This document shows, piece by piece, positions 1-61,241 of a DNA stretch of 61,241 nucleotides. The stretch lies in the NCBI GenBank assembly GCA_030525985.1, contig JAUNDR010000001.1:30660-91900 (forward strand), written 5' to 3'. The stretch is from Slackia sp. (lineage in GTDB: Bacteria; Actinomycetota; Coriobacteriia; Coriobacteriales; Eggerthellaceae). Each line of letters starts with the position of its first letter. Position 1 is the first letter of the stretch. The notes beneath the pieces are model-generated. The model did no database searches, was not told the DNA's origin, and was given only the letters and a program-made list of their open reading frames with translations. The translations under genes were made by a program, and so were the position numbers.

Positions 1-124
1 GACCCTCCTGCAGCTTGGTTTCCTGCAGCGCCACGATATCGGCGTCAAGGGCGGCGATCGATTCCTCGAAGCCCTTCTTCACCACGGCGCGCAGGCCGTT
101 CACATTCCACGAAACAAGACGCAT
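1..124 (-). CDS. xth: Exodeoxyribonuclease III, N-terminal fragment (cut by window edge)
   Basis: Only the first 41 codons lie in the window. The peptide begins [13 protein letters not shown] and continues to ALQETKL, the opening of the exonuclease III / AP endonuclease (EEP) fold; Asn7 and Glu35 match the conserved metal-site positions of the family. The ATG is preceded by AAGGACGAACGG, a good ribosome site. The enzyme removes nucleotides from duplex 3' ends and cleaves at abasic sites in base-excision repair. The rest of the gene is outside the window, so completeness cannot be judged. Confidence 0.9.
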
Positions 125-199
125 CCGTTCGTCCTTTCGGTCTCTTCGACAGTGCGCCGCGTCCTTGCATTCCCTTGAACGCGGCGGACGCGGCATGCG

Positions 200-1066
200 T
201 TATTGCACAGGGGTTCCTTCTTCGGAAGCGCTCTTTTGCGCGCGGCGCTTCATGCCCGAAAGCCCGTGCAGGATCTTCTCGTGCATCACCAAAGCGACCA
301 CGGCGATGGCAGCCGCCACAGCGAACAGGATGATACTCTGCATATAATCGCCCTCGACCAGGCCGTTCGCACCGAACGTGGAAATGAGGACGCCCGGGAT
401 GCGGCCGATGTTCGAAAGGAACAGGAAATTCCGCATACGCATATTGGTCAAAGGAACCAGGTAGGTGAACGTGTCTTTGGGAAGGCCCGGAATCAAGAAG
501 AGCACGAACACCATGACGTCGAGCTTCTCGCTCTGCTCGAATTTCTCGAGCTTGCCCATCCATTTTTCAGGAATCATGGCATGCACGAACGGCGCGCCGA
601 GCTTGTGCACCACGGCGAAGATGAATGCGCTCGACACGATGCAGCCTACGATGACGATCAGCGCGCCGCCCCACGGCCCGTACATCATGCCCGCAGCGAT
701 CTGCACCACTTCTCCCGGGATGAATGCCACCACGATTTGCAGGAACTGGAACCCGAGCAGCATGAACACGCCGCCGAGGCCGGCGTTGCGCACGTCTTCC
801 ACCACGCGCTCCAACCCGCCCGGCTCGGTCAGCTCGGAAATCACGGGCGCGGCGGCGAAGCACGCTATCGCCATCAGCACGAAAAACGCCGCCAAACCCG
901 CAAGCCTGAACAGATCGGCCTTGGTCAGGCGCGCAAAAGCGGGCTTCTTTGAAACAGGAGCCTCAAGCCGCTCTTCGAGCCGGTCGCGCCGCTGCGCAAG
1001 CTCGGTCTTGCGCTCTTCGAGCTTCTCGCGCACCGCGCCCGTTTTGGAATCGGATTCTTTCACCAC
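200..1066 (-). CDS. VTT/SNARE-associated (TVP38/TMEM64, DedA-like) membrane protein
   Basis: A 288-residue integral membrane protein. The first 45 residues are charged and probably helical and cytoplasmic (KLEERKTELAQRRDRLEERL). One membrane segment follows near residues 52-72, then the VTT core with the motif FIPGEVVQIAAGMMYGPWGG and a downstream FLIPGLPKDTFTYLVPLT, both typical of TVP38/TMEM64 proteins, and a last membrane helix near 245-265. Family members are linked to lipid scrambling or membrane homeostasis; the bacterial role is not settled. The start is GTG (GTG GTG AAA), preceded by GGTGGATGAG. It lies 18 bp behind the PRC-barrel-like gene and is probably cotranscribed with it. Confidence 0.85.
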   Translation of the reverse strand: MVKESDSKTGAVREKLEERKTELAQRRDRLEERLEAPVSKKPAFARLTKADLFRLAGLAAFFVLMAIACFAAAPVISELTEPGGLERVVEDVRNAGLGGVFMLLGFQFLQIVVAFIPGEVVQIAAGMMYGPWGGALIVIVGCIVSSAFIFAVVHKLGAPFVHAMIPEKWMGKLEKFEQSEKLDVMVFVLFLIPGLPKDTFTYLVPLTNMRMRNFLFLSNIGRIPGVLISTFGANGLVEGDYMQSIILFAVAAAIAVVALVMHEKILHGLSGMKRRAQKSASEEGTPVQ

Positions 1067-1084
1067 GAAATCTCATCCACCGTT

Positions 1085-2221
1085 CTATTCGTCGTAGCGG
1101 GCTTTGTCGTATTCCTCTTTGAATGCGGCGAACATGCCCGAGACCGATGATTTCTTCGCCGGCACCTGCTTCTTTTTCGCAGCGGCGGGCTCGGCGTCGT
1201 CAGTCGCTACGGCGTCGTCGGCGTCGCAGCCGTCGTCTTCATCGACGTCGGCGGCAGCGGGGCGGCTCGCCTTGTCGTACTCTTCCTTGAACGACGCGAA
1301 CATGCCCGAAACGCGGCCGGATGCCTCGGCCGCATCCGAAGAAGCGCCTTCGTCTGCAGCCGTTACGTCGGTCTCGCGAGGCGCATCGTCCGCCGCGGCA
1401 AGCTCCTTCGAATCGTCGCCGTGGCGCGCTTTGTCGTATTCCTCTTTGAACGAAGAGAACATGCCTTTGCTTGCCGCCACCTGCCTGCCGACGGCATAGG
1501 CCCCTTCGTTGATGGCCTCGCCCGCGGCATGGGTTGCCTCCTGGACCTTCGGTCTGGCCTTCTCGGCCGCCTCGTGCATGCGCTCTTTGGCGCGGGCCGT
1601 GAACTCGCCCGCCGATTCCGCCCAGCCGCCTTCGGGGGTCAGCTCCCATACCTCGTCGGACACCAGGATCGCACCTTTGAATTCGACGGCGTCTCCCGCC
1701 TCGCGCGTATCCTCTTTCACCGCAAGGGTCGCCCCCATGCCGCGTTTGAACCCCTTGATCAAAGAGGCGGGAACCTCGAGCGTGCCCAGGAGATATTTCG
1801 CCGTCACGCCGTTGGATGCCTCCACGCACGATATCTCGCCGGTGCGCAGGGAAAAGGTGATGTTGCCCACGTAGCCGATCGCCGTGCCGTCGGCGGTCAT
1901 CAGCGGCATGCCTTCCCAGATGACGCAGGAATCCCAATCGATGCCCATGCGGCGGCACGCAGCAGGACCCGTCATCTCGTCCGCGTCTTTCACCACGATG
2001 CGCCCGTCGGAAAGATCGAAACCGTCCAAAGCGACGAACAGATCCTTGCGATGGAACATCCACAACAGGTCGGGCCGCTTCACCATGAAGCCGACGCAGC
2101 GCTTCTCGGACGGATGGAAGACGCACGATTTCACTTTGCCGATACGCTTGGTGCGGCGTTTCCCGCCGAACACGCGCATCTTATTCATGTCGTTACTGGT
2201 GACCATTTTCTTTCGCGCCAT
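1085..2221 (-). CDS. PRC-barrel-like protein with a triplicated C-terminal FKEEYDKA motif
   Basis: 378 residues. Residues 20-200 read as two PRC-barrel-like segments (RIGKVKSCVFHPSEKRCVGF near 26-45 and GYVGNITFSLRTGEISCVE near 116-134), a small beta-barrel often used for RNA or protein binding or photosystem/ribosome assembly. Residues 205-250 form an amphipathic Ala/Glu helix containing KVQEATHAAGEA. Then a 13-residue motif, GMF[SA][SA]FKEEYDKA, occurs three times (residues 253-265, 306-318, 362-374), separated by acidic Ala/Asp-rich linkers, the last copy almost at the C terminus. The ATG follows AAGGGGTTCGTCC. Neighbours are a YtxH-like protein upstream and a VTT membrane protein downstream on the same strand. 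The function of the motif is unknown; it looks like a repeated docking peptide. Confidence 0.7.
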   Translation of the reverse strand: MARKKMVTSNDMNKMRVFGGKRRTKRIGKVKSCVFHPSEKRCVGFMVKRPDLLWMFHRKDLFVALDGFDLSDGRIVVKDADEMTGPAACRRMGIDWDSCVIWEGMPLMTADGTAIGYVGNITFSLRTGEISCVEASNGVTAKYLLGTLEVPASLIKGFKRGMGATLAVKEDTREAGDAVEFKGAILVSDEVWELTPEGGWAESAGEFTARAKERMHEAAEKARPKVQEATHAAGEAINEGAYAVGRQVAASKGMFSSFKEEYDKARHGDDSKELAAADDAPRETDVTAADEGASSDAAEASGRVSGMFASFKEEYDKASRPAAADVDEDDGCDADDAVATDDAEPAAAKKKQVPAKKSSVSGMFAAFKEEYDKARYDE

Positions 2222-2241
2222 GGACGAACCCCTTGTCAGAA

Positions 2242-2264
2242 GAGGGCCGGCTGAGCCGGCCCTC
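2242..2264 (-). terminator. Hairpin between YtxH-like gene and PRC-barrel-like gene
   Basis: A perfect 10-bp GC stem (GAGGGCCGGC / GCCGGCCCTC) with a 3-base loop lies just downstream of the YtxH-like stop codon and is followed on the minus strand by CTTCTGAC. The poor T tract suggests partial termination or mRNA 3'-end protection rather than a full stop before the next same-strand gene. Confidence 0.55.
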
Positions 2265-2293
2265 GAAATACCATCGATATATAAGCCGAAACG

Positions 2294-2959
2294 CTACTCG
2301 GCCTTGTTTTCGCCTTCGGCGGGCTGCTCGGCGGCCGGCGCCTGCTCGGAAGCGGGCGTCTCGACCTCGGCGGCGGCCGGCGCGACAGGCGCCTCTTCGG
2401 CCTTGTCGGCATCGCCCGCCAACGCGGTTGCGGCGGCCGTCATCTTCTCCTGGGCGGCATCCACGACCTCGTTGACCTTCTGGGCGGCGACGGGAACCTT
2501 TTCCGCCACGGCGGCATGGGCGGCTTCGGCGTTTTTGGCCACCTGCGCGGCAATGCGGGCACGCGCCGCGTCGATCTTCGCGCGCAGCTCGTCGTTTTTA
2601 TCGGAGAAGGCGGGCTTCACCGTTTCCGCCGCCTGTTGTGCGCGATGCGTGGCCTCCTGAACGCGCTGGGCCGCATCGCCGTAAACCTGCTTGCCCATCG
2701 CCGTCACGTCGGTATAGACGGTCTGACCCGCCTCCACGGCCTGGTCATAAACGCGATGGCCCGATACGACTGCCTCGTTGTAGAGCTCCTGGCCGCGCTC
2801 GGCCGCCTGTCCGCCGAGCATCTGAGCCTGGCCGAACGCAGCGGAGGCCTTATCGGCGACCAGCGCCCTTGTTTCGACGCCCTTGCGCGGCGCGCACAGA
2901 AGCGCGATGCCCGCACCGACCAAACCGCCCATCACGAATGCACCGAATTTACGTGCCAT
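2294..2959 (-). CDS. YtxH-like membrane-anchored protein with 11-residue repeats
   Basis: 221 residues. The N terminus (MARKFGAFVMGGLVGAGIALL then CAPRKG) is the short glycine-rich membrane anchor typical of YtxH-domain proteins. Residues 59-102 show a strict 11-residue period: LYNEAVVSGHR, VYDQAVEAGQT, VYTDVTAMGKQ, VYGDAAQRVQE, with L/V-Y at 59, 70, 81 and 92, as in hendecad amphipathic helices of LEA or apolipoprotein type. The rest is Ala-rich helix ending in an acidic Pro/Ala/Glu tail. The peptide VQEATH near residue 100 recurs in the neighbouring PRC-barrel-like protein. The ATG follows AGGAGGCTGCA. YtxH proteins are often stress-linked; function here is unproven. Confidence 0.75.
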   Translation of the reverse strand: MARKFGAFVMGGLVGAGIALLCAPRKGVETRALVADKASAAFGQAQMLGGQAAERGQELYNEAVVSGHRVYDQAVEAGQTVYTDVTAMGKQVYGDAAQRVQEATHRAQQAAETVKPAFSDKNDELRAKIDAARARIAAQVAKNAEAAHAAVAEKVPVAAQKVNEVVDAAQEKMTAAATALAGDADKAEEAPVAPAAAEVETPASEQAPAAEQPAEGENKAE

Positions 2960-3105
2960 TGCAGCCTCCTCTCATGCGCCGTCGGACGAATGCCGACATC
3001 GGACGCAGACTCTCTTTGCGGTCATTATAGAAGATAACGCCGGGCGCATCGCTTTCGTTGACGTTACGTTTCCCCGTTCTCACGGATGCGCACGGCGCGA
3101 AATCC

Positions 3106-3552
3106 TCAGAACCGCCCGTGCGACAGCGCGGCGTTGAGCCACTCCTGAGCCGTCTTGAGCGCATACAGGGCCACCAGGTCGTCGGCGTAGCTCACTTCCA
3201 CGCGGGCGCGCAGGCGGCGGCGATCGGTCCAGACGCTCTTGCCCACATAAAGGGGTCCGGTGCCGCCGATGCGCACCTGCTCTTCTATCGTCATATGCTC
3301 GAGCAGATGCACGATCGAGGTGTTGTCCGCCACGGCGACGAACGTGGAGCCTTTCCCGTTGACGCAGGCGTGGCTCAAAAGATGGGGGAAACGCCGCAGC
3401 GCCGCATTCAGCAAAGCGGGTGTCGTGGAAGCGTAGCGTTCGTCTCCCACGCGCACCTCGGCGACCACGCGATCGGCGCGCACCGCCACGTGATCGATGG
3501 AAATCGGATGCACGGGGCAGGCGCACGCGAGCCGTCCATCACGCGCCGCCAT
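3106..3552 (-). CDS. Hypothetical protein, weakly like the N-terminal part of cyanophycin synthetase
   Basis: 148 residues with no signal peptide or membrane segment. The segment VHLLEHMTIEEQVRIGG near the middle recalls the HLLEH.ALE.Q block of the cyanophycin synthetase N-terminal domain, but no ATP-grasp or ligase domain follows and I would not assign a function. The start ATG at 3552 overlaps the end of the upstream gene by 14 bp and is preceded by GGGAGCGGTCG, indicating translational coupling. An in-frame ATG 60 bp upstream would give 168 residues but lies deeper inside the upstream gene. Confidence 0.6.
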   Translation of the reverse strand: MAARDGRLACACPVHPISIDHVAVRADRVVAEVRVGDERYASTTPALLNAALRRFPHLLSHACVNGKGSTFVAVADNTSIVHLLEHMTIEEQVRIGGTGPLYVGKSVWTDRRRLRARVEVSYADDLVALYALKTAQEWLNAALSHGRF

Positions 3553-4678
3553 CGACCGCTCCCTGGCCCTCGGCGCCGCCGGAAGCATCCGATGCGGCAG
3601 CGTCATTCCCATCCGCCGACGCGGATCCTTCGTGCGGTTCGGCGGCGGTGTCGTCGGATACCTTCACGAACGTCGAAAGGATGGCCGCATCCCCTTCTCC
3701 TTCGCGAATGACCAGGCCTTTCCTGTCGGGCGAAAACCGATAGACGCCGGATCCGCTCAAATCTTGGAATGAAAAGGAGATTTCCTTCTTCCAAGTATCG
3801 AGCGTATAGCCGTAGACGAGCGATTCGGGCATCGAGATGGAATCCTCGTCGATGACCACGGTCATCGAGCCATCCGCCACCTGCCATTCGCCCTGGATAT
3901 CCGCAACGTCGTCGTAACGCAGGTAGGCGTTCCAGAAAAGAACGCCGCTTATCGCGATGGCTACGATGCAGACGGAAACGACGATCGAAAAGGCTATTTT
4001 GCGCTTGCGGCCGCGCACGATGGCCTTCTCGCGCGCATTCGCCTTGCGCGACGTGCTGCGGCGCGTCGGTGCTTCCGCGGCCTGCCCCTGCCTGTCGCCG
4101 CCGCCCGCAGCAGGCGGCGCGACGGAGGCGCGGTCGGACACCGAAACGGAACGCCCATCGCGCTCGTCGCGGGCGGGCTCGCTTTTGAAGCCGGCAAGCG
4201 GAATGGCGGAACGCAGGCGGGATGCGGGCGATTTCGCCTTGCCGCGTCCTTCGTCAAGATCGCCCAGGTCGAAGAAATCGGACGGCTGCTCGGCACGCTG
4301 CAACGGCGCGGCGGCCGGACGAGGGCCTCCCATGGCGGAAACGCGGCGCTCCATGCCGCCGGCAAGGGCGATATTGCGGGCTTCGGGCACGGGTTCGCCC
4401 GTCGCGCCCTTCGTCGGCGCGGCGGCTTCGACCGGAACGATCACCTTGAACGCAGGCGGCTGCGCGGTTCGGTTCGCACCGTCGTCATGAGCGGGAATTT
4501 CCGGCACGGAAATCTGCGAGACATCCTGGACGGAAATGCGCCCGGCCGAAGCCGCGTCGGCAGAAGCGACGACGCCCGCGTCGCAAGCGACGCCGTCGAC
4601 AGCATCGTTCTCGGGAAAATCCCGCTCTTTTTCTCCGCCCCCGATCGAAGGGCTGTCATCCAATGGGTCCATAGGCAT
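3539..4678 (-). CDS. Single-pass membrane protein with extracytoplasmic beta domain, unknown function
   Basis: 379 residues. The first about 225 are low-complexity, Pro/Ala/Asp-rich and probably disordered in the cytoplasm. A basic stretch (RGRKRKIAF) leads into one hydrophobic helix near 230-250 (FSIVVSVCIVAIAISGVLFW). The outer domain of about 85 residues (IQGEWQVADGSMTVVIDEDS, later GVYRFSPDRKGLVIREG) looks like a small beta-sandwich or lipocalin-like sheet; the C terminus is a disordered Ala/Gly tail. It is the middle gene of a three-gene run with the same N-in single-TM plan as the gene before it. Confidence 0.65.
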   Translation of the reverse strand: MPMDPLDDSPSIGGGEKERDFPENDAVDGVACDAGVVASADAASAGRISVQDVSQISVPEIPAHDDGANRTAQPPAFKVIVPVEAAAPTKGATGEPVPEARNIALAGGMERRVSAMGGPRPAAAPLQRAEQPSDFFDLGDLDEGRGKAKSPASRLRSAIPLAGFKSEPARDERDGRSVSVSDRASVAPPAAGGGDRQGQAAEAPTRRSTSRKANAREKAIVRGRKRKIAFSIVVSVCIVAIAISGVLFWNAYLRYDDVADIQGEWQVADGSMTVVIDEDSISMPESLVYGYTLDTWKKEISFSFQDLSGSGVYRFSPDRKGLVIREGEGDAAILSTFVKVSDDTAAEPHEGSASADGNDAAASDASGGAEGQGAVDGGA

Positions 4679-4714
4679 TCCGTCCGCCTCGATCGCGTCG
4701 ATGCATGCGACGCA

Positions 4715-5593
4715 CTATCCGTACCATGCCGCGCCCAGAAGCGTCGCGACGTCTTCAGAAGAAAGGCTCCATCCCGCATCGCCGCGCTCTATGACGACGA
4801 GCAGCGATTCCTCGCGGGGCTTCACCTTGTCGAACGCGCCGAGCAGCGATTCCTTCAGATATTCCTTGTATTGCTCGGCATCGGCGGCATCGGAACCGAA
4901 TGCGACCGAAGCCGCGAATACATCGGCCTGGTCGGAGAAGCTCTTCGACGCGACCGACACCTCGACCCACGCCTTGTCGCCGTAGACATCGGCGCCCTCC
5001 ACGGAAAACGACAGCCCCTCCTGAAGCTTTTCGGCCAGTTCTTCGGGCGTTATGCCCAAGTCGGAAAAGCGATACGACGTCGCCGTGTCGACGCCCGCGT
5101 CGTAATCGCCGATGAATTGCTCCACGTAACGCTCGAGCACGCCGTCCTCGTTGCCGGCAAGCGCCGACAGCTGGGCCGAAACGTCTTCTTGCGCCTGCTC
5201 GGACTCGGCGGATACGGCCTCATCGTTCGAACGCGCCGCGATGATCGGCGGCTTGGGGTCGATCGCGCGCTCCTCGGGAACGGCGTCGGCCGAACCGAGG
5301 ACCATCGCCGCGAACGCCGCTGCCGCGACCAGCGCCAAGACGCCCGCCGCAACGGCGATGGCAATGATGCGGCGTTTCGATCCGCCGGATCCGTTCTGCG
5401 CCCGAAGACGTCCGGAATCGCCGTCATCGTCGGTGTGGGCGCGCGCTTCGCCCGCATGCTCGGCAGGTGCGGAACGGACGAAAGCGTCGCCGCATTCGGC
5501 GGAATCGGGCGAAACCTCGCCGACGACCTGCTCGCGCGGAGGCGGAGGGGGCGTCGGACGGAACGATTCCTCCCGTCGATCGGCATCGTGCAT
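4715..5593 (-). CDS. Single-pass membrane protein, DUF5105-like extracytoplasmic domain
   Basis: 292 residues. A Pro-rich cytoplasmic N terminus (FRPTPPPPPREQ) is followed by a basic stretch (GGSKRRI) and one membrane helix (IAIAVAAGVLALVAAAAFAA). The outer part (YVEQFIGDYDAGVDTATSYR ... FSVEGADVYGDKAWVEVSV) is an alpha/beta domain resembling the DUF5105-type domains common in small lipoproteins of gut bacteria; this is a resemblance, not an assignment. The start at 5593 was chosen because AGGAGGTGCGCG lies directly before it; a frame open 84 bp further upstream has no such site. It ends 36 bp before the next gene and heads this small operon. Confidence 0.65.
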   Translation of the reverse strand: MHDADRREESFRPTPPPPPREQVVGEVSPDSAECGDAFVRSAPAEHAGEARAHTDDDGDSGRLRAQNGSGGSKRRIIAIAVAAGVLALVAAAAFAAMVLGSADAVPEERAIDPKPPIIAARSNDEAVSAESEQAQEDVSAQLSALAGNEDGVLERYVEQFIGDYDAGVDTATSYRFSDLGITPEELAEKLQEGLSFSVEGADVYGDKAWVEVSVASKSFSDQADVFAASVAFGSDAADAEQYKEYLKESLLGAFDKVKPREESLLVVIERGDAGWSLSSEDVATLLGAAWYG

Positions 5594-5710
5594 CGCGCAC
5601 CTCCTCGTGGAATCGTCAGGTGGCGAACCTTCGTTTTCGCCATACAAAGCGATGGACGCCCGAAGCGCCCATCGCATGAATCGATCGATGCCGCAATGCG
5701 GCTGAAACGC

Positions 5711-7003
5711 TTAAGCCTCGGGCGTGATGTATTCCATGCCGCCCATATAAGGAACGAGCACGTCGGGAACCTTCACGGTGCCATCGGCCTGCTGGTAGTT
5801 CTCAAGAATGGCGGCCATGGTACGACCCGCCGGCAGACCGGAGCCGTTCAGCGTATGGACGTAACGCGAACCCTTGAAGTTGGCGGGGTCGCGGTACTTG
5901 ATATTCGCGCGACGTGCCTGGAAATCGCCGCAGTTCGAGCAGCTGGAGATTTCCTTGTAATCGTTGTAGCTCGGCAGCCAGACCTCGATATCGTAGGTCT
6001 GACGGGCAGAGAAGCCCAGGTCGCCCGTGCACAGGCTGATGACGCGATACGGAAGGCCGAGCTGCTGAAGCAGATACTCCGCCTCTTCGGTCATGCTTTC
6101 AAGCTGGGCGTCGGAATCTTCGGGCGTGGCGAACTTGACCATTTCCACCTTGTCGAACTGGTGCTGGCGGATGATGCCGCGCGTATCGCGGCCGGCGGAA
6201 CCCGCCTCTTCGCGGAAGCACGGCGTGAATGCGGTGTACCACTTCGGCAGATCGGACGCCTCCAGGATTTCGTCGGCATGCAGGTTGGTCAGCGTGACCT
6301 CGGCCGTAGGAATGAGGAACTGGTCCTCGCCCACATGATAGGCGTCGTCTTCGAATTTCGGCAGCTGGCCGGTGCCGAACATGGTCTGGCGCTTCACCAC
6401 CACGGGCGGCCACCACTCTTTGAAGCCGCGGCTCACGTGGGTGTCGATGAAGTAGTTGATCAAGGCGCGCTCGAGACGCGCTCCCGCACCGCCGAGCACG
6501 GTGAAGCGGCTGCCCGAAAGCTTGTTGCCGCGATCGAAATCGAGGATGTTCAGATCGGTGCCCAAATCCCAATGAGGCTTGCTCTCGAAGCCCTCGGAAG
6601 CGAAATCGCGCGGGGTGCCCCAGCGGCGACGCTCGGGATTCTCGGTTTCGTCCTTGCCGACCGGCGTGGCGTCGCAAGGAATATTCGGGCTGCCCACCAG
6701 GATATCGTTCATCTCGGCATCAATCGCCTCGCGGGCGGCGCTGGCAGCCTCGAGCTTCTCGTTGATCAGGCGCACCTGCTCTTTGGCGGCCTCGGCGGCC
6801 TCTTTCTCGCCCTTGCCCATAAGAGCGCCGATCTCTTTCGACGCCTTGTTGCGCTGGGCCTGGAGCGCCTCCTCTTCGGCGATGGCGGCGCGGCGCTTTT
6901 CATCCAGCTCTGAGAACTTCGCAGCATCCCACGGGAAATTGCGATTCGCCATCGCCTGGGCGACGGCCTCTTGGTTCTCGCGAACGTAGCGGATATCCAG
7001 CAT
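5711..7003 (-). CDS. serS: Seryl-tRNA synthetase
   Basis: 430 residues, normal bacterial length. It charges tRNA-Ser with serine in the cytoplasm. The N-terminal tRNA-binding coiled coil is visible (residues about 30-100, rich in [22 protein letters not shown]). The class II core follows, with motif 2 at [20 protein letters not shown] and motif 3 at [19 protein letters not shown]. The start [10 protein letters not shown] at 7003 is the family norm and is preceded by AAGGAG; the reading frame stays open 258 bp further upstream without a credible start. No T-box element was seen upstream. Confidence 0.96.
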
Positions 7004-7350
7004 GTCTTTGCTCCTTACCAAGCCGAACGGGTAAAACGCGGGCGCAAGTATCCCGCACCTCGCACGAAGCCGTTTCGCGATCGGGCGCGAAACGCCCTTT
7101 CCGGTTTGCAATGCCCCGAAGAAGGCGCGTGCGAATATCGAATCAGTATAACCCAAACACCAGGACGTTTTTCTTTTCAAGCGGCGGCTCGCGACAAACG
7201 AAACGCAATCCGCAAGGCGCGGGCGGGAAACGGCGGTCTTTGCGCCGAATGGCTTGCGCAACGACGCTTTTCGTCTAAAATCATCCCGATAGAAACCGCG
7301 GCAGGAACCGCGCGCCGCGCGCCTCGCCGATATCCCAAGAAAGAGACGCC
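7004..7350. other. Divergent intergenic region between serS and a small membrane-protein gene
   Basis: About 350 bp. It must contain promoters for both divergent genes, but no near-consensus pair could be fixed. I looked for a T-box leader (specifier loop plus the AGGGTGGNACCGCG block) ahead of serS and did not find one. Confidence 0.5.
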
Positions 7351-7542
7351 ATGGATTTCCAATCGATATATCATTTCCTCTTCGAAACCTTCGCCGGCAT
7401 CGGCATACTCATTGCCGCAGGCCTGGTCATTTCGGTCATCGCCTGCCTCATCATGGAATGGAAGACGCGCCGCACGTTCAAAGACCGCGGCCCGGTCGAA
7501 GACGATGACGACGACTTCACGTTTTTCGACGACGAAGACTAG
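7351..7542 (+). CDS. Small single-pass membrane protein (63 aa)
   Basis: The protein has one hydrophobic helix near residues 14-34 ([20 protein letters not shown]), a short basic segment ([11 protein letters not shown]) and a strikingly acidic end ([14 protein letters not shown]). It is directly followed by a strong hairpin terminator, which supports it as a real monocistronic unit. No function is recognised. Confidence 0.6.
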
Positions 7543-7573
7543 GCAACTCGCGTCTTCGTTGCGCAGATATGCG

Positions 7574-7612
7574 AAAGCCGCGCCCGCACACGAATGCGGA
7601 CGCGGCTTTTTT
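7574..7612 (+). terminator. Rho-independent terminator
   Basis: A 15-position stem with one mismatch (AAAGCCGCGCCCGCA / TGCGGACGCGGCTTT) with a 6-base loop is followed by TTT on the plus strand. It ends the small membrane-protein gene; it lies between convergent genes and may also slow transcription leaving pdxY. Confidence 0.85.
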
Positions 7613-7635
7613 CGTGGAACGATGCGGGCGCGGCC

Positions 7636-8520
7636 TTACGCCAGAAGCGCCGCCACGCGACCCAGAAGCGGCTCGAAGCTCACGCCGCGATCGCGGAAAT
7701 CGGGCTGCTTCGCCGACACGAGCATGGCATCGTGCGTCAAGTCTCCCGCGAAACGCACCGCCTCGGCCATCGTGCGACCCGCCATGACGGCGGCGAGAAG
7801 CGCGCTGCAATACAGATCGCCCGTGCCGTGCAGCATGTACGGCACAAATTCGTTGCCCGCCTCGAACATATCGAAGTCGCGGCCCGCGACGAAATTGCGG
7901 ATGATGCCGTCGCCGCGCTGGATGCCCTTGAGCACCACGTTTTTGGCGCCCTTGGCCAAAAGGGCATCGACGATGCGCGCCGCCTCGGCGTCGTCGATAT
8001 CCACGCCGCCCCAGGCATCGCCGATCGGCTCGCCCAAGATGATGGCGGCCTCGGTCAGGTTCGGAGTCAGGATGTCCGCATCGGCGGCAAGCTGAGCCAT
8101 GGCATCGCACAGCTCAGGCGTATACGTCGGATACACTTTGCCGTGATCGGCCATCACGGGGTCGACTACGCGCAGCGCATCGGGATAGGTTTCATAGATG
8201 CCGCGGATGATGTCGACCTGCTCGGGCGCCCCCAGAAAGCCCGAATACACCGCGTCGATTTCGACGCCGATGCCCTTCCAGGCATTCAGGTAATCGGGCA
8301 GCACGTCGGTCGTGTCGTGCATATACCAGCCGGGAAACGCCGTATGGCTCGAGAACAGACCCGTCGGAACAGGGCAGACATCGCATCCTGCGGCGGAAAG
8401 CACGGGAATCGCCACGCCGAGGGAACATTTACCGTAACCGCACAAATCATGCACGGCGGCAACGCGCGGAATATAGGCTCCCTCGCGTTTATAGAGTTTG
8501 ACTTCTGTCGCCTGGCCCAT
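7636..8520 (-). CDS. pdxY: Pyridoxal/pyridoxamine kinase
   Basis: 294 residues of the ribokinase-like fold. It phosphorylates pyridoxal, pyridoxine or pyridoxamine in the vitamin B6 salvage pathway. Visible features are the N-terminal substrate region (VAAVHDLCGYGKCSLGVAIP), the DPVMADHGKVY block after the middle, and the anion-hole/catalytic HGTGDLYCSALL near residue 245, where the usual GTGD is present. The start at 8520 (MGQATEV) follows AGGAGATTCC; an upstream ATG in frame lacks a ribosome site. It is monocistronic, converging on the small membrane-protein gene. Confidence 0.92.
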   Translation of the reverse strand: MGQATEVKLYKREGAYIPRVAAVHDLCGYGKCSLGVAIPVLSAAGCDVCPVPTGLFSSHTAFPGWYMHDTTDVLPDYLNAWKGIGVEIDAVYSGFLGAPEQVDIIRGIYETYPDALRVVDPVMADHGKVYPTYTPELCDAMAQLAADADILTPNLTEAAIILGEPIGDAWGGVDIDDAEAARIVDALLAKGAKNVVLKGIQRGDGIIRNFVAGRDFDMFEAGNEFVPYMLHGTGDLYCSALLAAVMAGRTMAEAVRFAGDLTHDAMLVSAKQPDFRDRGVSFEPLLGRVAALLA

Positions 8521-8747
8521 GGAATCTCCTATCTGACGAGCCCGCTGCGGCATCCGGCGATCGCGCCGGCGCCTTTATTGCGCGCCATCATACACCGATG
8601 CGGCGAACGGCCGCCCTTGAGTCGCGGTTTTTTCGCCGGCGGGCGCAGACGCGCGAAAGAGACGGTAAGAAAAAGGCGGCGGGCGGAGCTCCGAACTGCA
8701 TAATTCCAAGTTTCTTGCCCTCAATCGAAAAATCTTTATTTTTCCTC

Positions 8748-8776
8748 TTGCGCGGCGTTGTTCGTTCGTATATCAT
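8748..8776 (+). promoter_or_regulatory. Probable promoter of tRNA-Leu
   Basis: TTGCGC and TATCAT are separated by 17 bp, placing the start site about 35 nt before the mature tRNA. The surrounding 8700-8790 segment is conspicuously A/T-rich for this genome. Both hexamers are imperfect, so this is a reasonable guess only. Confidence 0.4.
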
Positions 8777-8817
8777 TCTCAAACGTTTTCGGCTTAGAAA
8801 ACAGGCTGCAAAGCCAC

Positions 8818-8904
8818 GCGGGTGTGGCGGAATTGGCAGACGCGTACGGTTCAGGTCCGTATGGGGGCAACCCCATGAAGGTTCAAGTCCTTTCACCCGC
8901 ACCA
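8818..8904 (+). tRNA. tRNA-Leu (anticodon CAG)
   Basis: 87 nt including an encoded CCA. The acceptor stem GCGGGTG pairs with CACCCGC; the anticodon loop TTCAGGT carries CAG at 8852-8854 for CUG codons; the long variable arm (GGGG/CCCC stem) marks a class II tRNA; the T arm reads GGTTCAAGTCC. It is followed at once by a terminator. Confidence 0.96.
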
Positions 8905-8913
8905 TCGAATTCG

Positions 8914-8940
8914 AACAGACCGCTTCGGCGGTCTGTTTTC
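8914..8940 (+). terminator. Terminator of tRNA-Leu
   Basis: AACAGACCGC, loop TTCG, GCGGTCTGTT, then TT: a textbook intrinsic terminator ten bases behind the tRNA 3' end. Confidence 0.9.
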
Positions 8941-9230
8941 GTTTCCGGACCATTTTCCACAATCCAAAACGGGGCTTAGCGGGCAAAGCGCCCGCAGACG
9001 TGCGTTTATCCTTGGCCGCGTTTCCGAAATGCCCGGCTCTCCCCTTCGGTCCAAAGGCACCCGTTCGACCGCGCTCCCGCGATGCAATCCCGCCGTTTGC
9101 GCGGCGGGTTCGCCGATAGCACGCTTCCTTCTCGCCGCCTGCTCGCAGGGCAGGCATTTCCATTACAATGACCGCCATACGACGCGCGGGATCTCCCGCG
9201 AATTCCATGCGTATCGAAGGAGTGCAACGA

Positions 9231-10553
9231 ATGCGAAGCGTGAATCTCGGCCTGATCGGCCTCGGCACCGTCGGCGGCGGCGTCGCCCGCCTCATCCTGA
9301 AACACCACGATCATTATCTCGAGCACTACGGCATCGACCTGGTCATCAAGCGCGCGTGCAGCCGCGATGAGGCAGAGGCGCAACGCATCGGCCTGGCCGA
9401 CGGGGTGTTCACGCCCGACTGGCACGAGGTCGTAGGCGACCCCGATATCGACATCGTGATCGAGCTCATCGGCGGCGAGCATCCCGCAACCGAAATCTTC
9501 GAAGAGTCGTTCAAAAGCGGCAAACATGTCGTTTCCGCGAACAAGGCTCTGCTGGGCCGCCATGTCGAGCACCTTGCCGCGCTGGCAAGCGAGCACGGCG
9601 TGCAGATCCGCTGCGAAGCGGCGGCGGCAGGCGGCATCCCCGTGGTCCACGCGCTCGAGCACGACCTGGTGGGCAACGAAATCCTCACCATCGCGGGCAT
9701 CATGAACGGCACCACGAATTACATCCTTTCCCGCATGCAGCACGAAGGCCTCTCCTTCGAGGAAGTGCTTTCCGCCGCCCAGGCGGCAGGTTACGCCGAA
9801 GCCGATCCGACCGCCGATGTGGACGGATTCGACGCGGCGTCCAAGATCGCCATTCTCTCCTCCATCGGATTCCAGACCCGCGTGACCACCGACGACGTGT
9901 TCATGCAGGGCATTCGCAACGTGTCTGCCACCGATATCGAAATGGCGCGCGAGTTCGGCTACACCATCAAGCTGCTCGCCATCGCCCGCAAGACCGCCGA
10001 AGGCATCGACGTGCGCGTGCATCCCACGATGATTCCGAACAATCATCAGCTCGCAAGCGTCGACGGCGCCATGAACGCCGTGTTCGTGGTGGGCGACGCC
10101 GTGGGCGAGACCATGTTCTATGGCGCGGGCGCCGGATCCTTCCCCACCGCAAGCGCCGTTGTCGGCGACATCATGGCCCTCGCCGACCCCATCGCCAAGG
10201 GCGGCTCGCCCCTGCCCGAGCAGGAACCATTCGGGCGCAACCTGGCCATTCGCTCCATCGATCTGTTGAAGACCCGCTATTACGTACGCCTCACCGTGGA
10301 AGACAAGCTCGGCACCCTTGCGGCCTGCACGAGCGCATTCGCTGAATGCGGCATTTCCATCTCGCACATCAGCCAGACGGAAAGCGAGGACGGCGAAACC
10401 TGCACGCTGATTTATGTGACCCACGAAGCTTTCGAGAAAGATATTCGCAAGGCGAAAGACGCGCTCGAAGCGCTCGAAGGCATTCGCGAAGTGTCCTCCA
10501 TCATCCGCGTCGAAAACATCGACGCCTGGACCGAGGGTGTGTTCGACAACTAA
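9231..10553 (+). CDS. hom: Homoserine dehydrogenase
   Basis: 440 residues. It reduces aspartate semialdehyde to homoserine with NAD(P)H in the threonine/methionine branch of the aspartate pathway. The nucleotide-binding motif GLIGLGTVGGGVAR is at residues about 7-20, the catalytic domain carries the family signature around GIMNGTTNYILSRM and AAGYAEADPTADVDGFDAASK, and a C-terminal ACT domain (VRLTVEDKLGTLAACTSAFA) suggests feedback control, usually by threonine. The start was set at the ATG preceded by AAGGAGTGCAACGA; an earlier in-frame ATG at 9168 has no such site. It is a single-gene unit closed by a terminator. Confidence 0.96.
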   Translation: MRSVNLGLIGLGTVGGGVARLILKHHDHYLEHYGIDLVIKRACSRDEAEAQRIGLADGVFTPDWHEVVGDPDIDIVIELIGGEHPATEIFEESFKSGKHVVSANKALLGRHVEHLAALASEHGVQIRCEAAAAGGIPVVHALEHDLVGNEILTIAGIMNGTTNYILSRMQHEGLSFEEVLSAAQAAGYAEADPTADVDGFDAASKIAILSSIGFQTRVTTDDVFMQGIRNVSATDIEMAREFGYTIKLLAIARKTAEGIDVRVHPTMIPNNHQLASVDGAMNAVFVVGDAVGETMFYGAGAGSFPTASAVVGDIMALADPIAKGGSPLPEQEPFGRNLAIRSIDLLKTRYYVRLTVEDKLGTLAACTSAFAECGISISHISQTESEDGETCTLIYVTHEAFEKDIRKAKDALEALEGIREVSSIIRVENIDAWTEGVFDN

Positions 10554-10617
10554 AACGCGCAAGGCGATGCACGAGGAAAGGCGCCTCGCCACCTGGCGAA
10601 TATGCGACTGAATCGAC

Positions 10618-10650
10618 AAGGGACGGCTTTCGGGCCGTCCCTTCGTTTGT
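10618..10650 (+). terminator. Terminator of hom
   Basis: AAGGGACGGC and GCCGTCCCTT form a 10-bp stem with a short loop, followed by CGTTTGT, 65 nt behind the hom stop codon. Confidence 0.85.
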
Positions 10651-10848
10651 CTGCAACCAGCGCCGTTTTCCGCTTCGAGAACGCCGGATCGCGAGCGCAC
10701 GCATCGAGCGACGCAAGCCCAATGAATCCTGAGCATCGGTCTTGAGCAATCGTTTTCGAAGCATTGCCGGAACCACAAGCCCTGGTCAGCGAAAATATCT
10801 CGCGCGGCATGAAAGAGCCTTCGACCGACAAAGGAAGCTATCGAAAAA

Positions 10849-10870
10849 TGAAAAAGGCACCCGATGGATG
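10849..10870 (-). terminator. Terminator of the initiator tRNA gene
   Basis: Read on the minus strand, GGCATCC ATC GGGTGCC (one mismatch) is followed by TTTTTC. It lies about ten bases downstream of the tRNA 3' end. Confidence 0.8.
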
Positions 10871-10880
10871 CCTGAGAATT

Positions 10881-10957
10881 TGGTCGCGGGGGCCGGATTT
10901 GAACCGACGGCCTCCGGGTTATGAGCCCGGCGAGCTACCAGACTGCTCCACCCCGCA
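10881..10957 (-). tRNA. Initiator tRNA-Met (anticodon CAT)
   Basis: 77 nt with encoded CCA. The anticodon stem has three consecutive G:C pairs (GGG before, CCC after the CTCATAA loop), the hallmark of initiator tRNA, and the first acceptor position is not a Watson-Crick pair (T1 opposite G72), as required to escape EF-Tu and be formylated. The anticodon CAT is at 10921-10923. No elongator-type features are seen. Confidence 0.95.
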
Positions 10958-11119
10958 ATATGTAAGTCCCTAAGGACAAAAAGGTATATTACGCAGATTT
11001 GACTCTCGCCGCAACATTTCGCGGTTGTTTTCTCGCCGCCGTCACGACTTCTTCACAAATATCCTGACGATCATCCGATTCCTGCATGAACATCCGCTCG
11101 GCGAAACCCGGAGGAAATC

Positions 11120-11150
11120 AGGCGGGAATCCGACCGAAGCCGGATTCCCA
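11120..11150 (-). terminator. Hairpin behind the PaaI-type thioesterase
   Basis: GGGAATCCG and CGGATTCCC form a 9-bp stem 14 bases past the stop codon. The following minus-strand sequence GCCTGATTTCC is only modestly T-rich. Confidence 0.55.
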
Positions 11151-11162
11151 CCCGCATCGTTC

Positions 11163-11585
11163 CTATTTCTCTTCAAGCGGACCGAACAGGAACATATTAT
11201 GAGTGGATTGGAAAAGAAGCCTGCCCGAAGCGGCCTCGTACGTGCTCACGCGAACAACCGCGGTCGAGCGGCCCGCATGCACCACCTCGGTGCGGGCTTC
11301 CACCTTGCAGCACGGAACCGCCTTGATGAAGTTAATCGACGCACTCGTGCACACATTGCTCACGCCGAGGGAATACGTGGCGAAACCGCATCCTATCTCG
11401 CCGATGAAATAGCCCGTGCCGCCATGAATGCCGCCGCGATAATTCCCCAGACTCGCCGGGATATCCATCGTGAACGTCACGAAGCCGGGCTTTTCCACCT
11501 CTACGATTTCGATATTGTCCTGGAATTCCGCCAATGACGGAATATTGCACCTGAGCTTTTCCATGGCAGCAGCGTCGAACATCAT
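11163..11585 (-). CDS. PaaI-family hotdog-fold thioesterase
   Basis: 140 residues, normal length for the family. The hotdog-fold signature appears as NYRGGIHGGTGYFIGEIGCGFATYS (positions about 48-72), corresponding to the HGG.......D region of PaaI/YdiI-type acyl-CoA thioesterases; the usual catalytic acid after the glycine pair is represented by the E in FIGEIG. The substrate is unknown; such enzymes commonly clip aromatic or branched acyl-CoA. The ATG follows GGAGGA. It stands alone. Confidence 0.8.
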   Translation of the reverse strand: MMFDAAAMEKLRCNIPSLAEFQDNIEIVEVEKPGFVTFTMDIPASLGNYRGGIHGGTGYFIGEIGCGFATYSLGVSNVCTSASINFIKAVPCCKVEARTEVVHAGRSTAVVRVSTYEAASGRLLFQSTHNMFLFGPLEEK

Positions 11586-11726
11586 TCCTCCATCCGAAAC
11601 GATTCGCGAGCGCGCCTTTCGCAGCCCGCTTCTGCCATTGTGAGCAACCGCTCACGAAGCCGCCACGGACAGAATGGACCCATTCGTCCCAAGCGGACAC
11701 GTTCACAGAGGCGAAGGAACGAAAGC

Positions 11727-12803
11727 CTATGCGCGCTCAACCAGATAGCAGCAGTGTATCTTCGCGTTGCGCTCGAAATCGTACGGGATGGTTTTCGCCG
11801 TGATGTCGCTCAGCTTCACGCCCGCGGCGGAAAGGCCCTCCATGTCAGGCTTGAAATTGCGCAGATTGCAGCTGAACACCGCCGTGCCGCCCGGTGCCAG
11901 AAGGCGCACGACGTGGGAAAGCAGCTTCACGTGGTCGCGCTGCACGCTCCATGTGGCATCCCCCATGGCCTTCGAGTTCGAAAACGTGGGCGGGTCCACG
12001 AAGATCAGATCGAACTGCCGCCCCTGCCTGACCGCCTGCACCATCCATCGCAGCACGTCGGCGCGCTCGAAGCGGTGCTCGGGCCCATCGCAGCCGTTCA
12101 ACGCCATGTTGCGGCGCGCCCAGTTCAAATACGTCTGCGACAGATCGACCGTCAGCGTGGACTCCGCCCCGCCGACCGCCGCGTGCACCGTGCAAGTGCC
12201 CGTATAGGCGAACAGGTTCAAGAAGCGCTTGCCCGCGGCCATCTCCCCCACCATCCCGCGCGTCACGCGATGATCGAGGAAAATGCCCGTATCCAGATAG
12301 CTTCCCATGTCCACCTCGAAGACGTTGCCCGCCTCCTGGGTATACATGAGATGGCCGTCTTTTTGCTGGTCGACGTATTGCCCGCCGCCCTTTTCGCGAC
12401 GACGGGTTTTGGCGAACACGCGATTCGACGGGATGCCCGTCACCGCCGATGCGATAGCCACCGCGTCTTGGAAACGCGCTTCCGCCTTGGCGGGATCGAT
12501 GGTTTTCGGCGCCTGGTATTCCGCCACGATCAGGCAGCTTTCGCCCTCGCTTTTCCACACGCCGTCGTAGCGGTCGATAGCCACGGCGAAATCGGGCAGG
12601 TCGGCATCGTAGATGCGATAGCACGAAACGTCGTTTTTGCGCGCCCACTTGCGACGGTCTTTCGCCATCTTCTTAAAACGCGCGGCGAACTGGTCGGATC
12701 CTTTGTCGCGCACATCCACGGACACTTCGGCGCCCGTCTCGAGGTTGGCGACTTTGATGGTCGATGCGAAAGCACCGGTGGATTCAGGAGTAATCGTATT
12801 CAT
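11727..12803 (-). CDS. RlmK-like 23S rRNA (guanine-N7) methyltransferase family protein
   Basis: 358 residues. The sequence matches the C-terminal (RlmK) half of the E. coli RlmKL fusion: RKWARKNDVSCYRIYDADLP near residue 45-65, FLDHR near the middle, the SAM-binding LNLFAYTGTCTVHAAVGGA, and the catalytic-region FVDPPTFSNSK. RlmK makes m7G2069 in 23S rRNA. Here it stands alone without the RlmL (m2G2445) half, as in many Gram-positives. The start MNTITPES at 12803 was preferred over the more upstream in-frame ATG, which would add an unconserved basic leader. Substrate assignment follows from family, not from the sequence alone. Confidence 0.85.
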   Translation of the reverse strand: MNTITPESTGAFASTIKVANLETGAEVSVDVRDKGSDQFAARFKKMAKDRRKWARKNDVSCYRIYDADLPDFAVAIDRYDGVWKSEGESCLIVAEYQAPKTIDPAKAEARFQDAVAIASAVTGIPSNRVFAKTRRREKGGGQYVDQQKDGHLMYTQEAGNVFEVDMGSYLDTGIFLDHRVTRGMVGEMAAGKRFLNLFAYTGTCTVHAAVGGAESTLTVDLSQTYLNWARRNMALNGCDGPEHRFERADVLRWMVQAVRQGRQFDLIFVDPPTFSNSKAMGDATWSVQRDHVKLLSHVVRLLAPGGTAVFSCNLRNFKPDMEGLSAAGVKLSDITAKTIPYDFERNAKIHCCYLVERA

Positions 12804-13031
12804 GGCCCCTATGGTAACGAAGGCGGGCGAACGCGTCCACGAAAACAGCGGGCGGGCGGCGAAAGAGCGCAAAAGGAAGGCGGCTCGCTCTGCGGAGGCT
12901 CGCTATTCCGCGCTCCCGCATGACGGCATGATGCATCATGCGGGAGCGCCGGCCGAAACACGAGATGCGCGGGCGCCATGCGAACCTGCCCCACACAACG
13001 CAAGCGCAGCGCGAAAGGCGCAGGAACAATC

Positions 13032-13649
13032 CTACGCGAACGGCGGGCGGGCGATCATCTCGAGCACCAGCTGGCAACGGATCGAAAGCGGGTCGCGATT
13101 CTCATCGAGGAATCGCACGATGTCTTCGCGCTTCAATTCGAACGACTCGATGAACTCGGTCGATTCCGCTCGCGGCTCGCCGACACGTTCTACCTCGGCA
13201 AACACCATGGCGATGCTCTCATCGCCCATGCCGAGCGACGAGTAGCCGGGCTGCACGCACGCCCGCGCGCTCACGGGCGCTCCGTTTTCGTCGCGCACCA
13301 AGTCGTATCCCGTTTCCTCGCGCAATTCGCGGGCGGCGCATTCGACGATATCCTCGCCTTGCTCGCGTAATCCGGCAGGAAACGCCACGCACATCCTGTT
13401 CATGGGATAGCGGAATTCGCGAATGAGCAGAAAGGCGTCGTCGGCCGTGTGCCCCACGATGCATACGGCGTCGGATTCAGGCGCGGGCGCGGCTTCGGCC
13501 TTCACCTCGGCCGCATAGCGTTCGAGCGGTTTGCGGGAAACCACTTCGTAAGGAAGCTCGCGCCCGTCGGGGAATGCGTATGTCAGCACGTATTTCTTCA
13601 GCCAGCCGTCGCTCACCTGCTCGACGTCTTTCAAAACGGGCACGTCCAT
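13032..13649 (-). CDS. Nudix hydrolase (ADP-ribose pyrophosphatase type)
   Basis: 205 residues. The Nudix box is complete: G-x5-E-x7-RE-L-x-EE-x-G within GLREQGEDIVECAARELREE followed by TGYD. The preceding FLLIREFRYPMNRMCVAFPAG is typical of ADP-ribose/nucleotide-sugar pyrophosphatases. It hydrolyses nucleoside diphosphate derivatives in the cytoplasm. Its ATG overlaps the stop codon of the upstream aminotransferase-like gene (TAATG), so translation is coupled. Confidence 0.9.
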   Translation of the reverse strand: MDVPVLKDVEQVSDGWLKKYVLTYAFPDGRELPYEVVSRKPLERYAAEVKAEAAPAPESDAVCIVGHTADDAFLLIREFRYPMNRMCVAFPAGLREQGEDIVECAARELREETGYDLVRDENGAPVSARACVQPGYSSLGMGDESIAMVFAEVERVGEPRAESTEFIESFELKREDIVRFLDENRDPLSIRCQLVLEMIARPPFA

Positions 13650-14761
13650 TACAAAACCTCCAGCTCGCGGCCCACGGCGATGAACGCCTCGACGGCGAAG
13701 TCGAGGTCTTCGCGCGTATGCGCCGCCGAAAGAATGCAGCGGATGCGAGCTTTCCCGCGCGCGACCAGCGGATACTGGATTGCTTGGGCGAAGACGCCGC
13801 GTTCGTAAAGCGCATCGCTCATGCGCACGGCAAGCGCTTCGTCGCCGATCATGACGGGCACCACCGGCGTGGTGGATATGCCCGTATCGAAGCCCGCCTC
13901 TTCCATGCGGCGCGCGAAGTAATCGCGGTTATCCCACAAACGACGAACCCGCACGTCATCGCGCGAAATCAGACGCAAAGCCTCAGCAGCGGCGGCGGCA
14001 AGCGAGGGCGCCAAAGGCGATGCCGTCAGAATGAATGAGCGCGCGCCCACGCGCACGCGGTCGATCAGCTCTCGACTGCCCGCAACGAAGCCTCCCATCA
14101 CGCCGAACGCCTTGCCAAGCGAGCCGGTTTCCACCTGCACGCGCCCCTCGAGTCCGAAGTGCGCCACCGTGCCGCGGCCCTGCGGCCCCATGACGCCGTC
14201 GCCGTGCGCGTCGTCGACCAGGAAGGTCGCCCCGTAACGCTCGCACACTGCGGCGATTTCGTCGAGCGGCGCCACATCGCCATCCATGCTGAACACGGCA
14301 TCGGTCATGACCAGCTTGTTTTCCGCCTCGCAAGCAGCGAGTTTCTGCTCGAGGTCGCGCACGTCGCAGTGCTTGTACACGGTAGTATGCGCGCGAGAAA
14401 GCCTGCATCCGTCGATAAGGCTGCCGTGGTTCAGCTCGTCCGAGAAAATCTCGTCGCCCTTGCCGACAAGCACGGGGATGACTCCCACATTCGCGGCATA
14501 ACCCGAACTGAACACAAGCGCCGCCTCGACGCCTTTGAATTCCGCGAGTTCGCGTTCGATCTCGGCATGCACGGGAAAATCGCCCACAATGTTACGGCTC
14601 GCGCACGGGCCGACGCCGTAGGAATCAAGCGCGCCTTTGGCAGCGGCAATCAGCTCGGGAGCATCCGCCAAGCCCAAATAATTATTCGATGCCAAATTCA
14701 CCACGCTCTTGCCCGCAAGCACCACGCGCCCGCCCTGGGGCGTTTCGGTCGTTCTGAACAT
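13649..14761 (-). CDS. AONS/KBL-family PLP-dependent acyltransferase
   Basis: 370 residues of the alpha-oxoamine synthase family (8-amino-7-oxononanoate synthase, glycine C-acetyltransferase). Visible are NLASNNYLGLADAPELIAAA at the N terminus, GVGPCASRNIVGDFPVHAEIE, the substrate-site VFSMDGDVAPLDEI, the PLP-aspartate region FLVDDAHGDGVMGPQGRG, and the PLP-lysine segment TGSLGKAFGVMGGF. It condenses an amino acid with an acyl-CoA. No biotin or threonine genes are nearby, so the precise substrate is open. It is about 25 residues shorter at the N terminus than E. coli Kbl. The start follows GAGGAGGCAGC. It heads a two-gene coupled unit with the Nudix gene. Confidence 0.85.
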   Translation of the reverse strand: MFRTTETPQGGRVVLAGKSVVNLASNNYLGLADAPELIAAAKGALDSYGVGPCASRNIVGDFPVHAEIERELAEFKGVEAALVFSSGYAANVGVIPVLVGKGDEIFSDELNHGSLIDGCRLSRAHTTVYKHCDVRDLEQKLAACEAENKLVMTDAVFSMDGDVAPLDEIAAVCERYGATFLVDDAHGDGVMGPQGRGTVAHFGLEGRVQVETGSLGKAFGVMGGFVAGSRELIDRVRVGARSFILTASPLAPSLAAAAAEALRLISRDDVRVRRLWDNRDYFARRMEEAGFDTGISTTPVVPVMIGDEALAVRMSDALYERGVFAQAIQYPLVARGKARIRCILSAAHTREDLDFAVEAFIAVGRELEVL

Positions 14762-15039
14762 GCTGCCTCCTCTTCCTTTGCGCCCTTCGCAAAATGCATC
14801 CGACATCGGTCGTCTTTGCGCCATTGTACGCGCGAAAACAAACACGTCGCGCGAGGCGCGCGGACACAAGCCGCAGACGGTGCGAGGCAGGTTTTCACGG
14901 AACGGACGCAAGATGCTAAAAACACGAGGAACCGCCACCCCGAACGCATCAAGCCGCACAAACGCGTACACTCTGATAAAAACCAACACCGCACGCGACG
15001 CACCCGCCGCGTGCAAGTCTCTTTTCGAAAGGACCCGCC

Positions 15040-16311
15040 ATGACCGCCGAACATACCGGATCTTCCACCTGCGCGCTTGCCGACCGCATGCGCGCCTACG
15101 CACGCCTCATCGTAGAAGCAGGATGCGCCCTCAAGCCGGGCCAAGACCTGTTCGTCCGCGCAGACATCGAAAGCGCCCCTCTCGTGCGCCTCATCACGAA
15201 AGAGGCCTACGACCTGGGAGCACACCATGTGACCGTGCGTTTTTCCGACGAAGCGATCGAGCGCATGCACTATGACCATTGCGCGATGGACGTCTTCGAA
15301 AACGTCCCCTCGTGGCTTGCGGAACTGAACAACAGCATGGCGCGCAATGGAGCCGCCGTGCTCACCATCGATTCGGACGACCCCGAGGCCATGTCGGGCA
15401 TCGACGTCCGCAAGCTCGCCGCGCGCGCCCAGGCGAGCCATAAAGCGTGCAAGGAGTTTTACGACGCGCTCGATTTCGGACGCTGCGTCTGGTGCATCGT
15501 GGGCGGCGCGTCGCCCGCGTGGGCACGCAAGGTTTTCCCCGACCTGCCCGAAAACGAAGCGGTCGAGCGTCTGTGGGACGCCATCTTCACCACCGTGCGT
15601 CTTGAGGGCGCCGATGCCGATAGGGCCATCGCCGCATGGAATGCGCACCGCGAAAGCTTTTCGCAGCGTTGCGCATGGCTGAATGCCCAGCGCTTCGACG
15701 CGCTGCACTACACCAACGCGCACGGCACCGACCTCACCGTCGGACTGACGGATAAGCACCTGTTCAATGGCGGAGGAGATACCACGGTGGACGGCGTGAG
15801 GTTCTTCCCCAACATGCCCACCGAAGAAATCTTTTCCACGCCCGACCGCCTGCGCGCCGAGGGAACCGTGGTTTCGGCCATGCCGCTCGCCCACAACGGC
15901 AGCCTAATCGAAGACTTCAGCCTCACGTTCAAAGACGGACGCGTCGTCGACCTGCATGCCGCGCGCGGCGAAGACGTACTGCGCTCCATCGTGGAGACCG
16001 ACGAGAACTCGTGCCGTTTGGGCGAAGTGGCGCTGGTGCCCTTCGACAGCCCGATCCGCAATGCAGGCGTGCTGTTCTACAGCACCTTGTTCGACGAAAA
16101 CGCAAGCTGTCACCTGGCCCTCGGCCGCGGTTTCGCCGATTGTTACGAAAACGGCTTCGAGATGACCGAAGACGAGCTGTTCGAAGCGGGCGTGAACAAA
16201 AGCGCCACGCATGTCGACTTCATGATCGGCACCGACGATTTGAACATCGACGGCATCAAGGCGAACGGAGAGCGCGTGCCCGTTTTCCGCAACGGCAACT
16301 GGGCATTCTAG
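15040..16311 (+). CDS. M29-family aminopeptidase
   Basis: 423 residues of the thermophilic aminopeptidase (AmpS/PepS, MEROPS M29) family: a dimetal, broad-specificity cytoplasmic aminopeptidase. The N-terminal half (YARLIVEAGCALKPGQDLFV) and the metal-domain blocks HYTNAHGTDLTVGL, FFPNMPTEEIFSTPDRLRAEG, EVALVPFDSPI, NASCHLALGRGF and SATHVDFMIGTDDLNI carry the conserved Glu, His and Asp ligands. The ATG follows GAAAGGACCCGCC. It is divergent from the AONS/KBL gene. Confidence 0.92.
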   Translation: MTAEHTGSSTCALADRMRAYARLIVEAGCALKPGQDLFVRADIESAPLVRLITKEAYDLGAHHVTVRFSDEAIERMHYDHCAMDVFENVPSWLAELNNSMARNGAAVLTIDSDDPEAMSGIDVRKLAARAQASHKACKEFYDALDFGRCVWCIVGGASPAWARKVFPDLPENEAVERLWDAIFTTVRLEGADADRAIAAWNAHRESFSQRCAWLNAQRFDALHYTNAHGTDLTVGLTDKHLFNGGGDTTVDGVRFFPNMPTEEIFSTPDRLRAEGTVVSAMPLAHNGSLIEDFSLTFKDGRVVDLHAARGEDVLRSIVETDENSCRLGEVALVPFDSPIRNAGVLFYSTLFDENASCHLALGRGFADCYENGFEMTEDELFEAGVNKSATHVDFMIGTDDLNIDGIKANGERVPVFRNGNWAF

Positions 16312-16676
16312 AAAGTGCGAAACGCCCCTCGCCGCAAAGACGAGGGATGCGGGCGCAACGCTACGGCAAGGCGCACGAAAGATGAGGCGCGGGGGCGGCG
16401 GCTCCGATCGCCCCGCGCGACGCTCACCCTCCCCTGTTGACACGAAATGCCTGATGAAAAATGTAAAGAACGACGAGAGCACACCTTGCAATGCGAGGTT
16501 CGTCGCATCCGGCGGCACACGGTCGAAACGGGCATGCCGCATCCGGCAGCGTCCGCCCCAGGGTCTGCGGCGGCCCTTGGGATACCCGGAAAAACGCCGC
16601 GTCGCGCTCCTTCGCGGGTGCGGCGCCTGTGAAGACTTTTTCGGAATCGGCTGCCACCGGGACGCTCGGGTGTAGC
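16312..16676. other. Intergenic region ahead of the LrgA-like gene
   Basis: About 365 bp. A weak hairpin (CCCTCG / CGAGGG, 16326-16346) follows the aminopeptidase stop without a T tract. No promoter could be placed, and the frame of the next gene stays open through part of this stretch, so the LrgA-like protein might begin earlier. Confidence 0.4.
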
Positions 16677-17513
16677 ATGGACGCTTCTGCACCCGACACG
16701 AATCGAGATGAGCCCGAACGCTCGCACCACACTATGCAACGAACCGAACAAGACCATAAACCGACCGGCGCCGAAAACGAAGCAACGCAACCGAGCAGGC
16801 CGCTTCGAACGCCCGAAGCATCCGGAACACCCGAGCGCTTGGCCGAAGCACGGGTAAAGACCGCAGACCAAAAGCACCCCCTGGCACAGGCGGCGAAGGC
16901 GGAAGGCGACGCATCATGCAATGCCGACCGAAACGCCGGCATGCCCATCGACGCAGACCCCGCCGACGAGATGGCCGGCACCGAGGACGGTTCGGCCGAT
17001 TGCTCCGCACCCCGTGTGCGTAAGCGCGACAAGGCGAAACACGGCAGCAAAAAACTCGGCATGTTCTGCATCCAGCTCGCGTTTCTCGCGGGCGTCTGCT
17101 ACGTCGGCAATGCCGTTTCCGCATCGCTGCCCATTTCCATTCCCGGCAACATCTGCAGCATGGCGATTCTGTTCGCGCTGCTCGTCAGCGGGATCATCGC
17201 CGAGGACAAAATCTCCCTTATCTCGAACTTCCTCCTGAAATACATGCCCTTCTTCTTCATTCCGGCGGGCGTCACCATTCTGACCAGCCTTCCTCTTATC
17301 GAGGGACGCATACCGCAGTTCCTGCTGGTATGCCTGCTCACCACCGTCATCGTGTTTCTCGCCACATCGTTCACCGTGGTGCTGGTGACGCGACTGCAGA
17401 AATACGCCCACGCGAAACGCACCGGGCGCGATGCAAGCTTCGCCGCCATCTTCACGCTGAAAGGCGACCCGCGCGTCACGGAAACGTCGAGCGACGAAGC
17501 AAGCGCCGGATAG
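16677..17513 (+). CDS. LrgA/CidA-family membrane protein with long disordered N-terminal extension
   Basis: 278 residues from the chosen ATG, against about 120-145 for typical LrgA/CidA. The C-terminal half is the family core, with four hydrophobic segments starting at LGMFCIQLAFLAGVCYVGNA and containing ISIPGNICSMAILFALLVSG, the P-x-S/G-x-x-G hallmark. The first about 130 residues are charged, low-complexity and unlike the family. The start is uncertain: ATG at 16677 has only a weak GGGTG upstream; another ATG at 16734 has none. LrgA/LrgB pairs act as holin/antiholin-like or small-metabolite (pyruvate/glycolate) transport units. The LrgB partner is 182 bp downstream. Confidence 0.75.
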   Translation: MDASAPDTNRDEPERSHHTMQRTEQDHKPTGAENEATQPSRPLRTPEASGTPERLAEARVKTADQKHPLAQAAKAEGDASCNADRNAGMPIDADPADEMAGTEDGSADCSAPRVRKRDKAKHGSKKLGMFCIQLAFLAGVCYVGNAVSASLPISIPGNICSMAILFALLVSGIIAEDKISLISNFLLKYMPFFFIPAGVTILTSLPLIEGRIPQFLLVCLLTTVIVFLATSFTVVLVTRLQKYAHAKRTGRDASFAAIFTLKGDPRVTETSSDEASAG

Positions 17514-17695
17514 GCGCGAACACGCGAAGGCGCGCGGGCAAGGAGACGATGCTCGCCAAGCGCCGACGGCCCCGACGCGGAAGAAAGACGAATCGCCTCG
17601 ACCGCCGCACGCCGACGCAGAGGCTTCGCACGACAGAAAACGACGCAGACGCCCAGCGCAACCGACACCGCATCGATCGCTGAAAGAGAGCAACC

Positions 17696-18388
17696 ATGAA
17701 TTTCATGCCCCTGATAGAAACCGCCGCCAGTCTGGCGCTGACCGTCGCCGTTTTCGCGGGCGCCGTCTGGCTGAATAGGAAAACGAAATCGCCCCTGCTC
17801 AATCCGTTGTTGGTATCGGTCGCCGTGATCATGGCGCTCATAACGCTCTGCGGCATCCCGCTTGAATCCTACGAATCGGGCACGCGCATCATCGCCTCCA
17901 TGCTGGGACCCGCCACCGCCGTTCTGGCGTTTTCCATTTACCAGCAGCGCAAGATTCTCAAGAGCAACTTCCTCCCCATTTTCTCAGGCTGTCTCGTAGG
18001 ATCGATCGTGTCGATGATCAGCGCCTATGCGCTTTGTACCTTCTTCGGACTGGGCGAGGAGGTGGCGTTGTCGACCCTGCCGAAATCGACCACGGCGCCG
18101 ATCGCGCTTTCCATCACGGACGAACTCGGCGGCACGGCGTCGATCACCATGGCGGCCGTCATGACCACGGGCGTGCTGGGCGCCATTTTCTCGCCCATGC
18201 TGGCGAACGTGTTCCGCATTAAGAACAAGGTGGCGCAAGGCGTGGCTATCGGCACATGCAGCCATGCCATCGGAACGGCGAAGGCCCTTGAAATGGGCAA
18301 ACTCGAAGGCGCGATGAGCGGCGTCGCCATCGCGGTGTCGGGATTGCTGACCTGCTTCATCGTGATCGCCGCGCAAGCACTCGGCTAG
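17696..18388 (+). CDS. lrgB: LrgB-family membrane protein
   Basis: 230 residues with about eight hydrophobic segments. The signature LPKSTTAPIALSITDELGG and the C-terminal GTCSHAIGTAKALEMGKLEG are diagnostic for LrgB/CidB/YohK. It forms, with the LrgA-like partner upstream, a membrane unit involved in murein hydrolase control or export of small organic acids. The ATG is preceded by GAGAG at usual distance. The pair is most likely one transcript. Confidence 0.9.
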   Translation: MNFMPLIETAASLALTVAVFAGAVWLNRKTKSPLLNPLLVSVAVIMALITLCGIPLESYESGTRIIASMLGPATAVLAFSIYQQRKILKSNFLPIFSGCLVGSIVSMISAYALCTFFGLGEEVALSTLPKSTTAPIALSITDELGGTASITMAAVMTTGVLGAIFSPMLANVFRIKNKVAQGVAIGTCSHAIGTAKALEMGKLEGAMSGVAIAVSGLLTCFIVIAAQALG

Positions 18389-18560
18389 AACGGCGCAAGC
18401 GACGGCAGACCGCGGGCGGCAAGCACCCCCTGCCTGCGCATGAATCCTGCCGAACCGAGCGATCGCAAGGCAGCGGGGCTTTCGGCGAAGAACGCAAGCC
18501 GCAACGAACCTCGAAAACCGCCGCCCCCACGACGGCGCAAGCGGCAGCGGGCACGGCAAA

Positions 18561-18605
18561 AAGAAGGCGATGCCCCCTCGCCCTCGCAGGAAGCATCGCC
18601 TTCTT
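18561..18605 (-). terminator. Terminator behind the iron-sulfur flavoprotein (possibly bidirectional)
   Basis: A perfect 13-bp stem (AAGAAGGCGATGC / GCATCGCCTTCTT) with a 19-base loop lies between convergent genes. On the minus strand it runs into TTTGCC, giving a TTCTTTTTG tail, so it serves mainly the flavoprotein gene; it may also stop lrgB transcripts. Confidence 0.75.
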
Positions 18606-18669
18606 CATGTTCGAAATCCGCTCTCGCCCATGCGGCCGCCTGCAAAGGCGGCCGCAATCGCAAGGCGGC

Positions 18670-19290
18670 CTAACGGATGAAATTTGTGCGGATGACGGGG
18701 TCTTGTGCGGGGCGCTCGATGCCCGCAGCCTTGCCGGCCTCGATGCATTTCATTAGCCATGCCATGTTGCGGCCGAGCGTACGCATGGTTTGCATGCCCT
18801 CTTCGTCACGCAGCACCTCTTCAGGCGTGCTGCCATGCACCTGGTTCCAGTATTGCGACCCCACGACCACCATGTTCGATATGGTGAAATACTTGTTGAG
18901 CTGGTCGAACGTGGCGGTTGCTCCTCCGCGACGACACGAGGCGATCGCCGCCGCCGGCTTACCTGCAAACAGTTCGCCGCGACCGTAGAATGCGCGGTCC
19001 ATAAACGAGGTGAGCGCGCCTGTCGCGCTGGCGAAATGCACCGGGGAGCCGAACACGAAGGCATCGTATTTGGGAACGTCGTCGATGAACTGATTCACGG
19101 CATCGTCGATGAAGCAGTGGCCCGACTTGAGGCATTTTCCGCAACCGAGACATCCGGAAATGGCGCCCGTGCCGATCCACATGATGTCGGCATCGACGCC
19201 TTGCCCCTGCAATCCCGTTTCCACGGCGCCGAGCGCCGTATACGTGCAACCGCGACGGTGCGGGCTTCCGTTGATGAGCAGCGCTTTCAT
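18670..19290 (-). CDS. NADPH-dependent FMN reductase / iron-sulfur flavoprotein family
   Basis: 206 residues with a flavodoxin-like fold. The FMN phosphate loop is in LLINGSPHRRGCTYTAL at the N terminus, followed by GCLGCGKCLKSGHC, a cysteine cluster like that of archaeal and clostridial iron-sulfur flavoproteins, then DAFVFGSPVHFASATGALTS (flavin-binding). Cytoplasmic electron-transfer or reductase role; the partner is unknown. It is monocistronic, ending at a strong hairpin. Confidence 0.88.
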   Translation of the reverse strand: MKALLINGSPHRRGCTYTALGAVETGLQGQGVDADIMWIGTGAISGCLGCGKCLKSGHCFIDDAVNQFIDDVPKYDAFVFGSPVHFASATGALTSFMDRAFYGRGELFAGKPAAAIASCRRGGATATFDQLNKYFTISNMVVVGSQYWNQVHGSTPEEVLRDEEGMQTMRTLGRNMAWLMKCIEAGKAAGIERPAQDPVIRTNFIR

Positions 19291-19419
19291 TCGTTCCCCC
19301 TTCGGTCGGTAGAATCATGGTCTCATGATAACGCTTCGCCCGGAAAGACACGCACGCCGTTGCCGACCCGTGCTTATTCGCACGGATGGCATGTGCGGGC
19401 CGATAGGCATGCTGGATTT

Positions 19420-20418
19420 TTAGAAATATTCTTTTCGAGGCCGAATATCGGGAGGATAGTAAGCCGCAAGTTGCTGCCATGTCACGTCGGCAAAATCGAC
19501 ATCGTCTCTGTCGCAGGAAACGTAAGCATCTATGAGAGAAGCAAGAGCCCTGCCATCAACAAGCTCGACACCGAACTCACTCGCACGAGACCTTGCTCCC
19601 GACGAAAATTGGCTTGTCGTCACGAACACCATACGATCAGCTCGTTCGTGAGCATTAACCCCGACAAGCTTATCAATGAGGGGCCTGCTTACCGTATTTC
19701 GCTCCGCATAGCATTTGCACTCCATGATTCCCGATTTCCCCTTCGGATCGACGAATTTGACGTCAAAGCCACCATCAGCGGTTTTAGCCGTCGTTTCGCA
19801 TCGATAACCCATAGAGGAATACAGCCAGGAACAATACCGCTCGAAACCGGAAGGATCGTTCGAAAATGAATCATAGAGCTGCGATGCTGTTCTAAGATGA
19901 CGCTTGTTGCGTGCAGCACGAACATTGGCCAGCTCAAGATCGCAGAGCTGAATAGAAACATCATTCTTGCGCAATTCCCGTACAATCCAGAGCATTCTTT
20001 CAGGATATGGGCATCTCACTTTGAACGAACCGACACCGAGTCGGCATTGGCCCCACAAAAGCTCATTGCCCGACCTCCGCTTATCACGTGACCCATCCTT
20101 GTTGCCAAAATGCCATCGAGGAAATGCCAAGGTGAACGAATCCGACCCCTTATTCAATCGCAATCCCACGACAACCGTCGAATCGCACTGCACGTGATAA
20201 GCCTTCCTGAACAAACGGCGCATAAACCAGCGGATGGTGAATCTCGCCAGCCAGAAAAGAGCCCAAAGGAAAAACAGCGAAATGAACAGGCAAGCAATTG
20301 AAGCCAAAACTGCTCCGGTGTTTGAAAAATCTATTTCCTTTTCAAAAATAAAATACGCTATCTTTTCGAAAAATTCCGCAATAGAAGCAACCAACCCCTG
20401 CATCCGTCCGCGCACCAT
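19420..20418 (-). CDS. Membrane-anchored restriction endonuclease-like (Mrr-type) protein
   Basis: 332 residues. A strong membrane segment lies near residues 35-58 (VLASIACLFISLFFLWALFW) followed by basic residues. The C-terminal third is an Mrr_cat PD-(D/E)XK nuclease domain: FERYCSWLYSSMGYRCETTA, then GGFDVKF with the metal-binding Asp, SGIMECKCY with the E-x-K catalytic pair, and FVTTSQFSSGARSRASEFGV. Such proteins act as type IV-like nucleases or solitary defence proteins. GC and codon use are clearly lower than in its neighbours, suggesting transfer. The start is approximate (ATG or the adjacent GTG). Confidence 0.8.
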   Translation of the reverse strand: MVRGRMQGLVASIAEFFEKIAYFIFEKEIDFSNTGAVLASIACLFISLFFLWALFWLARFTIRWFMRRLFRKAYHVQCDSTVVVGLRLNKGSDSFTLAFPRWHFGNKDGSRDKRRSGNELLWGQCRLGVGSFKVRCPYPERMLWIVRELRKNDVSIQLCDLELANVRAARNKRHLRTASQLYDSFSNDPSGFERYCSWLYSSMGYRCETTAKTADGGFDVKFVDPKGKSGIMECKCYAERNTVSRPLIDKLVGVNAHERADRMVFVTTSQFSSGARSRASEFGVELVDGRALASLIDAYVSCDRDDVDFADVTWQQLAAYYPPDIRPRKEYF

Positions 20419-20566
20419 CTCTCACTAAAGCTCGCCTAATCCCATCTGGCCATTTATGCAAAACAAGAGGAAATGCCAGTTAAATCAGCATGGTACCATG
20501 TCGACCGGCAAGCAACCCTGGCACCGCAAGCCATCAATGTCATTAATCAAAGGCTAACAAGGACCC

Positions 20567-21295
20567 ATGACCACTCGACCTCTCAATCAATCTGGAAAAT
20601 TTTTCCTTGCTCGTTTCTCCAATTCCTCCATCAAACCGAGCGCGCCTGAATATGTCGAGGGCGTTATCTTCGACCTTGACGGCACGCTGATCGACAGCAT
20701 GCCATGGTGGGAGAATCTCGGTGAAAACTACCTGATAGCTCGCGGGAAAACGCCCGCTCCCGACATCCGCCGCCACTTCAAGCGCATGACGCTCGAGCAA
20801 TCGGCCGTACTCCTGCGCGAAAACTACGACCTTGAAGAATCGGTCGAAGAAATCTGCCGCGGCATTCTCGACGGCATCGAGCACGCCTATCGCGACAGCA
20901 TTCCGCTGAAGCCGGGCGTGGGCGAAATGCTTGACGCCATGGCGGATGCGGGCGTGCGCATGTGCGTGGCAACCGCCACCGAGCGCCATTGCGCCGAAGC
21001 GGCACTTGGACGCCTGGGCATCAGAGACGCATTCTCCGCCGTTCTGACCTGCAGCGAAGCAGGTGCAAGCAAAACCGAGCCAGCCGTGTTCGAAGCGGCG
21101 CTCTCCCATCTTGGCACGCAGCGAAACAAGACGCTCGTCATGGAAGACTCGCTGCATGCCATAGAAACCGCCCATGCCGCAGGGTTTCCCGTGGCCGGCG
21201 TATTCGAGCGAAGCGCCGCACCCGAAGCGAACGCCATCCTGACACGCTCCGATATTTACCTGCATTCATTCGCTCTGGCGGAAGCGCGCGCGTAG
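20567..21295 (+). CDS. HAD-superfamily hydrolase (beta-phosphoglucomutase-like)
   Basis: 242 residues, subfamily IA with a helical cap. Motif I is VIFDLDGTLIDS (Asp nucleophile near residue 35), motif II CVATATERH, motif III Lys in GASKTEPAVFEAAL, and motif IV TLVMEDSLHAIETAHAAG. It probably dephosphorylates or isomerises a small sugar phosphate. About the first 27 residues precede the normal domain start and are encoded by lower-GC sequence continuous with the upstream Mrr patch; no later start with a ribosome site is available. AAGG precedes the ATG closely. Confidence 0.85.
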   Translation: MTTRPLNQSGKFFLARFSNSSIKPSAPEYVEGVIFDLDGTLIDSMPWWENLGENYLIARGKTPAPDIRRHFKRMTLEQSAVLLRENYDLEESVEEICRGILDGIEHAYRDSIPLKPGVGEMLDAMADAGVRMCVATATERHCAEAALGRLGIRDAFSAVLTCSEAGASKTEPAVFEAALSHLGTQRNKTLVMEDSLHAIETAHAAGFPVAGVFERSAAPEANAILTRSDIYLHSFALAEARA

Positions 21296-21528
21296 TTCGG
21301 CCGGATTCCGGCAAGGTTTCGCACGAAAGGCGCAAGAAATCGAAGGGAAATGCGCCGATCAACGATGGGTTCTCGGCACGAAAGCAAGAGAATCCGCTTC
21401 CGACCTCGATGAACTTTCGATAAAACAGCGTAAGAAAAGGCGCTCATCTCCCATAAATACGCGCCGGATACGCCTGATAGCCTGACTTCGCGAACGTCTG
21501 CAAACATCGCGAACGAAGGAGGAAGGCC

Positions 21529-24351
21529 ATGAGGAAGAGCACGCGGAGATGCGCGCCGCACGAGAACGCCCGACAGCAGCCGAAAACAATACGGGCAAGC
21601 GCACGCGCACTTGCCGCCAAGATGGCGAAAGCCGCAAGAGCGCTCGCCGCCGCGGCAATCGTCGCCTTAGGAATCGCTGCCGCGCCCGGAGCGGCATACG
21701 GCAACACGGGCGGCGTGAAAATCGATGAAGTGCCCGAAAGCGAATTCGAACCGATCGGATACGAGGCGTCGTTCGACTTCGACGACATGGAAATCATCGA
21801 CGGATTCAAGGCGGTCGACGACGTGGGAATCTATTTCGACCATCGCCTCAGCGACGGCGACAATCCAAGTCTCGATGACCTTTACCTGCAGGTCAAAGGC
21901 CATCCCGGTCTCGCATTCGCAATCGACGAATCAACCCCGAAAGGCACAGCCGCGCTGCGGTATACGAACGGCATCTACAAAGGCGAGGCCTTCGACGCCA
22001 TCGTCACGCTTGAAGATTGGAGCTATTTCGAGCCCGATTGCGGCTGGGAGAACTACGCGCCCTATTACGAAGGCCATGAGGTGTTTCAACCGGGCGTCTA
22101 CATCAGCACGCATTGGAAATCGCTTTCGGATAGCGAGCAGGGCTACCAGAACTTCAATTTCTACACGGTGGGCCTTTCCGACCTCAAGATAAGCGTGCAA
22201 TTCGTACGCGCGGGAACCGATGACCCGATCGAAGTGAAGGGCCATGCGACCTGCATCGATTTGGATACTACGCAGGCATTCGAGTTCGGCGGCTGCATTG
22301 CCGGCGGACGCATCGTCGAAGGAAACGACGTCCTCTATCTGGAAAACGACGGAACCCGCGTATGCTCGGAACACGTCTATCTTTCCACCGACGGGTGGAA
22401 ACACCCCGACGAATACAAACGAGGACTCGTCGAAACGTTCTACGACACCACGGGTGAAAACATCGATACGCCCGCCGAGTTCCACTTCTTTCCCGGATGG
22501 CGCGAAAGCGCGTTCGAAAACGACGGATGGCCCGACCCCCAATCGTTCTTCGCGCTGACGCCCGACTTCCTTACCGCGCCGAATCCCGACGAAAACCCCG
22601 ACGGGCAGACCGAAGTGGTCAAGACCGCCGATAAAACCGAAGGCGTGACGCTCGGCGACGAAGTGGAATACACCGTCGACTTCAAAGCGCACGAACAGGG
22701 CGTGAATTGCCGCGTAGGCTATCGCTATTCGGCGCTTGAAATCGTGGACGCTCTGCCCACCGAAATGACATATGTCGACGGCTCGGGATATCTCGAAAAC
22801 GAAAACGGAGAACGCATCGAAGGGGCGGGAACCGTCATCGCAAGCGAAGCCCCGACGGAAGACGCAACGGATGACGGCCAGGCGAGCGAAAACGGCGGCA
22901 CAACACCCGAAGCCTCCGGAAACGAAGCATTCGGAAACGCGACGAGCGCAGAACAGAATGAGGAGGGCGACCCGAACCCGCCGGCAACGCAGGACGGCAA
23001 CGAGGACGAATCCGCCCAGGGCGCCCCGGACGATACGACCGCCGCGCCTGCGAATGCCGTGCGATTCGTATTCGATGAAGAATACCTGGCGAACATGCCC
23101 ATGAAGGGAGAGCACTACCGCTTCGTCTTCAAGGCGAAGCTCGCGCACTACCCCGCCGATGGAAGCGCCTTCGTGCGGAACAGCTCCTATGCGCTGATCA
23201 ATGCAAAAGGCAAGACGCCCTCGAACGACGTCGATACGGGCATCGTCAAACCCGCGCTCGCCATTGAGAAAGCGTCCGACAAAACAACGTATCGGCAGGA
23301 CGAAACGGCACGCTATACGCTCACGGTTTCGCAAACCGAAGAAGGCCTTACCGCTGAAAACATCGTGGTGCGCGACGAGATGGCAACACCGGGCATCGGC
23401 GAAATCGTCGAAGGAAGCGTGGCCCTCGCGCGCCCCGACGGCGAAGAGGCGCAAGCGGAGCCCGCGTATCTGCGCGATGACGAAGGGGGCGTCGTCGGAT
23501 TCGAACTCGAGACGAATGCGAACCTCGCCTTCGGCGAAACCATGACGATAACCTACGACGTGCTTATGCGCACCCCCGCATCGACGCTCGAAAACGAAGC
23601 GGCGGCTTCCGCCGACAACGCGCAAGAGGCAGCCGATGACAACGTGGTGGAAATCGCAGCACCCGCAGCCGAGCCCGCCGACGAACCCGTCATCGAACTG
23701 ACGAAAGACGCCGATGCGGAAGAAGCGGCCGTCGGAGACGTCGTGACGTATCGCATCGTCGCAGCCATCACGCAAAGCGGCGCGACGAACGTCGTGATAT
23801 CGGACGACAGCCTCCCCGAAGGCATGCCGATCGACCCCGAAAGCATAACGGCGCGCGTCAACGGAGAGGCGTTGCCCGACTTCGAACCCGCCTTGGAAGG
23901 CAACGGATTTTCTGCACGCTTCACATCCTTAAACGATGGCGACCTTGTCGAGATAACGTATTCCGCCCAGGTGAAAGACGAGAATCTTGTTGGAACGACC
24001 GTGGTTAATACCGCCGTTTTGACCGCCGACGAACTTGAGAAACCGCTCAGTGACGAAGCGAGCGTCGACGTTTCACCCGCAAGCCAGGATGCCGTGCCGC
24101 CTGCGGCCGATGCTCCCGATAGCCCGGCGAGCACAGGCGGACCCGCCCCGGCAGGCAAATTCGTCAAAACGGGCGATGCGATAAACGCGTATCTTCCCTG
24201 GGTTCTTGCCGTAGCAGGCATCGCCGTCGCAGCGCTCGTCGTTGCCGCCGCAAAACGAAAACGAGCGGAACATGAGAACGCGCAAAACCACGCGGCGGCA
24301 TTGGCGCGGGCGACCGAATACGGAACGGCTCGAAACGAGCACACGCGCTAA
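21529..24351 (+). CDS. Large surface protein with isopeptide/DUF11-type repeats and C-terminal anchor
   Basis: 940 residues. A long basic signal peptide ends near AAAPGAAYGN (residues 1-62). The first about 340 residues form a unique N-terminal adhesin-like region. Three fimbrial isopeptide/DUF11-like modules follow, each opening with a K-x-A/T-D...G/T..V.YT pattern (near 365, 580 and 725). An acidic disordered insert of about 70 residues interrupts the first module. The end has FVKTGD, a hydrophobic helix (AYLPWVLAVAGIAVAALVVA) and a KRKR tail, i.e. a sortase-anchor layout with a non-canonical motif, plus about 25 extra residues after the basic stop. RBS AAGGAGG. It is monocistronic. Confidence 0.8.
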   Translation: MRKSTRRCAPHENARQQPKTIRASARALAAKMAKAARALAAAAIVALGIAAAPGAAYGNTGGVKIDEVPESEFEPIGYEASFDFDDMEIIDGFKAVDDVGIYFDHRLSDGDNPSLDDLYLQVKGHPGLAFAIDESTPKGTAALRYTNGIYKGEAFDAIVTLEDWSYFEPDCGWENYAPYYEGHEVFQPGVYISTHWKSLSDSEQGYQNFNFYTVGLSDLKISVQFVRAGTDDPIEVKGHATCIDLDTTQAFEFGGCIAGGRIVEGNDVLYLENDGTRVCSEHVYLSTDGWKHPDEYKRGLVETFYDTTGENIDTPAEFHFFPGWRESAFENDGWPDPQSFFALTPDFLTAPNPDENPDGQTEVVKTADKTEGVTLGDEVEYTVDFKAHEQGVNCRVGYRYSALEIVDALPTEMTYVDGSGYLENENGERIEGAGTVIASEAPTEDATDDGQASENGGTTPEASGNEAFGNATSAEQNEEGDPNPPATQDGNEDESAQGAPDDTTAAPANAVRFVFDEEYLANMPMKGEHYRFVFKAKLAHYPADGSAFVRNSSYALINAKGKTPSNDVDTGIVKPALAIEKASDKTTYRQDETARYTLTVSQTEEGLTAENIVVRDEMATPGIGEIVEGSVALARPDGEEAQAEPAYLRDDEGGVVGFELETNANLAFGETMTITYDVLMRTPASTLENEAAASADNAQEAADDNVVEIAAPAAEPADEPVIELTKDADAEEAAVGDVVTYRIVAAITQSGATNVVISDDSLPEGMPIDPESITARVNGEALPDFEPALEGNGFSARFTSLNDGDLVEITYSAQVKDENLVGTTVVNTAVLTADELEKPLSDEASVDVSPASQDAVPPAADAPDSPASTGGPAPAGKFVKTGDAINAYLPWVLAVAGIAVAALVVAAAKRKRAEHENAQNHAAALARATEYGTARNEHTR

Positions 24352-24427
24352 CCGCATCGAGGCAGGCAATCCGACGGGAGATGCTCGACCAACCAGCACA
24401 CCCGAAAGCCCCGCCGCGCAAAACGAA

Positions 24428-24461
24428 GCATGCCCGCGAAAATGAGCATTCGCGGGCATGC
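24428..24461 (-). terminator. Terminator at the convergence of the surface-protein gene and the ABC operon
   Basis: A perfect 13-bp stem (GCATGCCCGCGAA / TTCGCGGGCATGC) with an 8-base loop. On the minus strand TTCGTTTTG follows, so it ends the ABC transporter operon; it probably works in both directions. Confidence 0.8.
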
Positions 24462-24497
24462 GGCGATGCCGGACAGGCGATCGGCCGGCCGAACCCC

Positions 24498-25766
24498 CTA
24501 CGCCACCTGATGGCGACGGAACGCGATGGCTGCCAACGGCACGCATACCGCGAACAGGATGCCGTAGGCGAGCGCCTGCATCCCGATGAGGTCAACAACG
24601 CCATCGCCGATCGGATACGACATATATCTCCAGAACATAGTGGGAGCCACCAATCCGTTCGCTGGGAAAAGGGCGGAGAGATGCACCAGCAAGCCCGACC
24701 CGCCCGTGGGGATCATGCCCGTCAAAAGAACGGCCGCCACGTCGATCGCAAAAATCGAAAGCAGCGAATGCAACTTCGACGAAAGCAGCAGCGTCAAAGC
24801 CGCAAACCCGAGCGTCATCAGATACGCGATGCCCGCCATGATGACGACGCACTGAGCCATGGTTAAGCCGTACGGCGAGGAAACCGCCAGAATCTGCACG
24901 GGAAGATCGGCCCCGTCCGCACCGTAAGCGCACAGCGACACGGCGCAGATAATGCCCACGCAAAGCGCGAAATACGCTGTGGTGAACAGAAATGCCGCGA
25001 TGAACTTGGCAGCAACCAACCGCGAACGGCCATAACGCGATGAAAGAATCACGCTGTCGGTGCGCTCCTGATATTCCGCCGCGAACATCGGGGCCAACGC
25101 CACGCAGACAGCAAGGATGGCGAAGATGACGAACGCCATGCAGTCCATGATGTTTTCCCATCCGCCCGCATAGCCGTACACGATCGGCTCGGGCACTCCG
25201 CCCTGCTTCTGGGTCCAGTACGAACGCTCGGCATCGGAATATTCCCACGAGCCGCCCTGCCCATCGTCGAGAATCGCCTGGGTTTTCATCGCCAGCGCAT
25301 CGTAGAACGAAACTGCAGGCACAGGGCCCAATAAGGCCGCCATCTGGATAGGCTCTTTGCTGCCGTCGCTCCAGGCGCCGAAAAGCCACGACCAATAGCC
25401 CGAGCCGTACAGCTCGCGCGCGCCATCCACGCCGTACGTCGATTTCACCGCATCATATGCGGCGGCATCGCTCATCGCGGCGATCGCTTCGGGATCAAGC
25501 TGGGAAAACGCCAAGTCATAATAGGAGGAAAGCTCGTCGGCGATGCGTTCGTCGGTCAATACGCCCGCTCGCGCTTCGGCATTCGCCTGCCGCTGATGGA
25601 TGGCGTCGAAACCCGACAGGATTTCATCGGTATTGCTCGTGGTCTTCGTCTGCAGGACGTTCATCGCCATGATGACGCACAGCAACGCGACGATCGCAAC
25701 ACAGGTATAGAACGTCGAGCGGCGGGCGACGATTTTCTTGAATTCGAATTTCACCAAATCGAACAT
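24498..25766 (-). CDS. ABC transporter permease
   Basis: 422 residues. N-terminal membrane helix (STFYTCVAIVALLCVIMAMN), a long extracytoplasmic segment of about 170 residues, then five further hydrophobic segments, the layout of ABC-2 type permeases of the BcrB/LanFEG kind. It follows the ATPase gene with a 2-bp gap, so the two form one transporter. It is the last gene of the sigma-factor operon. Confidence 0.88.
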   Translation of the reverse strand: MFDLVKFEFKKIVARRSTFYTCVAIVALLCVIMAMNVLQTKTTSNTDEILSGFDAIHQRQANAEARAGVLTDERIADELSSYYDLAFSQLDPEAIAAMSDAAAYDAVKSTYGVDGARELYGSGYWSWLFGAWSDGSKEPIQMAALLGPVPAVSFYDALAMKTQAILDDGQGGSWEYSDAERSYWTQKQGGVPEPIVYGYAGGWENIMDCMAFVIFAILAVCVALAPMFAAEYQERTDSVILSSRYGRSRLVAAKFIAAFLFTTAYFALCVGIICAVSLCAYGADGADLPVQILAVSSPYGLTMAQCVVIMAGIAYLMTLGFAALTLLLSSKLHSLLSIFAIDVAAVLLTGMIPTGGSGLLVHLSALFPANGLVAPTMFWRYMSYPIGDGVVDLIGMQALAYGILFAVCVPLAAIAFRRHQVA

Positions 25767-25768
25767 GG

Positions 25769-26740
25769 CTATCTCCCCTTTACGTGGCGGCCGCCGAAAA
25801 GCCCGCCGCGATGGCGAGCGTCCGCAGGCCCGTCGCCCGCCGCATCGAAGCGGGAATCTGACGAGGCGAAGCCGACGCCGTCTTCGAACATGTGCAGATA
25901 AAGGTCTTCCAAGGTCGGATCGACGCGAACGGCATCGACGACAGGTGCCTCATCGGCCACGATGCGCATTACGGCGAACCCGTCGGGCGCATAATGCACG
26001 TTGCTGACGCACAGCGAAACGGCAAGCGAATCGGCTTCGCGCGCCGGCACGCGACACTCCCACACCTTGCCCGCAACCGATTCCGTCACGGCATCGGGAG
26101 CGCCGCGCAGCACGAATCGGCCGCCCTTCATCACCAGAATATCGTCGGCGATATATTCCACATCGGACACGATATGCGTGGAAAGCAGCACGATCTTGTC
26201 TTGGGAAAATCCCGCAATAAGGTTTCTGAAGCGCACGCGCTCTTTCGGGTCGAGACCCGCCGTCGGTTCATCGAGTACCAGCACGGCGGGATCGTTGAGA
26301 ACGGCCTGGGCGATGCCCAAACGCTGCTTCATGCCGCCTGAAAACGTCCGCACCTTCGATTTCGCCTGATGGGAAAGCCCCACCTCTTCAAGCAGGTCCG
26401 CACAACGCGCCTTCGCGGCACGCCGGTCCATCCCCTTCAGCGCCGCCATATACAGCATGAAATCCATCGCCGTGAAGTCGGGATAATAGCCGAAATCCTG
26501 CGGCAGATAGCCCAGGCGCGCACGGTATTCCCCGCCGAGGCGCGCGATATCGACGCCGTCGTAAACGATGCGTCCTTCGGTTGGTTTCAGCACGTCGCAC
26601 ACCATGCGCATGAGCGTGGTCTTGCCGGCGCCGTTCGCGCCAAGCAGACCGTAGACACCCGAGCCGAGCGTCGCCGACACGTCGTCTACCGCAAGCGCGT
26701 CGCCGAAGCGCCTGGTCAGATTCTCAAGAGAAAGCTCCAT
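25769..26740 (-). CDS. ABC transporter ATP-binding protein (BcrA-like)
   Basis: 323 residues. Walker A LLGANGAGKTTLMRM, signature FSGGMKQRLGIAQAVL, Walker B AVLVLDEPTAGLDPKER and the H-loop LLSTHIVSDVE are all present and intact. The C-terminal extension of about 90 residues is typical of the lantibiotic/bacitracin-export and Nat-type ATPases. Partner permease is directly downstream; the upstream gene is a membrane protein with a 9-bp gap. Cotranscription with the ECF sigma gene suggests an envelope-stress or peptide-antibiotic response. Confidence 0.92.
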   Translation of the reverse strand: MELSLENLTRRFGDALAVDDVSATLGSGVYGLLGANGAGKTTLMRMVCDVLKPTEGRIVYDGVDIARLGGEYRARLGYLPQDFGYYPDFTAMDFMLYMAALKGMDRRAAKARCADLLEEVGLSHQAKSKVRTFSGGMKQRLGIAQAVLNDPAVLVLDEPTAGLDPKERVRFRNLIAGFSQDKIVLLSTHIVSDVEYIADDILVMKGGRFVLRGAPDAVTESVAGKVWECRVPAREADSLAVSLCVSNVHYAPDGFAVMRIVADEAPVVDAVRVDPTLEDLYLHMFEDGVGFASSDSRFDAAGDGPADARHRGGLFGGRHVKGR

Positions 26741-26749
26741 GGTTTCCTC

Positions 26750-27835
26750 CTATCGATTGATACACGACGAATCGAACGAGAGCATGCGCGCCGAAGAAAC
26801 CGCATCGGCAAGCCAGGCCCGCACTTCGAATGCGACCCATATCAACGACGCCGCCGCAACTACGGCCCAAATCCACAACGACGCCTGGGCATAAAGCCAC
26901 GGAGCGCGCGCGGCTGCGCAATACGCTGCCGCAACCACCACGGCGCCCCATGCGGCGGCCGCCGCAAGCGCGCCCGCCCCGCCGAATCGCCGCGCCGCCG
27001 GCAGGCAGCCGGCAACCGTAATGCAGTAGGGAGCGAACGCGCAGACGAGCGCGAACGCAAACGACACATCGGCGTCGGAGTATGCGACGCACGCCGCCAC
27101 AACCGCTATCCCGACGGCATTCGAGCAGGCGAGCACGGCCATACGGGCGGCGGCGACGGATCGAGCGTCGTGCAGACACGACCGCTCCAGCTCCATGACG
27201 CCATATGTGCGAGACGACGCCGCTTCAGGCAAGCCGCACACCGCGATGGCCGCAGCGGCGAAGCAGCCATAGAGGCCCGACACCGCGGATTCGGCATCCG
27301 CAAGCGCGAAAGCCGCAGCGACCGCCACCACGAACGCCTGCAGCAACCACGAGCGTGCACTCATGAAACGCGCCTGATCGGCAACGAACCGCAACGTTTC
27401 GCACGCTCGCCCCCACGCGATACGCAAGCGAGCGGGCACAACGGATGCGTCCGTCGCTTGCCCATGAGTTTCCGCACGCTTCGCGCCGTCTGCAGCTTGT
27501 GCATCCTCGGCCAAACGCCGCACCTCCCGCACCGCCGCCTCCATGGCGGCCGCTTTCGCCGACCGGTCGGCAACGCCGCGCTGCGCACGGTAATGGGCAC
27601 GCAGCAACGCCTCGACATCGCCCTCGCGAACATCCGACGAACCGCCCGAAAGCCCTTCGTCTCGTCTGCCGCTCACATCGTTCGCAGCACGAAGAGCGCG
27701 CGCCGACTCACCGGCATCCGCGTTGTCGGCAGACACCGCAATGCGAAAATCACCGCTGGCTGCAGCGTTATCCGGCGATATCCTGCCTTCAACGCCGTCG
27801 ATGGCTTCGAGCATCTTGTTTTCGAAAGACCTCAC
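26750..27835 (-). CDS. Multi-spanning membrane protein, possible anti-sigma or third transporter subunit
   Basis: 361 residues. The first about 145 are polar and cytoplasmic (EALLRAHYRAQRGVADRSAK), and the rest holds about six hydrophobic segments (WLLQAFVVAVAAAFALADAE and others). Position suggests either a sigma-regulating membrane protein or an extra transporter subunit; no zinc-finger anti-sigma motif (HxxxCxxC) is visible. The start is the GTG at 27835, whose GTGA overlaps the TGA of the sigma gene and is preceded by GGGAGG; the longer frame from an upstream ATG is inside the sigma gene and unlikely. Confidence 0.7.
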   Translation of the reverse strand: MRSFENKMLEAIDGVEGRISPDNAAASGDFRIAVSADNADAGESARALRAANDVSGRRDEGLSGGSSDVREGDVEALLRAHYRAQRGVADRSAKAAAMEAAVREVRRLAEDAQAADGAKRAETHGQATDASVVPARLRIAWGRACETLRFVADQARFMSARSWLLQAFVVAVAAAFALADAESAVSGLYGCFAAAAIAVCGLPEAASSRTYGVMELERSCLHDARSVAAARMAVLACSNAVGIAVVAACVAYSDADVSFAFALVCAFAPYCITVAGCLPAARRFGGAGALAAAAAWGAVVVAAAYCAAARAPWLYAQASLWIWAVVAAASLIWVAFEVRAWLADAVSSARMLSFDSSCINR

Positions 27836-28383
27836 GCAAGCCTCCCATCCGATTCCAAGGCAAGAGCGTCGCTCACCTGCGCGAGCGCACGCTTGACCAG
27901 CCGGTTCATCGCAAAACGCGATATCCCCATGACGCATGCGGCATCCGCCACGCCGAGCCCCTGATCGAAGCGAAGCTCGATCGCCTCGCGTTCATCGGGA
28001 GCAAGGCCGGCGAGAACCGACTCCAGCTCGACAGGATATGCATCGTGCGTTTCGGGCTCCGCCGCCTCGTCGAGCTCGACCAGGTGCGGCGCCCTTCCCA
28101 ACGAGCGAGCCGCATCGGCGCAGACATTCCGCGCGATAGTCAGCAACAACGCCAGCGGTTTTCCGCGTTCGTCGTACGCCTTCGAACTGCGCACGAAGCG
28201 TAGGAACGCCTCTTGCGCCATATCCTCGGCGGCATCGCGCACGGGCGCATGGCGCCTGCAGTACGCCAAAACGTCGTCGTAATGCCACTCGACGATGCGC
28301 TCCACATCGGCCACATCGAGTATCGGTCCGCGCGAAGGCATATGATGCGCCGCATGCAGCGCGCGTTGGGTTCCGGTTATCAA
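27832..28383 (-). CDS. ECF-type RNA polymerase sigma factor
   Basis: 183 residues. Region 2 is seen in DVERIVEWHYDDVLAYCRRH and DAAEDMAQEAFLRFVRSS (region 2.2/2.3), region 4 in LAPDEREAIELRFDQGLGVA with the helix-turn-helix DAACVMGISRFAMNRLVKRA. It directs RNA polymerase to its own regulon, probably including this operon. The start is best read as TTG at 28383 after AGGAGG with a spacing of 10; the only good alternative, ATG at 28341, has no ribosome site. Its stop overlaps the start of the membrane-protein gene. Confidence 0.85.
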   Translation of the reverse strand: MITGTQRALHAAHHMPSRGPILDVADVERIVEWHYDDVLAYCRRHAPVRDAAEDMAQEAFLRFVRSSKAYDERGKPLALLLTIARNVCADAARSLGRAPHLVELDEAAEPETHDAYPVELESVLAGLAPDEREAIELRFDQGLGVADAACVMGISRFAMNRLVKRALAQVSDALALESDGRLA

Positions 28384-28864
28384 GCGTTTCTCACCTCCTA
28401 TCCTCTTTAACGACGGCGCAATGTGAAATGTGCGCGCCGATGCAAAAGAAATGCAGAAATATCGACGCCCCACCGAAGCGCCATCGAAGATCGCACGGAA
28501 AATCGCTTCCAAGGGAGAAAAACGACGGGTATGACACGGCAACGACTCGCATCCGAGATGTCGAAATCCCTCTTCGCCAGAATTAATACCCGTTTGATTC
28601 TTATGCGTAGATTAACTTGGCACACTTTTCCAAGCGCGATGTGACGCTCGTGCCATACCCGCAAAAAAATGGGAACGCACCGGGCGGAAGAATGCAAGAA
28701 GGCGCCCCGAAAAGGACGCCTTCCCGCGAATCTATAGGACAGGCCCAAAATTCCATCGCTCCATCGGGCGAAAACGTCGCCCCGCAACGAAATTCCCTGT
28801 CGGAGCCTGCCGCTCTTTCAGCATGCAACGCAATATCGCGATGCCGCCCGCCCGAACGGCGCGA
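28384..28864. other. Intergenic region upstream of the ECF sigma gene
   Basis: About 480 bp containing the promoter of the sigma operon and the 3' end of the cyclase gene. A hairpin GAAGGCGCCC / GGACGCCTTC at 28698-28723 (one mismatch) is followed on the minus strand by TTGCATTCTT and may terminate the cyclase transcript. The stretch 28480-28640 is lower in GC. No open frame here looks coding. Confidence 0.45.
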
Positions 28865-29617
28865 CTATTCGTCGCACACCGCCCATACGCGCGCGGGCAA
28901 GCCGGATGCGCCTTCGATGCGCGGCCATGCCACGAACACGATAGCGCCCGCCGGGGGCACCTTGTCCAGGTTCGCCATGATTTCAACCTGCAAATGGCAC
29001 GTGTCGAGCACATAGCGCTCGACCGCCAGATCATCGGCCTCGACCGCCAAATACGACGCATCGGTGTCGAACGTCTCATGACCGTTCATGGCAACGCCGC
29101 GCTCTTCGAACAGGAATTTCAGCGTTTCGATCGACCATCCGGGGCAATGCTCGCCGCCGTCTTCGTCCAGATTGCACAACGCATCGTAGCTCGGCCAACG
29201 CTTGTACCAATCGGTGCGCAACGCCACGAACGCCCCTTCGGGAATGCGGCCGTACTGCGCCTCGTAAGCCAGAATATCGTCGATGGTCACCGCATAATCG
29301 GGGTTTTCCACCGCCTTGTCGGAAATATCCACTACGCACAAAGGATAGGCGCTCTGCTCGACGCCGAATGCTTCGGCGGCGGGACGGCCTTGCACGAAGT
29401 GCATCGGAAAATCGACATGCGTTCCGAACTGACCGGGGAATTTATAGGTATGGATGCGGCACGAAAGCATTTCTTCGTCGTAATCGAACACGGTCTTGCA
29501 CAGTTCCACCGACCCGTCGGGGATGCCGCCCCAGTACGGGCTCTCGTTCGTCAAAGGATGGGTAAGATCCACCCATCGGCAACGCTTCAGTTTCTCAAGA
29601 TCGCTCCACAGACTCAT
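28865..29617 (-). CDS. Cyclase-family protein (kynurenine formamidase-like metal hydrolase)
   Basis: 250 residues. The family zinc/manganese signature HxGTHxDxPxH appears as FGTHVDFPMHF (residues about 64-74); further conserved blocks are VDLTHPLTNESPYWGG near the N terminus and PEGAFVALRTDWYKRW in the middle. Members hydrolyse formyl or cyclic amides (for example N-formylkynurenine, isatin); no kynurenine-pathway genes are nearby, so the substrate is unknown. Cytoplasmic. Single gene. Confidence 0.85.
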   Translation of the reverse strand: MSLWSDLEKLKRCRWVDLTHPLTNESPYWGGIPDGSVELCKTVFDYDEEMLSCRIHTYKFPGQFGTHVDFPMHFVQGRPAAEAFGVEQSAYPLCVVDISDKAVENPDYAVTIDDILAYEAQYGRIPEGAFVALRTDWYKRWPSYDALCNLDEDGGEHCPGWSIETLKFLFEERGVAMNGHETFDTDASYLAVEADDLAVERYVLDTCHLQVEIMANLDKVPPAGAIVFVAWPRIEGASGLPARVWAVCDE

Positions 29618-30079
29618 GACGCCTCCTTGCGCACAGCCGATCGAACACGCGCACCGATTCCTTCGCAGAATGAATCGTTCTTTCGAACGCCCAGGCAGGC
29701 ATCGAAAGCGACGCCGGCATATCGCCCGGAAAAGCCGGTTCGGCTCTACGAGCCATCACCTTCGAAAGAAAAAATCCCGCTTCGCCGACGCGATGCATTC
29801 GGCACGGATTCGAAAGAATCGCATCGATGCAGCGTATTCACACTATCGCCCGCTATTGTGCCGTATCGCGCACGAACTTGCACGCCGAAAATAGACCGCG
29901 GAAGAAGATAGCGGCAGTCGGGCATCGGCACATCGAGGGAAAAGGGGCGCCGGAGCGACTCAGCCGCCGAGAAAAAGCGATGCACCCGAGAGGCGGCATT
30001 CGTGCGAATGCGCAGAATCCGGCGAATCGCGCCGAACGGCATCCGGCACGCAGCGACCAAGGCCGTCGTCGCGAGAAAC
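29618..30079. other. Non-coding gap between cyclase gene and SLH protein terminator
   Basis: About 460 bp without a convincing gene. Several short open frames are Arg/Ala-rich and have no ribosome site. The promoter of the cyclase gene must be in the part next to 29618, but no clear hexamers were found. Confidence 0.45.
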
Positions 30080-30115
30080 GCAAGGGGCGCAGAGCCAAAG
30101 CCCGACGCCCCTTGC
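30080..30115 (-). terminator. Terminator of the SLH-domain protein gene
   Basis: GCAAGGGGCG and CGCCCCTTGC form a 10-bp stem with a 16-base loop, 39 bp beyond the stop codon, followed on the minus strand by GTTTCTC. Confidence 0.75.
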
Positions 30116-30153
30116 AAGCGTATGCGCTCTAGAAACAGACAATGTCCGCAGCG

Positions 30154-32787
30154 CTATGCGTACATGCCGTTGACCAGGCGCATGATCACGGCCGAAACCT
30201 CGGCGCGAGTGGCGCCGTCGGCGGGCGCGAGACGACCCGTGCCGTCGGCATGACCTGCAATCAGGCCCTCCGCCACCGCCCAGGCGACCGCCTCGCGGGC
30301 ATAGGGCAGCACCTCGTCCGCGTCGGAGAAGCCCGACAGATCGGCGCGGGCCGACGTGTCGAGGCCGAATGCCTCGGCGTAGCGCATCATGAACACCGCC
30401 ATCTGCTCGCGCGTCACCGCGTCGTCCCCGCCGAAGACCGAGCCGTCGCCGTAACCGTGCACGATTTTGTTCTCGACGCCCCACGACGCGGCGTCGGCGA
30501 ACCACTCGGAGCCCGTCACGTCGTCGAAGCCAAGATCCGCGAATGCCTCGGGCTCGGACTCGAGGCGGTGCAGCATGGTCACGAACATGGCGCGGGTGGC
30601 GCGGGCGTCGCCGTCGAAGCGCAGCGTCCCGTCGGCCTGGGGCACGCCCTCCAGGATGCCGCGGGCGGAGACGAAGTCGGCCGTGCCGTCCTCGCCGTAC
30701 CACGCGCCCGCCGTGTCGGGGAAGTCGGCCGAGGCGTCGACGACCTTCAGGCCAGCGTCGCCGGCAAGCGCCACCGCCACGCCGCCGTCGACGATGCCCG
30801 TCTTGGGCAGCGGGCGCCATGCGCCGTCGGCACCGCGAGCCATGACCACGACGCCTGCGGGCAGCTCGCCCTCGGGACCTTCGGCCACGGGCACGGTCAC
30901 CTTCACCGGGGCGCCCCCGGCCGCCTGCGCGGGGACCTTCACCTCGACGACGGGGGCCTCGGAGGCGTCGGCGGCGGGCTTTGAGGGTTCGACCGGCAGC
31001 ACGACCTCGCCGGATTCGGCGGCCTCCTTCGACACCGTGACCTCGACGGACTCCACGTTGCCCTCGGCGTCCTTCTCCACGACGGACTCGGTACCGTCCG
31101 CCGCCTCGGTGGTCACGGTCTGCGAGCCGTCGGGCCTGGTCTCGGTGGTCACGGTTGATCCGTCGGGCTTCTGCTCGATATCGACATCGGCATCAGGCTT
31201 CGACGGCGGAATCACAGGAGGAACGTACTTGGTCTCGACGGTATACACGGGAGGAACTGCCTGTTCGTCCACCGTCACAACAGCATCTTTGCCCAGGAAG
31301 CTGGTGCCCTGGCCTTCGGCGAGATTGTCTCCAGGATTGAAGCCGTGGAACGTACCGCCATTCACCGTGATAGTCGCATCGCCGGATTTATAATCATTGT
31401 CGCTGCAATTCAGCATGAAACGATAGTCTTTGCCGGTGGTACTCAATTGCCGAATCGAGAACTCTCCGCCATTGACGACCAAATCAGCCTTTCCATCAAG
31501 ATAGACGGCCGAGATATTACCCACAAATACGCCATCGTTAATCGTCAGCTTGGAACCGCCGCTAACGTCAAGGGCGTAGCAATCATTGGCCTTCGCTTTC
31601 ATCGTGCCGCCGCCGCTCACAACAAGCTCGGACCCGCCTCGAAGTGAAATGAGCGATACGTTCCTGCCCGCATAAATATTCTTTGTGTTCGTGATCGTTT
31701 TGCCATTCAAATCGAGCGCCAGCGATTTGCCGTCGACGATAACAATTTCGGTCAGCTCGATATCTTGGAGCAGTTTCACCGTGTCGCCGTCTCGAGCAAC
31801 CTTAACGGCGTCAGCAAGACTGGCGCAAAAAGCCGCAGATCCATCCGCCATCGCAAGCTCGACTTTTTCGCCAACGGGCGTCAGAACATTATTCGCCCAC
31901 TGATGTCCTTCAGGAGCCGCCAGCGATACGCCAGGCGCCTTGTCGACGGAAACCTTCTCGGCGCCGTGCGCGGCAACGAACTTCGCCTTAGAGAGATCGC
32001 CGCCGTTGATATGCAGCGAGAGCTTCGCATCGTTTCCAGAATAAAGCTCGATATTCCCCTCTATGACGCCCGCGTCTTCGGCGATGGTGACGTCGACGGC
32101 CTTGTAGTCCGCAAAACCGCATACGTCGAAGGCCGCCTGAGGACTCGCTTGGCCCGCAACGATGTTCGTGCCCTTTCCGATAACGACATTGCCATTGTTG
32201 TTGGACAGCGTATATTGCGTTTGGGCGCCGCCCGTCAAGTCGACGCCTTCGAGCGTGAGATTGCTGTAATTCTGAATGAGAATCTTGGCTTTATCGGAGG
32301 TTATGGCACCGTTCTTAATCACAATGTTGCTTCCCTGGAGAAGCTGGAATCCGTTCGTCTCGGTGCCCGCCGATCCGACGGTGCTTCCATCGATGGTATA
32401 GGTGAATCCGCCCAAATCGAACGTGAAATCGGTTCCGCTCTTCACAACCAGACCATTACCGGCGGCATTGTCGACAAGCCTGACAACGCTATCGGAAACC
32501 GTGCCGGCAGCAATGGCGTCGACGGCAGCCTGCAGACTATCGAACGACGTCTCACCGACCACGAACGGAGAGGCAGGCGCATCGGCGTCATAAGGCAATG
32601 AGCCGTCGGCCCCTTCCTGCGCCAGCATCTCGTCGACCACGTTGCCGCGCTCGTAGGCCTCCTGGCTTGCCGCCTGAGACGCGTCGGTATCGGCCGCGAA
32701 TGCCGCCGTCGGCACGCCGATTGCAGGAACCAATGCCGCAGAAAGCAGCACCGCCATGCCGCGGCCGGCTATTTTCTTCTGTTCCAT
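30154..32787 (-). CDS. S-layer homology (SLH) domain protein with beta-helix-like region
   Basis: 877 residues. Signal peptide MEQKKIAGRGMAVLLSAALV to about AAFA. Residues about 60-520 contain repeated beta-strand turns (GSNIVIKNGAITSDKAKILI, GGSKLTINDGVFVGNISAVY, KADLVVNGGEFSIRQL), typical of a right-handed parallel beta-helix. A Thr/Glu/Val-rich linker follows (SKPDADVDIEQKPDGSTVTT), then a beta-domain near 600-690. The last about 190 residues carry three SLH domains (DTAGAWYGEDGTADFVSARG; VTGSEWFADAASWGVENKIV; YAREAVAWAVAEGLIAGHAD), which bind pyruvylated wall polymers. The start at 32787 sits 6 bp after AAGGG. Base composition shifts sharply inside the gene (see findings). Confidence 0.85.
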   Translation of the reverse strand: MEQKKIAGRGMAVLLSAALVPAIGVPTAAFAADTDASQAASQEAYERGNVVDEMLAQEGADGSLPYDADAPASPFVVGETSFDSLQAAVDAIAAGTVSDSVVRLVDNAAGNGLVVKSGTDFTFDLGGFTYTIDGSTVGSAGTETNGFQLLQGSNIVIKNGAITSDKAKILIQNYSNLTLEGVDLTGGAQTQYTLSNNNGNVVIGKGTNIVAGQASPQAAFDVCGFADYKAVDVTIAEDAGVIEGNIELYSGNDAKLSLHINGGDLSKAKFVAAHGAEKVSVDKAPGVSLAAPEGHQWANNVLTPVGEKVELAMADGSAAFCASLADAVKVARDGDTVKLLQDIELTEIVIVDGKSLALDLNGKTITNTKNIYAGRNVSLISLRGGSELVVSGGGTMKAKANDCYALDVSGGSKLTINDGVFVGNISAVYLDGKADLVVNGGEFSIRQLSTTGKDYRFMLNCSDNDYKSGDATITVNGGTFHGFNPGDNLAEGQGTSFLGKDAVVTVDEQAVPPVYTVETKYVPPVIPPSKPDADVDIEQKPDGSTVTTETRPDGSQTVTTEAADGTESVVEKDAEGNVESVEVTVSKEAAESGEVVLPVEPSKPAADASEAPVVEVKVPAQAAGGAPVKVTVPVAEGPEGELPAGVVVMARGADGAWRPLPKTGIVDGGVAVALAGDAGLKVVDASADFPDTAGAWYGEDGTADFVSARGILEGVPQADGTLRFDGDARATRAMFVTMLHRLESEPEAFADLGFDDVTGSEWFADAASWGVENKIVHGYGDGSVFGGDDAVTREQMAVFMMRYAEAFGLDTSARADLSGFSDADEVLPYAREAVAWAVAEGLIAGHADGTGRLAPADGATRAEVSAVIMRLVNGMYA

Positions 32788-33164
32788 ATCCATCCCTTCC
32801 CCGGTACGGGAAAGGGCGGTCCGCCCGCAGGCAAACCGCCCCTCGTCTGTCGTTATATGAGCGGGAATTGTACACGCAACCCGCCCTCCGCGCAAAAGTC
32901 CACACGAAAGCACCAGGCGAAACGATGGACAACCTCCCCTTTCGACCTCCGCATTTTCGGGCAAGCGTTCGAAAATGCCTCCAGCAGGCATCGCCTTGCC
33001 GGCACGGAACCGAAAGCCCCGCCCTGCGCATTGCCGGGGGCATCGCGAAAGCCCTGTCGCCGATCGCATGCGCAGCCGCGGCGTACGCGTTCGCACCCGC
33101 TGGCGGCAAGGCGGCAACGGGCGCCGTCGACACGAAAACGTCCCGCTTGCCGCCGCTTACGCGA
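32788..33164. other. Upstream region of the SLH protein gene
   Basis: About 380 bp holding the SLH gene promoter and the 3' flank of the TSCPD gene. An open frame continues upstream of the chosen SLH start for 330 bp but is Arg/Cys-rich and not protein-like. No promoter could be fixed. Confidence 0.4.
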
Positions 33165-33416
33165 CTATTTCTCCTGCTCCATCGCAAGTTTGAGCGCCTG
33201 GGCCAGCTGGTCGGGACAACTCGTCGAGCGCGGACCGCACGTGGTGCCCTCGAGCAGCTCCGCCACACGTTCGGCGGGCATGCCTTCCACCAGCTTGCCG
33301 ATGCCTTTGAGGTTGCCGTTGCAGCCTCCCTCGAAGCTCACATCGCGCACCACGCCATCCACCACGTCGAACTGGATGGAACGCGAACAGGTTCCGCGCG
33401 TCTTATACGAATACAT
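33165..33416 (-). CDS. TIGR03905-family TSCPD domain protein
   Basis: 83 residues, the full length of the family. The pattern is complete: FDVVDGVVRDVSFEGGCNGN at the start, the glycine-rich GCNGNLKGIGKLVEGM, and CGPRSTSCPDQLAQAL ending in the TSCPD motif. The same domain occurs near the C terminus of class II ribonucleotide reductases; the free-standing family has no established function but four conserved cysteines suggest metal binding. Confidence 0.9.
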   Translation of the reverse strand: MYSYKTRGTCSRSIQFDVVDGVVRDVSFEGGCNGNLKGIGKLVEGMPAERVAELLEGTTCGPRSTSCPDQLAQALKLAMEQEK

Positions 33417-33614
33417 AGCCTTCCTTTCGTTTTACCGACGCACCCCGGCGGGCGCATCGCCTTGAATCCCCGAATCGCCCTCGCATCTTCGCACGCAGGT
33501 GCGACAGCGGCAAACCATCGACGCAACGCGAAGCATCCCGCGCATCTCGGGCGATGCCGAAACGCCGCGCGGACACGGCAACTCGATGACGCGCAGTCGC
33601 CTGGCGCGACCGCG

Positions 33615-34301
33615 CTATACGCTGTACGACCAGTCGGAGCCTTCCGCCCACAGCCCCCGCTCGACGTGATACGCATCGAGCTGCAGGGCCCTGAAGATGT
33701 TGAAATACGCATCGTCGGGCTTGAACTTGTGCGCCATGGCATAGCCGTCCGTCAGCATGCGCCCATTGAGCATCTTCGCCTTGATTTCGCTCGCATCGGT
33801 GAAGCTGTTCGGCTTGGCACTCCACACGAAGCGCAGCAGATTGCCGTCTTTATCGACATTCGACGTGTCTTTCTGCAGATAAACGGTGCTTCCTATGCTC
33901 ACTATGGCAGCAAGATGCTCGGCGGCGCGCCGGCCCTCGGGCGTGTTTTTCTTTTCGTCGGCATTCGACGCTTCAGGCGTGTTGATGCCCGTCAGGCGCA
34001 CGGTTTTCACCTCGCCCGCAAGCTCGACGCGCAGCGTGTCGCCGTCCACGATTTCTGTCACGACCGCCTCTTCGAGCGCCGTGGGAACCGCATGGCGCAA
34101 ACCGATCGACGCCACCTGATCGCCCGGCGCAAGCGCGGCCACCGCCTGCCTGTTCGCCTGATGGTTGGCGGAAAGCACCTGATCGGTCAGAACCTCGGAA
34201 GGGATGAACGCCTTTCCGCTGGCAAACGACAGCACCACGCCCACCACCAGCACCACTGCGGCGGCCATGGACTTCTGCTGTGTAGAGGTCAAACGCGACA
34301 T
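33615..34301 (-). CDS. Exported thermonuclease (staphylococcal nuclease-like)
   Basis: 228 residues. One N-terminal hydrophobic segment (MAAAVVLVVGVVLSFASGKA) acts as signal anchor. The SNase OB-fold follows with IVDGDTLRVELAGEVKTVRL, the catalytic Arg in RLTGINTPE, Glu in TPEGRRAAEHL and Arg in NLLRFVW, i.e. all three catalytic positions appear present. It cleaves DNA or RNA outside the membrane with calcium. The start at 34301 is inferred from the position of the signal anchor; the frame is open further upstream. Confidence 0.85.
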   Translation of the reverse strand: MSRLTSTQQKSMAAAVVLVVGVVLSFASGKAFIPSEVLTDQVLSANHQANRQAVAALAPGDQVASIGLRHAVPTALEEAVVTEIVDGDTLRVELAGEVKTVRLTGINTPEASNADEKKNTPEGRRAAEHLAAIVSIGSTVYLQKDTSNVDKDGNLLRFVWSAKPNSFTDASEIKAKMLNGRMLTDGYAMAHKFKPDDAYFNIFRALQLDAYHVERGLWAEGSDWSYSV

Positions 34302-34432
34302 GCCTGGATTATAATCGGCGACGTCTGAAAGAGGGCGGGCGAAGCGAATCAGCACGCCAACGCCACAGCGCACAGCAACGAAAACCGCGGCGCCGCCTGC
34401 GCGCGCCATCCGAATTCCGCAAGGAGGAACGC

Positions 34433-35212
34433 ATGCCCGATACGCACCGCACGATAACGGCGGCCCTCGTTGCAGCCATCCTCCTTGTTACCGCGCCCGC
34501 ATCGGCGATGGCCGCCGAATCGTCGGGCCGCACGGGAATCGACGGAGCCGCGGAAGCCCTGCGCAACGAGCTCGAGCCTTCCCTGCTCACGTTCGAAACC
34601 ATGCAGAAAGAGCGCGGGGCTCATCGCAGCATCGACATCAGCAACGCGCGCGTCCAAGGCCTGCAAGACGTCATGTACGACGGCAATCCCGTGCGACCCA
34701 CCATCACGCTGAAGCTCGAAAAGGAAACGCTCGTCGAAGGGTCCGACTTCGACGTGGTGTTCGGCGGGGACATCGTGAATCCGGGCAACGTTCCGGTAAC
34801 CGTGGTGGGCAAAGGGGCCTACACGGGATCGATCCAAACGGGATTCACCATTTTGCCGGGAGACCTCGCCTACGCCACCATCGACGTGATCGCCGACCAA
34901 AAGGCGACGGGAGAAGAACTGCAGCCCGCGCCTACGGTCGAGCTGGAAGGCAAAACCCTCACGGAGGGCGTCGATTACACCGTGGCATACTCCGACAATA
35001 TCGAGGAAGGAACCGCCTCGGTCGTGGTGACGGGCATCGGCAATTGCGCGGGGCAGCAACATGCCTCGTTCGAAGTGCTCGAAGAAGAGGACGAGGCGGA
35101 CGCCTTCTACGCCGCTCTCCCCTTCGTGGCGGGACCCGCCGCCATCGCCGCCATAGCGCTCGGCATCGTCGCCTTCACGCTGGCGCGGCGCAACAAGGAA
35201 GGCGCCCGATAA
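34433..35212 (+). CDS. Exported, membrane-anchored protein with two MBG/Ig-like repeats
   Basis: 259 residues. Signal peptide ends near SAMAAES (residues 1-24). Two repeats follow the common pattern Y/G-D-x-P-x-P-x-I/V-x-L....L..G.DF.V.(Y)..N.-G....V.G.G.Y/C.G: DVMYDGNPVRPTITLKLEKE and, about 77 residues later, ATGEELQPAPTVELEGKTLT, ending GIGNCAGQQHASFEV. A C-terminal helix (FVAGPAAIAAIALGIVAFTL) with RRNKEGAR anchors it in the membrane. Surface-exposed, function unknown. RBS GCAAGGAGGAACGC. Confidence 0.7.
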   Translation: MPDTHRTITAALVAAILLVTAPASAMAAESSGRTGIDGAAEALRNELEPSLLTFETMQKERGAHRSIDISNARVQGLQDVMYDGNPVRPTITLKLEKETLVEGSDFDVVFGGDIVNPGNVPVTVVGKGAYTGSIQTGFTILPGDLAYATIDVIADQKATGEELQPAPTVELEGKTLTEGVDYTVAYSDNIEEGTASVVVTGIGNCAGQQHASFEVLEEEDEADAFYAALPFVAGPAAIAAIALGIVAFTLARRNKEGAR

Positions 35213-35302
35213 CGCCTTGCAATAATGCGCCGCATGCGACGGGCGCCCCATCGCACTATGCGCGGCAAGGGCTGAAACGGCGGCGCCGCCGCGGCACGCA
35301 GA

Positions 35303-35779
35303 CTACCAAAGCGGCTCGTCGTCTTCCTGCTCGAACACGCCCCAAGCCTTCGAATCGGAGAAGGAAAGGAACTCCTCGACGGGGATGTCCATGCGCCGAA
35401 GCGTTTCGTCGAACGCGCCGCCGAAGAATTCCTCGAATTTCTCCTTCACGGCATCGTTGACCGGGCATGAGAACCACACCCATGCCACGCTCGGGCCGTT
35501 CGCCTCGCCGAAATCGGCGCCGAAACCCGCCTCGACGGGAGTTTCGTCCTTGTGCTGGATAACGAATCCGTCGATGGCGAAGCATCCCGTGAACGTCATG
35601 CGCGAGCGCACGCCCTCCACCGATTCATCCACCGCGTTCTCCCGTTCGAAGAATTCGATCGCGCCCGATGCGTTCGCGCCGGAATCCATCGCGCCATCGG
35701 CGGAAACGCCGTCTTGCCAGGCGGCACGCGCCATGGATGCCATCATCTGTGCGAACATGCCTTCATCAGCATTTTCCAT
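35303..35779 (-). CDS. Hypothetical protein, 158 aa
   Basis: No signal peptide, membrane segment or known motif. The protein is acidic and rich in Phe/Trp, with GPSVAWVWFSCPVNDAVKEK in the middle and an acidic end (FEQEDDEPLW). AAGGAG lies 8 bp before the ATG. It converges on the repeat-protein gene and probably stands alone. Confidence 0.55.
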   Translation of the reverse strand: MENADEGMFAQMMASMARAAWQDGVSADGAMDSGANASGAIEFFERENAVDESVEGVRSRMTFTGCFAIDGFVIQHKDETPVEAGFGADFGEANGPSVAWVWFSCPVNDAVKEKFEEFFGGAFDETLRRMDIPVEEFLSFSDSKAWGVFEQEDDEPLW

Positions 35780-35929
35780 AAGAGAACTCCTTGCTCAACG
35801 GATCGCGGCCGACAGTGCGGACAGGGCGCAAACGTCGCAGCGGCTTTTCACCGCCACGACGTCGAAAAGCGACGCGCCGAAGGAAGCGGCGGCGTCCTCG
35901 CCCTCATCGACCTATCCGGCAGCATACTG

Positions 35930-35960
35930 CAAAAACGGGCCTCGAACATATCGAGACCCG
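35930..35960 (-). terminator. Terminator of the copper operon
   Basis: CGGGTCTCGA, loop, TCGAGGCCCG (one mismatch) followed by TTTTTG on the minus strand, 45 bp behind the copA stop codon. Confidence 0.85.
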
Positions 35961-36004
35961 TCATGGAAAACCCTGGAAAACGGCAGAATCGCCTATGGAT
36001 GCGG

Positions 36005-36211
36005 CTATGCCATCGCGGCTTCGTAGCCTTCTTCCACCACGGCGGCGACAAGCGTTTCATCGGGCACATCGGCGCCGAGCTGCACCACGGCGCGGCCGCC
36101 ATCCAAATCGACCTCGACGGCGCTTACGCCCTCGACGGCTTCAAGCGCCTTTTGCACATGCGCCACGCAACGAACGCACATCATTCCTTCGACCTTCAAC
36201 GTCTTTTCCAT
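36005..36211 (-). CDS. Possible separate CopZ-like chaperone from an internal start in copA
   Basis: The last 68 codons of copA begin with an ATG that has its own ribosome site (AAGGATTTCACG, 7-base spacing, in front of MEKTLKVEGMMCVRC). The product would be a complete 68-residue copper chaperone with the MxCxxC metal loop and the beta-alpha-beta-beta-alpha-beta length of CopZ. This recalls E. coli, where a frameshift in copA yields a free chaperone, but here the mechanism would be internal initiation. Both products may be made. This is inference from the signal alone. Confidence 0.5.
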   Translation of the reverse strand: MEKTLKVEGMMCVRCVAHVQKALEAVEGVSAVEVDLDGGRAVVQLGADVPDETLVAAVVEEGYEAAMA

Positions 36212-38731
36212 CGTGAAATCCTTTCCTTCGTTTTCGGAGTGCGCCGCAGCGCGCACATCCGACCCATCTTTATTCGAATCCTCCTGCGAAGCGCCCGTCG
36301 GCGATGCCTCGTTTCGATCGGCAGCGCGATCCGCGGACTCCCGCATCACGGCGACGGACGGCATCTCGATCGCGCGAAACTCCGACGCCGGCGCATCGCG
36401 CCGCATCTCGTCGGGTGCGCTCTGCGCGAAACGCGGACGCCAACCCCGCAGACGCAGCGCATTGCCCACCACGCAAACCGAGCTGAAGCTCATGGCGGCG
36501 GCGGCGATCATCGGATTTAAATCGATGCCCGCCCAAACAAGCGCGCCCGCCGCGACGGGAATGCATACCGCATTGTAGACAAGCGCCCAGAACAGATTCT
36601 GCTTGATCGTGCGCATGGTCGCACGCGAAAGCTGGATGGCCGCGGGCACATCGAGCAGGTCGCTGCGCATGAGCACCATATCGGCGGCATCCATGGCGAT
36701 ATCGGTTCCCGCCCCGATGGCGATGCCCACATCGGCGCGGGCGAGGGCGGGCGCATCGTTGATGCCGTCGCCCACCATGGCGACGGCGCCCGCTTCGCGA
36801 CCGATAAGCCGCGCCACCTCGCGCTCTTTTTCGGCGGGAAGCACTTCCGCCACCACGCGGCCGACACCGACCTCCTCTTGCACGGCGCGGGCGGTGCGCT
36901 CGTTATCGCCCGTCAGCATGACCGTCTCGATGCCCATGGCGGCCAATTCGGCAATAGCCGCGGCGCTCGTCGGCTTCACGGTGTCCGCCAAGGAAAGCAT
37001 TCCCGAAAGAACATCGCCGCAGGCGACGAACAACGGCGTCGCACCCGCCGAGGCGGCGGCTTCGGCGCGCTCGGCAAGCGGCGCAGCATCGATGCCGATC
37101 GACGCCATCAGCCGCGCATTGCCCACCGCGACGCGCACGCCCTCCACCGAAGCGACGATGCCCCCGCCTTCCTTCTGCAAAAAATCGCCCGCATGCCCGA
37201 CGGCGATGCCGCGCTCCTGCGCGCGCGAAACGATGGCACGCGCCAAAGGATGCTCCGAAAGGGATTCGGCCGTCGCGGCCATGCGCAGCAGCTCGTCGGC
37301 AGAAACCCCGGGCATGCAGACGGCCTCGGTCAAAGCGGGCTCGCCGCGCGTTATCGTGCCCGTCTTGTCGAGCACCACCGTCTTCACGCCATGGGCCGTC
37401 TGCAGCGCCTCCGCCGTCTTGGCCAGGATTCCCCTGCGCGCGCCGCAGCCCGTTGCCACCATGACGGCGGTCGGCGTCGCCAGACCGAGCGCGCACGGGC
37501 AGGAGATGACCAGGACCGAAACCGCATGCGAGAGCGCCGTGCCCACGCTCGCCCCCGCTGCGATCCATGCGACGAAAGCGACCAACGCTATAGCGATGAC
37601 GGCGGGAACGAATATGCCGCTGATCTTGTCGGCAAGCCGCTCGATGGGCGCTTTCGAGCCAGTCGCTTCGTCGACCATGCGCACGATGCCCGCGATCACC
37701 GTATCCTGGCCCACCTGCTCGGCGCGCACGGCGATCCAGCCCGATCGCACCGTGGTGGCGCCCGTGACGCGATCGCCCGAAGATTTTTCGACGGGAACGC
37801 TTTCGCCCGTGATGGCGGATTCGTCGATGCTCGCCGCGCCTTCGACAACCACCCCGTCCGCCGCGATCCTCATGCCCGTGCGCACGATAAGCGTATCGCC
37901 CACGCGCACGTCATCGGCGGAAACCTCGCGCTCGCCGTCCTTCGCGCGCACAACGGCGGTTTTCGGGGAAAGGTCGGCGAGGGCCGCCACGGCATCGGTC
38001 GTTTTCCCCTTCGCGCGCGCCTCGAAGTACTTCCCCAGCGTGATGAGCGTGAGGATCATCGCCGCCGATTCGAAATACAGATCCATCGCGGCGGCATGGG
38101 CGACGGCAAGCTGCCCTTGCGCATATGCCCCGCCGATCCGATATACGGCGACGATGCCGTATGCCGTCGATGCAGCCGAGCCAAGCGCGATGAGCGAATC
38201 CATATTGGGCGCGCCGCGGAAAAGGTTTCGAAATCCGTTCTTGAAATACGCCGCATTGACGAAAAGCACGGGAATGAGCAGCAGAAACTCCGTGAATGCC
38301 AGGGCGAATGCGCCGGCTTCGCCGCCGAAGAACCCGGGGAGCGGCCAGCCGAACATATGCCCCATGGACAGATAGAACAACGGCGCCGTGAACGCGATCG
38401 ATATCGCCAAACGCCTGCGCATGCGCTTTTTCTCGGCGGCGGCGCGCCCGAGGGAAGCGGAACCCTTGCCCGCGGCGCCTTGCGATGCGGCAGGGGACGC
38501 GGAGCTGGAACGCGGCACGGCAGAATAACCCGCCCGCTCGACGGCGGCGCAGACGGAAGCATTCGTGCGGGCGATGGCGTCTGAAGATTCGTCCGCATAC
38601 GTCACGTCCATGCTGTTCTTCAGCAGGTTCACTGCGACGTCTTTCACGCCCTCGACGCCTCGCGTCGCCTTGTCGACGCGCGCCGAACAGGCGGCGCAGG
38701 TCATGCCCGTTATATCGAAAGTCTGCTTCAT
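36005..38731 (-). CDS. copA: Copper-exporting P1B-type ATPase with C-terminal CopZ-like domain
   Basis: 908 residues. An N-terminal heavy-metal domain holds GMTCAACSARVD (Cys12, Cys15). About eight membrane helices carry the CPC metal site in ISCPCALGLATPTAVM. The cytoplasmic part has VVLDKTGTITRGEPAL (phosphorylated Asp), SEHPLARAI and MVGDGINDAPALA, all intact. After the last helices, a linker of about 80 residues leads to a second heavy-metal domain (GMMCVRCVAHVQ, Cys852/Cys855), an unusual C-terminal position. The pump expels Cu(I). It follows csoR by 164 bp on the same strand. RBS before the start at 38731 is weak. Confidence 0.94.
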   Translation of the reverse strand: MKQTFDITGMTCAACSARVDKATRGVEGVKDVAVNLLKNSMDVTYADESSDAIARTNASVCAAVERAGYSAVPRSSSASPAASQGAAGKGSASLGRAAAEKKRMRRRLAISIAFTAPLFYLSMGHMFGWPLPGFFGGEAGAFALAFTEFLLLIPVLFVNAAYFKNGFRNLFRGAPNMDSLIALGSAASTAYGIVAVYRIGGAYAQGQLAVAHAAAMDLYFESAAMILTLITLGKYFEARAKGKTTDAVAALADLSPKTAVVRAKDGEREVSADDVRVGDTLIVRTGMRIAADGVVVEGAASIDESAITGESVPVEKSSGDRVTGATTVRSGWIAVRAEQVGQDTVIAGIVRMVDEATGSKAPIERLADKISGIFVPAVIAIALVAFVAWIAAGASVGTALSHAVSVLVISCPCALGLATPTAVMVATGCGARRGILAKTAEALQTAHGVKTVVLDKTGTITRGEPALTEAVCMPGVSADELLRMAATAESLSEHPLARAIVSRAQERGIAVGHAGDFLQKEGGGIVASVEGVRVAVGNARLMASIGIDAAPLAERAEAAASAGATPLFVACGDVLSGMLSLADTVKPTSAAAIAELAAMGIETVMLTGDNERTARAVQEEVGVGRVVAEVLPAEKEREVARLIGREAGAVAMVGDGINDAPALARADVGIAIGAGTDIAMDAADMVLMRSDLLDVPAAIQLSRATMRTIKQNLFWALVYNAVCIPVAAGALVWAGIDLNPMIAAAAMSFSSVCVVGNALRLRGWRPRFAQSAPDEMRRDAPASEFRAIEMPSVAVMRESADRAADRNEASPTGASQEDSNKDGSDVRAAAHSENEGKDFTMEKTLKVEGMMCVRCVAHVQKALEAVEGVSAVEVDLDGGRAVVQLGADVPDETLVAAVVEEGYEAAMA

Positions 38732-38895
38732 CGTTCTCGTTCCGTTCGTCTCCGTTCGCCCGCCGCCGGCCTCGCCTTCCAGGCGATGGCGGGCGCAAAA
38801 CACAAGAGGTCTGTCACAGCGACGCATGGCAGGCGGCACAATGCTCCCGCATCACATCCGCAGGTCGCCGCAACACCGCGCGCCGACGCGGCGCG

Positions 38896-39264
38896 CTACA
38901 TGAACTTCTTTATCAGCTTCATGGCTTCATCCACCACGCCCACGTTGCCTTCGCGAATCTGCTCGACCACGCACGTTTCCATGTGGTCTTGCAAGATAAG
39001 CTCCGAAATGCGGCGCACCGCCGCTTCCGACGCGGCGAGCTGAGTGAGCACATCGCCACAATACCGGTTATCGTCGATCATCGATTTCACGCCATTGAGC
39101 TGGCCAATCACACGATTGAGGCGCTTTTGGATATCGGCACGAAGCGCCTCGCTGCGCTCGGTCTGCTTATGGCGGCACATGCAACACGCTTCGTCGGCGC
39201 AATCCTCCGACGAATCCGCGGAAAAGCTTTCCGCCTCCAATGCGCCTTTCGTCTTCTTCTCCAT
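38896..39264 (-). CDS. csoR: CsoR-family copper-sensing repressor
   Basis: 122 residues from the chosen start. The helical DUF156 core carries the Cu(I) triad Cys69 (NRYCGDV), His94 and Cys98 (LQDHMETC). The family fold begins at ADIQKRLNRVIGQLNGVKSM. The protein releases DNA on binding Cu(I), derepressing copA. Upstream of the core sits an additional cysteine-rich stretch (Cys22, 27, 28, 30: DCADEACCMCRHK). The start MEKKTKG at 39264 follows AAGAAGGATTCC; a further ATG at 39291 lies closer to the operator and is less likely. Confidence 0.92.
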   Translation of the reverse strand: MEKKTKGALEAESFSADSSEDCADEACCMCRHKQTERSEALRADIQKRLNRVIGQLNGVKSMIDDNRYCGDVLTQLAASEAAVRRISELILQDHMETCVVEQIREGNVGVVDEAMKLIKKFM

Positions 39265-39297
39265 GGAATCCTTCTTCGATTCGTATCCCATAAATCC

Positions 39298-39320
39298 AAT
39301 ATACCCCCATGGGGCATATT
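39298..39320. promoter_or_regulatory. CsoR operator
   Basis: AATATACCCCCATGGGGCATATT is written here as AATATACCCCC-ATGGGG-CATATT: a near-perfect GC-core palindrome with A/T flanks, the standard CsoR site layout (TACCCC...GGGGTA). It sits 33 bp before the csoR start and just downstream of the -10 hexamer at 39324-39329, covering the likely transcription start, so bound CsoR would block the csoR-copA promoter. Confidence 0.85.
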
Positions 39321-39323
39321 GCG

Positions 39324-39329
39324 ATTATA
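39324..39329 (-). promoter_or_regulatory. Minus-10 element of the csoR promoter
   Basis: A perfect TATAAT on the minus strand next to the CsoR operator. The matching -35 position (TTTCCG, 17 bp away) is poor, as is usual for a repressed metal-response promoter. Confidence 0.6.
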
Positions 39330-39623
39330 CACAGTGCGGAAACGAACGGAAAACGCAACGGTCGCTCATAAAAACGGTTTAGAAAACACCCGGAAGCAGC
39401 GCGCAAACGCGACAAAGCACGACCGGGGCGTTTTGGCATGATGCCCTTAAAGAGAGGAGACCGCCGCGCCCACGACCATCGAGACGGTGCCCAAAACGCA
39501 CCGCCGTCTCTTTCTCGCGGGCCAGCTTTTGGCGAGAATCATCCAAAAACATTATCTCTAGTAATATTTTTCGCAGTTCCACCTTATACCGTGATATGGT
39601 CAACCGAACGAAGGGAGAACGCG
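39330..39623. other. Region between csoR operator and hicA
   Basis: About 290 bp divergent spacer. The last 80 bp (39540-39620) are strongly A/T-rich and should contain the hicAB promoter; AT-rich half-repeats (ATTATCT ... GTAATAT) could be operator DNA for HicB. No hexamer pair was convincing. Confidence 0.4.
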
Positions 39624-39815
39624 ATGCCGATGAGATATCGGGATGCCGTCCGGTATATCCTCGACAGGGGCGGCGAATTCGTGTGTCACGGCAGAGAGCA
39701 TGACACGTTCGCCATGCCATGGGGAACCAAAATACGCGTTCCCCGCCATCGAGGCGACCTATCGAAGGGGGTCGAAGACGACATCAAGAAAAGGGCCGAC
39801 GGAATCAGACGATAG
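39624..39815 (+). CDS. hicA: HicA-type mRNA interferase toxin
   Basis: 63 residues, typical length. The double-stranded-RNA-binding-like fold is suggested by AVRYILDRGGEFVCHGREHD, with the catalytic-type His in the central strand pair and TKIRVPRHRGDLSKGVEDD as the C-terminal strand and helix. The usual GSHxxF motif is altered to GREHDTF, so the catalytic His (His26) should be checked. AAGGGAGAACGCG precedes the ATG. The antitoxin gene follows 35 bp downstream. The toxin would cleave mRNA and arrest growth. Confidence 0.8.
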   Translation: MPMRYRDAVRYILDRGGEFVCHGREHDTFAMPWGTKIRVPRHRGDLSKGVEDDIKKRADGIRR

Positions 39816-39850
39816 CCCCGCCATGCATCGACAAAACGAACGGAGAAACG

Positions 39851-40312
39851 ATGGAAAGATATCTGTATGAAGCGATATTCACGCCGTTCGAAGGCGGCTA
39901 TGAAGTCGAATTTCCCGAACTGGGACTGTTCACGCAGGGGCGCGACCTATCGGATGCAGCCTATATGGCACAAGATGTCTTGACGATGGAAATATCCGAC
40001 CGACTGGAAGCCGGCGAAGACGTTCCCACGGTGGGATCGTTCAAGGCGCAGAAACCGCAAGACGGCGCAATCATGGGCATCATGGCCCTTGCGCAACCCG
40101 GATGCTGCAATGTCTCTACCATGACGGTGGACGAAGCGGCCGATATACTCGACGTCAGCAGGGCGCGCATTCACGCGCTTATCAAAGATGGAACGCTTCG
40201 AGCCGAAAAAACAGGGAACAGGCGCCTCGTCAACGCGGAAGACGTCATGGCGCGATTCAATAGCCCGAGACATCCCGGAAGGCCGCGCAAGAACGGTGTG
40301 CTCGAAGGCTGA
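39851..40312 (+). CDS. hicB: HicB-type antitoxin with excisionase-like helix-turn-helix
   Basis: 153 residues. The N-terminal half is the partial RNase H-like HicB fold (YEAIFTPFEGGYEVEFPELG, LSDAAYMAQDVLTMEISDRL). The C-terminal half, instead of the usual ribbon-helix-helix or Xre domain, is an excisionase-type winged helix (TVDEAADILDVSRARIHALI, KDGTLRAEKTGNRRLVNAED) ending in a basic GRPRKN tail. It should neutralise HicA and repress the operon. RBS CGGAGAAACG. Confidence 0.88.
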   Translation: MERYLYEAIFTPFEGGYEVEFPELGLFTQGRDLSDAAYMAQDVLTMEISDRLEAGEDVPTVGSFKAQKPQDGAIMGIMALAQPGCCNVSTMTVDEAADILDVSRARIHALIKDGTLRAEKTGNRRLVNAEDVMARFNSPRHPGRPRKNGVLEG

Positions 40313-40636
40313 CAACGGCGCGCCCGCGCGAAACGCCCCGGCGAGCACGAATCCCCCATGGGTCAGGAAGAGGAAAAAGAACCCCGCCCCTCATTTCGCT
40401 TCCCAATCGGAAAGTCGCCCGAAACAAAATCGCCGCCGATTCTGCAAAAGGCTCCTTCGACACAATGCCCCAAGCAGGGCAACGACCTCGATGGCACCGC
40501 TTCCCGATACGCAACGGGAAAACCAGCAGAACCGAAAGGACCGGTTCCGAAAGAACTCCGGAACCGGTCCCGTCAATGCGAGTTTTGGGACACAGCCGCA
40601 TGTGCGGGCTTTCCCACGCGCCGTTTCTTAAAGACC
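40313..40636. other. Convergent spacer between hicB and clpB
   Basis: About 320 bp of non-coding sequence that contains the clpB terminator (40538-40570). Otherwise nothing was recognised. Confidence 0.5.
40538..40570 (-). terminator. Terminator of the chaperone operon
   Basis: A perfect 12-bp stem (GGACCGGTTCCG / CGGAACCGGTCC) with a 9-base loop, followed on the minus strand by TTTCGGTT, 66 bp past the clpB stop. Confidence 0.85.
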
Positions 40637-43366
40637 TTACTCCTCCGGCATCTCGTAGGCGCCGTCTTGCGCCCCGACGGCGTCGGCATGCGCGCGGCCG
40701 TCCGCCGTCGGATTCTGCACCGTGCAGGTGTAGCCGTCCATGATATCCATGTCGATGACCACCTTCGAGCCCTCCATCACATGGCCCGCGATCATCTCGT
40801 TGGCGACGCGATCGACCACCTCGCGCTGGACCAGGCGCTTCAACGGACGCGCGCCGTATACCGGATCGAAGCCGTCGATGGCGAGCTGTTCGACGGCGGC
40901 GGGCTCCACCATCAGCTCGATGCGGCGGCCTTCGAGGCGCTTGCGCACCTCGGCAAGCTGCAGATCGACGATCGGCTCCATCTCGGCAGACGTGAGCGAC
41001 TTGAACGTAATCACGTCATCGATGCGGTTCAGGAATTCGGGGCGGAACGTATTGCGCAGCGCCTCGTCGACCTGGGTCTGCAGCTCGGCGATCTTCTTTG
41101 CCATGGCCGCCATATCGCCCTGCATCATGTCTTCCACCATAGAGCCCATGTTCTCGTTCTGGCGGCTGAATTCGCGAATGGCCTGCGAACCCACGTTGCT
41201 CGTCATGATGATGATGGCGTTCTTGAAGCTGACCACGCGGCCCTGCCCGTCGGTCAGGCGGCCGTCGTCGAGCACCTGCAGCAAGATGTTGAACACGTCC
41301 TGATGAGCCTTTTCCATCTCGTCGAGCAGGATGACGCTGTACGGCCTGCGGCGCACCGCCTCGGTAAGCTGGCCGCCCTCGTCGTAACCCACGTATCCCG
41401 GAGGCGCTCCGATCAAACGCTGCACGCTGAACTTCTCCATGTATTCCGACATATCGATGCGCACCATAGCGCGCTCGTCGTCGAACAGACATTCGGCCAA
41501 CGCCTTGGCAAGCTCGGTTTTGCCCACGCCCGTGGGCCCCAAGAACAAGAAGCTGCCGATCGGACGGTTCGGGTCGGACAGCCCCGCGCGGCTGCGGCGA
41601 ATGGCGCCCGCCACCGCGGAAACCGCCTCATCCTGCCCGATAACGCGCTCGTGCAGCTTGTCTTCCAGATCGATCAGCTTAGACAGCTCGCCCTGCATCA
41701 TCTTGGACACGGGAATGCCCGTCCAAGAGCTGACCACCTCGGCGATTTCCTCCTCGGAAACCTCCTCTTTCAGAATGGCGCCGTCGCCCTGCTTGGCGCT
41801 CACCGCCTCTTCGGCCGCGGCCAGCTGGCGCTGCAGCTCGGGAATGCGCGCATAGCGGATCTCGGAAGCCTTGGACAGGTCGCCTTCGCGCGTGGCCTGC
41901 TCTTCTTCCACATGGGCGGCGTCGATGTCGGCCTTCAGGCGCTGGACGCTTTCGATGACGTCTTTCTCGTTGCGCCATTCGGCCTTGCGCACATCGAGCC
42001 ATTCCTTCGACGTGGCCATCTGGCGGCGCAGCTCTTCGAGACGCTCCCTGCTGGCGGGATCGTCCTCCTTCATGAGCGCCTGCTCTTCGATCTGCATCTG
42101 CGTGTATTTGCGCTGGGCCTCGTCGATCTCCTGCGGCATGGAGTCGATCTCGATGCGCAGGCGGCTCGCCGCCTCGTCCATCAAATCGATCGCCTTGTCA
42201 GGCAGGAAGCGGTCGGAAATATAGCGGTTGGAAAGCTCCGCCGCCGACACGATCGCCGAATCGGTGATGCGCACGCCGTGATGGATCTCGTATTTCTCCT
42301 TCAGGCCGCGCAGGATGGCGATGGTGTCTTCGACCGTGGGCTCGCCCACCAGCACCGTCTGGAAACGGCGTTCGAGCGCGGCGTCTTTCTCGATGTATTT
42401 GCGATATTCATCGAGCGTGGTGGCGCCGATGGCATGCAGCTCGCCGCGCGCCAGGGCCGGCTTGAGCATATTGCCGGCATCCATGGAGCTGTCGCCCGTG
42501 GAGCCTGCGCCCACGATGGTATGCAGCTCGTCGATGAACAAGATGATCTGCCCGTCGCTTTGTTTCACTTCGCGCAGCACCGCCTTCAAGCGGTCTTCGA
42601 ACTCGCCGCGATACTTGGCGCCCGCAACCATGGCGCCCAGATCGAGCGCCACGATGTCGCGATCACGCAGGCTGGAGGGCACGTCGCCCGCCACGATGCG
42701 CTGCGCCAGGCCTTCGACGATGGCGGTTTTGCCCACGCCCGGCTCGCCGATAAGCACCGGATTGTTCTTCGTGCGGCGCGAAAGCACCTGGATGGTGCGG
42801 CGGATTTCGTCGGAACGGCCGATCACCGGGTCGAGCTTGCCCTCGCGCGCCTGCTGGGTCAGGTTCTGGCCGTAGGTGTTCAACGCGTCGAGCTCGGGCT
42901 TGCTTTGCTGGTCGGTGATACGCGTATCGCCGCGCAGGTCGTCATAGGCCTCTTCGATGTTTTTGCGCGTGACGCCCGCACCGGTGAGAACCTTGCCCGC
43001 CTGACCCTTGTCTTCGGTCAGGGCGATGAGCAGATGCTCGCTCGTCGCGTAGCTATCGCCCATCTTCTCGGCGATTTTCACCGCATTGTCGATCGTGGAA
43101 ATGAGCCCCTGCGTAGGCAGCGGCATGCCCATCACGCCCCCCGTGACCTTCGGGCCGTTGGCGATGGCCGTCTCCACGTTCGCCTTGATACGGGCGGGGT
43201 CGGCGCCGACGCGCTTGATGATGGCGGAAAGATTGTTCTCCCCCGAATCGAGCAGCGCTTTCAGCAGGTGAATGGTATCCACCGACGACGTGTCGGCATC
43301 GCCTGCCACGCCCATGGCCGCCTGAAACGCCTCTTGGGCGGTCACCGCCAATTTGTCCAATCTCAT
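40637..43366 (-). CDS. clpB: ATP-dependent disaggregase ClpB
   Basis: 909 residues (typical 850-870). N-terminal Clp repeats, first AAA+ domain with Walker [16 protein letters not shown] and Walker [16 protein letters not shown], a coiled-coil middle domain (about 400-530, [20 protein letters not shown]), second AAA+ domain with [16 protein letters not shown] and [15 protein letters not shown]. The middle domain identifies ClpB rather than ClpA/C. It resolubilises aggregates together with DnaK/DnaJ/GrpE. A C-terminal extension of about 40 residues ([20 protein letters not shown]) is extra. It is the last gene of the heat-shock operon, 30 bp behind hspR. Confidence 0.97.
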
Positions 43367-43396
43367 GGTTGCCTCCTTCTTCGGAGTTCCAAAGGG

Positions 43397-43783
43397 TTAT
43401 TCGTTGATGCGCCGTATCCCCATGACCTGGGGTTCGGGCAGCATAAGCGCCGTGACGTTCGCGCGCGTCTCAAGCTCGTGCACGCGGTCGGCCAAACGGC
43501 GCACCTTCTTGTGCAGATCGTCGATTTCCTCGTCGCGCTCTTCAAGACGCCCCTTCAAATCGAGGATGCGTATGACGCCCGCAAGGTTGATGCCCTCGCT
43601 CGTCAGCTCGTTGATCAGCTCGAGGCGCTCGATATCGGCCTGCGAATACATGCGCGTGTTGCCGCGCGTGCGCTGGGGCGTGACAAGCCCCTTCTGCTCG
43701 TAAATGCGCAGCGTCTGAGGATGCACGCCTGCAAGCTGAGCGGCCACGCCGATCATGTAAAGCGGTCTGTCTCGGTCGGTCAT
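43397..43783 (-). CDS. hspR: HspR heat-shock repressor (MerR family)
   Basis: 128 residues. The MerR-type winged helix-turn-helix is YMIGVAAQLAGVHPQTLRIY-EQKGLV, followed by a dimerisation coiled coil (LEERDEEIDDLHKKVRRLAD). HspR binds HAIR operators with DnaK as co-repressor and controls dnaK and clpB in actinobacteria. The start at 43783 follows AAGGAGGATGCG; that site overlaps the dnaJ stop codon. Confidence 0.93.
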   Translation of the reverse strand: MTDRDRPLYMIGVAAQLAGVHPQTLRIYEQKGLVTPQRTRGNTRMYSQADIERLELINELTSEGINLAGVIRILDLKGRLEERDEEIDDLHKKVRRLADRVHELETRANVTALMLPEPQVMGIRRINE

Positions 43784-43793
43784 CGCATCCTCC

Positions 43794-44762
43794 TTACAGC
43801 GCCAAGCCCGCACGGACATCGAGGCCCGACGCCTCGCATGCCGCCTGGTAGTCTTCCATGGCCCTCTTCTGCTCCGCCGTCAGCGATGCGGGAACCTCGA
43901 TATGCAAGGCGATATTCAACGCGCCGTTTCCCTCGCCTTTCAGCTGGGGCGCTCCTTTGCCCGCCACGCGAAGCTTCGTTCCCTCTTGCGAGCCGGCGGG
44001 AACCTTGATGCGGATCTTCGTTCCGTCGGGAGCGGGAACCACCACGCTTGCGCCCAAGGCGGCCTCCGCCATGGTCACCGGCACCGTCATGGACACGTCG
44101 GCACCCGAGCGCGAGAACACGGGGTGCTCGGAAATGCGCGTCGTGACCAGCAGGTCCCCGTTCGCGCCGCCATTGGCGCCCGCAGCGCCCTTGCCGCGGA
44201 AGCGCACGCGGCCGCCGTCGACCGCACCCGCAGGCACCTTCACGTCGAGCGTCTCGGCGGCGGATGCGCCCGGCACCTTCACGCTGACCTTCTTCGTACA
44301 GCCGTTGAACGCCTCGTCGAAACTCACGTTCAGCGTGACGTTCATGTCGCGGCCCTTCTGCGGACGCGGGGTGTGCTGCCCGCCGAAGCCGGAACCCGCG
44401 AATCCGCCGCCGAAAATATCGCCGATGTCCCAATTGCTGCCGAAGGCGCCCTCGCCGCGGCGGATGCTCTCCAGGATATCGGCCCAGCTGCCGGCACCCG
44501 CGAACGGGTTCTGACCCGCCGCGCCGCCCCATCCGTAAGGAATGCTGCGCTCATCGGCCGTGCCGTACTGGTCGTAGAGCTTGCGCTTCTTCTCGTCGCC
44601 GAGCACTTCGTAGGCCTCGTTGATTTCCTTGAACTTGGCCTCGTCGCCGCCGGCATCGGGATGATGCGTACGCGCAAGCTTGCGATACGCCTTCTTTATC
44701 TCTTCGGCGGTGGCGGTTTTGGATACGCCCAGCGTTTTGTAGTAATCCGGTGTTGCCGCCAT
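43794..44762 (-). CDS. dnaJ: DnaJ-type co-chaperone lacking the zinc finger (CbpA-like, class B)
   Basis: 322 residues. J-domain at residues 1-70 with the HPD motif (His34-Pro35-Asp36), a Gly/Phe-rich region ([20 protein letters not shown]), then two beta-sandwich substrate domains. None of the four CxxCxGxG zinc-finger repeats of class A DnaJ is present, so this is a class B protein in the dnaJ position, as in several actinobacterial operons (DnaJ2/CbpA type). It stimulates DnaK ATPase. RBS GGAAGG at suitable distance. 127 bp after grpE. Confidence 0.92.
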
Positions 44763-44889
44763 GACCTGCCACCTTCCTTTCTTGTTCGTGCGCGCGTTTC
44801 GTTTTCACGCCGTCGCAGCCGCATCGCCGCGCTGGCGATGCGCGCTTCTACAACGAAGGCGGACCTTGCGCCCGCCTTCGAACCTCGCG

Positions 44890-45588
44890 TTATTCTTCTT
44901 CCGCCTTCTCGGCGTTTTCCCTCTTGGGACCGCCGGAAGAAATGGTCACCATGGCGGGACGAAGCACCTTCTTGCCAAGGCGATAGCCCTTCTGGTAGAC
45001 CTGCGCCACCGTTTCGTCGGGAACGCTTTCGTCCGGAACCGTGGCCACCGCCTGATGCTCAAGGGCATCGAACGGCTGACCCGCCGGATCGATCGGCTCA
45101 AGGCCGTGTTTGGCGAACACCTGGCACACCTTGGTGCTGATGGCCTTCACTCCGTCGAGCAGCCCCTCTTCGCCGTTTTGCTCGGCATGGGCGATCGCAC
45201 GCTCGAAATCGTCGAGCACGGGGAGCACGTCTTCCATGATCTTCTCGGCGGCGCGCACCTTCATGTCGGCGGCTTCTTCGGCCGTGCGCTTGCGATAGTT
45301 GTCCCACTCGGCCTGCAGGCGCAGATAGCGGTCTTTCATCGCGGCGGCTTCCGCCTCGGCATTGGCCACGCGCTCCGCCTCGGCCACCACGGCCTCGGCT
45401 TCGGCGGCGATATCGTCGGCTTCCTCTTCCGCGGCGCCTTCGGCCTGATCGGCGCTCGCCTGGTCGGCGGCGTCGGTCACGGCTTCGGCGGCGGAAGCGC
45501 CCTCGACGCTTCCGCTTTCCGCTTCGGTGCCTTCGATGGGAATCTCACGAGCTTCGCGCTCGTCGGCGTTCTTCTCGTCGGCAGCCAT
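44890..45588 (-). CDS. grpE: Nucleotide exchange factor GrpE
   Basis: 232 residues. The first about 80 are acidic and low-complexity (AEEEADDIAAEAEAVVAEAE), then the GrpE core with the long helix (DRYLRLQAEWDNYRKRTAEE), the four-helix segment (ILPVL-type DVLPVLDDFERAIAH) and the C-terminal beta domain ending VAQVYQKGYRLGKKVLRPAM. It releases ADP from DnaK. The ATG follows the dnaK stop by 2 bp. Confidence 0.95.
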   Translation of the reverse strand: MAADEKNADEREAREIPIEGTEAESGSVEGASAAEAVTDAADQASADQAEGAAEEEADDIAAEAEAVVAEAERVANAEAEAAAMKDRYLRLQAEWDNYRKRTAEEAADMKVRAAEKIMEDVLPVLDDFERAIAHAEQNGEEGLLDGVKAISTKVCQVFAKHGLEPIDPAGQPFDALEHQAVATVPDESVPDETVAQVYQKGYRLGKKVLRPAMVTISSGGPKRENAEKAEEE

Positions 45589-45590
45589 GA

Positions 45591-47504
<1,914 letters not shown>

Positions 47505-47689
47505 ATGTATCAGTCCTCTCTTTTGTGCGGAACCAACCGGCGCGGCCGCGAAATGCGAAGCCTTGGCGATCGGTGGCGCGGGCGGTTTCCCGCCGACTGT
47601 TATTACCTGGATAAGGCGGCCGCTTTCCCGAGCGTCCCCGTCTTCAAGCGGGCCTTCGGCCCTTTGCGAAGGAGGCTTCCGAAAAACGG

Positions 47690-47710
47690 CTTGCACCGCA
47701 AGGACTCAAG
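47690..47710. promoter_or_regulatory. HAIR-type HspR operator upstream of dnaK
   Basis: The sequence CTTGCAC-N7-ACTCAAG matches the HspR consensus CTTGAGT-N7-ACTCAAG perfectly in one half and 4 of 7 in the other, with exactly the required 7-base spacer. It lies about 12-32 bases downstream of the predicted start site, where bound HspR would act as a roadblock. Confidence 0.8.
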
Positions 47711-47728
47711 CCTTTCGGTACGACTGCC

Positions 47729-47757
47729 AATATAAAATCTGAGTATTCTATTGTCAA
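47729..47757 (-). promoter_or_regulatory. Promoter of the dnaK operon
   Basis: On the minus strand TTGACA (47757-47752) and TATATT (47734-47729) are separated by exactly 17 bp, a near-consensus housekeeping-sigma promoter in a distinctly A/T-rich segment. It is the strongest promoter visible in the window. The transcript leader would be about 220 nt. Confidence 0.85.
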
Positions 47758-47770
47758 CTTATCTCACAAG
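47750..47770. promoter_or_regulatory. Imperfect inverted repeat over the dnaK -35 element
   Basis: ATTGTCA-N7-TCACAAG has the HAIR spacing and agrees with its own mirror at five of seven positions, covering the TTGACA hexamer. It could be a second, weaker HspR site or another regulator's operator. Confidence 0.35.
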
Positions 47771-48363
47771 ATATTCCGCACGTTACTTAATTGTCATATT
47801 AGACGGAAACCTGAGCAACATAAGCGACGGCGGGCGATAGGACGCGGTCGCACGTGCAATCCGGCAAACAAGAAAACCGGATACGCCTGCGTACTGGAAG
47901 CCGATATCCGACGAAGCGAGAGGCAGACGAACCAGAAGGCGCTCGACGTGGCGAAAAGCGCATACAAAAGGCCTTCCAAAGGCCCCTTGCACAAAAACCA
48001 TTCCCCCAGGCCAATTTTTCCCAGCTGTGCCACTATTTTCGCCACGAAGACGCATGCAAAACGCTAGCGACTCGCATTAGAGAAGCGTTTCCCCAGGTCG
48101 TTGAAACCAATCCTTGCGAATCGAAAGGACGCCCGTGGTACAACCGCCAAAAACAGGCATTCGAAGCCTATGCTTTGTAAAAAAACGAAACAGCAAGCCC
48201 TTGCGCCCGCTCTGATGAAAGGTCCTTCGGAATCGGCCGAAGCGATTACGCCCGTCACCTAAAAGCACGCGAACCGGAAGACCGCATATATAGAAAGCGA
48301 AATTCGGGACCGGGAGCAAATTCCGTATGCAATAAAAACGCTCATCGCTTCATCTTTGCAAAA
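47771..48363. other. Gene-poor, lower-GC gap between dnaK promoter and tyrosine phosphatase
   Basis: About 590 bp near 50 percent GC. Several overlapping frames of 60-110 codons exist on both strands, for example 47854-48180 plus and 47794-48045 minus, the latter with a hydrophobic run (GLLYALFATSSAFWFVC), but none has a ribosome site or recognisable domain. It could be a gene remnant or a spacer acquired by transfer. Confidence 0.4.
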
Positions 48364-48399
48364 GAAGCACGGTAATCGACTTCTCGATTACCGTGCTTC
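48364..48399 (-). terminator. Terminator of the tyrosine phosphatase gene
   Basis: A perfect 16-bp stem (GAAGCACGGTAATCGA / TCGATTACCGTGCTTC) with a 4-base loop, followed on the minus strand by TTTTGC, immediately behind the gene. Confidence 0.92.
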
Positions 48400-48407
48400 A
48401 CCTGCAT

Positions 48408-49115
48408 CTATTCCCCCGCCATCCAACGCTCGACCGACCCATAACGCGCTTCGATGGCGTCGACGAACACGTCGAGATATTCCGGGCGCGCTTCGAACAT
48501 GGCGGCGAGCACCTCCACGGCATCGGGCGGCATGAGCCCCGCATAATGCGCCAAATCACGCCTGTTCATTGCGGCGTTGCATTCGTTGGTCGCAAGATAA
48601 TCGGCATATACGTCTTGGCGTGCCACGCCGCATGCCAGCTGGACGCTTGCGCATACCACACCCACGCGGTCCTTGCCGTTCGCGCAATGGACGAGCGCGG
48701 GGCGCCCCTCGCGAAGGATGGCGGCGGCGATATCGCGCACGGCATCGGCATGGTCGGCCATGACGCCGTAAAGGAACAGCATGCGCTCGCCGGGAAGGCC
48801 GTACGCCGCCTTCACGTGGCGCGACTTCGTCTCCTGCGTACGCGCGGCGTCGTCCTGCAAATCGACCGGGCACACGCGCACCTCGAATGCTTCGCAAACG
48901 GCTGCAGGTTCGGGGTTCGCGATGCGTTCCGCTTCTTTTCGCAGGTCGTAGACGACCTCGATCCCAAGCGCGCGCAAAACCGCCACGTCGTCGGAATTCG
49001 CATCGGTCAGAGCGCGCGAGCGGAAAAGCGCCGGACGGCCGTCGCCGCCATCGAGGCCGACGCACGCGCGCAGGCCGAATTTCTCATGCTGGACGGCGAA
49101 GGAATCCGTGGTCAT
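48408..49115 (-). CDS. Tyrosine-protein phosphatase (Y_phosphatase3 family)
   Basis: 235 residues. The active-site loop CX5R is HCANGKDRVG (Cys144, Arg150), the form found in PtpB-like and IphP-like bacterial phosphatases. The N-terminal FRSRALTDANSDDVAVLRAL and VVYDLRKEAE are also typical. It dephosphorylates phosphotyrosine and possibly phosphoinositides. No signal peptide. Single gene between two gaps. Confidence 0.9.
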   Translation of the reverse strand: MTTDSFAVQHEKFGLRACVGLDGGDGRPALFRSRALTDANSDDVAVLRALGIEVVYDLRKEAERIANPEPAAVCEAFEVRVCPVDLQDDAARTQETKSRHVKAAYGLPGERMLFLYGVMADHADAVRDIAAAILREGRPALVHCANGKDRVGVVCASVQLACGVARQDVYADYLATNECNAAMNRRDLAHYAGLMPPDAVEVLAAMFEARPEYLDVFVDAIEARYGSVERWMAGE

Positions 49116-49285
49116 AAACGCTCACCTGACTTTCGACGAATATTGAAAGGAAGACGAAAACGCCGACGAAGGCGGCGAAATCCGCCGGACGGACAGACCG
49201 CCGACGCGAGCCCCGAACCGAAGCACGGCGCCCCGCTCGGCAAACGGGAGAACGCGGGCAGAACCGCCGCGCAACAAACGCCCCC

Positions 49286-50875
49286 CTACGAAGAGCCGTT
49301 CCCCTCCTGTCCGAGCAGGAGCGCCATCATCTCCTGGCGATCGTGGACGCCGAGTTTCGCATAGATATGCGCCACGTGGGTTTTCACCGTATTGCCCGAA
49401 AGCACCAGGTCCTCCTGGATGCCCGCGCGCGTGCGGCCGCGCGCCATGCAGGCGAACACCTCCCGTTCGCGCGGAGACAGACCGTATTCATCGGCCACTT
49501 CGTCGCATCGTCGGGCGATCATCGCGTGCAGGCATGCCGTGGCATCGGCGGAATCGGAAGCGTGCGATTCGCCGTCGCTTGCCGGCACCGCAACGGCAGG
49601 GCCTTCCTCGACGCTCTCGGCGGAAAGTTCGCCGGGCCCGTCCGACGAAACGCCGCGACGCCAATTCACGCGCATCGCGAACACCACCACGGCATACGCC
49701 GCCAGCAGCACCAATGTGGTATCGATCACCGTGGCATGGCTCATGAGCACCACCCACGCGATCGAAACGCCCGCATACACCGCGCAGGCGAACCCCACCA
49801 CGCGATACGACGGCACGTCGAGCGCATCGAGCGCCGCGATGACCACGCACCAGAACAAAAGATGCGCGAACAATTCGTCGAGCTGCACCACGATGCTCAA
49901 GACTGCGGCGAAAGAGCTTTCGGCATCGACATGCAGCGCCATGGCGAACATGCCCGCAAGCGTCACCAGAATGGCGGGCTGGAAACGTGTGGAAACGGGG
50001 CGCTCTTGCATGCCGATCAGCGCGAAGCGCCCGAACAGCACGAGACAAACCCCCGCAAGGGCAAGGCTTGCCGCCCATGCGATGGACTCCGAAATGCCCG
50101 TGTGGGTGTCGCCCCACATTCCGAGGAAACTCATGGCGCGCACCACGGCGAGAAGAATGGCGGCCACCGTTGCGACGGCCATAAGGTCGCGGCGATCCGA
50201 GCGGTCCATCGACACCATGCGCGGACGGCTGGGAATACCGAATTCGGTATGCGTGCGCGATCCGCGCTCCTCGATGCCCGGGTCGACCCAGGGATGGGCC
50301 TCCACCTGGCGCCGCGCCGCGACGCGGGCCGCCTCGAACACGAGCGCCGACACGAGCGGCAAGACGACGGCAACGCCCACCTGCACGCCCGAATCGAGGG
50401 AAGATCCGAATGCTTCGAGCAGAACGAGCTTCGCGAACAGGGCGCCCACAATGCTCCATACGGCGCACGAAAACAGCTGCGTGCGGGCAAGCAGCATGTT
50501 GTACCGGGCCACAAGCCAGAAATAGCCGATGCCGGAAACGCAAAGGCCGAACGCCGCAAGCGCGGCGGAATCGAAGAGGTCTTGGCGATACGCCAGGCCG
50601 AAGCAAGCCGTGCCGGCCGCGGCCATGAGCGGCAGCACCGTCACGAACAGCTTGTTGCCGCGGCGCATGCCATGGGGAAACGCCGCGAAAAGCAGGCTCG
50701 TAACCAAGATGCCCGCCAAAAAGAACGTGCGGGGATTCGTCCAATCCTGCATGCCGTCGGCAGCGGGCATGAATCCCATCGTATGCCCCATCAACGTGCA
50801 CCACACCAAATTCAGGCACGATCCGAGCGCGCACAGCAAAACGCACGCATTCGTTTTCGTTTTCAAAACGTCCAT
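49286..50875 (-). CDS. Membrane-embedded LuxR-family transcriptional regulator (left arm)
   Basis: 529 residues. About twelve hydrophobic segments fill residues 5-420 (for example NACVLLCALGSCLNLVWCTL, FFLAGILVTSLLFAAFPHG), then a disordered linker and a C-terminal LuxR helix-turn-helix: YGLSPREREVFACMARGRTR ... GNTVKTHVAHIYAKLGV. No histidine kinase or receiver is present, so the membrane part is presumed to sense directly. The start ATG at 50875 follows AAGGGGG; a GTG two codons upstream is possible. Divergent from the triheme protein gene at 51286. Its closest relative in the window is the regulator at 59628. Confidence 0.9.
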   Translation of the reverse strand: MDVLKTKTNACVLLCALGSCLNLVWCTLMGHTMGFMPAADGMQDWTNPRTFFLAGILVTSLLFAAFPHGMRRGNKLFVTVLPLMAAAGTACFGLAYRQDLFDSAALAAFGLCVSGIGYFWLVARYNMLLARTQLFSCAVWSIVGALFAKLVLLEAFGSSLDSGVQVGVAVVLPLVSALVFEAARVAARRQVEAHPWVDPGIEERGSRTHTEFGIPSRPRMVSMDRSDRRDLMAVATVAAILLAVVRAMSFLGMWGDTHTGISESIAWAASLALAGVCLVLFGRFALIGMQERPVSTRFQPAILVTLAGMFAMALHVDAESSFAAVLSIVVQLDELFAHLLFWCVVIAALDALDVPSYRVVGFACAVYAGVSIAWVVLMSHATVIDTTLVLLAAYAVVVFAMRVNWRRGVSSDGPGELSAESVEEGPAVAVPASDGESHASDSADATACLHAMIARRCDEVADEYGLSPREREVFACMARGRTRAGIQEDLVLSGNTVKTHVAHIYAKLGVHDRQEMMALLLGQEGNGSS

Positions 50876-51285
50876 GCGCACCCCCTTGCTTCCCCTGCGG
50901 CAACGGACATTCCGTTTGATTCTATCCCAAAATCACGCGAAAGAGACAAGAAGGCGCACGTGCCGAACATACGGCGCGCCGAGCAGGCGCCGTGACGCGA
51001 CGCGACGCCGCAACGAAGGGCCTTTTCGCTCCTCACCCTTTTGGGCGATGCTTTTGACCTGGTCTTTTGAAAATCGTATTTCGCGGCGATATCCACGTTC
51101 GAACGCGAAGGCTAACCTGGCTTTTATACGCGCGCACAGGAAAAAGCCGGGCAGCCCTCCGATTCATGCCCCGCCTTTCCCGTGCGCGTTTTCGTCTCGC
51201 CGAAGAGGAAAGGAGGAAGCGGCGGCGATGCGGAAACCTCGGCGGGCAATGCCCGTCGCACCATCACACGACACAAGGGGGACTT
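50876..51285. other. Divergent regulatory region of the left cytochrome arm
   Basis: About 410 bp between a membrane LuxR regulator and the first triheme gene. A possible plus-strand promoter is listed separately. Direct TTTTG repeats occur around 51040-51070; no clear LuxR-box palindrome was found. Confidence 0.45.
51054..51082 (+). promoter_or_regulatory. Candidate promoter of the left triheme/molybdopterin pair
   Basis: TTGACC and TATTTC separated by 17 bp, leaving a leader of about 200 nt. The -10 is weak, which would fit activation by the divergent LuxR regulator. Confidence 0.35.
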
Positions 51286-53082
51286 ATGTCTATCAAGAGC
51301 AGAATCGCAATCGCCACGGTAGGCCTGGCGTGCGCGTTTTGCTGCGTAGCGGGATGCGCTCCGCAGCAGCAAGCGGAACAGGAGCCCGCAAGCGCGCCGT
51401 CCGCGAACCAGGAAGCAGCCGAAGAAAGCACCGTCACGCCCGAGCAGCAGAAGGTCATCGACGGCGAAGAAGGCATCACCAACGCCGACATCAACGAAGA
51501 TGCCTATCCCGGCAAGGAATACCTCGACGGCCTGCACGACCGCTGGGAGGCCATCGGCGAAGAGCATGCGCCCGAAATCCGCACCCTGCCTAACGGCCAG
51601 ATGGTGCAGCGCACGCCGACCGAATACGAAGTGAACCCCGACGCCTGGCAGATCCAGGCGGGTTCGAACTCCTATAACACCTACTGGCTCGGAGCCGACG
51701 ATCGCGGATGCGAATCGTGCCACGCCGACCTGGACGCCCTGCTGAAGAACCTGCCCTACGAGCATCCCGTGGCATGGAACGACGCCCTGGGCAACGAGAC
51801 CACCGTGCAGCAGTGCCTGTTCTGCCACTCCTATGCGCCCGGCTACATCGCCAAGCAGTACGAGTTCGGCACCTTGATGCACGGCATCCACTACAGCGGT
51901 CCCGGCAAGGGCAAGTTCGACGGCGAATACGACGGCAGCTGCATGTCGTGCCACAACGGCACCGAGAACGGCGAAGGCCTGCAGCTGTGGGACCTCACGA
52001 AATACGAGCGCCTCTGGGGCATCAACAAGGTTGAAAACGTCCAGGGCGATTTCACCATCGACCAGGAGATGACGCAGAGCCAAGACGAGGTGTTCTCCTA
52101 CGACTGGATGCATGCCTACTATGACAACATGCGCCACGGCGCGGGCGTCAACGGCCTGAACCTCGAAATGCCGCAGAGCCTGTTCGACAACTGGGAGATC
52201 ACGATCGACGGCAACGTGCCCAACCCCTACACCGCCAAGCTTCCCGACCTGATCGCCGAAGCCGAAGAGGCCGGCGTCATCGTGAACAAGACCTCCAAGA
52301 TGGTCTGCAACTGGAACCCCGTGGGCGGCGGCGGCGTGACCAACACCGAAATCACCGGCATCCCGGTGAGCTGGCTGGTCGAAAAGGCCGGCGGCTATCT
52401 GGACGACACCACGGGCGTGCGCGTCATGCGCGCCGACGGCAGCTCCAAGCGCGCCTTCCCGAAGGATAAGCTCGACGACAACGAGGCCCTGCTCGTCTAC
52501 AAGATCGGCGGCGAGTATCTCGACGCCACGCGCGGCTATCCCTGCACCAACTGGGTCGAAGGCGTCGACGCCCAGATCAACTCCAAGCAGGTGGCCAGCT
52601 ACAACGTGACCAACGAAGACATCGACTACACCGACAAGTGGGCCGGCAACCCCAACGCCTGGCAGAATGAGGCGGGAGACATGATGAACAAGCCCAACGC
52701 CACCATCCTCGGCGTGCCCGACGGCCTGCTCATCCAGAACGGCCAGCCCTACACCTTCAACGGCTACGTTGACGGCTACGACCAGAAGATCGCGAGCGTC
52801 GAATTCTCCATGGACCAGGGCGAAACCTGGACCAAGTACGACCTGGCCGACACCGACGTGAACAAGATGATCTGGTGGAACTTCACCTGGACGCCCGAGA
52901 AGGAAGGCGCTTACTGCCTGACCGTGCGCGCGACCACCGAAGACGGCCTGACCAGCTACGAAACCCAGACGGTCATGATCAATGCGAAAGACGTCATGCC
53001 GACGCCCGATCAGACCACCGTGCTTGAAACGGCAAGCCTCGTTCCTGCGGATGCCGCCGCAGACGGCGCGGAAGAAGAATAG
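51286..53082 (+). CDS. Triheme cytochrome c lipoprotein with sulfite-oxidase-like molybdopterin domain (left arm)
   Basis: 598 residues. Lipoprotein signal ending CCVAGC (lipidated Cys24), then a disordered linker. Three haem-c motifs: CESCH (142-146), CLFCH (177-181), CMSCH (219-223), with extra histidines (His199, His202) as possible distal ligands. From about 300 on comes a SUOX-fold molybdopterin domain (FDNWEITIDGNVPNPYTAKL), with Cys341 in SKMVCNWNPVGGGG at the position expected for the molybdenum ligand, and a C-terminal Ig-like dimerisation domain (ASVEFSMDQGETWTKYDLAD). It would face outward, moving electrons between haems and molybdenum. AAGGGGG precedes the ATG. Substrate unknown. 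Confidence 0.88.
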   Translation: MSIKSRIAIATVGLACAFCCVAGCAPQQQAEQEPASAPSANQEAAEESTVTPEQQKVIDGEEGITNADINEDAYPGKEYLDGLHDRWEAIGEEHAPEIRTLPNGQMVQRTPTEYEVNPDAWQIQAGSNSYNTYWLGADDRGCESCHADLDALLKNLPYEHPVAWNDALGNETTVQQCLFCHSYAPGYIAKQYEFGTLMHGIHYSGPGKGKFDGEYDGSCMSCHNGTENGEGLQLWDLTKYERLWGINKVENVQGDFTIDQEMTQSQDEVFSYDWMHAYYDNMRHGAGVNGLNLEMPQSLFDNWEITIDGNVPNPYTAKLPDLIAEAEEAGVIVNKTSKMVCNWNPVGGGGVTNTEITGIPVSWLVEKAGGYLDDTTGVRVMRADGSSKRAFPKDKLDDNEALLVYKIGGEYLDATRGYPCTNWVEGVDAQINSKQVASYNVTNEDIDYTDKWAGNPNAWQNEAGDMMNKPNATILGVPDGLLIQNGQPYTFNGYVDGYDQKIASVEFSMDQGETWTKYDLADTDVNKMIWWNFTWTPEKEGAYCLTVRATTEDGLTSYETQTVMINAKDVMPTPDQTTVLETASLVPADAAADGAEEE

Positions 53083-53091
53083 GAGGCTGAC

Positions 53092-54150
53092 ATGAAATTC
53101 TCGACTCCGAAAAAGATCCTGGCGGGCGCCGCGGGCGTTGCGCTCGTCGCCTCGGGAGCTACGGTGGCGTTCGCCGAGAACGGCCCTCAGGCCGAAGGCC
53201 TCTCCCACGACGTGGACGGCAACACCATCGATTCGCACCGCCTGACCATCGACAAAGACTTCACGCACGTCGCCGACGTGCAGGGCGATTTCACCTTCAA
53301 CCAGGAAGGCGTCACGCCCAACGACGAGCTGTTCAACGTGTTCGGCACGGCACTCACCTCGATGTGCTCGAAGCCTTCCGTCGAGATGCTCGACAACGGA
53401 GAAGGCGTTGCCAACTACTACGTGAACGTGGGCGGCAACATCAAGAAGAACTTCACCGTGAACGTGTCCGAGATGAAAGAAGCGGAAGAGCAGGCGCTTA
53501 TGGGCTGCTCGTGCGCGACGGGCAAACCGTTCGGCCAGGCGGCCGTGGTGGGCGTGCCGCTGGAGTCCATCGTGGGCATGGCCGAGCTTGAAGACGGCGT
53601 GAACACCGTGACGGCCTACGGCGCCGACGGCTTCGGCCAGTCGCTGCCCCTGCAGTATGCCCTCGACAAGAAGGCGATGCTGGTATACCAGGTCAACGGC
53701 CAGGAGCTGAAGTCCACCGACGGTTCCGCCGTGCAGATGTGGCTGCCCGAGACGGTGGCGCGCTATTTCACGCGCGACATCGTGAACATCGAGCTGACCC
53801 GCCAGGCCGAAGAGCCCGCCGTGCAGCAGGTCGATCCGCAGTTCCGCAATAAGATCGACATCCAGAACACCTCCGAAGGCTGCGTGTTCAAAGCCGGCTA
53901 CGACATCACCTTCGAGGGCGTGGCCGACGATTGCGGCTCGCCGATCACCGCGATCGAATTCTCGTTCGACGACGGGGCGACCTGGACGAGCTGCGCCACC
54001 GAGGGCGCAACCGCCGACAAATGGGTGAACTGGCAGTTCACCACCTCGTTCGCAGAGCCCGGCGATTACAACCTGTCCGTACGCGCGAAAACCGCCGACG
54101 GCGTGGTGTCTCCGCTCGAGGCGACGCTGACCTTCGAGGTCATCGAGTAA
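53092..54150 (+). CDS. Exported haem-less SUOX-like molybdopterin protein, short paralogue (left arm)
   Basis: 352 residues. Signal peptide ends near VAFAEN (residue 29). The remainder parallels the C-terminal two-thirds of the upstream triheme protein: VADVQGDFTFNQEGVTPNDE aligns with VENVQGDFTIDQEMTQSQDE there, GCSCATGKPFG (Cys139, Cys141) with the molybdenum-ligand region, and ITAIEFSFDDGATWTS with the dimerisation domain. No CxxCH is present. It probably forms a heterodimer with the haem-bearing partner. RBS AGGAGG 9 bp after that gene. It could bind molybdopterin itself or be a structural subunit. Confidence 0.85.
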   Translation: MKFSTPKKILAGAAGVALVASGATVAFAENGPQAEGLSHDVDGNTIDSHRLTIDKDFTHVADVQGDFTFNQEGVTPNDELFNVFGTALTSMCSKPSVEMLDNGEGVANYYVNVGGNIKKNFTVNVSEMKEAEEQALMGCSCATGKPFGQAAVVGVPLESIVGMAELEDGVNTVTAYGADGFGQSLPLQYALDKKAMLVYQVNGQELKSTDGSAVQMWLPETVARYFTRDIVNIELTRQAEEPAVQQVDPQFRNKIDIQNTSEGCVFKAGYDITFEGVADDCGSPITAIEFSFDDGATWTSCATEGATADKWVNWQFTTSFAEPGDYNLSVRAKTADGVVSPLEATLTFEVIE

Positions 54151-54218
54151 AACGCCTGCGCGTTCGTGAAGGCGCCGAGCATTCGCGGCGCCTTCACCGC
54201 GAAAGGCGGCATATATAA

Positions 54219-54248
54219 GAGAAAGGGAGCCGAAAGGCTCCCTTTCTC
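54219..54248 (+). terminator. Terminator of the left cytochrome arm
   Basis: A perfect 13-bp stem (GAGAAAGGGAGCC / GGCTCCCTTTCTC) with a GAAA tetraloop, 69 bp behind the short paralogue; the tail GTGTCATG is not T-rich, so termination may rely on the very stable hairpin. Confidence 0.65.
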
Positions 54249-54433
54249 GTGTCATGCGACAAACGAACAAAGACGGCTGCATTCAGATGCCGCAGCACCG
54301 ATAAATCCGATACGCGCGAAAACCGCCTCGGCATCGCTGGCGAATCAAGCCGCCTTTTCCGTAAGATATTCATTGCGATTACGCAACTATTTACTACGAT
54401 ACGACGCATCCGCATTCCCGCGAAAGGATCGCC

Positions 54434-54787
54434 ATGCTCTCTATCGCCCAAAGCGCCGATATTCTCGGCATATCCCCCGCTCGCGTAAGAAAACTCGCCA
54501 GCGAAGGAGCACTCGACGGCACTAAAATTGGCCGTGCGTGGGCGCTAAGTGAAGAATCGGTCTACGACAGGCTCTCGAAAAAGCCGAAAGCAGGACGGCC
54601 CGTCCGCACAACGGAAAAGCCGCCCGTAGACGACAGGCTCGCGACACCCAACCTCCATAGCCTCTATCTCGAGTGCAAGCAGGCATTCCGATTCGAGCCT
54701 CCGATTCAAGCCATCGAAGAAGCAAGCAATCGGGAAGAGGCAGGATTTTACATGGCCGTGGCCGACTACTTCTTGCAATGCAAGTAA
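54434..54787 (+). CDS. Excisionase-type helix-turn-helix protein, stand-alone
   Basis: 117 residues. An N-terminal winged helix-turn-helix (LSIAQSADILGISPARVRKL, ASEGALDGTKIGRAWALSEE) is followed by a GRP-containing linker (KPKAGRPVRTTE) and a C-terminal helical part (LYLECKQAFRFEPPIQAIEE). Both the DNA-binding part and the basic GRP tail resemble the C-terminal half of the HicB antitoxin in this window, but no toxin gene is adjacent. RBS AAGGATCGCC. It lies between the two converging cytochrome arms, in lower-GC sequence. Confidence 0.75.
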   Translation: MLSIAQSADILGISPARVRKLASEGALDGTKIGRAWALSEESVYDRLSKKPKAGRPVRTTEKPPVDDRLATPNLHSLYLECKQAFRFEPPIQAIEEASNREEAGFYMAVADYFLQCK

Positions 54788-54863
54788 AGAGAGCTGATTG
54801 CCAAAGGAGTGTATTGATGGACGTGAAAGAAGGCGTCCTCGCCTGAATCGCCGCAACGCAAGC

Positions 54864-54898
54864 GAGGGCGGGGCGTGCCGAATGCGCACCCCGCCCTC
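54864..54898 (-). terminator. Terminator of the right cytochrome arm
   Basis: GAGGGCGGGG and CCCCGCCCTC form a 10-bp stem that extends further inward with one mismatch; the minus-strand tail is CGCTTGCGTT. It lies 47 bp past the nrfD-like stop. Confidence 0.65.
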
Positions 54899-54944
54899 AG
54901 CTGGACGAGTCCGTTGCGACGGCTGGAAGGCCGGCGCAACTTCC

Positions 54945-55991
54945 CTATCCGATCATCTTCATGATGGTGTCGGCCACCACGTCCGCATGGATGCCGGCAG
55001 CAAGCACCAAGAAACGCAGGGCGCAGCCGCCCACGAGCGCGCCGATCGCGCCGACGAGCGTCGGCACATCGACAGAGGCTTCCGCAACCACGCAAGCTCC
55101 CGCATCTGCGCAAACCGACGCATCGGCTTGCGCCGCAGCGGCCGCCACCTCGGCGTTTCCTTCTTTCGCAAGCAAGCCCTTCAGCGCCATGGCGAACGGC
55201 AGCGCCAATCCTGCCAGCGCCACCAGGCCCCAGAACCACACCGCCAGCTGTCCGGACACGAACATGCCGGCCGATGCCGCGGCAGCCGCTCCGACGGGAG
55301 TGCCCGCATCGGCGAGCAGCATGCTGCCCAAAAACGCCGCCAGCACCACAGCCTCGACGGCCACCAGCACCACGACGCACTTCTCCATGAAGCGCTTCGC
55401 ATCCGCACCGATCGCCTCGCGCTTGGCGAGCGCAATCGCAACGACCTCGACCAGCGCCACGCCCGTGTCGAACGCCGACACGGTGAACAGCGCGGGCAGA
55501 AGCATCGTGTTCCAGAACGGAACGTTTTCCGACGCCATGAGCAGCATGCCCGTGTAAAACGCCACGAATGCGCCCAACACGATGCCCGCAACGGCGAATG
55601 CCTTGCGGACGCCCTGCTCGTGCCCGGCATACCAGGAGCATTTCTCCGCAAGCCACGCGCCCGCCTTCGGGGTGGCGAGCACCGCCGAAACACCGAAGGC
55701 CGCGATGGCGCCGAACGCGCCCCATGCGCCATACGTCATCCACGACGTGAAATGGCTGAAGCTCTGCCACATCATCAGACCGCGCACGGGCGTGACGAGC
55801 TCCATCAAAAGCAGCAGCAGACCCGCGATCAAGCTTGCCGCCGCCGCCCACATGGAAACGCATACGATACGCGCGTTGCGCTGCCCGTCCTTCAGATACA
55901 GGATGGCCGCCATGATGAACGCGCCTGCACCCATGCCGCCCAAGAACAGATAGAGCGCGGGCTGCCATCCCCAAACCGATTGCAACTCCAT
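54945..55991 (-). CDS. NrfD/PsrC-type membrane quinol-interacting subunit
   Basis: 348 residues with about eight to nine hydrophobic segments, opening ELQSVWGWQPALYLFLGGMG and VTPVRGLMMWQSFSHFTSWM, both typical of NrfD/DmsC-like subunits; the sequence WxPxLYxFxxGxGAG is the family's quinone-side hallmark. It takes electrons from (or gives them to) the quinone pool and passes them to the ferredoxin subunit encoded just upstream, whose stop codon is 4 bp away. It is the last gene of the four-gene right arm. The start at 55991 has GGAG before it. Confidence 0.87.
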   Translation of the reverse strand: MELQSVWGWQPALYLFLGGMGAGAFIMAAILYLKDGQRNARIVCVSMWAAAASLIAGLLLLLMELVTPVRGLMMWQSFSHFTSWMTYGAWGAFGAIAAFGVSAVLATPKAGAWLAEKCSWYAGHEQGVRKAFAVAGIVLGAFVAFYTGMLLMASENVPFWNTMLLPALFTVSAFDTGVALVEVVAIALAKREAIGADAKRFMEKCVVVLVAVEAVVLAAFLGSMLLADAGTPVGAAAAASAGMFVSGQLAVWFWGLVALAGLALPFAMALKGLLAKEGNAEVAAAAAQADASVCADAGACVVAEASVDVPTLVGAIGALVGGCALRFLVLAAGIHADVVADTIMKMIG

Positions 55992-55995
55992 AGCC

Positions 55996-56658
55996 CTACT
56001 CCGTTCCCAAAACCAGGCACGACGGATCGTTCGGCTCCGCAATGGGAACCGCCGAGCCGTTCGTCGCCTCGAGCAGCTCTTCGAGCGGCCCGAACTTCAA
56101 CGCGCCGAACTTGCACGCGCGCACGCAGTACGGGTCTTCCTCCCCTATCGCAATCCCCGCCTTCTGGCAGCAATCGCATTTGTCCATCGACACGGAGTTG
56201 TACTGCGGCACCTCGTACGGGCACGCCTGGAAGCAGTACTTGCACCCGATGCAGCGGTTCGGATCGACCTGCACCACGCCATGCTCGTCTTTCGAAATGG
56301 CCCCCGCAGGGCATACCTTCATGCAGCTCGGCTCGGCGCAATGCATGCACGACGTCGAAATGAAGAAGGTCCTGCCGCGGCTGCGTTTGAAAGACGACAC
56401 GCGCCTTCTGTCGGGCGTGTCTTCGGAAAGCTCATTGCCTTCCCGGCACGCTTCGACGCAGCGCCCGCATCCGGAACAGCGCGAGAGCGCCGTCAGGAAG
56501 CCGTACCTGACCTCCGTCGCGTCGGAGCCAGGGCTTGCCTCGCCTGCGGCGGCCGCCTCTTTCGCAGAGACGGCCGTCGTGCCGAGAGCAAGCGCGCAGG
56601 CGCCCGCGGCCGATGCGGCAAGCATCGTCCGACGCGTCACATTCACGCTTTCCCCCAT
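55996..56658 (-). CDS. Tat-exported NrfC-type 4Fe-4S ferredoxin subunit
   Basis: 220 residues. Twin-arginine signal TRRTMLAASAAGACALALG. Four cysteine clusters: CSGCGRCVEAC, CMHCAEPSCMKVC, CIGCKYCFQACP and the split CDCCQ ... PYCVRAC, i.e. four [4Fe-4S] sites as in NrfC/DmsB/PsrB. It should link the NrfD membrane subunit to the triheme/molybdopterin proteins of this operon on the outer face. It follows the short paralogue by 43 bp on the same strand. Confidence 0.92.
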   Translation of the reverse strand: MGESVNVTRRTMLAASAAGACALALGTTAVSAKEAAAAGEASPGSDATEVRYGFLTALSRCSGCGRCVEACREGNELSEDTPDRRRVSSFKRSRGRTFFISTSCMHCAEPSCMKVCPAGAISKDEHGVVQVDPNRCIGCKYCFQACPYEVPQYNSVSMDKCDCCQKAGIAIGEEDPYCVRACKFGALKFGPLEELLEATNGSAVPIAEPNDPSCLVLGTE

Positions 56659-56701
56659 TCGTTTTCCTCGCTTTCTGCGTCCTCGAAAGGACGGACCTCG
56701 A

Positions 56702-57736
56702 CTACTCCTCGACCTCGAACACGGTGCTCGACGCCAAAGGCGACACCGTGCCGTCCTCGGTCACGGCGCGCACGTCGAGCTTGTAGGTGCCCGCAGCTTC
56801 GGGAACGTAGTCGAAGTGCCAATACACCCAATCTTCGGTGTTCGACGAAGACGTGTCGAAGGAGGTCCAGGTTTCCCCGCCGTCCATGGAGAACTCCACG
56901 GCGGTGACCTGGGTGCCGCAGTCGTCGGCATAGCCCTCGAACGCGATCAGGTCGCCCACCTTGAAGGTGTCGCCCACGGTATTGAGGATGTTCACCTTGG
57001 CGCGATATTCCTCATCGGGGCCTTCCACCTCGGGCACCTCTTCGGACACGGACAGCTCGATGTCGGCGACGGCACGGGTGAAGTACTTCGCCACCGTATC
57101 GGGAATCCACACCTGCACACGTTCGCCGTCGGAAAACGCCTTGTCGCCGATCTGGTAGACCAGCAGGGCCTCTTTGTCCATCACGTAAGACAGCGGCATG
57201 GGCAGGCCGTAGCCCTCTTTGTCCTTGAACGTGATCGTATTGACCTCGGGGCCGACGCCCGCCATCTCCACCAGGTCGGACACCTTGACGCCCGTGACGC
57301 TTGCCATGGCGACCGAAGGGCTCATGCCGCACGTGCAGCGCATCTCTTTGCGCTCCGCCTCCATGCGCTCGATCTCGTCGAGGCCGATGGAGTAGACCTG
57401 CTCCACGTTGCCGCCCACGTTGATGTAGTAATCCTCGTGCGTCACCTGGTCGAATGCATACCCCGGCTTCGCGCAGATCGTCGTGGCCGCCGTGCCGAAC
57501 AGGTTGAACACCTCGTCTGCAGGCGTCAGCGTATCCTGCGTGAACGTGAACCCGCCCTGGACGTTCGCCACCTTGTCGTAATCGACCGCGGCGCGCTGCC
57601 AGACATCGATGGGGCCTTCGGCCTTATCGCCTCCCTGGGCGAGGGCGGCCACGGGCATCGTCGCGCCGATGCCGCCGATCACCATGCCGGCGCCGACCGT
57701 GCAGCCCAGCACCTTCAATCCGAAAGAACGTTTCAT
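56702..57736 (-). CDS. Exported haem-less SUOX-like molybdopterin protein, short paralogue (right arm)
   Basis: 344 residues, signal peptide ends near AALAQG (residue 34). It parallels the left short paralogue throughout: VANVQGGFTFTQDTLTPADE, AATTICAKPGY (Cys88, as Cys92 there), RCTCGMSPSVA (Cys134/Cys136), LPMPLSYVMDKEALLVYQIG and the dimerisation segment VTAVEFSMDGGETWTSFDTS. No haem motifs. Its ATG lies 2 bp after the stop of the triheme gene, with AGGAATAGCT before it, so the two are cotranslated. Confidence 0.86.
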   Translation of the reverse strand: MKRSFGLKVLGCTVGAGMVIGGIGATMPVAALAQGGDKAEGPIDVWQRAAVDYDKVANVQGGFTFTQDTLTPADEVFNLFGTAATTICAKPGYAFDQVTHEDYYINVGGNVEQVYSIGLDEIERMEAERKEMRCTCGMSPSVAMASVTGVKVSDLVEMAGVGPEVNTITFKDKEGYGLPMPLSYVMDKEALLVYQIGDKAFSDGERVQVWIPDTVAKYFTRAVADIELSVSEEVPEVEGPDEEYRAKVNILNTVGDTFKVGDLIAFEGYADDCGTQVTAVEFSMDGGETWTSFDTSSSNTEDWVYWHFDYVPEAAGTYKLDVRAVTEDGTVSPLASSTVFEVEE

Positions 57737-57738
57737 AG

Positions 57739-59379
57739 CTATTCCTCCACGTTGCTCTTCGCGGTAACCATGACCTTGTGGATGTATCCGTCGTCGGTCA
57801 CCAGGCCGCTGTCGGTGGTGCCGCGCGCCATCAGCACGTAGCTGCCGTCGGTCTCGGGCGTCCAGGTGAAGTTCCACCACACCCACTGACGCGGGTCGGT
57901 CTGCCCCAGGTCGAACGCGGTCCAAGTCTTTCCGCCGTCCATGGAGAACTCGATCTTGGTCACGGCCTCGTCGAAGGCGTCGGCATAGCCTTCGAAGGTG
58001 AAGGGCTTGCCGGTTTCGATGATCATGCCGTCAGGCACGCCGAGCGTGGTCACGTTGGGCTTGTTCATGTAGGGGCCCTCGTCGTAGCTGTCGAAGCCGT
58101 TCTCGGAGATGGCCGCCCAGTCTTTATCCTCGTCGGTGAGGTGGTAGCCCACGCACTGCTTGACGTTGCCCTGGGCGTCGTTGGCCTCGATCCAGTTGAT
58201 GCAGGGGCTGCCCGAGCTCACATCGAGCGGCTCGCCGCCGATTTCGTAGACCAGGTAGACGTCGTCGAACTTCTCAGGCGAGGTGCCGCGGGTGCTGTGG
58301 TCCTGAGCGCCGTCGGTATGGAACTCGCGACGATCGATGGTCACGCCGGTCACGCCGTCTTTCAGGCCGCCGCCGCGCTCGATCAGCCAGTTCAGCGGAA
58401 TGCCCGTGATTTCGACATTGGAGATGCCGCCGCCGCCCGGCATGTTGTCCAGGCAGTGCATCTTGGAAAGCTTGGTGACGGATGCGCCTTCGGCTTCAGC
58501 CTCGGCGATCAGGTCCTTGAGCTTGGCGGCATAGGGCTCGTTCACCAATCCGTCGATGGTGATCTCCCAGTTGTCCACCATCTCCTGGGGCAGCGGGGTG
58601 TCCTCGCCGTTTTTGCCCATGATGGAGATCAGGTGGTCGTAATCGGAATGGATCCAGTCATAGGTGAACATCTCGTCCATCGTGTTCGTCGTGGTCTGGT
58701 CGAACGTGAACTCGCCTTCGACGTTCTCCTCCTTGACAATGCCGTCCATATGGTCGTATTTGACCTGGTCCCAAAGCTCGACGCCCTCGCCGTTCTCGGT
58801 CATGTTGTGGCAGCTCTGGCATTCGCCGCCGCGCTCTTCGAAGTTCGCGTTGTTGCGCTCGCCGTAATGCACGGCATGCATGAGCGTGCCCATCTCGTAG
58901 CCGTCGTCGTCGCTATGGCACAGCATGCACTGGTCCACGGTGATCCAGTTGTCCAGCACGTCGTTCCAAATGGTCACGTGCGCGTACTCCATGTTGGCCA
59001 ACGTGTCCTTCAGGTCCTCATGGCAGGCGTTGCAGCCGCGGTTGTCCGCATCGAGCCAATAGGTGTTGTACGAGTTGCCCCCTTCGTACGGGCGGTTCCA
59101 GTGGTAGCCCTGGTACTCGGTGGGCGTGCGCTGCACCTTGGTGCCGTCCGCAAGCGTGCGGATTTCAGGCGCGTATTCCTCGTTGATTTCGTTCTGGCGC
59201 TCGTTGACCTCGGCCAGGATGCCTTCCGCAGCCTCGTAGCTGTCGGCGTATTGGGCGTCTTGGGCGACGCTGTCTTCAGGCGCGCTTTGCTGCGCGCATC
59301 CGACGACAAGCGAGCCGGCGACGACGGTCGCGGCGGCAAGCGCCAGCTTCCCTTTGACTCCCCTTCCCTTTTTCGGCAT
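57739..59379 (-). CDS. Triheme cytochrome c lipoprotein with sulfite-oxidase-like molybdopterin domain (right arm)
   Basis: 546 residues. Lipoprotein signal ending LVVGC (Cys28). Haem motifs CNACH (116-120), CMLCH (151-155), CQSCH (187-191), with His169 and His171 as extra ligand candidates, at the same spacing as in the left paralogue. The SUOX-type part begins at MVDNWEITIDGLVNEPYAAK; Cys309 in SKMHCLDNMPGGGG holds the expected molybdenum-ligand position. It leads a four-gene operon with the short paralogue, NrfC-type ferredoxin and NrfD-type subunit. RBS AAAGGGGGAACG. Divergent from the LuxR regulator at 59628. Confidence 0.88.
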   Translation of the reverse strand: MPKKGRGVKGKLALAAATVVAGSLVVGCAQQSAPEDSVAQDAQYADSYEAAEGILAEVNERQNEINEEYAPEIRTLADGTKVQRTPTEYQGYHWNRPYEGGNSYNTYWLDADNRGCNACHEDLKDTLANMEYAHVTIWNDVLDNWITVDQCMLCHSDDDGYEMGTLMHAVHYGERNNANFEERGGECQSCHNMTENGEGVELWDQVKYDHMDGIVKEENVEGEFTFDQTTTNTMDEMFTYDWIHSDYDHLISIMGKNGEDTPLPQEMVDNWEITIDGLVNEPYAAKLKDLIAEAEAEGASVTKLSKMHCLDNMPGGGGISNVEITGIPLNWLIERGGGLKDGVTGVTIDRREFHTDGAQDHSTRGTSPEKFDDVYLVYEIGGEPLDVSSGSPCINWIEANDAQGNVKQCVGYHLTDEDKDWAAISENGFDSYDEGPYMNKPNVTTLGVPDGMIIETGKPFTFEGYADAFDEAVTKIEFSMDGGKTWTAFDLGQTDPRQWVWWNFTWTPETDGSYVLMARGTTDSGLVTDDGYIHKVMVTAKSNVEE

Positions 59380-59556
59380 CGTTCCCCCTTTCCTATGTGC
59401 GCTCCATGCGCTTTTTGCGGCGTGTCTTTTCTTCTTCGCCGCGCCCGACCTTACGCCCGCGCATACGCGCGCGCATCGACGGAAGGGGGCGAAAAAGAAA
59501 GAGGAAAATAAAAACGCCTGGTAAGAGCTATCGCCCGTTTCGGTTGATGGTGGCGT

Positions 59557-59574
59557 TTCGATTACGTTCGATTA
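59557..59574. promoter_or_regulatory. Tandem TTCGATTA repeats in the right divergent promoter region
   Basis: TTCGATTA occurs twice with a period of exactly 10 bp (59557-59564 and 59567-59574), a helical-turn spacing suited to side-by-side protein binding. A degenerate third copy (TTCGGTTG) is 18 bp further left. It lies 53 bp before the LuxR start, within the 248-bp divergent region. Confidence 0.4.
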
Positions 59575-59627
59575 GAATGGGGCATGCGCGCGAAGGGGAG
59601 TCGTATGCCGTGCGCAGGGAGAGTTCC

Positions 59628-61241
59628 ATGTTTGTTCATCCAAGCGCCGCCGCGCGCTCGTCGTCCTATGCCGCCATCGGGTTGATGCTCGTTTTCGTCT
59701 GGTCGTCTTTGACCGACCATATGTTCGGGCTCAGCGAATCGCTGCACGGCGCCGTGAATTCCCGCGTCTTTTTCCTTGCGGGCATCCTGGCGTTTTGCGT
59801 CGTGCTCATCGCTTCGCCGCGCCTGCTCGCCGCCAAGGACGCTTCGCTGAAATTCCTTTTGCCCGCATGCGGCGCCATGGGAACGAGCTGCATCGCCATG
59901 GCTCCGCATCAAACCCTCTTCGACGCAGGATTGCTGTGCGTCTTCGGCCTTATCGCGCTAGGAATCGGCTATTGCTGGTTCGTCACGCGCTACGGGCTTT
60001 TCCTTGCGCGCAACGCATCGCCCTCGCGCATCGTCTACTGCATCGCCGCGGCGCTCATCATGGAGCCTATCGGGCGCAGCCTGCTTGAATCCGTGCTCGA
60101 CCATTCGGCCCTCGTCTGCGTTGCCGTCGCCATGCCGATCGTCTCCATGGTATTGCTGCGCCGCGCATATCGATGGGCATGCGAAGAACCGCTGCGCGCC
60201 GAGCGCGAAGCCGATGGCAGCATCGTTTGCAGCCGGAACGAATCGGCCGCGTCCGACGAAGCGGCCCGCATGGGCGGCGCGCTGCTTCCCGCCGCAAGCC
60301 ATCCGAACGGGCCGATTCCGGCCGCCGTCGAAAACCCGCTGCTCAAACGACGCTTCGTGCTGTTTTTCGCCACGGCGCTGCTCTTGGCCACCGTGCGCAC
60401 GTTAAGCCCCGTGGGAACCTGGGATGCGGAATTCGACCCCGCCCCCATGACCTCGTCGTTCGGACTCGTCGCCATCTATGCGGTCTGCACCGCCCTTTTC
60501 GCCCGATTCACGCTTGCCGACGCGGAGAGCAAGCCGCCGCTTTCCCGCTTTCAACTGGCGTTTTTGCTCATCGTTCTCACAATGCTGGCGTCTATCGTGC
60601 TGCTTTACGTCCAGGGGCCGCAGTCGGCGGTGCTCTATACGCTCATGTGCCTCAACGATTCGTTCGCGCATCTACTCTTCTGGACGGCGGTTGCCTGCAT
60701 GGCACGCAGCCTTCCCATGCCCGCCTACCGCATAGCGGGCATGGGTGCGAGCGCATATGCCGCCTGCTCCATCGCCTGGCTGTTTTTGATCGGCGAATCG
60801 GAGATGATGCAGACGCTTGCCACATTGGCCGCGATCATCACGCTCTACGTGCTGACAATCGTCATCGTGAATACGAACGGGCAGCACCAGACGGCCGCCG
60901 CGCGCGGCGAAGCGCACAAGGCTCACACGGGCGATGCCGAAGAGCGTCCCGAAAAAGCCGCCGTGCAGGCGCCGCCGCAGGACAAGATGGACGCGGGAGC
61001 CCTCGCCGACCGCATCACAGCAAGCATCGAAGAGCGTTGCTCCGAGGTGGCGGGCGATTTCGGCCTTTCGCCGCGCGAAACCGACGTGCTCGTGCTGCTG
61101 GCGCAGGGACGGACGCGCCTCTATGTTCAAGAAGAGCTCGTTTTGTCGGAAAACACCGTGAAGACCCATATCGGCCACATCTACCGCAAGCTCGGCGTGG
61201 GAAACAGGCAGGAGCTGCTCGATCTGGTGTTCGAGAAAAGC
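59628..61241 (+). CDS. Membrane-embedded LuxR-family transcriptional regulator (right arm), truncated by window end
   Basis: 538 codons are present without a stop, so a few may be missing. About twelve hydrophobic segments (SSSYAAIGLMLVFVWSSLTD, FFLAGILAFCVVLIASPRLL) are followed by a linker and a LuxR helix-turn-helix: FGLSPRETDVLVLLAQGRTR ... ENTVKTHIGHIYRKLGVGNR. It parallels the left-arm regulator in length, layout and C-terminal sequence. AGGGAGAGTTCC precedes the ATG. Divergent from the right-arm cytochrome operon and presumably its regulator. Confidence 0.88.
   Translation, partial: MFVHPSAAARSSSYAAIGLMLVFVWSSLTDHMFGLSESLHGAVNSRVFFLAGILAFCVVLIASPRLLAAKDASLKFLLPACGAMGTSCIAMAPHQTLFDAGLLCVFGLIALGIGYCWFVTRYGLFLARNASPSRIVYCIAAALIMEPIGRSLLESVLDHSALVCVAVAMPIVSMVLLRRAYRWACEEPLRAEREADGSIVCSRNESAASDEAARMGGALLPAASHPNGPIPAAVENPLLKRRFVLFFATALLLATVRTLSPVGTWDAEFDPAPMTSSFGLVAIYAVCTALFARFTLADAESKPPLSRFQLAFLLIVLTMLASIVLLYVQGPQSAVLYTLMCLNDSFAHLLFWTAVACMARSLPMPAYRIAGMGASAYAACSIAWLFLIGESEMMQTLATLAAIITLYVLTIVIVNTNGQHQTAAARGEAHKAHTGDAEERPEKAAVQAPPQDKMDAGALADRITASIEERCSEVAGDFGLSPRETDVLVLLAQGRTRLYVQEELVLSENTVKTHIGHIYRKLGVGNRQELLDLVFEKS

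Follow-up and report, generated by a model that had tools for sequence, protein, structure and literature searches.

In-frame internal initiation that frees the C-terminal domain of a longer protein is a known kind of event, as exemplified by arcB of Escherichia coli. In the ordinary form of copper-export unit, such as that of Collinsella aerofaciens, a separate copZ lies behind copA. E. coli copA was described as giving both the pump and a free chaperone, CopA(Z), by programmed ribosomal frameshifting (Meydan 2017; Drees 2017; both related in PMC7558416 and PMC10187127), and the CopA of Archaeoglobus fulgidus is a Cu(I)-ATPase that carries a metal-binding domain at its C terminus (Agarwal 2010, in PMC7558416). 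Here we analyzed a stretch of 61,241 nucleotides from Slackia sp., hereafter the window, in which the copA locus has the same parts in the same order as the ordinary copA-copZ arrangement, including a ribosome site before copZ, but in which the intervening stop codon is absent and copZ is nested within copA.

Anatomy of the copA Locus

The features of the locus are collected in Table 1. The gene forms one open frame on the minus strand, reaching from a first possible GTG at 38839 to the stop at 36005, and the ATG at 38731 is likely the real start of copA, the GTG being the mechanical limit of the frame. The translation carries the Cu-ATPase motifs SCPCAL and DKTGT and reaches 552 bits against TIGR01511 (cut-off 397), thus fulfilling membership of the P1B-1 Cu(I)-ATPases. 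A metal-binding (HMA) domain is found at both the N-terminal and the C-terminal end of the pump. The first-pass annotation had placed the chaperone-like domain at the C terminus instead of the usual N terminus; the C-terminal domain is real, but the usual N-terminal HMA domain with its MTCAAC motif is present as well, and the C-terminal domain is therefore an addition to the usual one and not its replacement.

Table 1. Features of the copA locus and its regulatory region, in window positions.
Feature	Position	Strand	Basis
copA, Cu(I)-exporting P1B-type ATPase, 908 aa	36005..38731	minus	TIGR01511 and translation
N-terminal HMA metal-binding domain, FDITGMTCAAC	38525..38722	minus	Pfam HMA (G000:C56:69184-69381)
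Linker from last transmembrane segment to C-terminal domain	36212..36448	minus	Relatives: poorly conserved except for the last codons
Internal Shine-Dalgarno GAAAGGA, 7 nt before internal ATG	36219..36225	minus	Sequence; duplex energy -10.1 kcal/mol; conservation
Nested copZ, in-frame ATG (36211-36209) to shared stop; predicted free 68-aa chaperone equal to the CopA C-terminal domain	36005..36211	minus	Pfam HMA, phmmer, AlphaFold2
CsoR/RicR-family copper-sensing repressor gene, immediately upstream of copA	38896..39291	minus	RicR match
CsoR-operator-like palindrome ATATGCCCCATGGGGGTATAT	39299..39319	minus	Sequence

The last 68 codons of copA (36211-36008) translate as MEKTLKVEGMMCVRC...YEAAMA. 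This stretch covers the Pfam HMA profile (PF00403) from position 1 to 62 of 62 with 58.7 bits (cut-off 24.8), carries a metal site of the MxCxxC type (MMCVRC), and was modeled by AlphaFold2 as a complete beta-alpha-beta-beta-alpha-beta fold from residue 2 with a mean pLDDT of 95.7, bearing out the in-frame C-terminal CopZ domain that had been proposed for CopA. Comparison by phmmer with the solved CopZ of B. subtilis (1k0v/2qif) gave 5e-10. The predicted 68-residue product meets the tests of size, HMA fold and MxCxxC site for a CopZ/Atx1 protein, and its free, soluble, Cu(I)-binding form is inferred from the internal start and the metal site. Since the domain did not pass a curated CopZ equivalog model (best NF047957, 70.7 bits, cut-off 85), we label it CopZ-type and do not name it an equivalog. 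This anatomy of the fused gene is held with high confidence.

An HMA profile search of the assembled own genome (G000, 96% complete) found only three HMA stretches over threshold, namely the two in CopA and one of zinc/cadmium type (IDCANC). As no further CopZ-type gene was found by this search, the nested frame would be the sole source of free CopZ in the assembled genome. The zinc/cadmium-type protein, a 72-aa DCANC-type HMA protein on contig C89 (L003), is grouped with an ArsR-like regulator and a second heavy-metal ATPase; small DCANC proteins recur in many of the scanned genomes and are perhaps zinc/cadmium chaperones.

Directly before the internal ATG at 36211 stands GAAGGAAAGGATTTCACG, within which GAAAGGA matches the canonical Shine-Dalgarno (SD) sequence perfectly over 7 nt. 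In the 120-kb contig holding the window, only three out of 514 internal in-frame ATGs, ATG 36211 among them, are as good, that is, have a perfect SD match of at least 7 nt at a spacing of 5-9 nt with a duplex energy of -10.1 kcal/mol or lower. A search of the assembly for the 16S 3' end by its tail pattern gave no match, and the canonical anti-SD was assumed for the SD energies. Within the window copA, the SD at the internal start reaches -10.1 kcal/mol as compared to -5.8 kcal/mol at the pump's own start, and of the 82 glycine codons of the gene six are GGA, one of these lying within the SD. No slippery heptamer of the E. coli type, which has a -1 stop close by, was found after the N-terminal domain; the only two in-frame heptamers lie far off, at codons 515 and 736.

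The unit sits directly behind the gene of a CsoR-type repressor, and copper would thus be expected to induce both products. The best match of the repressor was RicR with 58.9 bits, below the curated cut-off of 175. A TATAAT (39324-39329), with the palindrome ATATGCCCCATGGGGGTATAT just downstream of it, precedes the repressor gene; the palindrome is beyond chance expectation and resembles a CsoR operator. Since the longest open reading frame of the repressor would start only 7 nt after the palindrome, the ATG at 39264, which has AAGAAGGA, is the likelier start. Elsewhere in the window, positions 30154-33117 (minus strand) encode a large surface-type protein; when its translation is read by eye, the C-terminal part looks like S-layer-homology repeats.

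Fused copA Genes in Other Genomes

In total, 199 distinct fused copA genes were gathered from Eggerthellaceae, Atopobiaceae, Clostridia, Erysipelotrichaceae, Spirochaetota and Synergistota. A strong SD and an in-frame ATG or GTG just before the domain are kept in 193 of them (~97%), whereas the same criterion is met at 8.6% of random positions in those genes and at 5.4% of linker positions, so that the internal start signal with its own ribosome site, first noticed in this gene, is seen in its relatives too. The counted genes are related and do not represent 199 independent events. In a first set, mostly from Eggerthellaceae, an ATG combined with a strong SD stands exactly 8 codons ahead of GMMC in 62 of 64 fused genes, and in family f4 (Atopobiaceae, by its named members) the start is likewise found 8 or 9 codons before the motif. 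A scan of GTDB genomes brought fused genes in Lachnospiraceae, Oscillospiraceae, other Clostridia, Erysipelotrichaceae, Treponema and other Spirochaetota, and Pyramidobacter (Synergistota), nearly all of them with the start and frequently with AAAGGAGG. Before the draw described below was added, the set comprised 158 distinct fused genes, 155 of which have an in-frame start 7-12 codons before GMxCxxC, with the ATG exactly 8 codons before it in 129.

Because the GTDB scan ordered its matches by similarity, it was repeated on 196 genomes drawn evenly from the class to which one Lachnospiraceae genome belongs (Clostridia). The probe, a CopZ-like sequence modeled on Lachnospiraceae examples and identical to no single locus, served for locus finding only. 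The start was present in 49 of the 51 readable fused genes, and four pumps without the domain were followed by a separate copZ with its metal motif 46-184 nt after the stop; fused genes were far more numerous than separate neighboring copZ genes. If shuffled, about 44 of 193 linkers would remain open, and most linkers contain stops in the other frames, but since the genes had been selected for being fused, such open-linker counts carry little weight as a sign that the fusion is under selection. The predominance of fused genes in the even Clostridia draw is a better hint, and we infer that the fused CopZ copy is probably useful to the pump.

The first-pass annotation had named, as a finding that would refute it, a sequencing error that removed a stop codon between copA and copZ. 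Nothing was found in favor of this artefact. The same in-frame fusion recurs in about 200 genes that were sequenced separately, in numerous isolates as well as metagenome assemblies and with complete records included, which rules out the artefact and leaves it with a practically negligible probability.

Two fused-gene records, those of Ruminococcus albus 7 (RUMAL_RS18915) and Roseburia sp. 831b (BIV16_RS15235), were checked for their annotation; both contain a repressor-copA pair in which the fused gene is annotated as a single ATPase and the nested chaperone is not annotated. Eggerthella sinensis and Gordonibacter pamelaeae are also among the cultured carriers. The copA of locus L090, from a genome of the same genus (G011), sits among Lachnospiraceae on the pump tree, which suggests that the fused gene was transferred horizontally or that the sequence is a contaminant. 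In several Eggerthellaceae and related genomes (L025, L029, L094, L095, L097, and L098), a copA without the C-terminal domain is followed by a separate HMA gene, with the metal motif 49-83 nt past the copA stop and a distinct N-terminus (MSLFSKKETVxLxVxGMHC), which perhaps represents an independent chaperone lineage.

Selection on the Internal Start Signal

The mean SD duplex energy at the internal starts was -11.2 kcal/mol as compared to -4.6 kcal/mol at 2929 other in-frame ATGs. Energies of -9 kcal/mol or lower were reached by 97% of the internal starts and by 7% of the other in-frame ATGs, with a sharp peak at the start, and over 86 genes the SD of the internal start was also stronger on average than that of the pump's own start (means of -11.2 and -9.8). 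RNA folding of the 45 nt around the internal start amounted to -2.6 kcal/mol, as opposed to -11.9 kcal/mol at other ATGs. The tests for an in-frame internal start, namely SD spacing, an in-frame start codon, low structure and conservation, were thus all met.

The linker preceding the domain ranges from 11 to 135 codons (median 39) and is nearly unalignable, its identity being 30% as compared to 23% with shuffled partners, whereas the C-terminal domain is 54% identical and the SD, the box-to-ATG spacing and the ATG hardly vary. As the purine-rich box lies about 40 codons past the last transmembrane segment (median linker), it might instead slow the ribosome so that the last membrane segments are inserted first, the ATG being incidental. 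Such pausing would need no ATG at a fixed spacing, yet one is kept; the box-to-ATG spacing is near constant while the distance to the membrane segment varies with the linker, and the start is absent in several genomes with a separate copZ. We give this explanation very little credence.

Codon usage bears on whether the signal is kept for its protein or for its nucleotide sequence. When synonymous codons were resampled from the same gene with the protein fixed, an SD energy of -8.3 kcal/mol was expected, and -11.3 kcal/mol was observed (Wilcoxon p 7e-24). Within the SD box, AGA/AGG account for 84% of the Arg codons as compared to 17% elsewhere, and GGA for 85% of the Gly codons as compared to 16% elsewhere. 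Positions -3 to -5 are mostly occupied by K, E, R, and G, and the charged Lys/Glu/Arg box could in principle be a linker or protease site that is SD-like by chance. However, the codons shift strongly toward the SD at fixed protein, and the residue exchanges are only those that keep AAGGAG-like DNA; a constraint at the protein level, ruled out by the synonymous null, is hardly tenable.

Losses of the Internal Start and Separate copZ Genes

In a quick maximum-likelihood tree built from 156 rows of pump cores, start-bearing fused genes occur across both main halves, and the losses of the start are isolated, scattered tips. Among the tree rows labeled noCTD, L119 and L208 were scored by pattern, while L271 and L295 proved on re-reading to carry both the domain and the start. 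This distribution also concerns the possibility that the SD and ATG are left over from a once separate copZ whose upstream stop was lost, and that no translation starts there now. An obvious ancestor for such a fusion does exist, since domain-less pumps often carry a separate copZ close behind copA. A mere remnant would not, however, be expected to persist with SD and start in 193 of 199 genes despite linkers diverged nearly to randomness, nor with synonymous codons that favor the SD and with losses that are few and at the tips. The conservation, codon and tree tests together rule out a relic in our judgment, and both a relic and a sequencing error are regarded as very unlikely.

We looked at seven genes in which the start is lost or weak. 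The genomes of four of these (G009, G330, G432, and G404) contain a separate CopZ-type gene that has a ribosome site of its own, located 38 nt behind the pump in G009 and in the same neighborhood in G330. The genomes G096 and G073 have separate HMA proteins of subfamilies that are also seen beside intact internal starts (e.g., G031, G113, G114, G101, G516, and G325), and in G322, where the ATG has a weak SD and stands 14 codons ahead of the motif, nothing beyond a zinc-type protein was found, a further gene of CopZ type being absent. A clean rule by which every genome without the start has a free copZ was therefore rejected; four cases fit, G096 and G073 are ambiguous and G322 fails, and compensation of a lost start by a separate copZ is suggestive only. 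Among the start-bearing genomes that were fully scanned, G000, G005, G006, G074, G323, G324, G326, G327, G328, and G512 showed only the two CopA HMA domains, with or without a zinc/cadmium-type DCANC protein, and such genomes thus often lack any other CopZ-type gene.

A comparison with relatives that have copZ as a separate gene behind copA had been put forward as a check; several of the start-losing genes belong to genomes with a separate copZ. In summary, sequence comparison shows the internal start signal to be conserved and, as judged from its codons, under selection at the nucleotide level, and to be lost in several genes with a separate copZ in the genome.

Discussion

We consider it highly probable that one gene here specifies both the pump and, by internal initiation, a free chaperone of 68 residues, although this rests on sequence and translation has not been observed. 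Ribosomes starting from 38731 would produce the complete Cu(I) pump CopA, with metal-binding domains at both ends, and other ribosomes would load at the internal GAAAGGA and begin at ATG 36211 in the same frame, yielding a free CopZ-type chaperone identical to the C-terminal domain of the pump. The free CopZ would shuttle Cu(I) to the pump, and the fused copy would also act within it; all three points are inferred, namely that the small protein is made, that it supplies the pump with Cu(I) and that the fused copy works there. The suggestion that one gene provides pump and free chaperone is strongly supported, on comparison, by the fixed position of the ATG, the conserved SD in a poorly conserved linker, the rare SD-forming codons and the unstructured site, but it remains an inference without detection of a 7-kDa product. 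An SD and ATG within a translated gene need not be efficient, and no translation data are available. Since the internal SD exceeds that of the pump start in mean strength, an excess of chaperone would be expected.

A free chaperone could also come from a separate short transcript, initiated at a promoter inside copA, and not from the long mRNA. For E. coli copA, differential transcript formation has been reported in addition (title of Drees et al. 2017, cited in PMC7558416). In a weak scan no sigma-70-like promoter was found in the region, and a short transcript would alter the transcript but not the internal start codon. We consider this unlikely, and it is not excluded.

Beyond the single genome, it seems probable that many gut Clostridia, Eggerthellaceae and Atopobiaceae have copA with a nested copZ as their standard copper-export unit, which is also exemplified in Spirochaetota and Synergistota, and that this unit represents an overlooked second route to a free chaperone from a pump gene, in which the internal start is usually stronger than that of the pump, giving chaperone in excess, and in which the fused copy is kept as a working domain of the pump. 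If this is true, bacterial lineages have independently found different ways for the pump gene to yield a free copper chaperone, from opposite ends of the protein, and many gut bacteria seemingly without CopZ have one that annotation has missed. It would further predict a testable pump-to-chaperone ratio and provide a clear natural example of an in-frame gene nested in another and kept over several phyla, and its signature, an SD and ATG kept in an otherwise unconserved linker, could reveal other such genes.

The arrangement resembles that of E. coli arcB in having an SD and ATG inside a longer gene, with shared frame and stop, and differs from it in that a metal pump and its chaperone are concerned and in its conservation over several phyla. 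As described for E. coli copA, one copper-pump gene would give the pump and a free CopZ-type copy of one of its own metal-binding domains; in E. coli the N-terminal domain is freed by a frameshift and an early stop, whereas here it would be the C-terminal domain, by in-frame internal initiation. The first-pass annotation had suggested that this would be a solution independent of that of E. coli and at the other end of the protein; the solution is not private to this genome and is instead widespread. The CopA of Archaeoglobus fulgidus shares the extra C-terminal HMA domain, whereas its CopZ is described in PMC7558416 as a separate protein fused to an iron-sulfur domain. Our literature search, which did not cover many subscription journals, found no paper on CopZ made by internal initiation or joining internal initiation to pump and chaperone genes. 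In conclusion, within the literature covered, a pump and a chaperone from one gene are already known, as is internal initiation, while their combination, as inferred for this locus, appears to be new.
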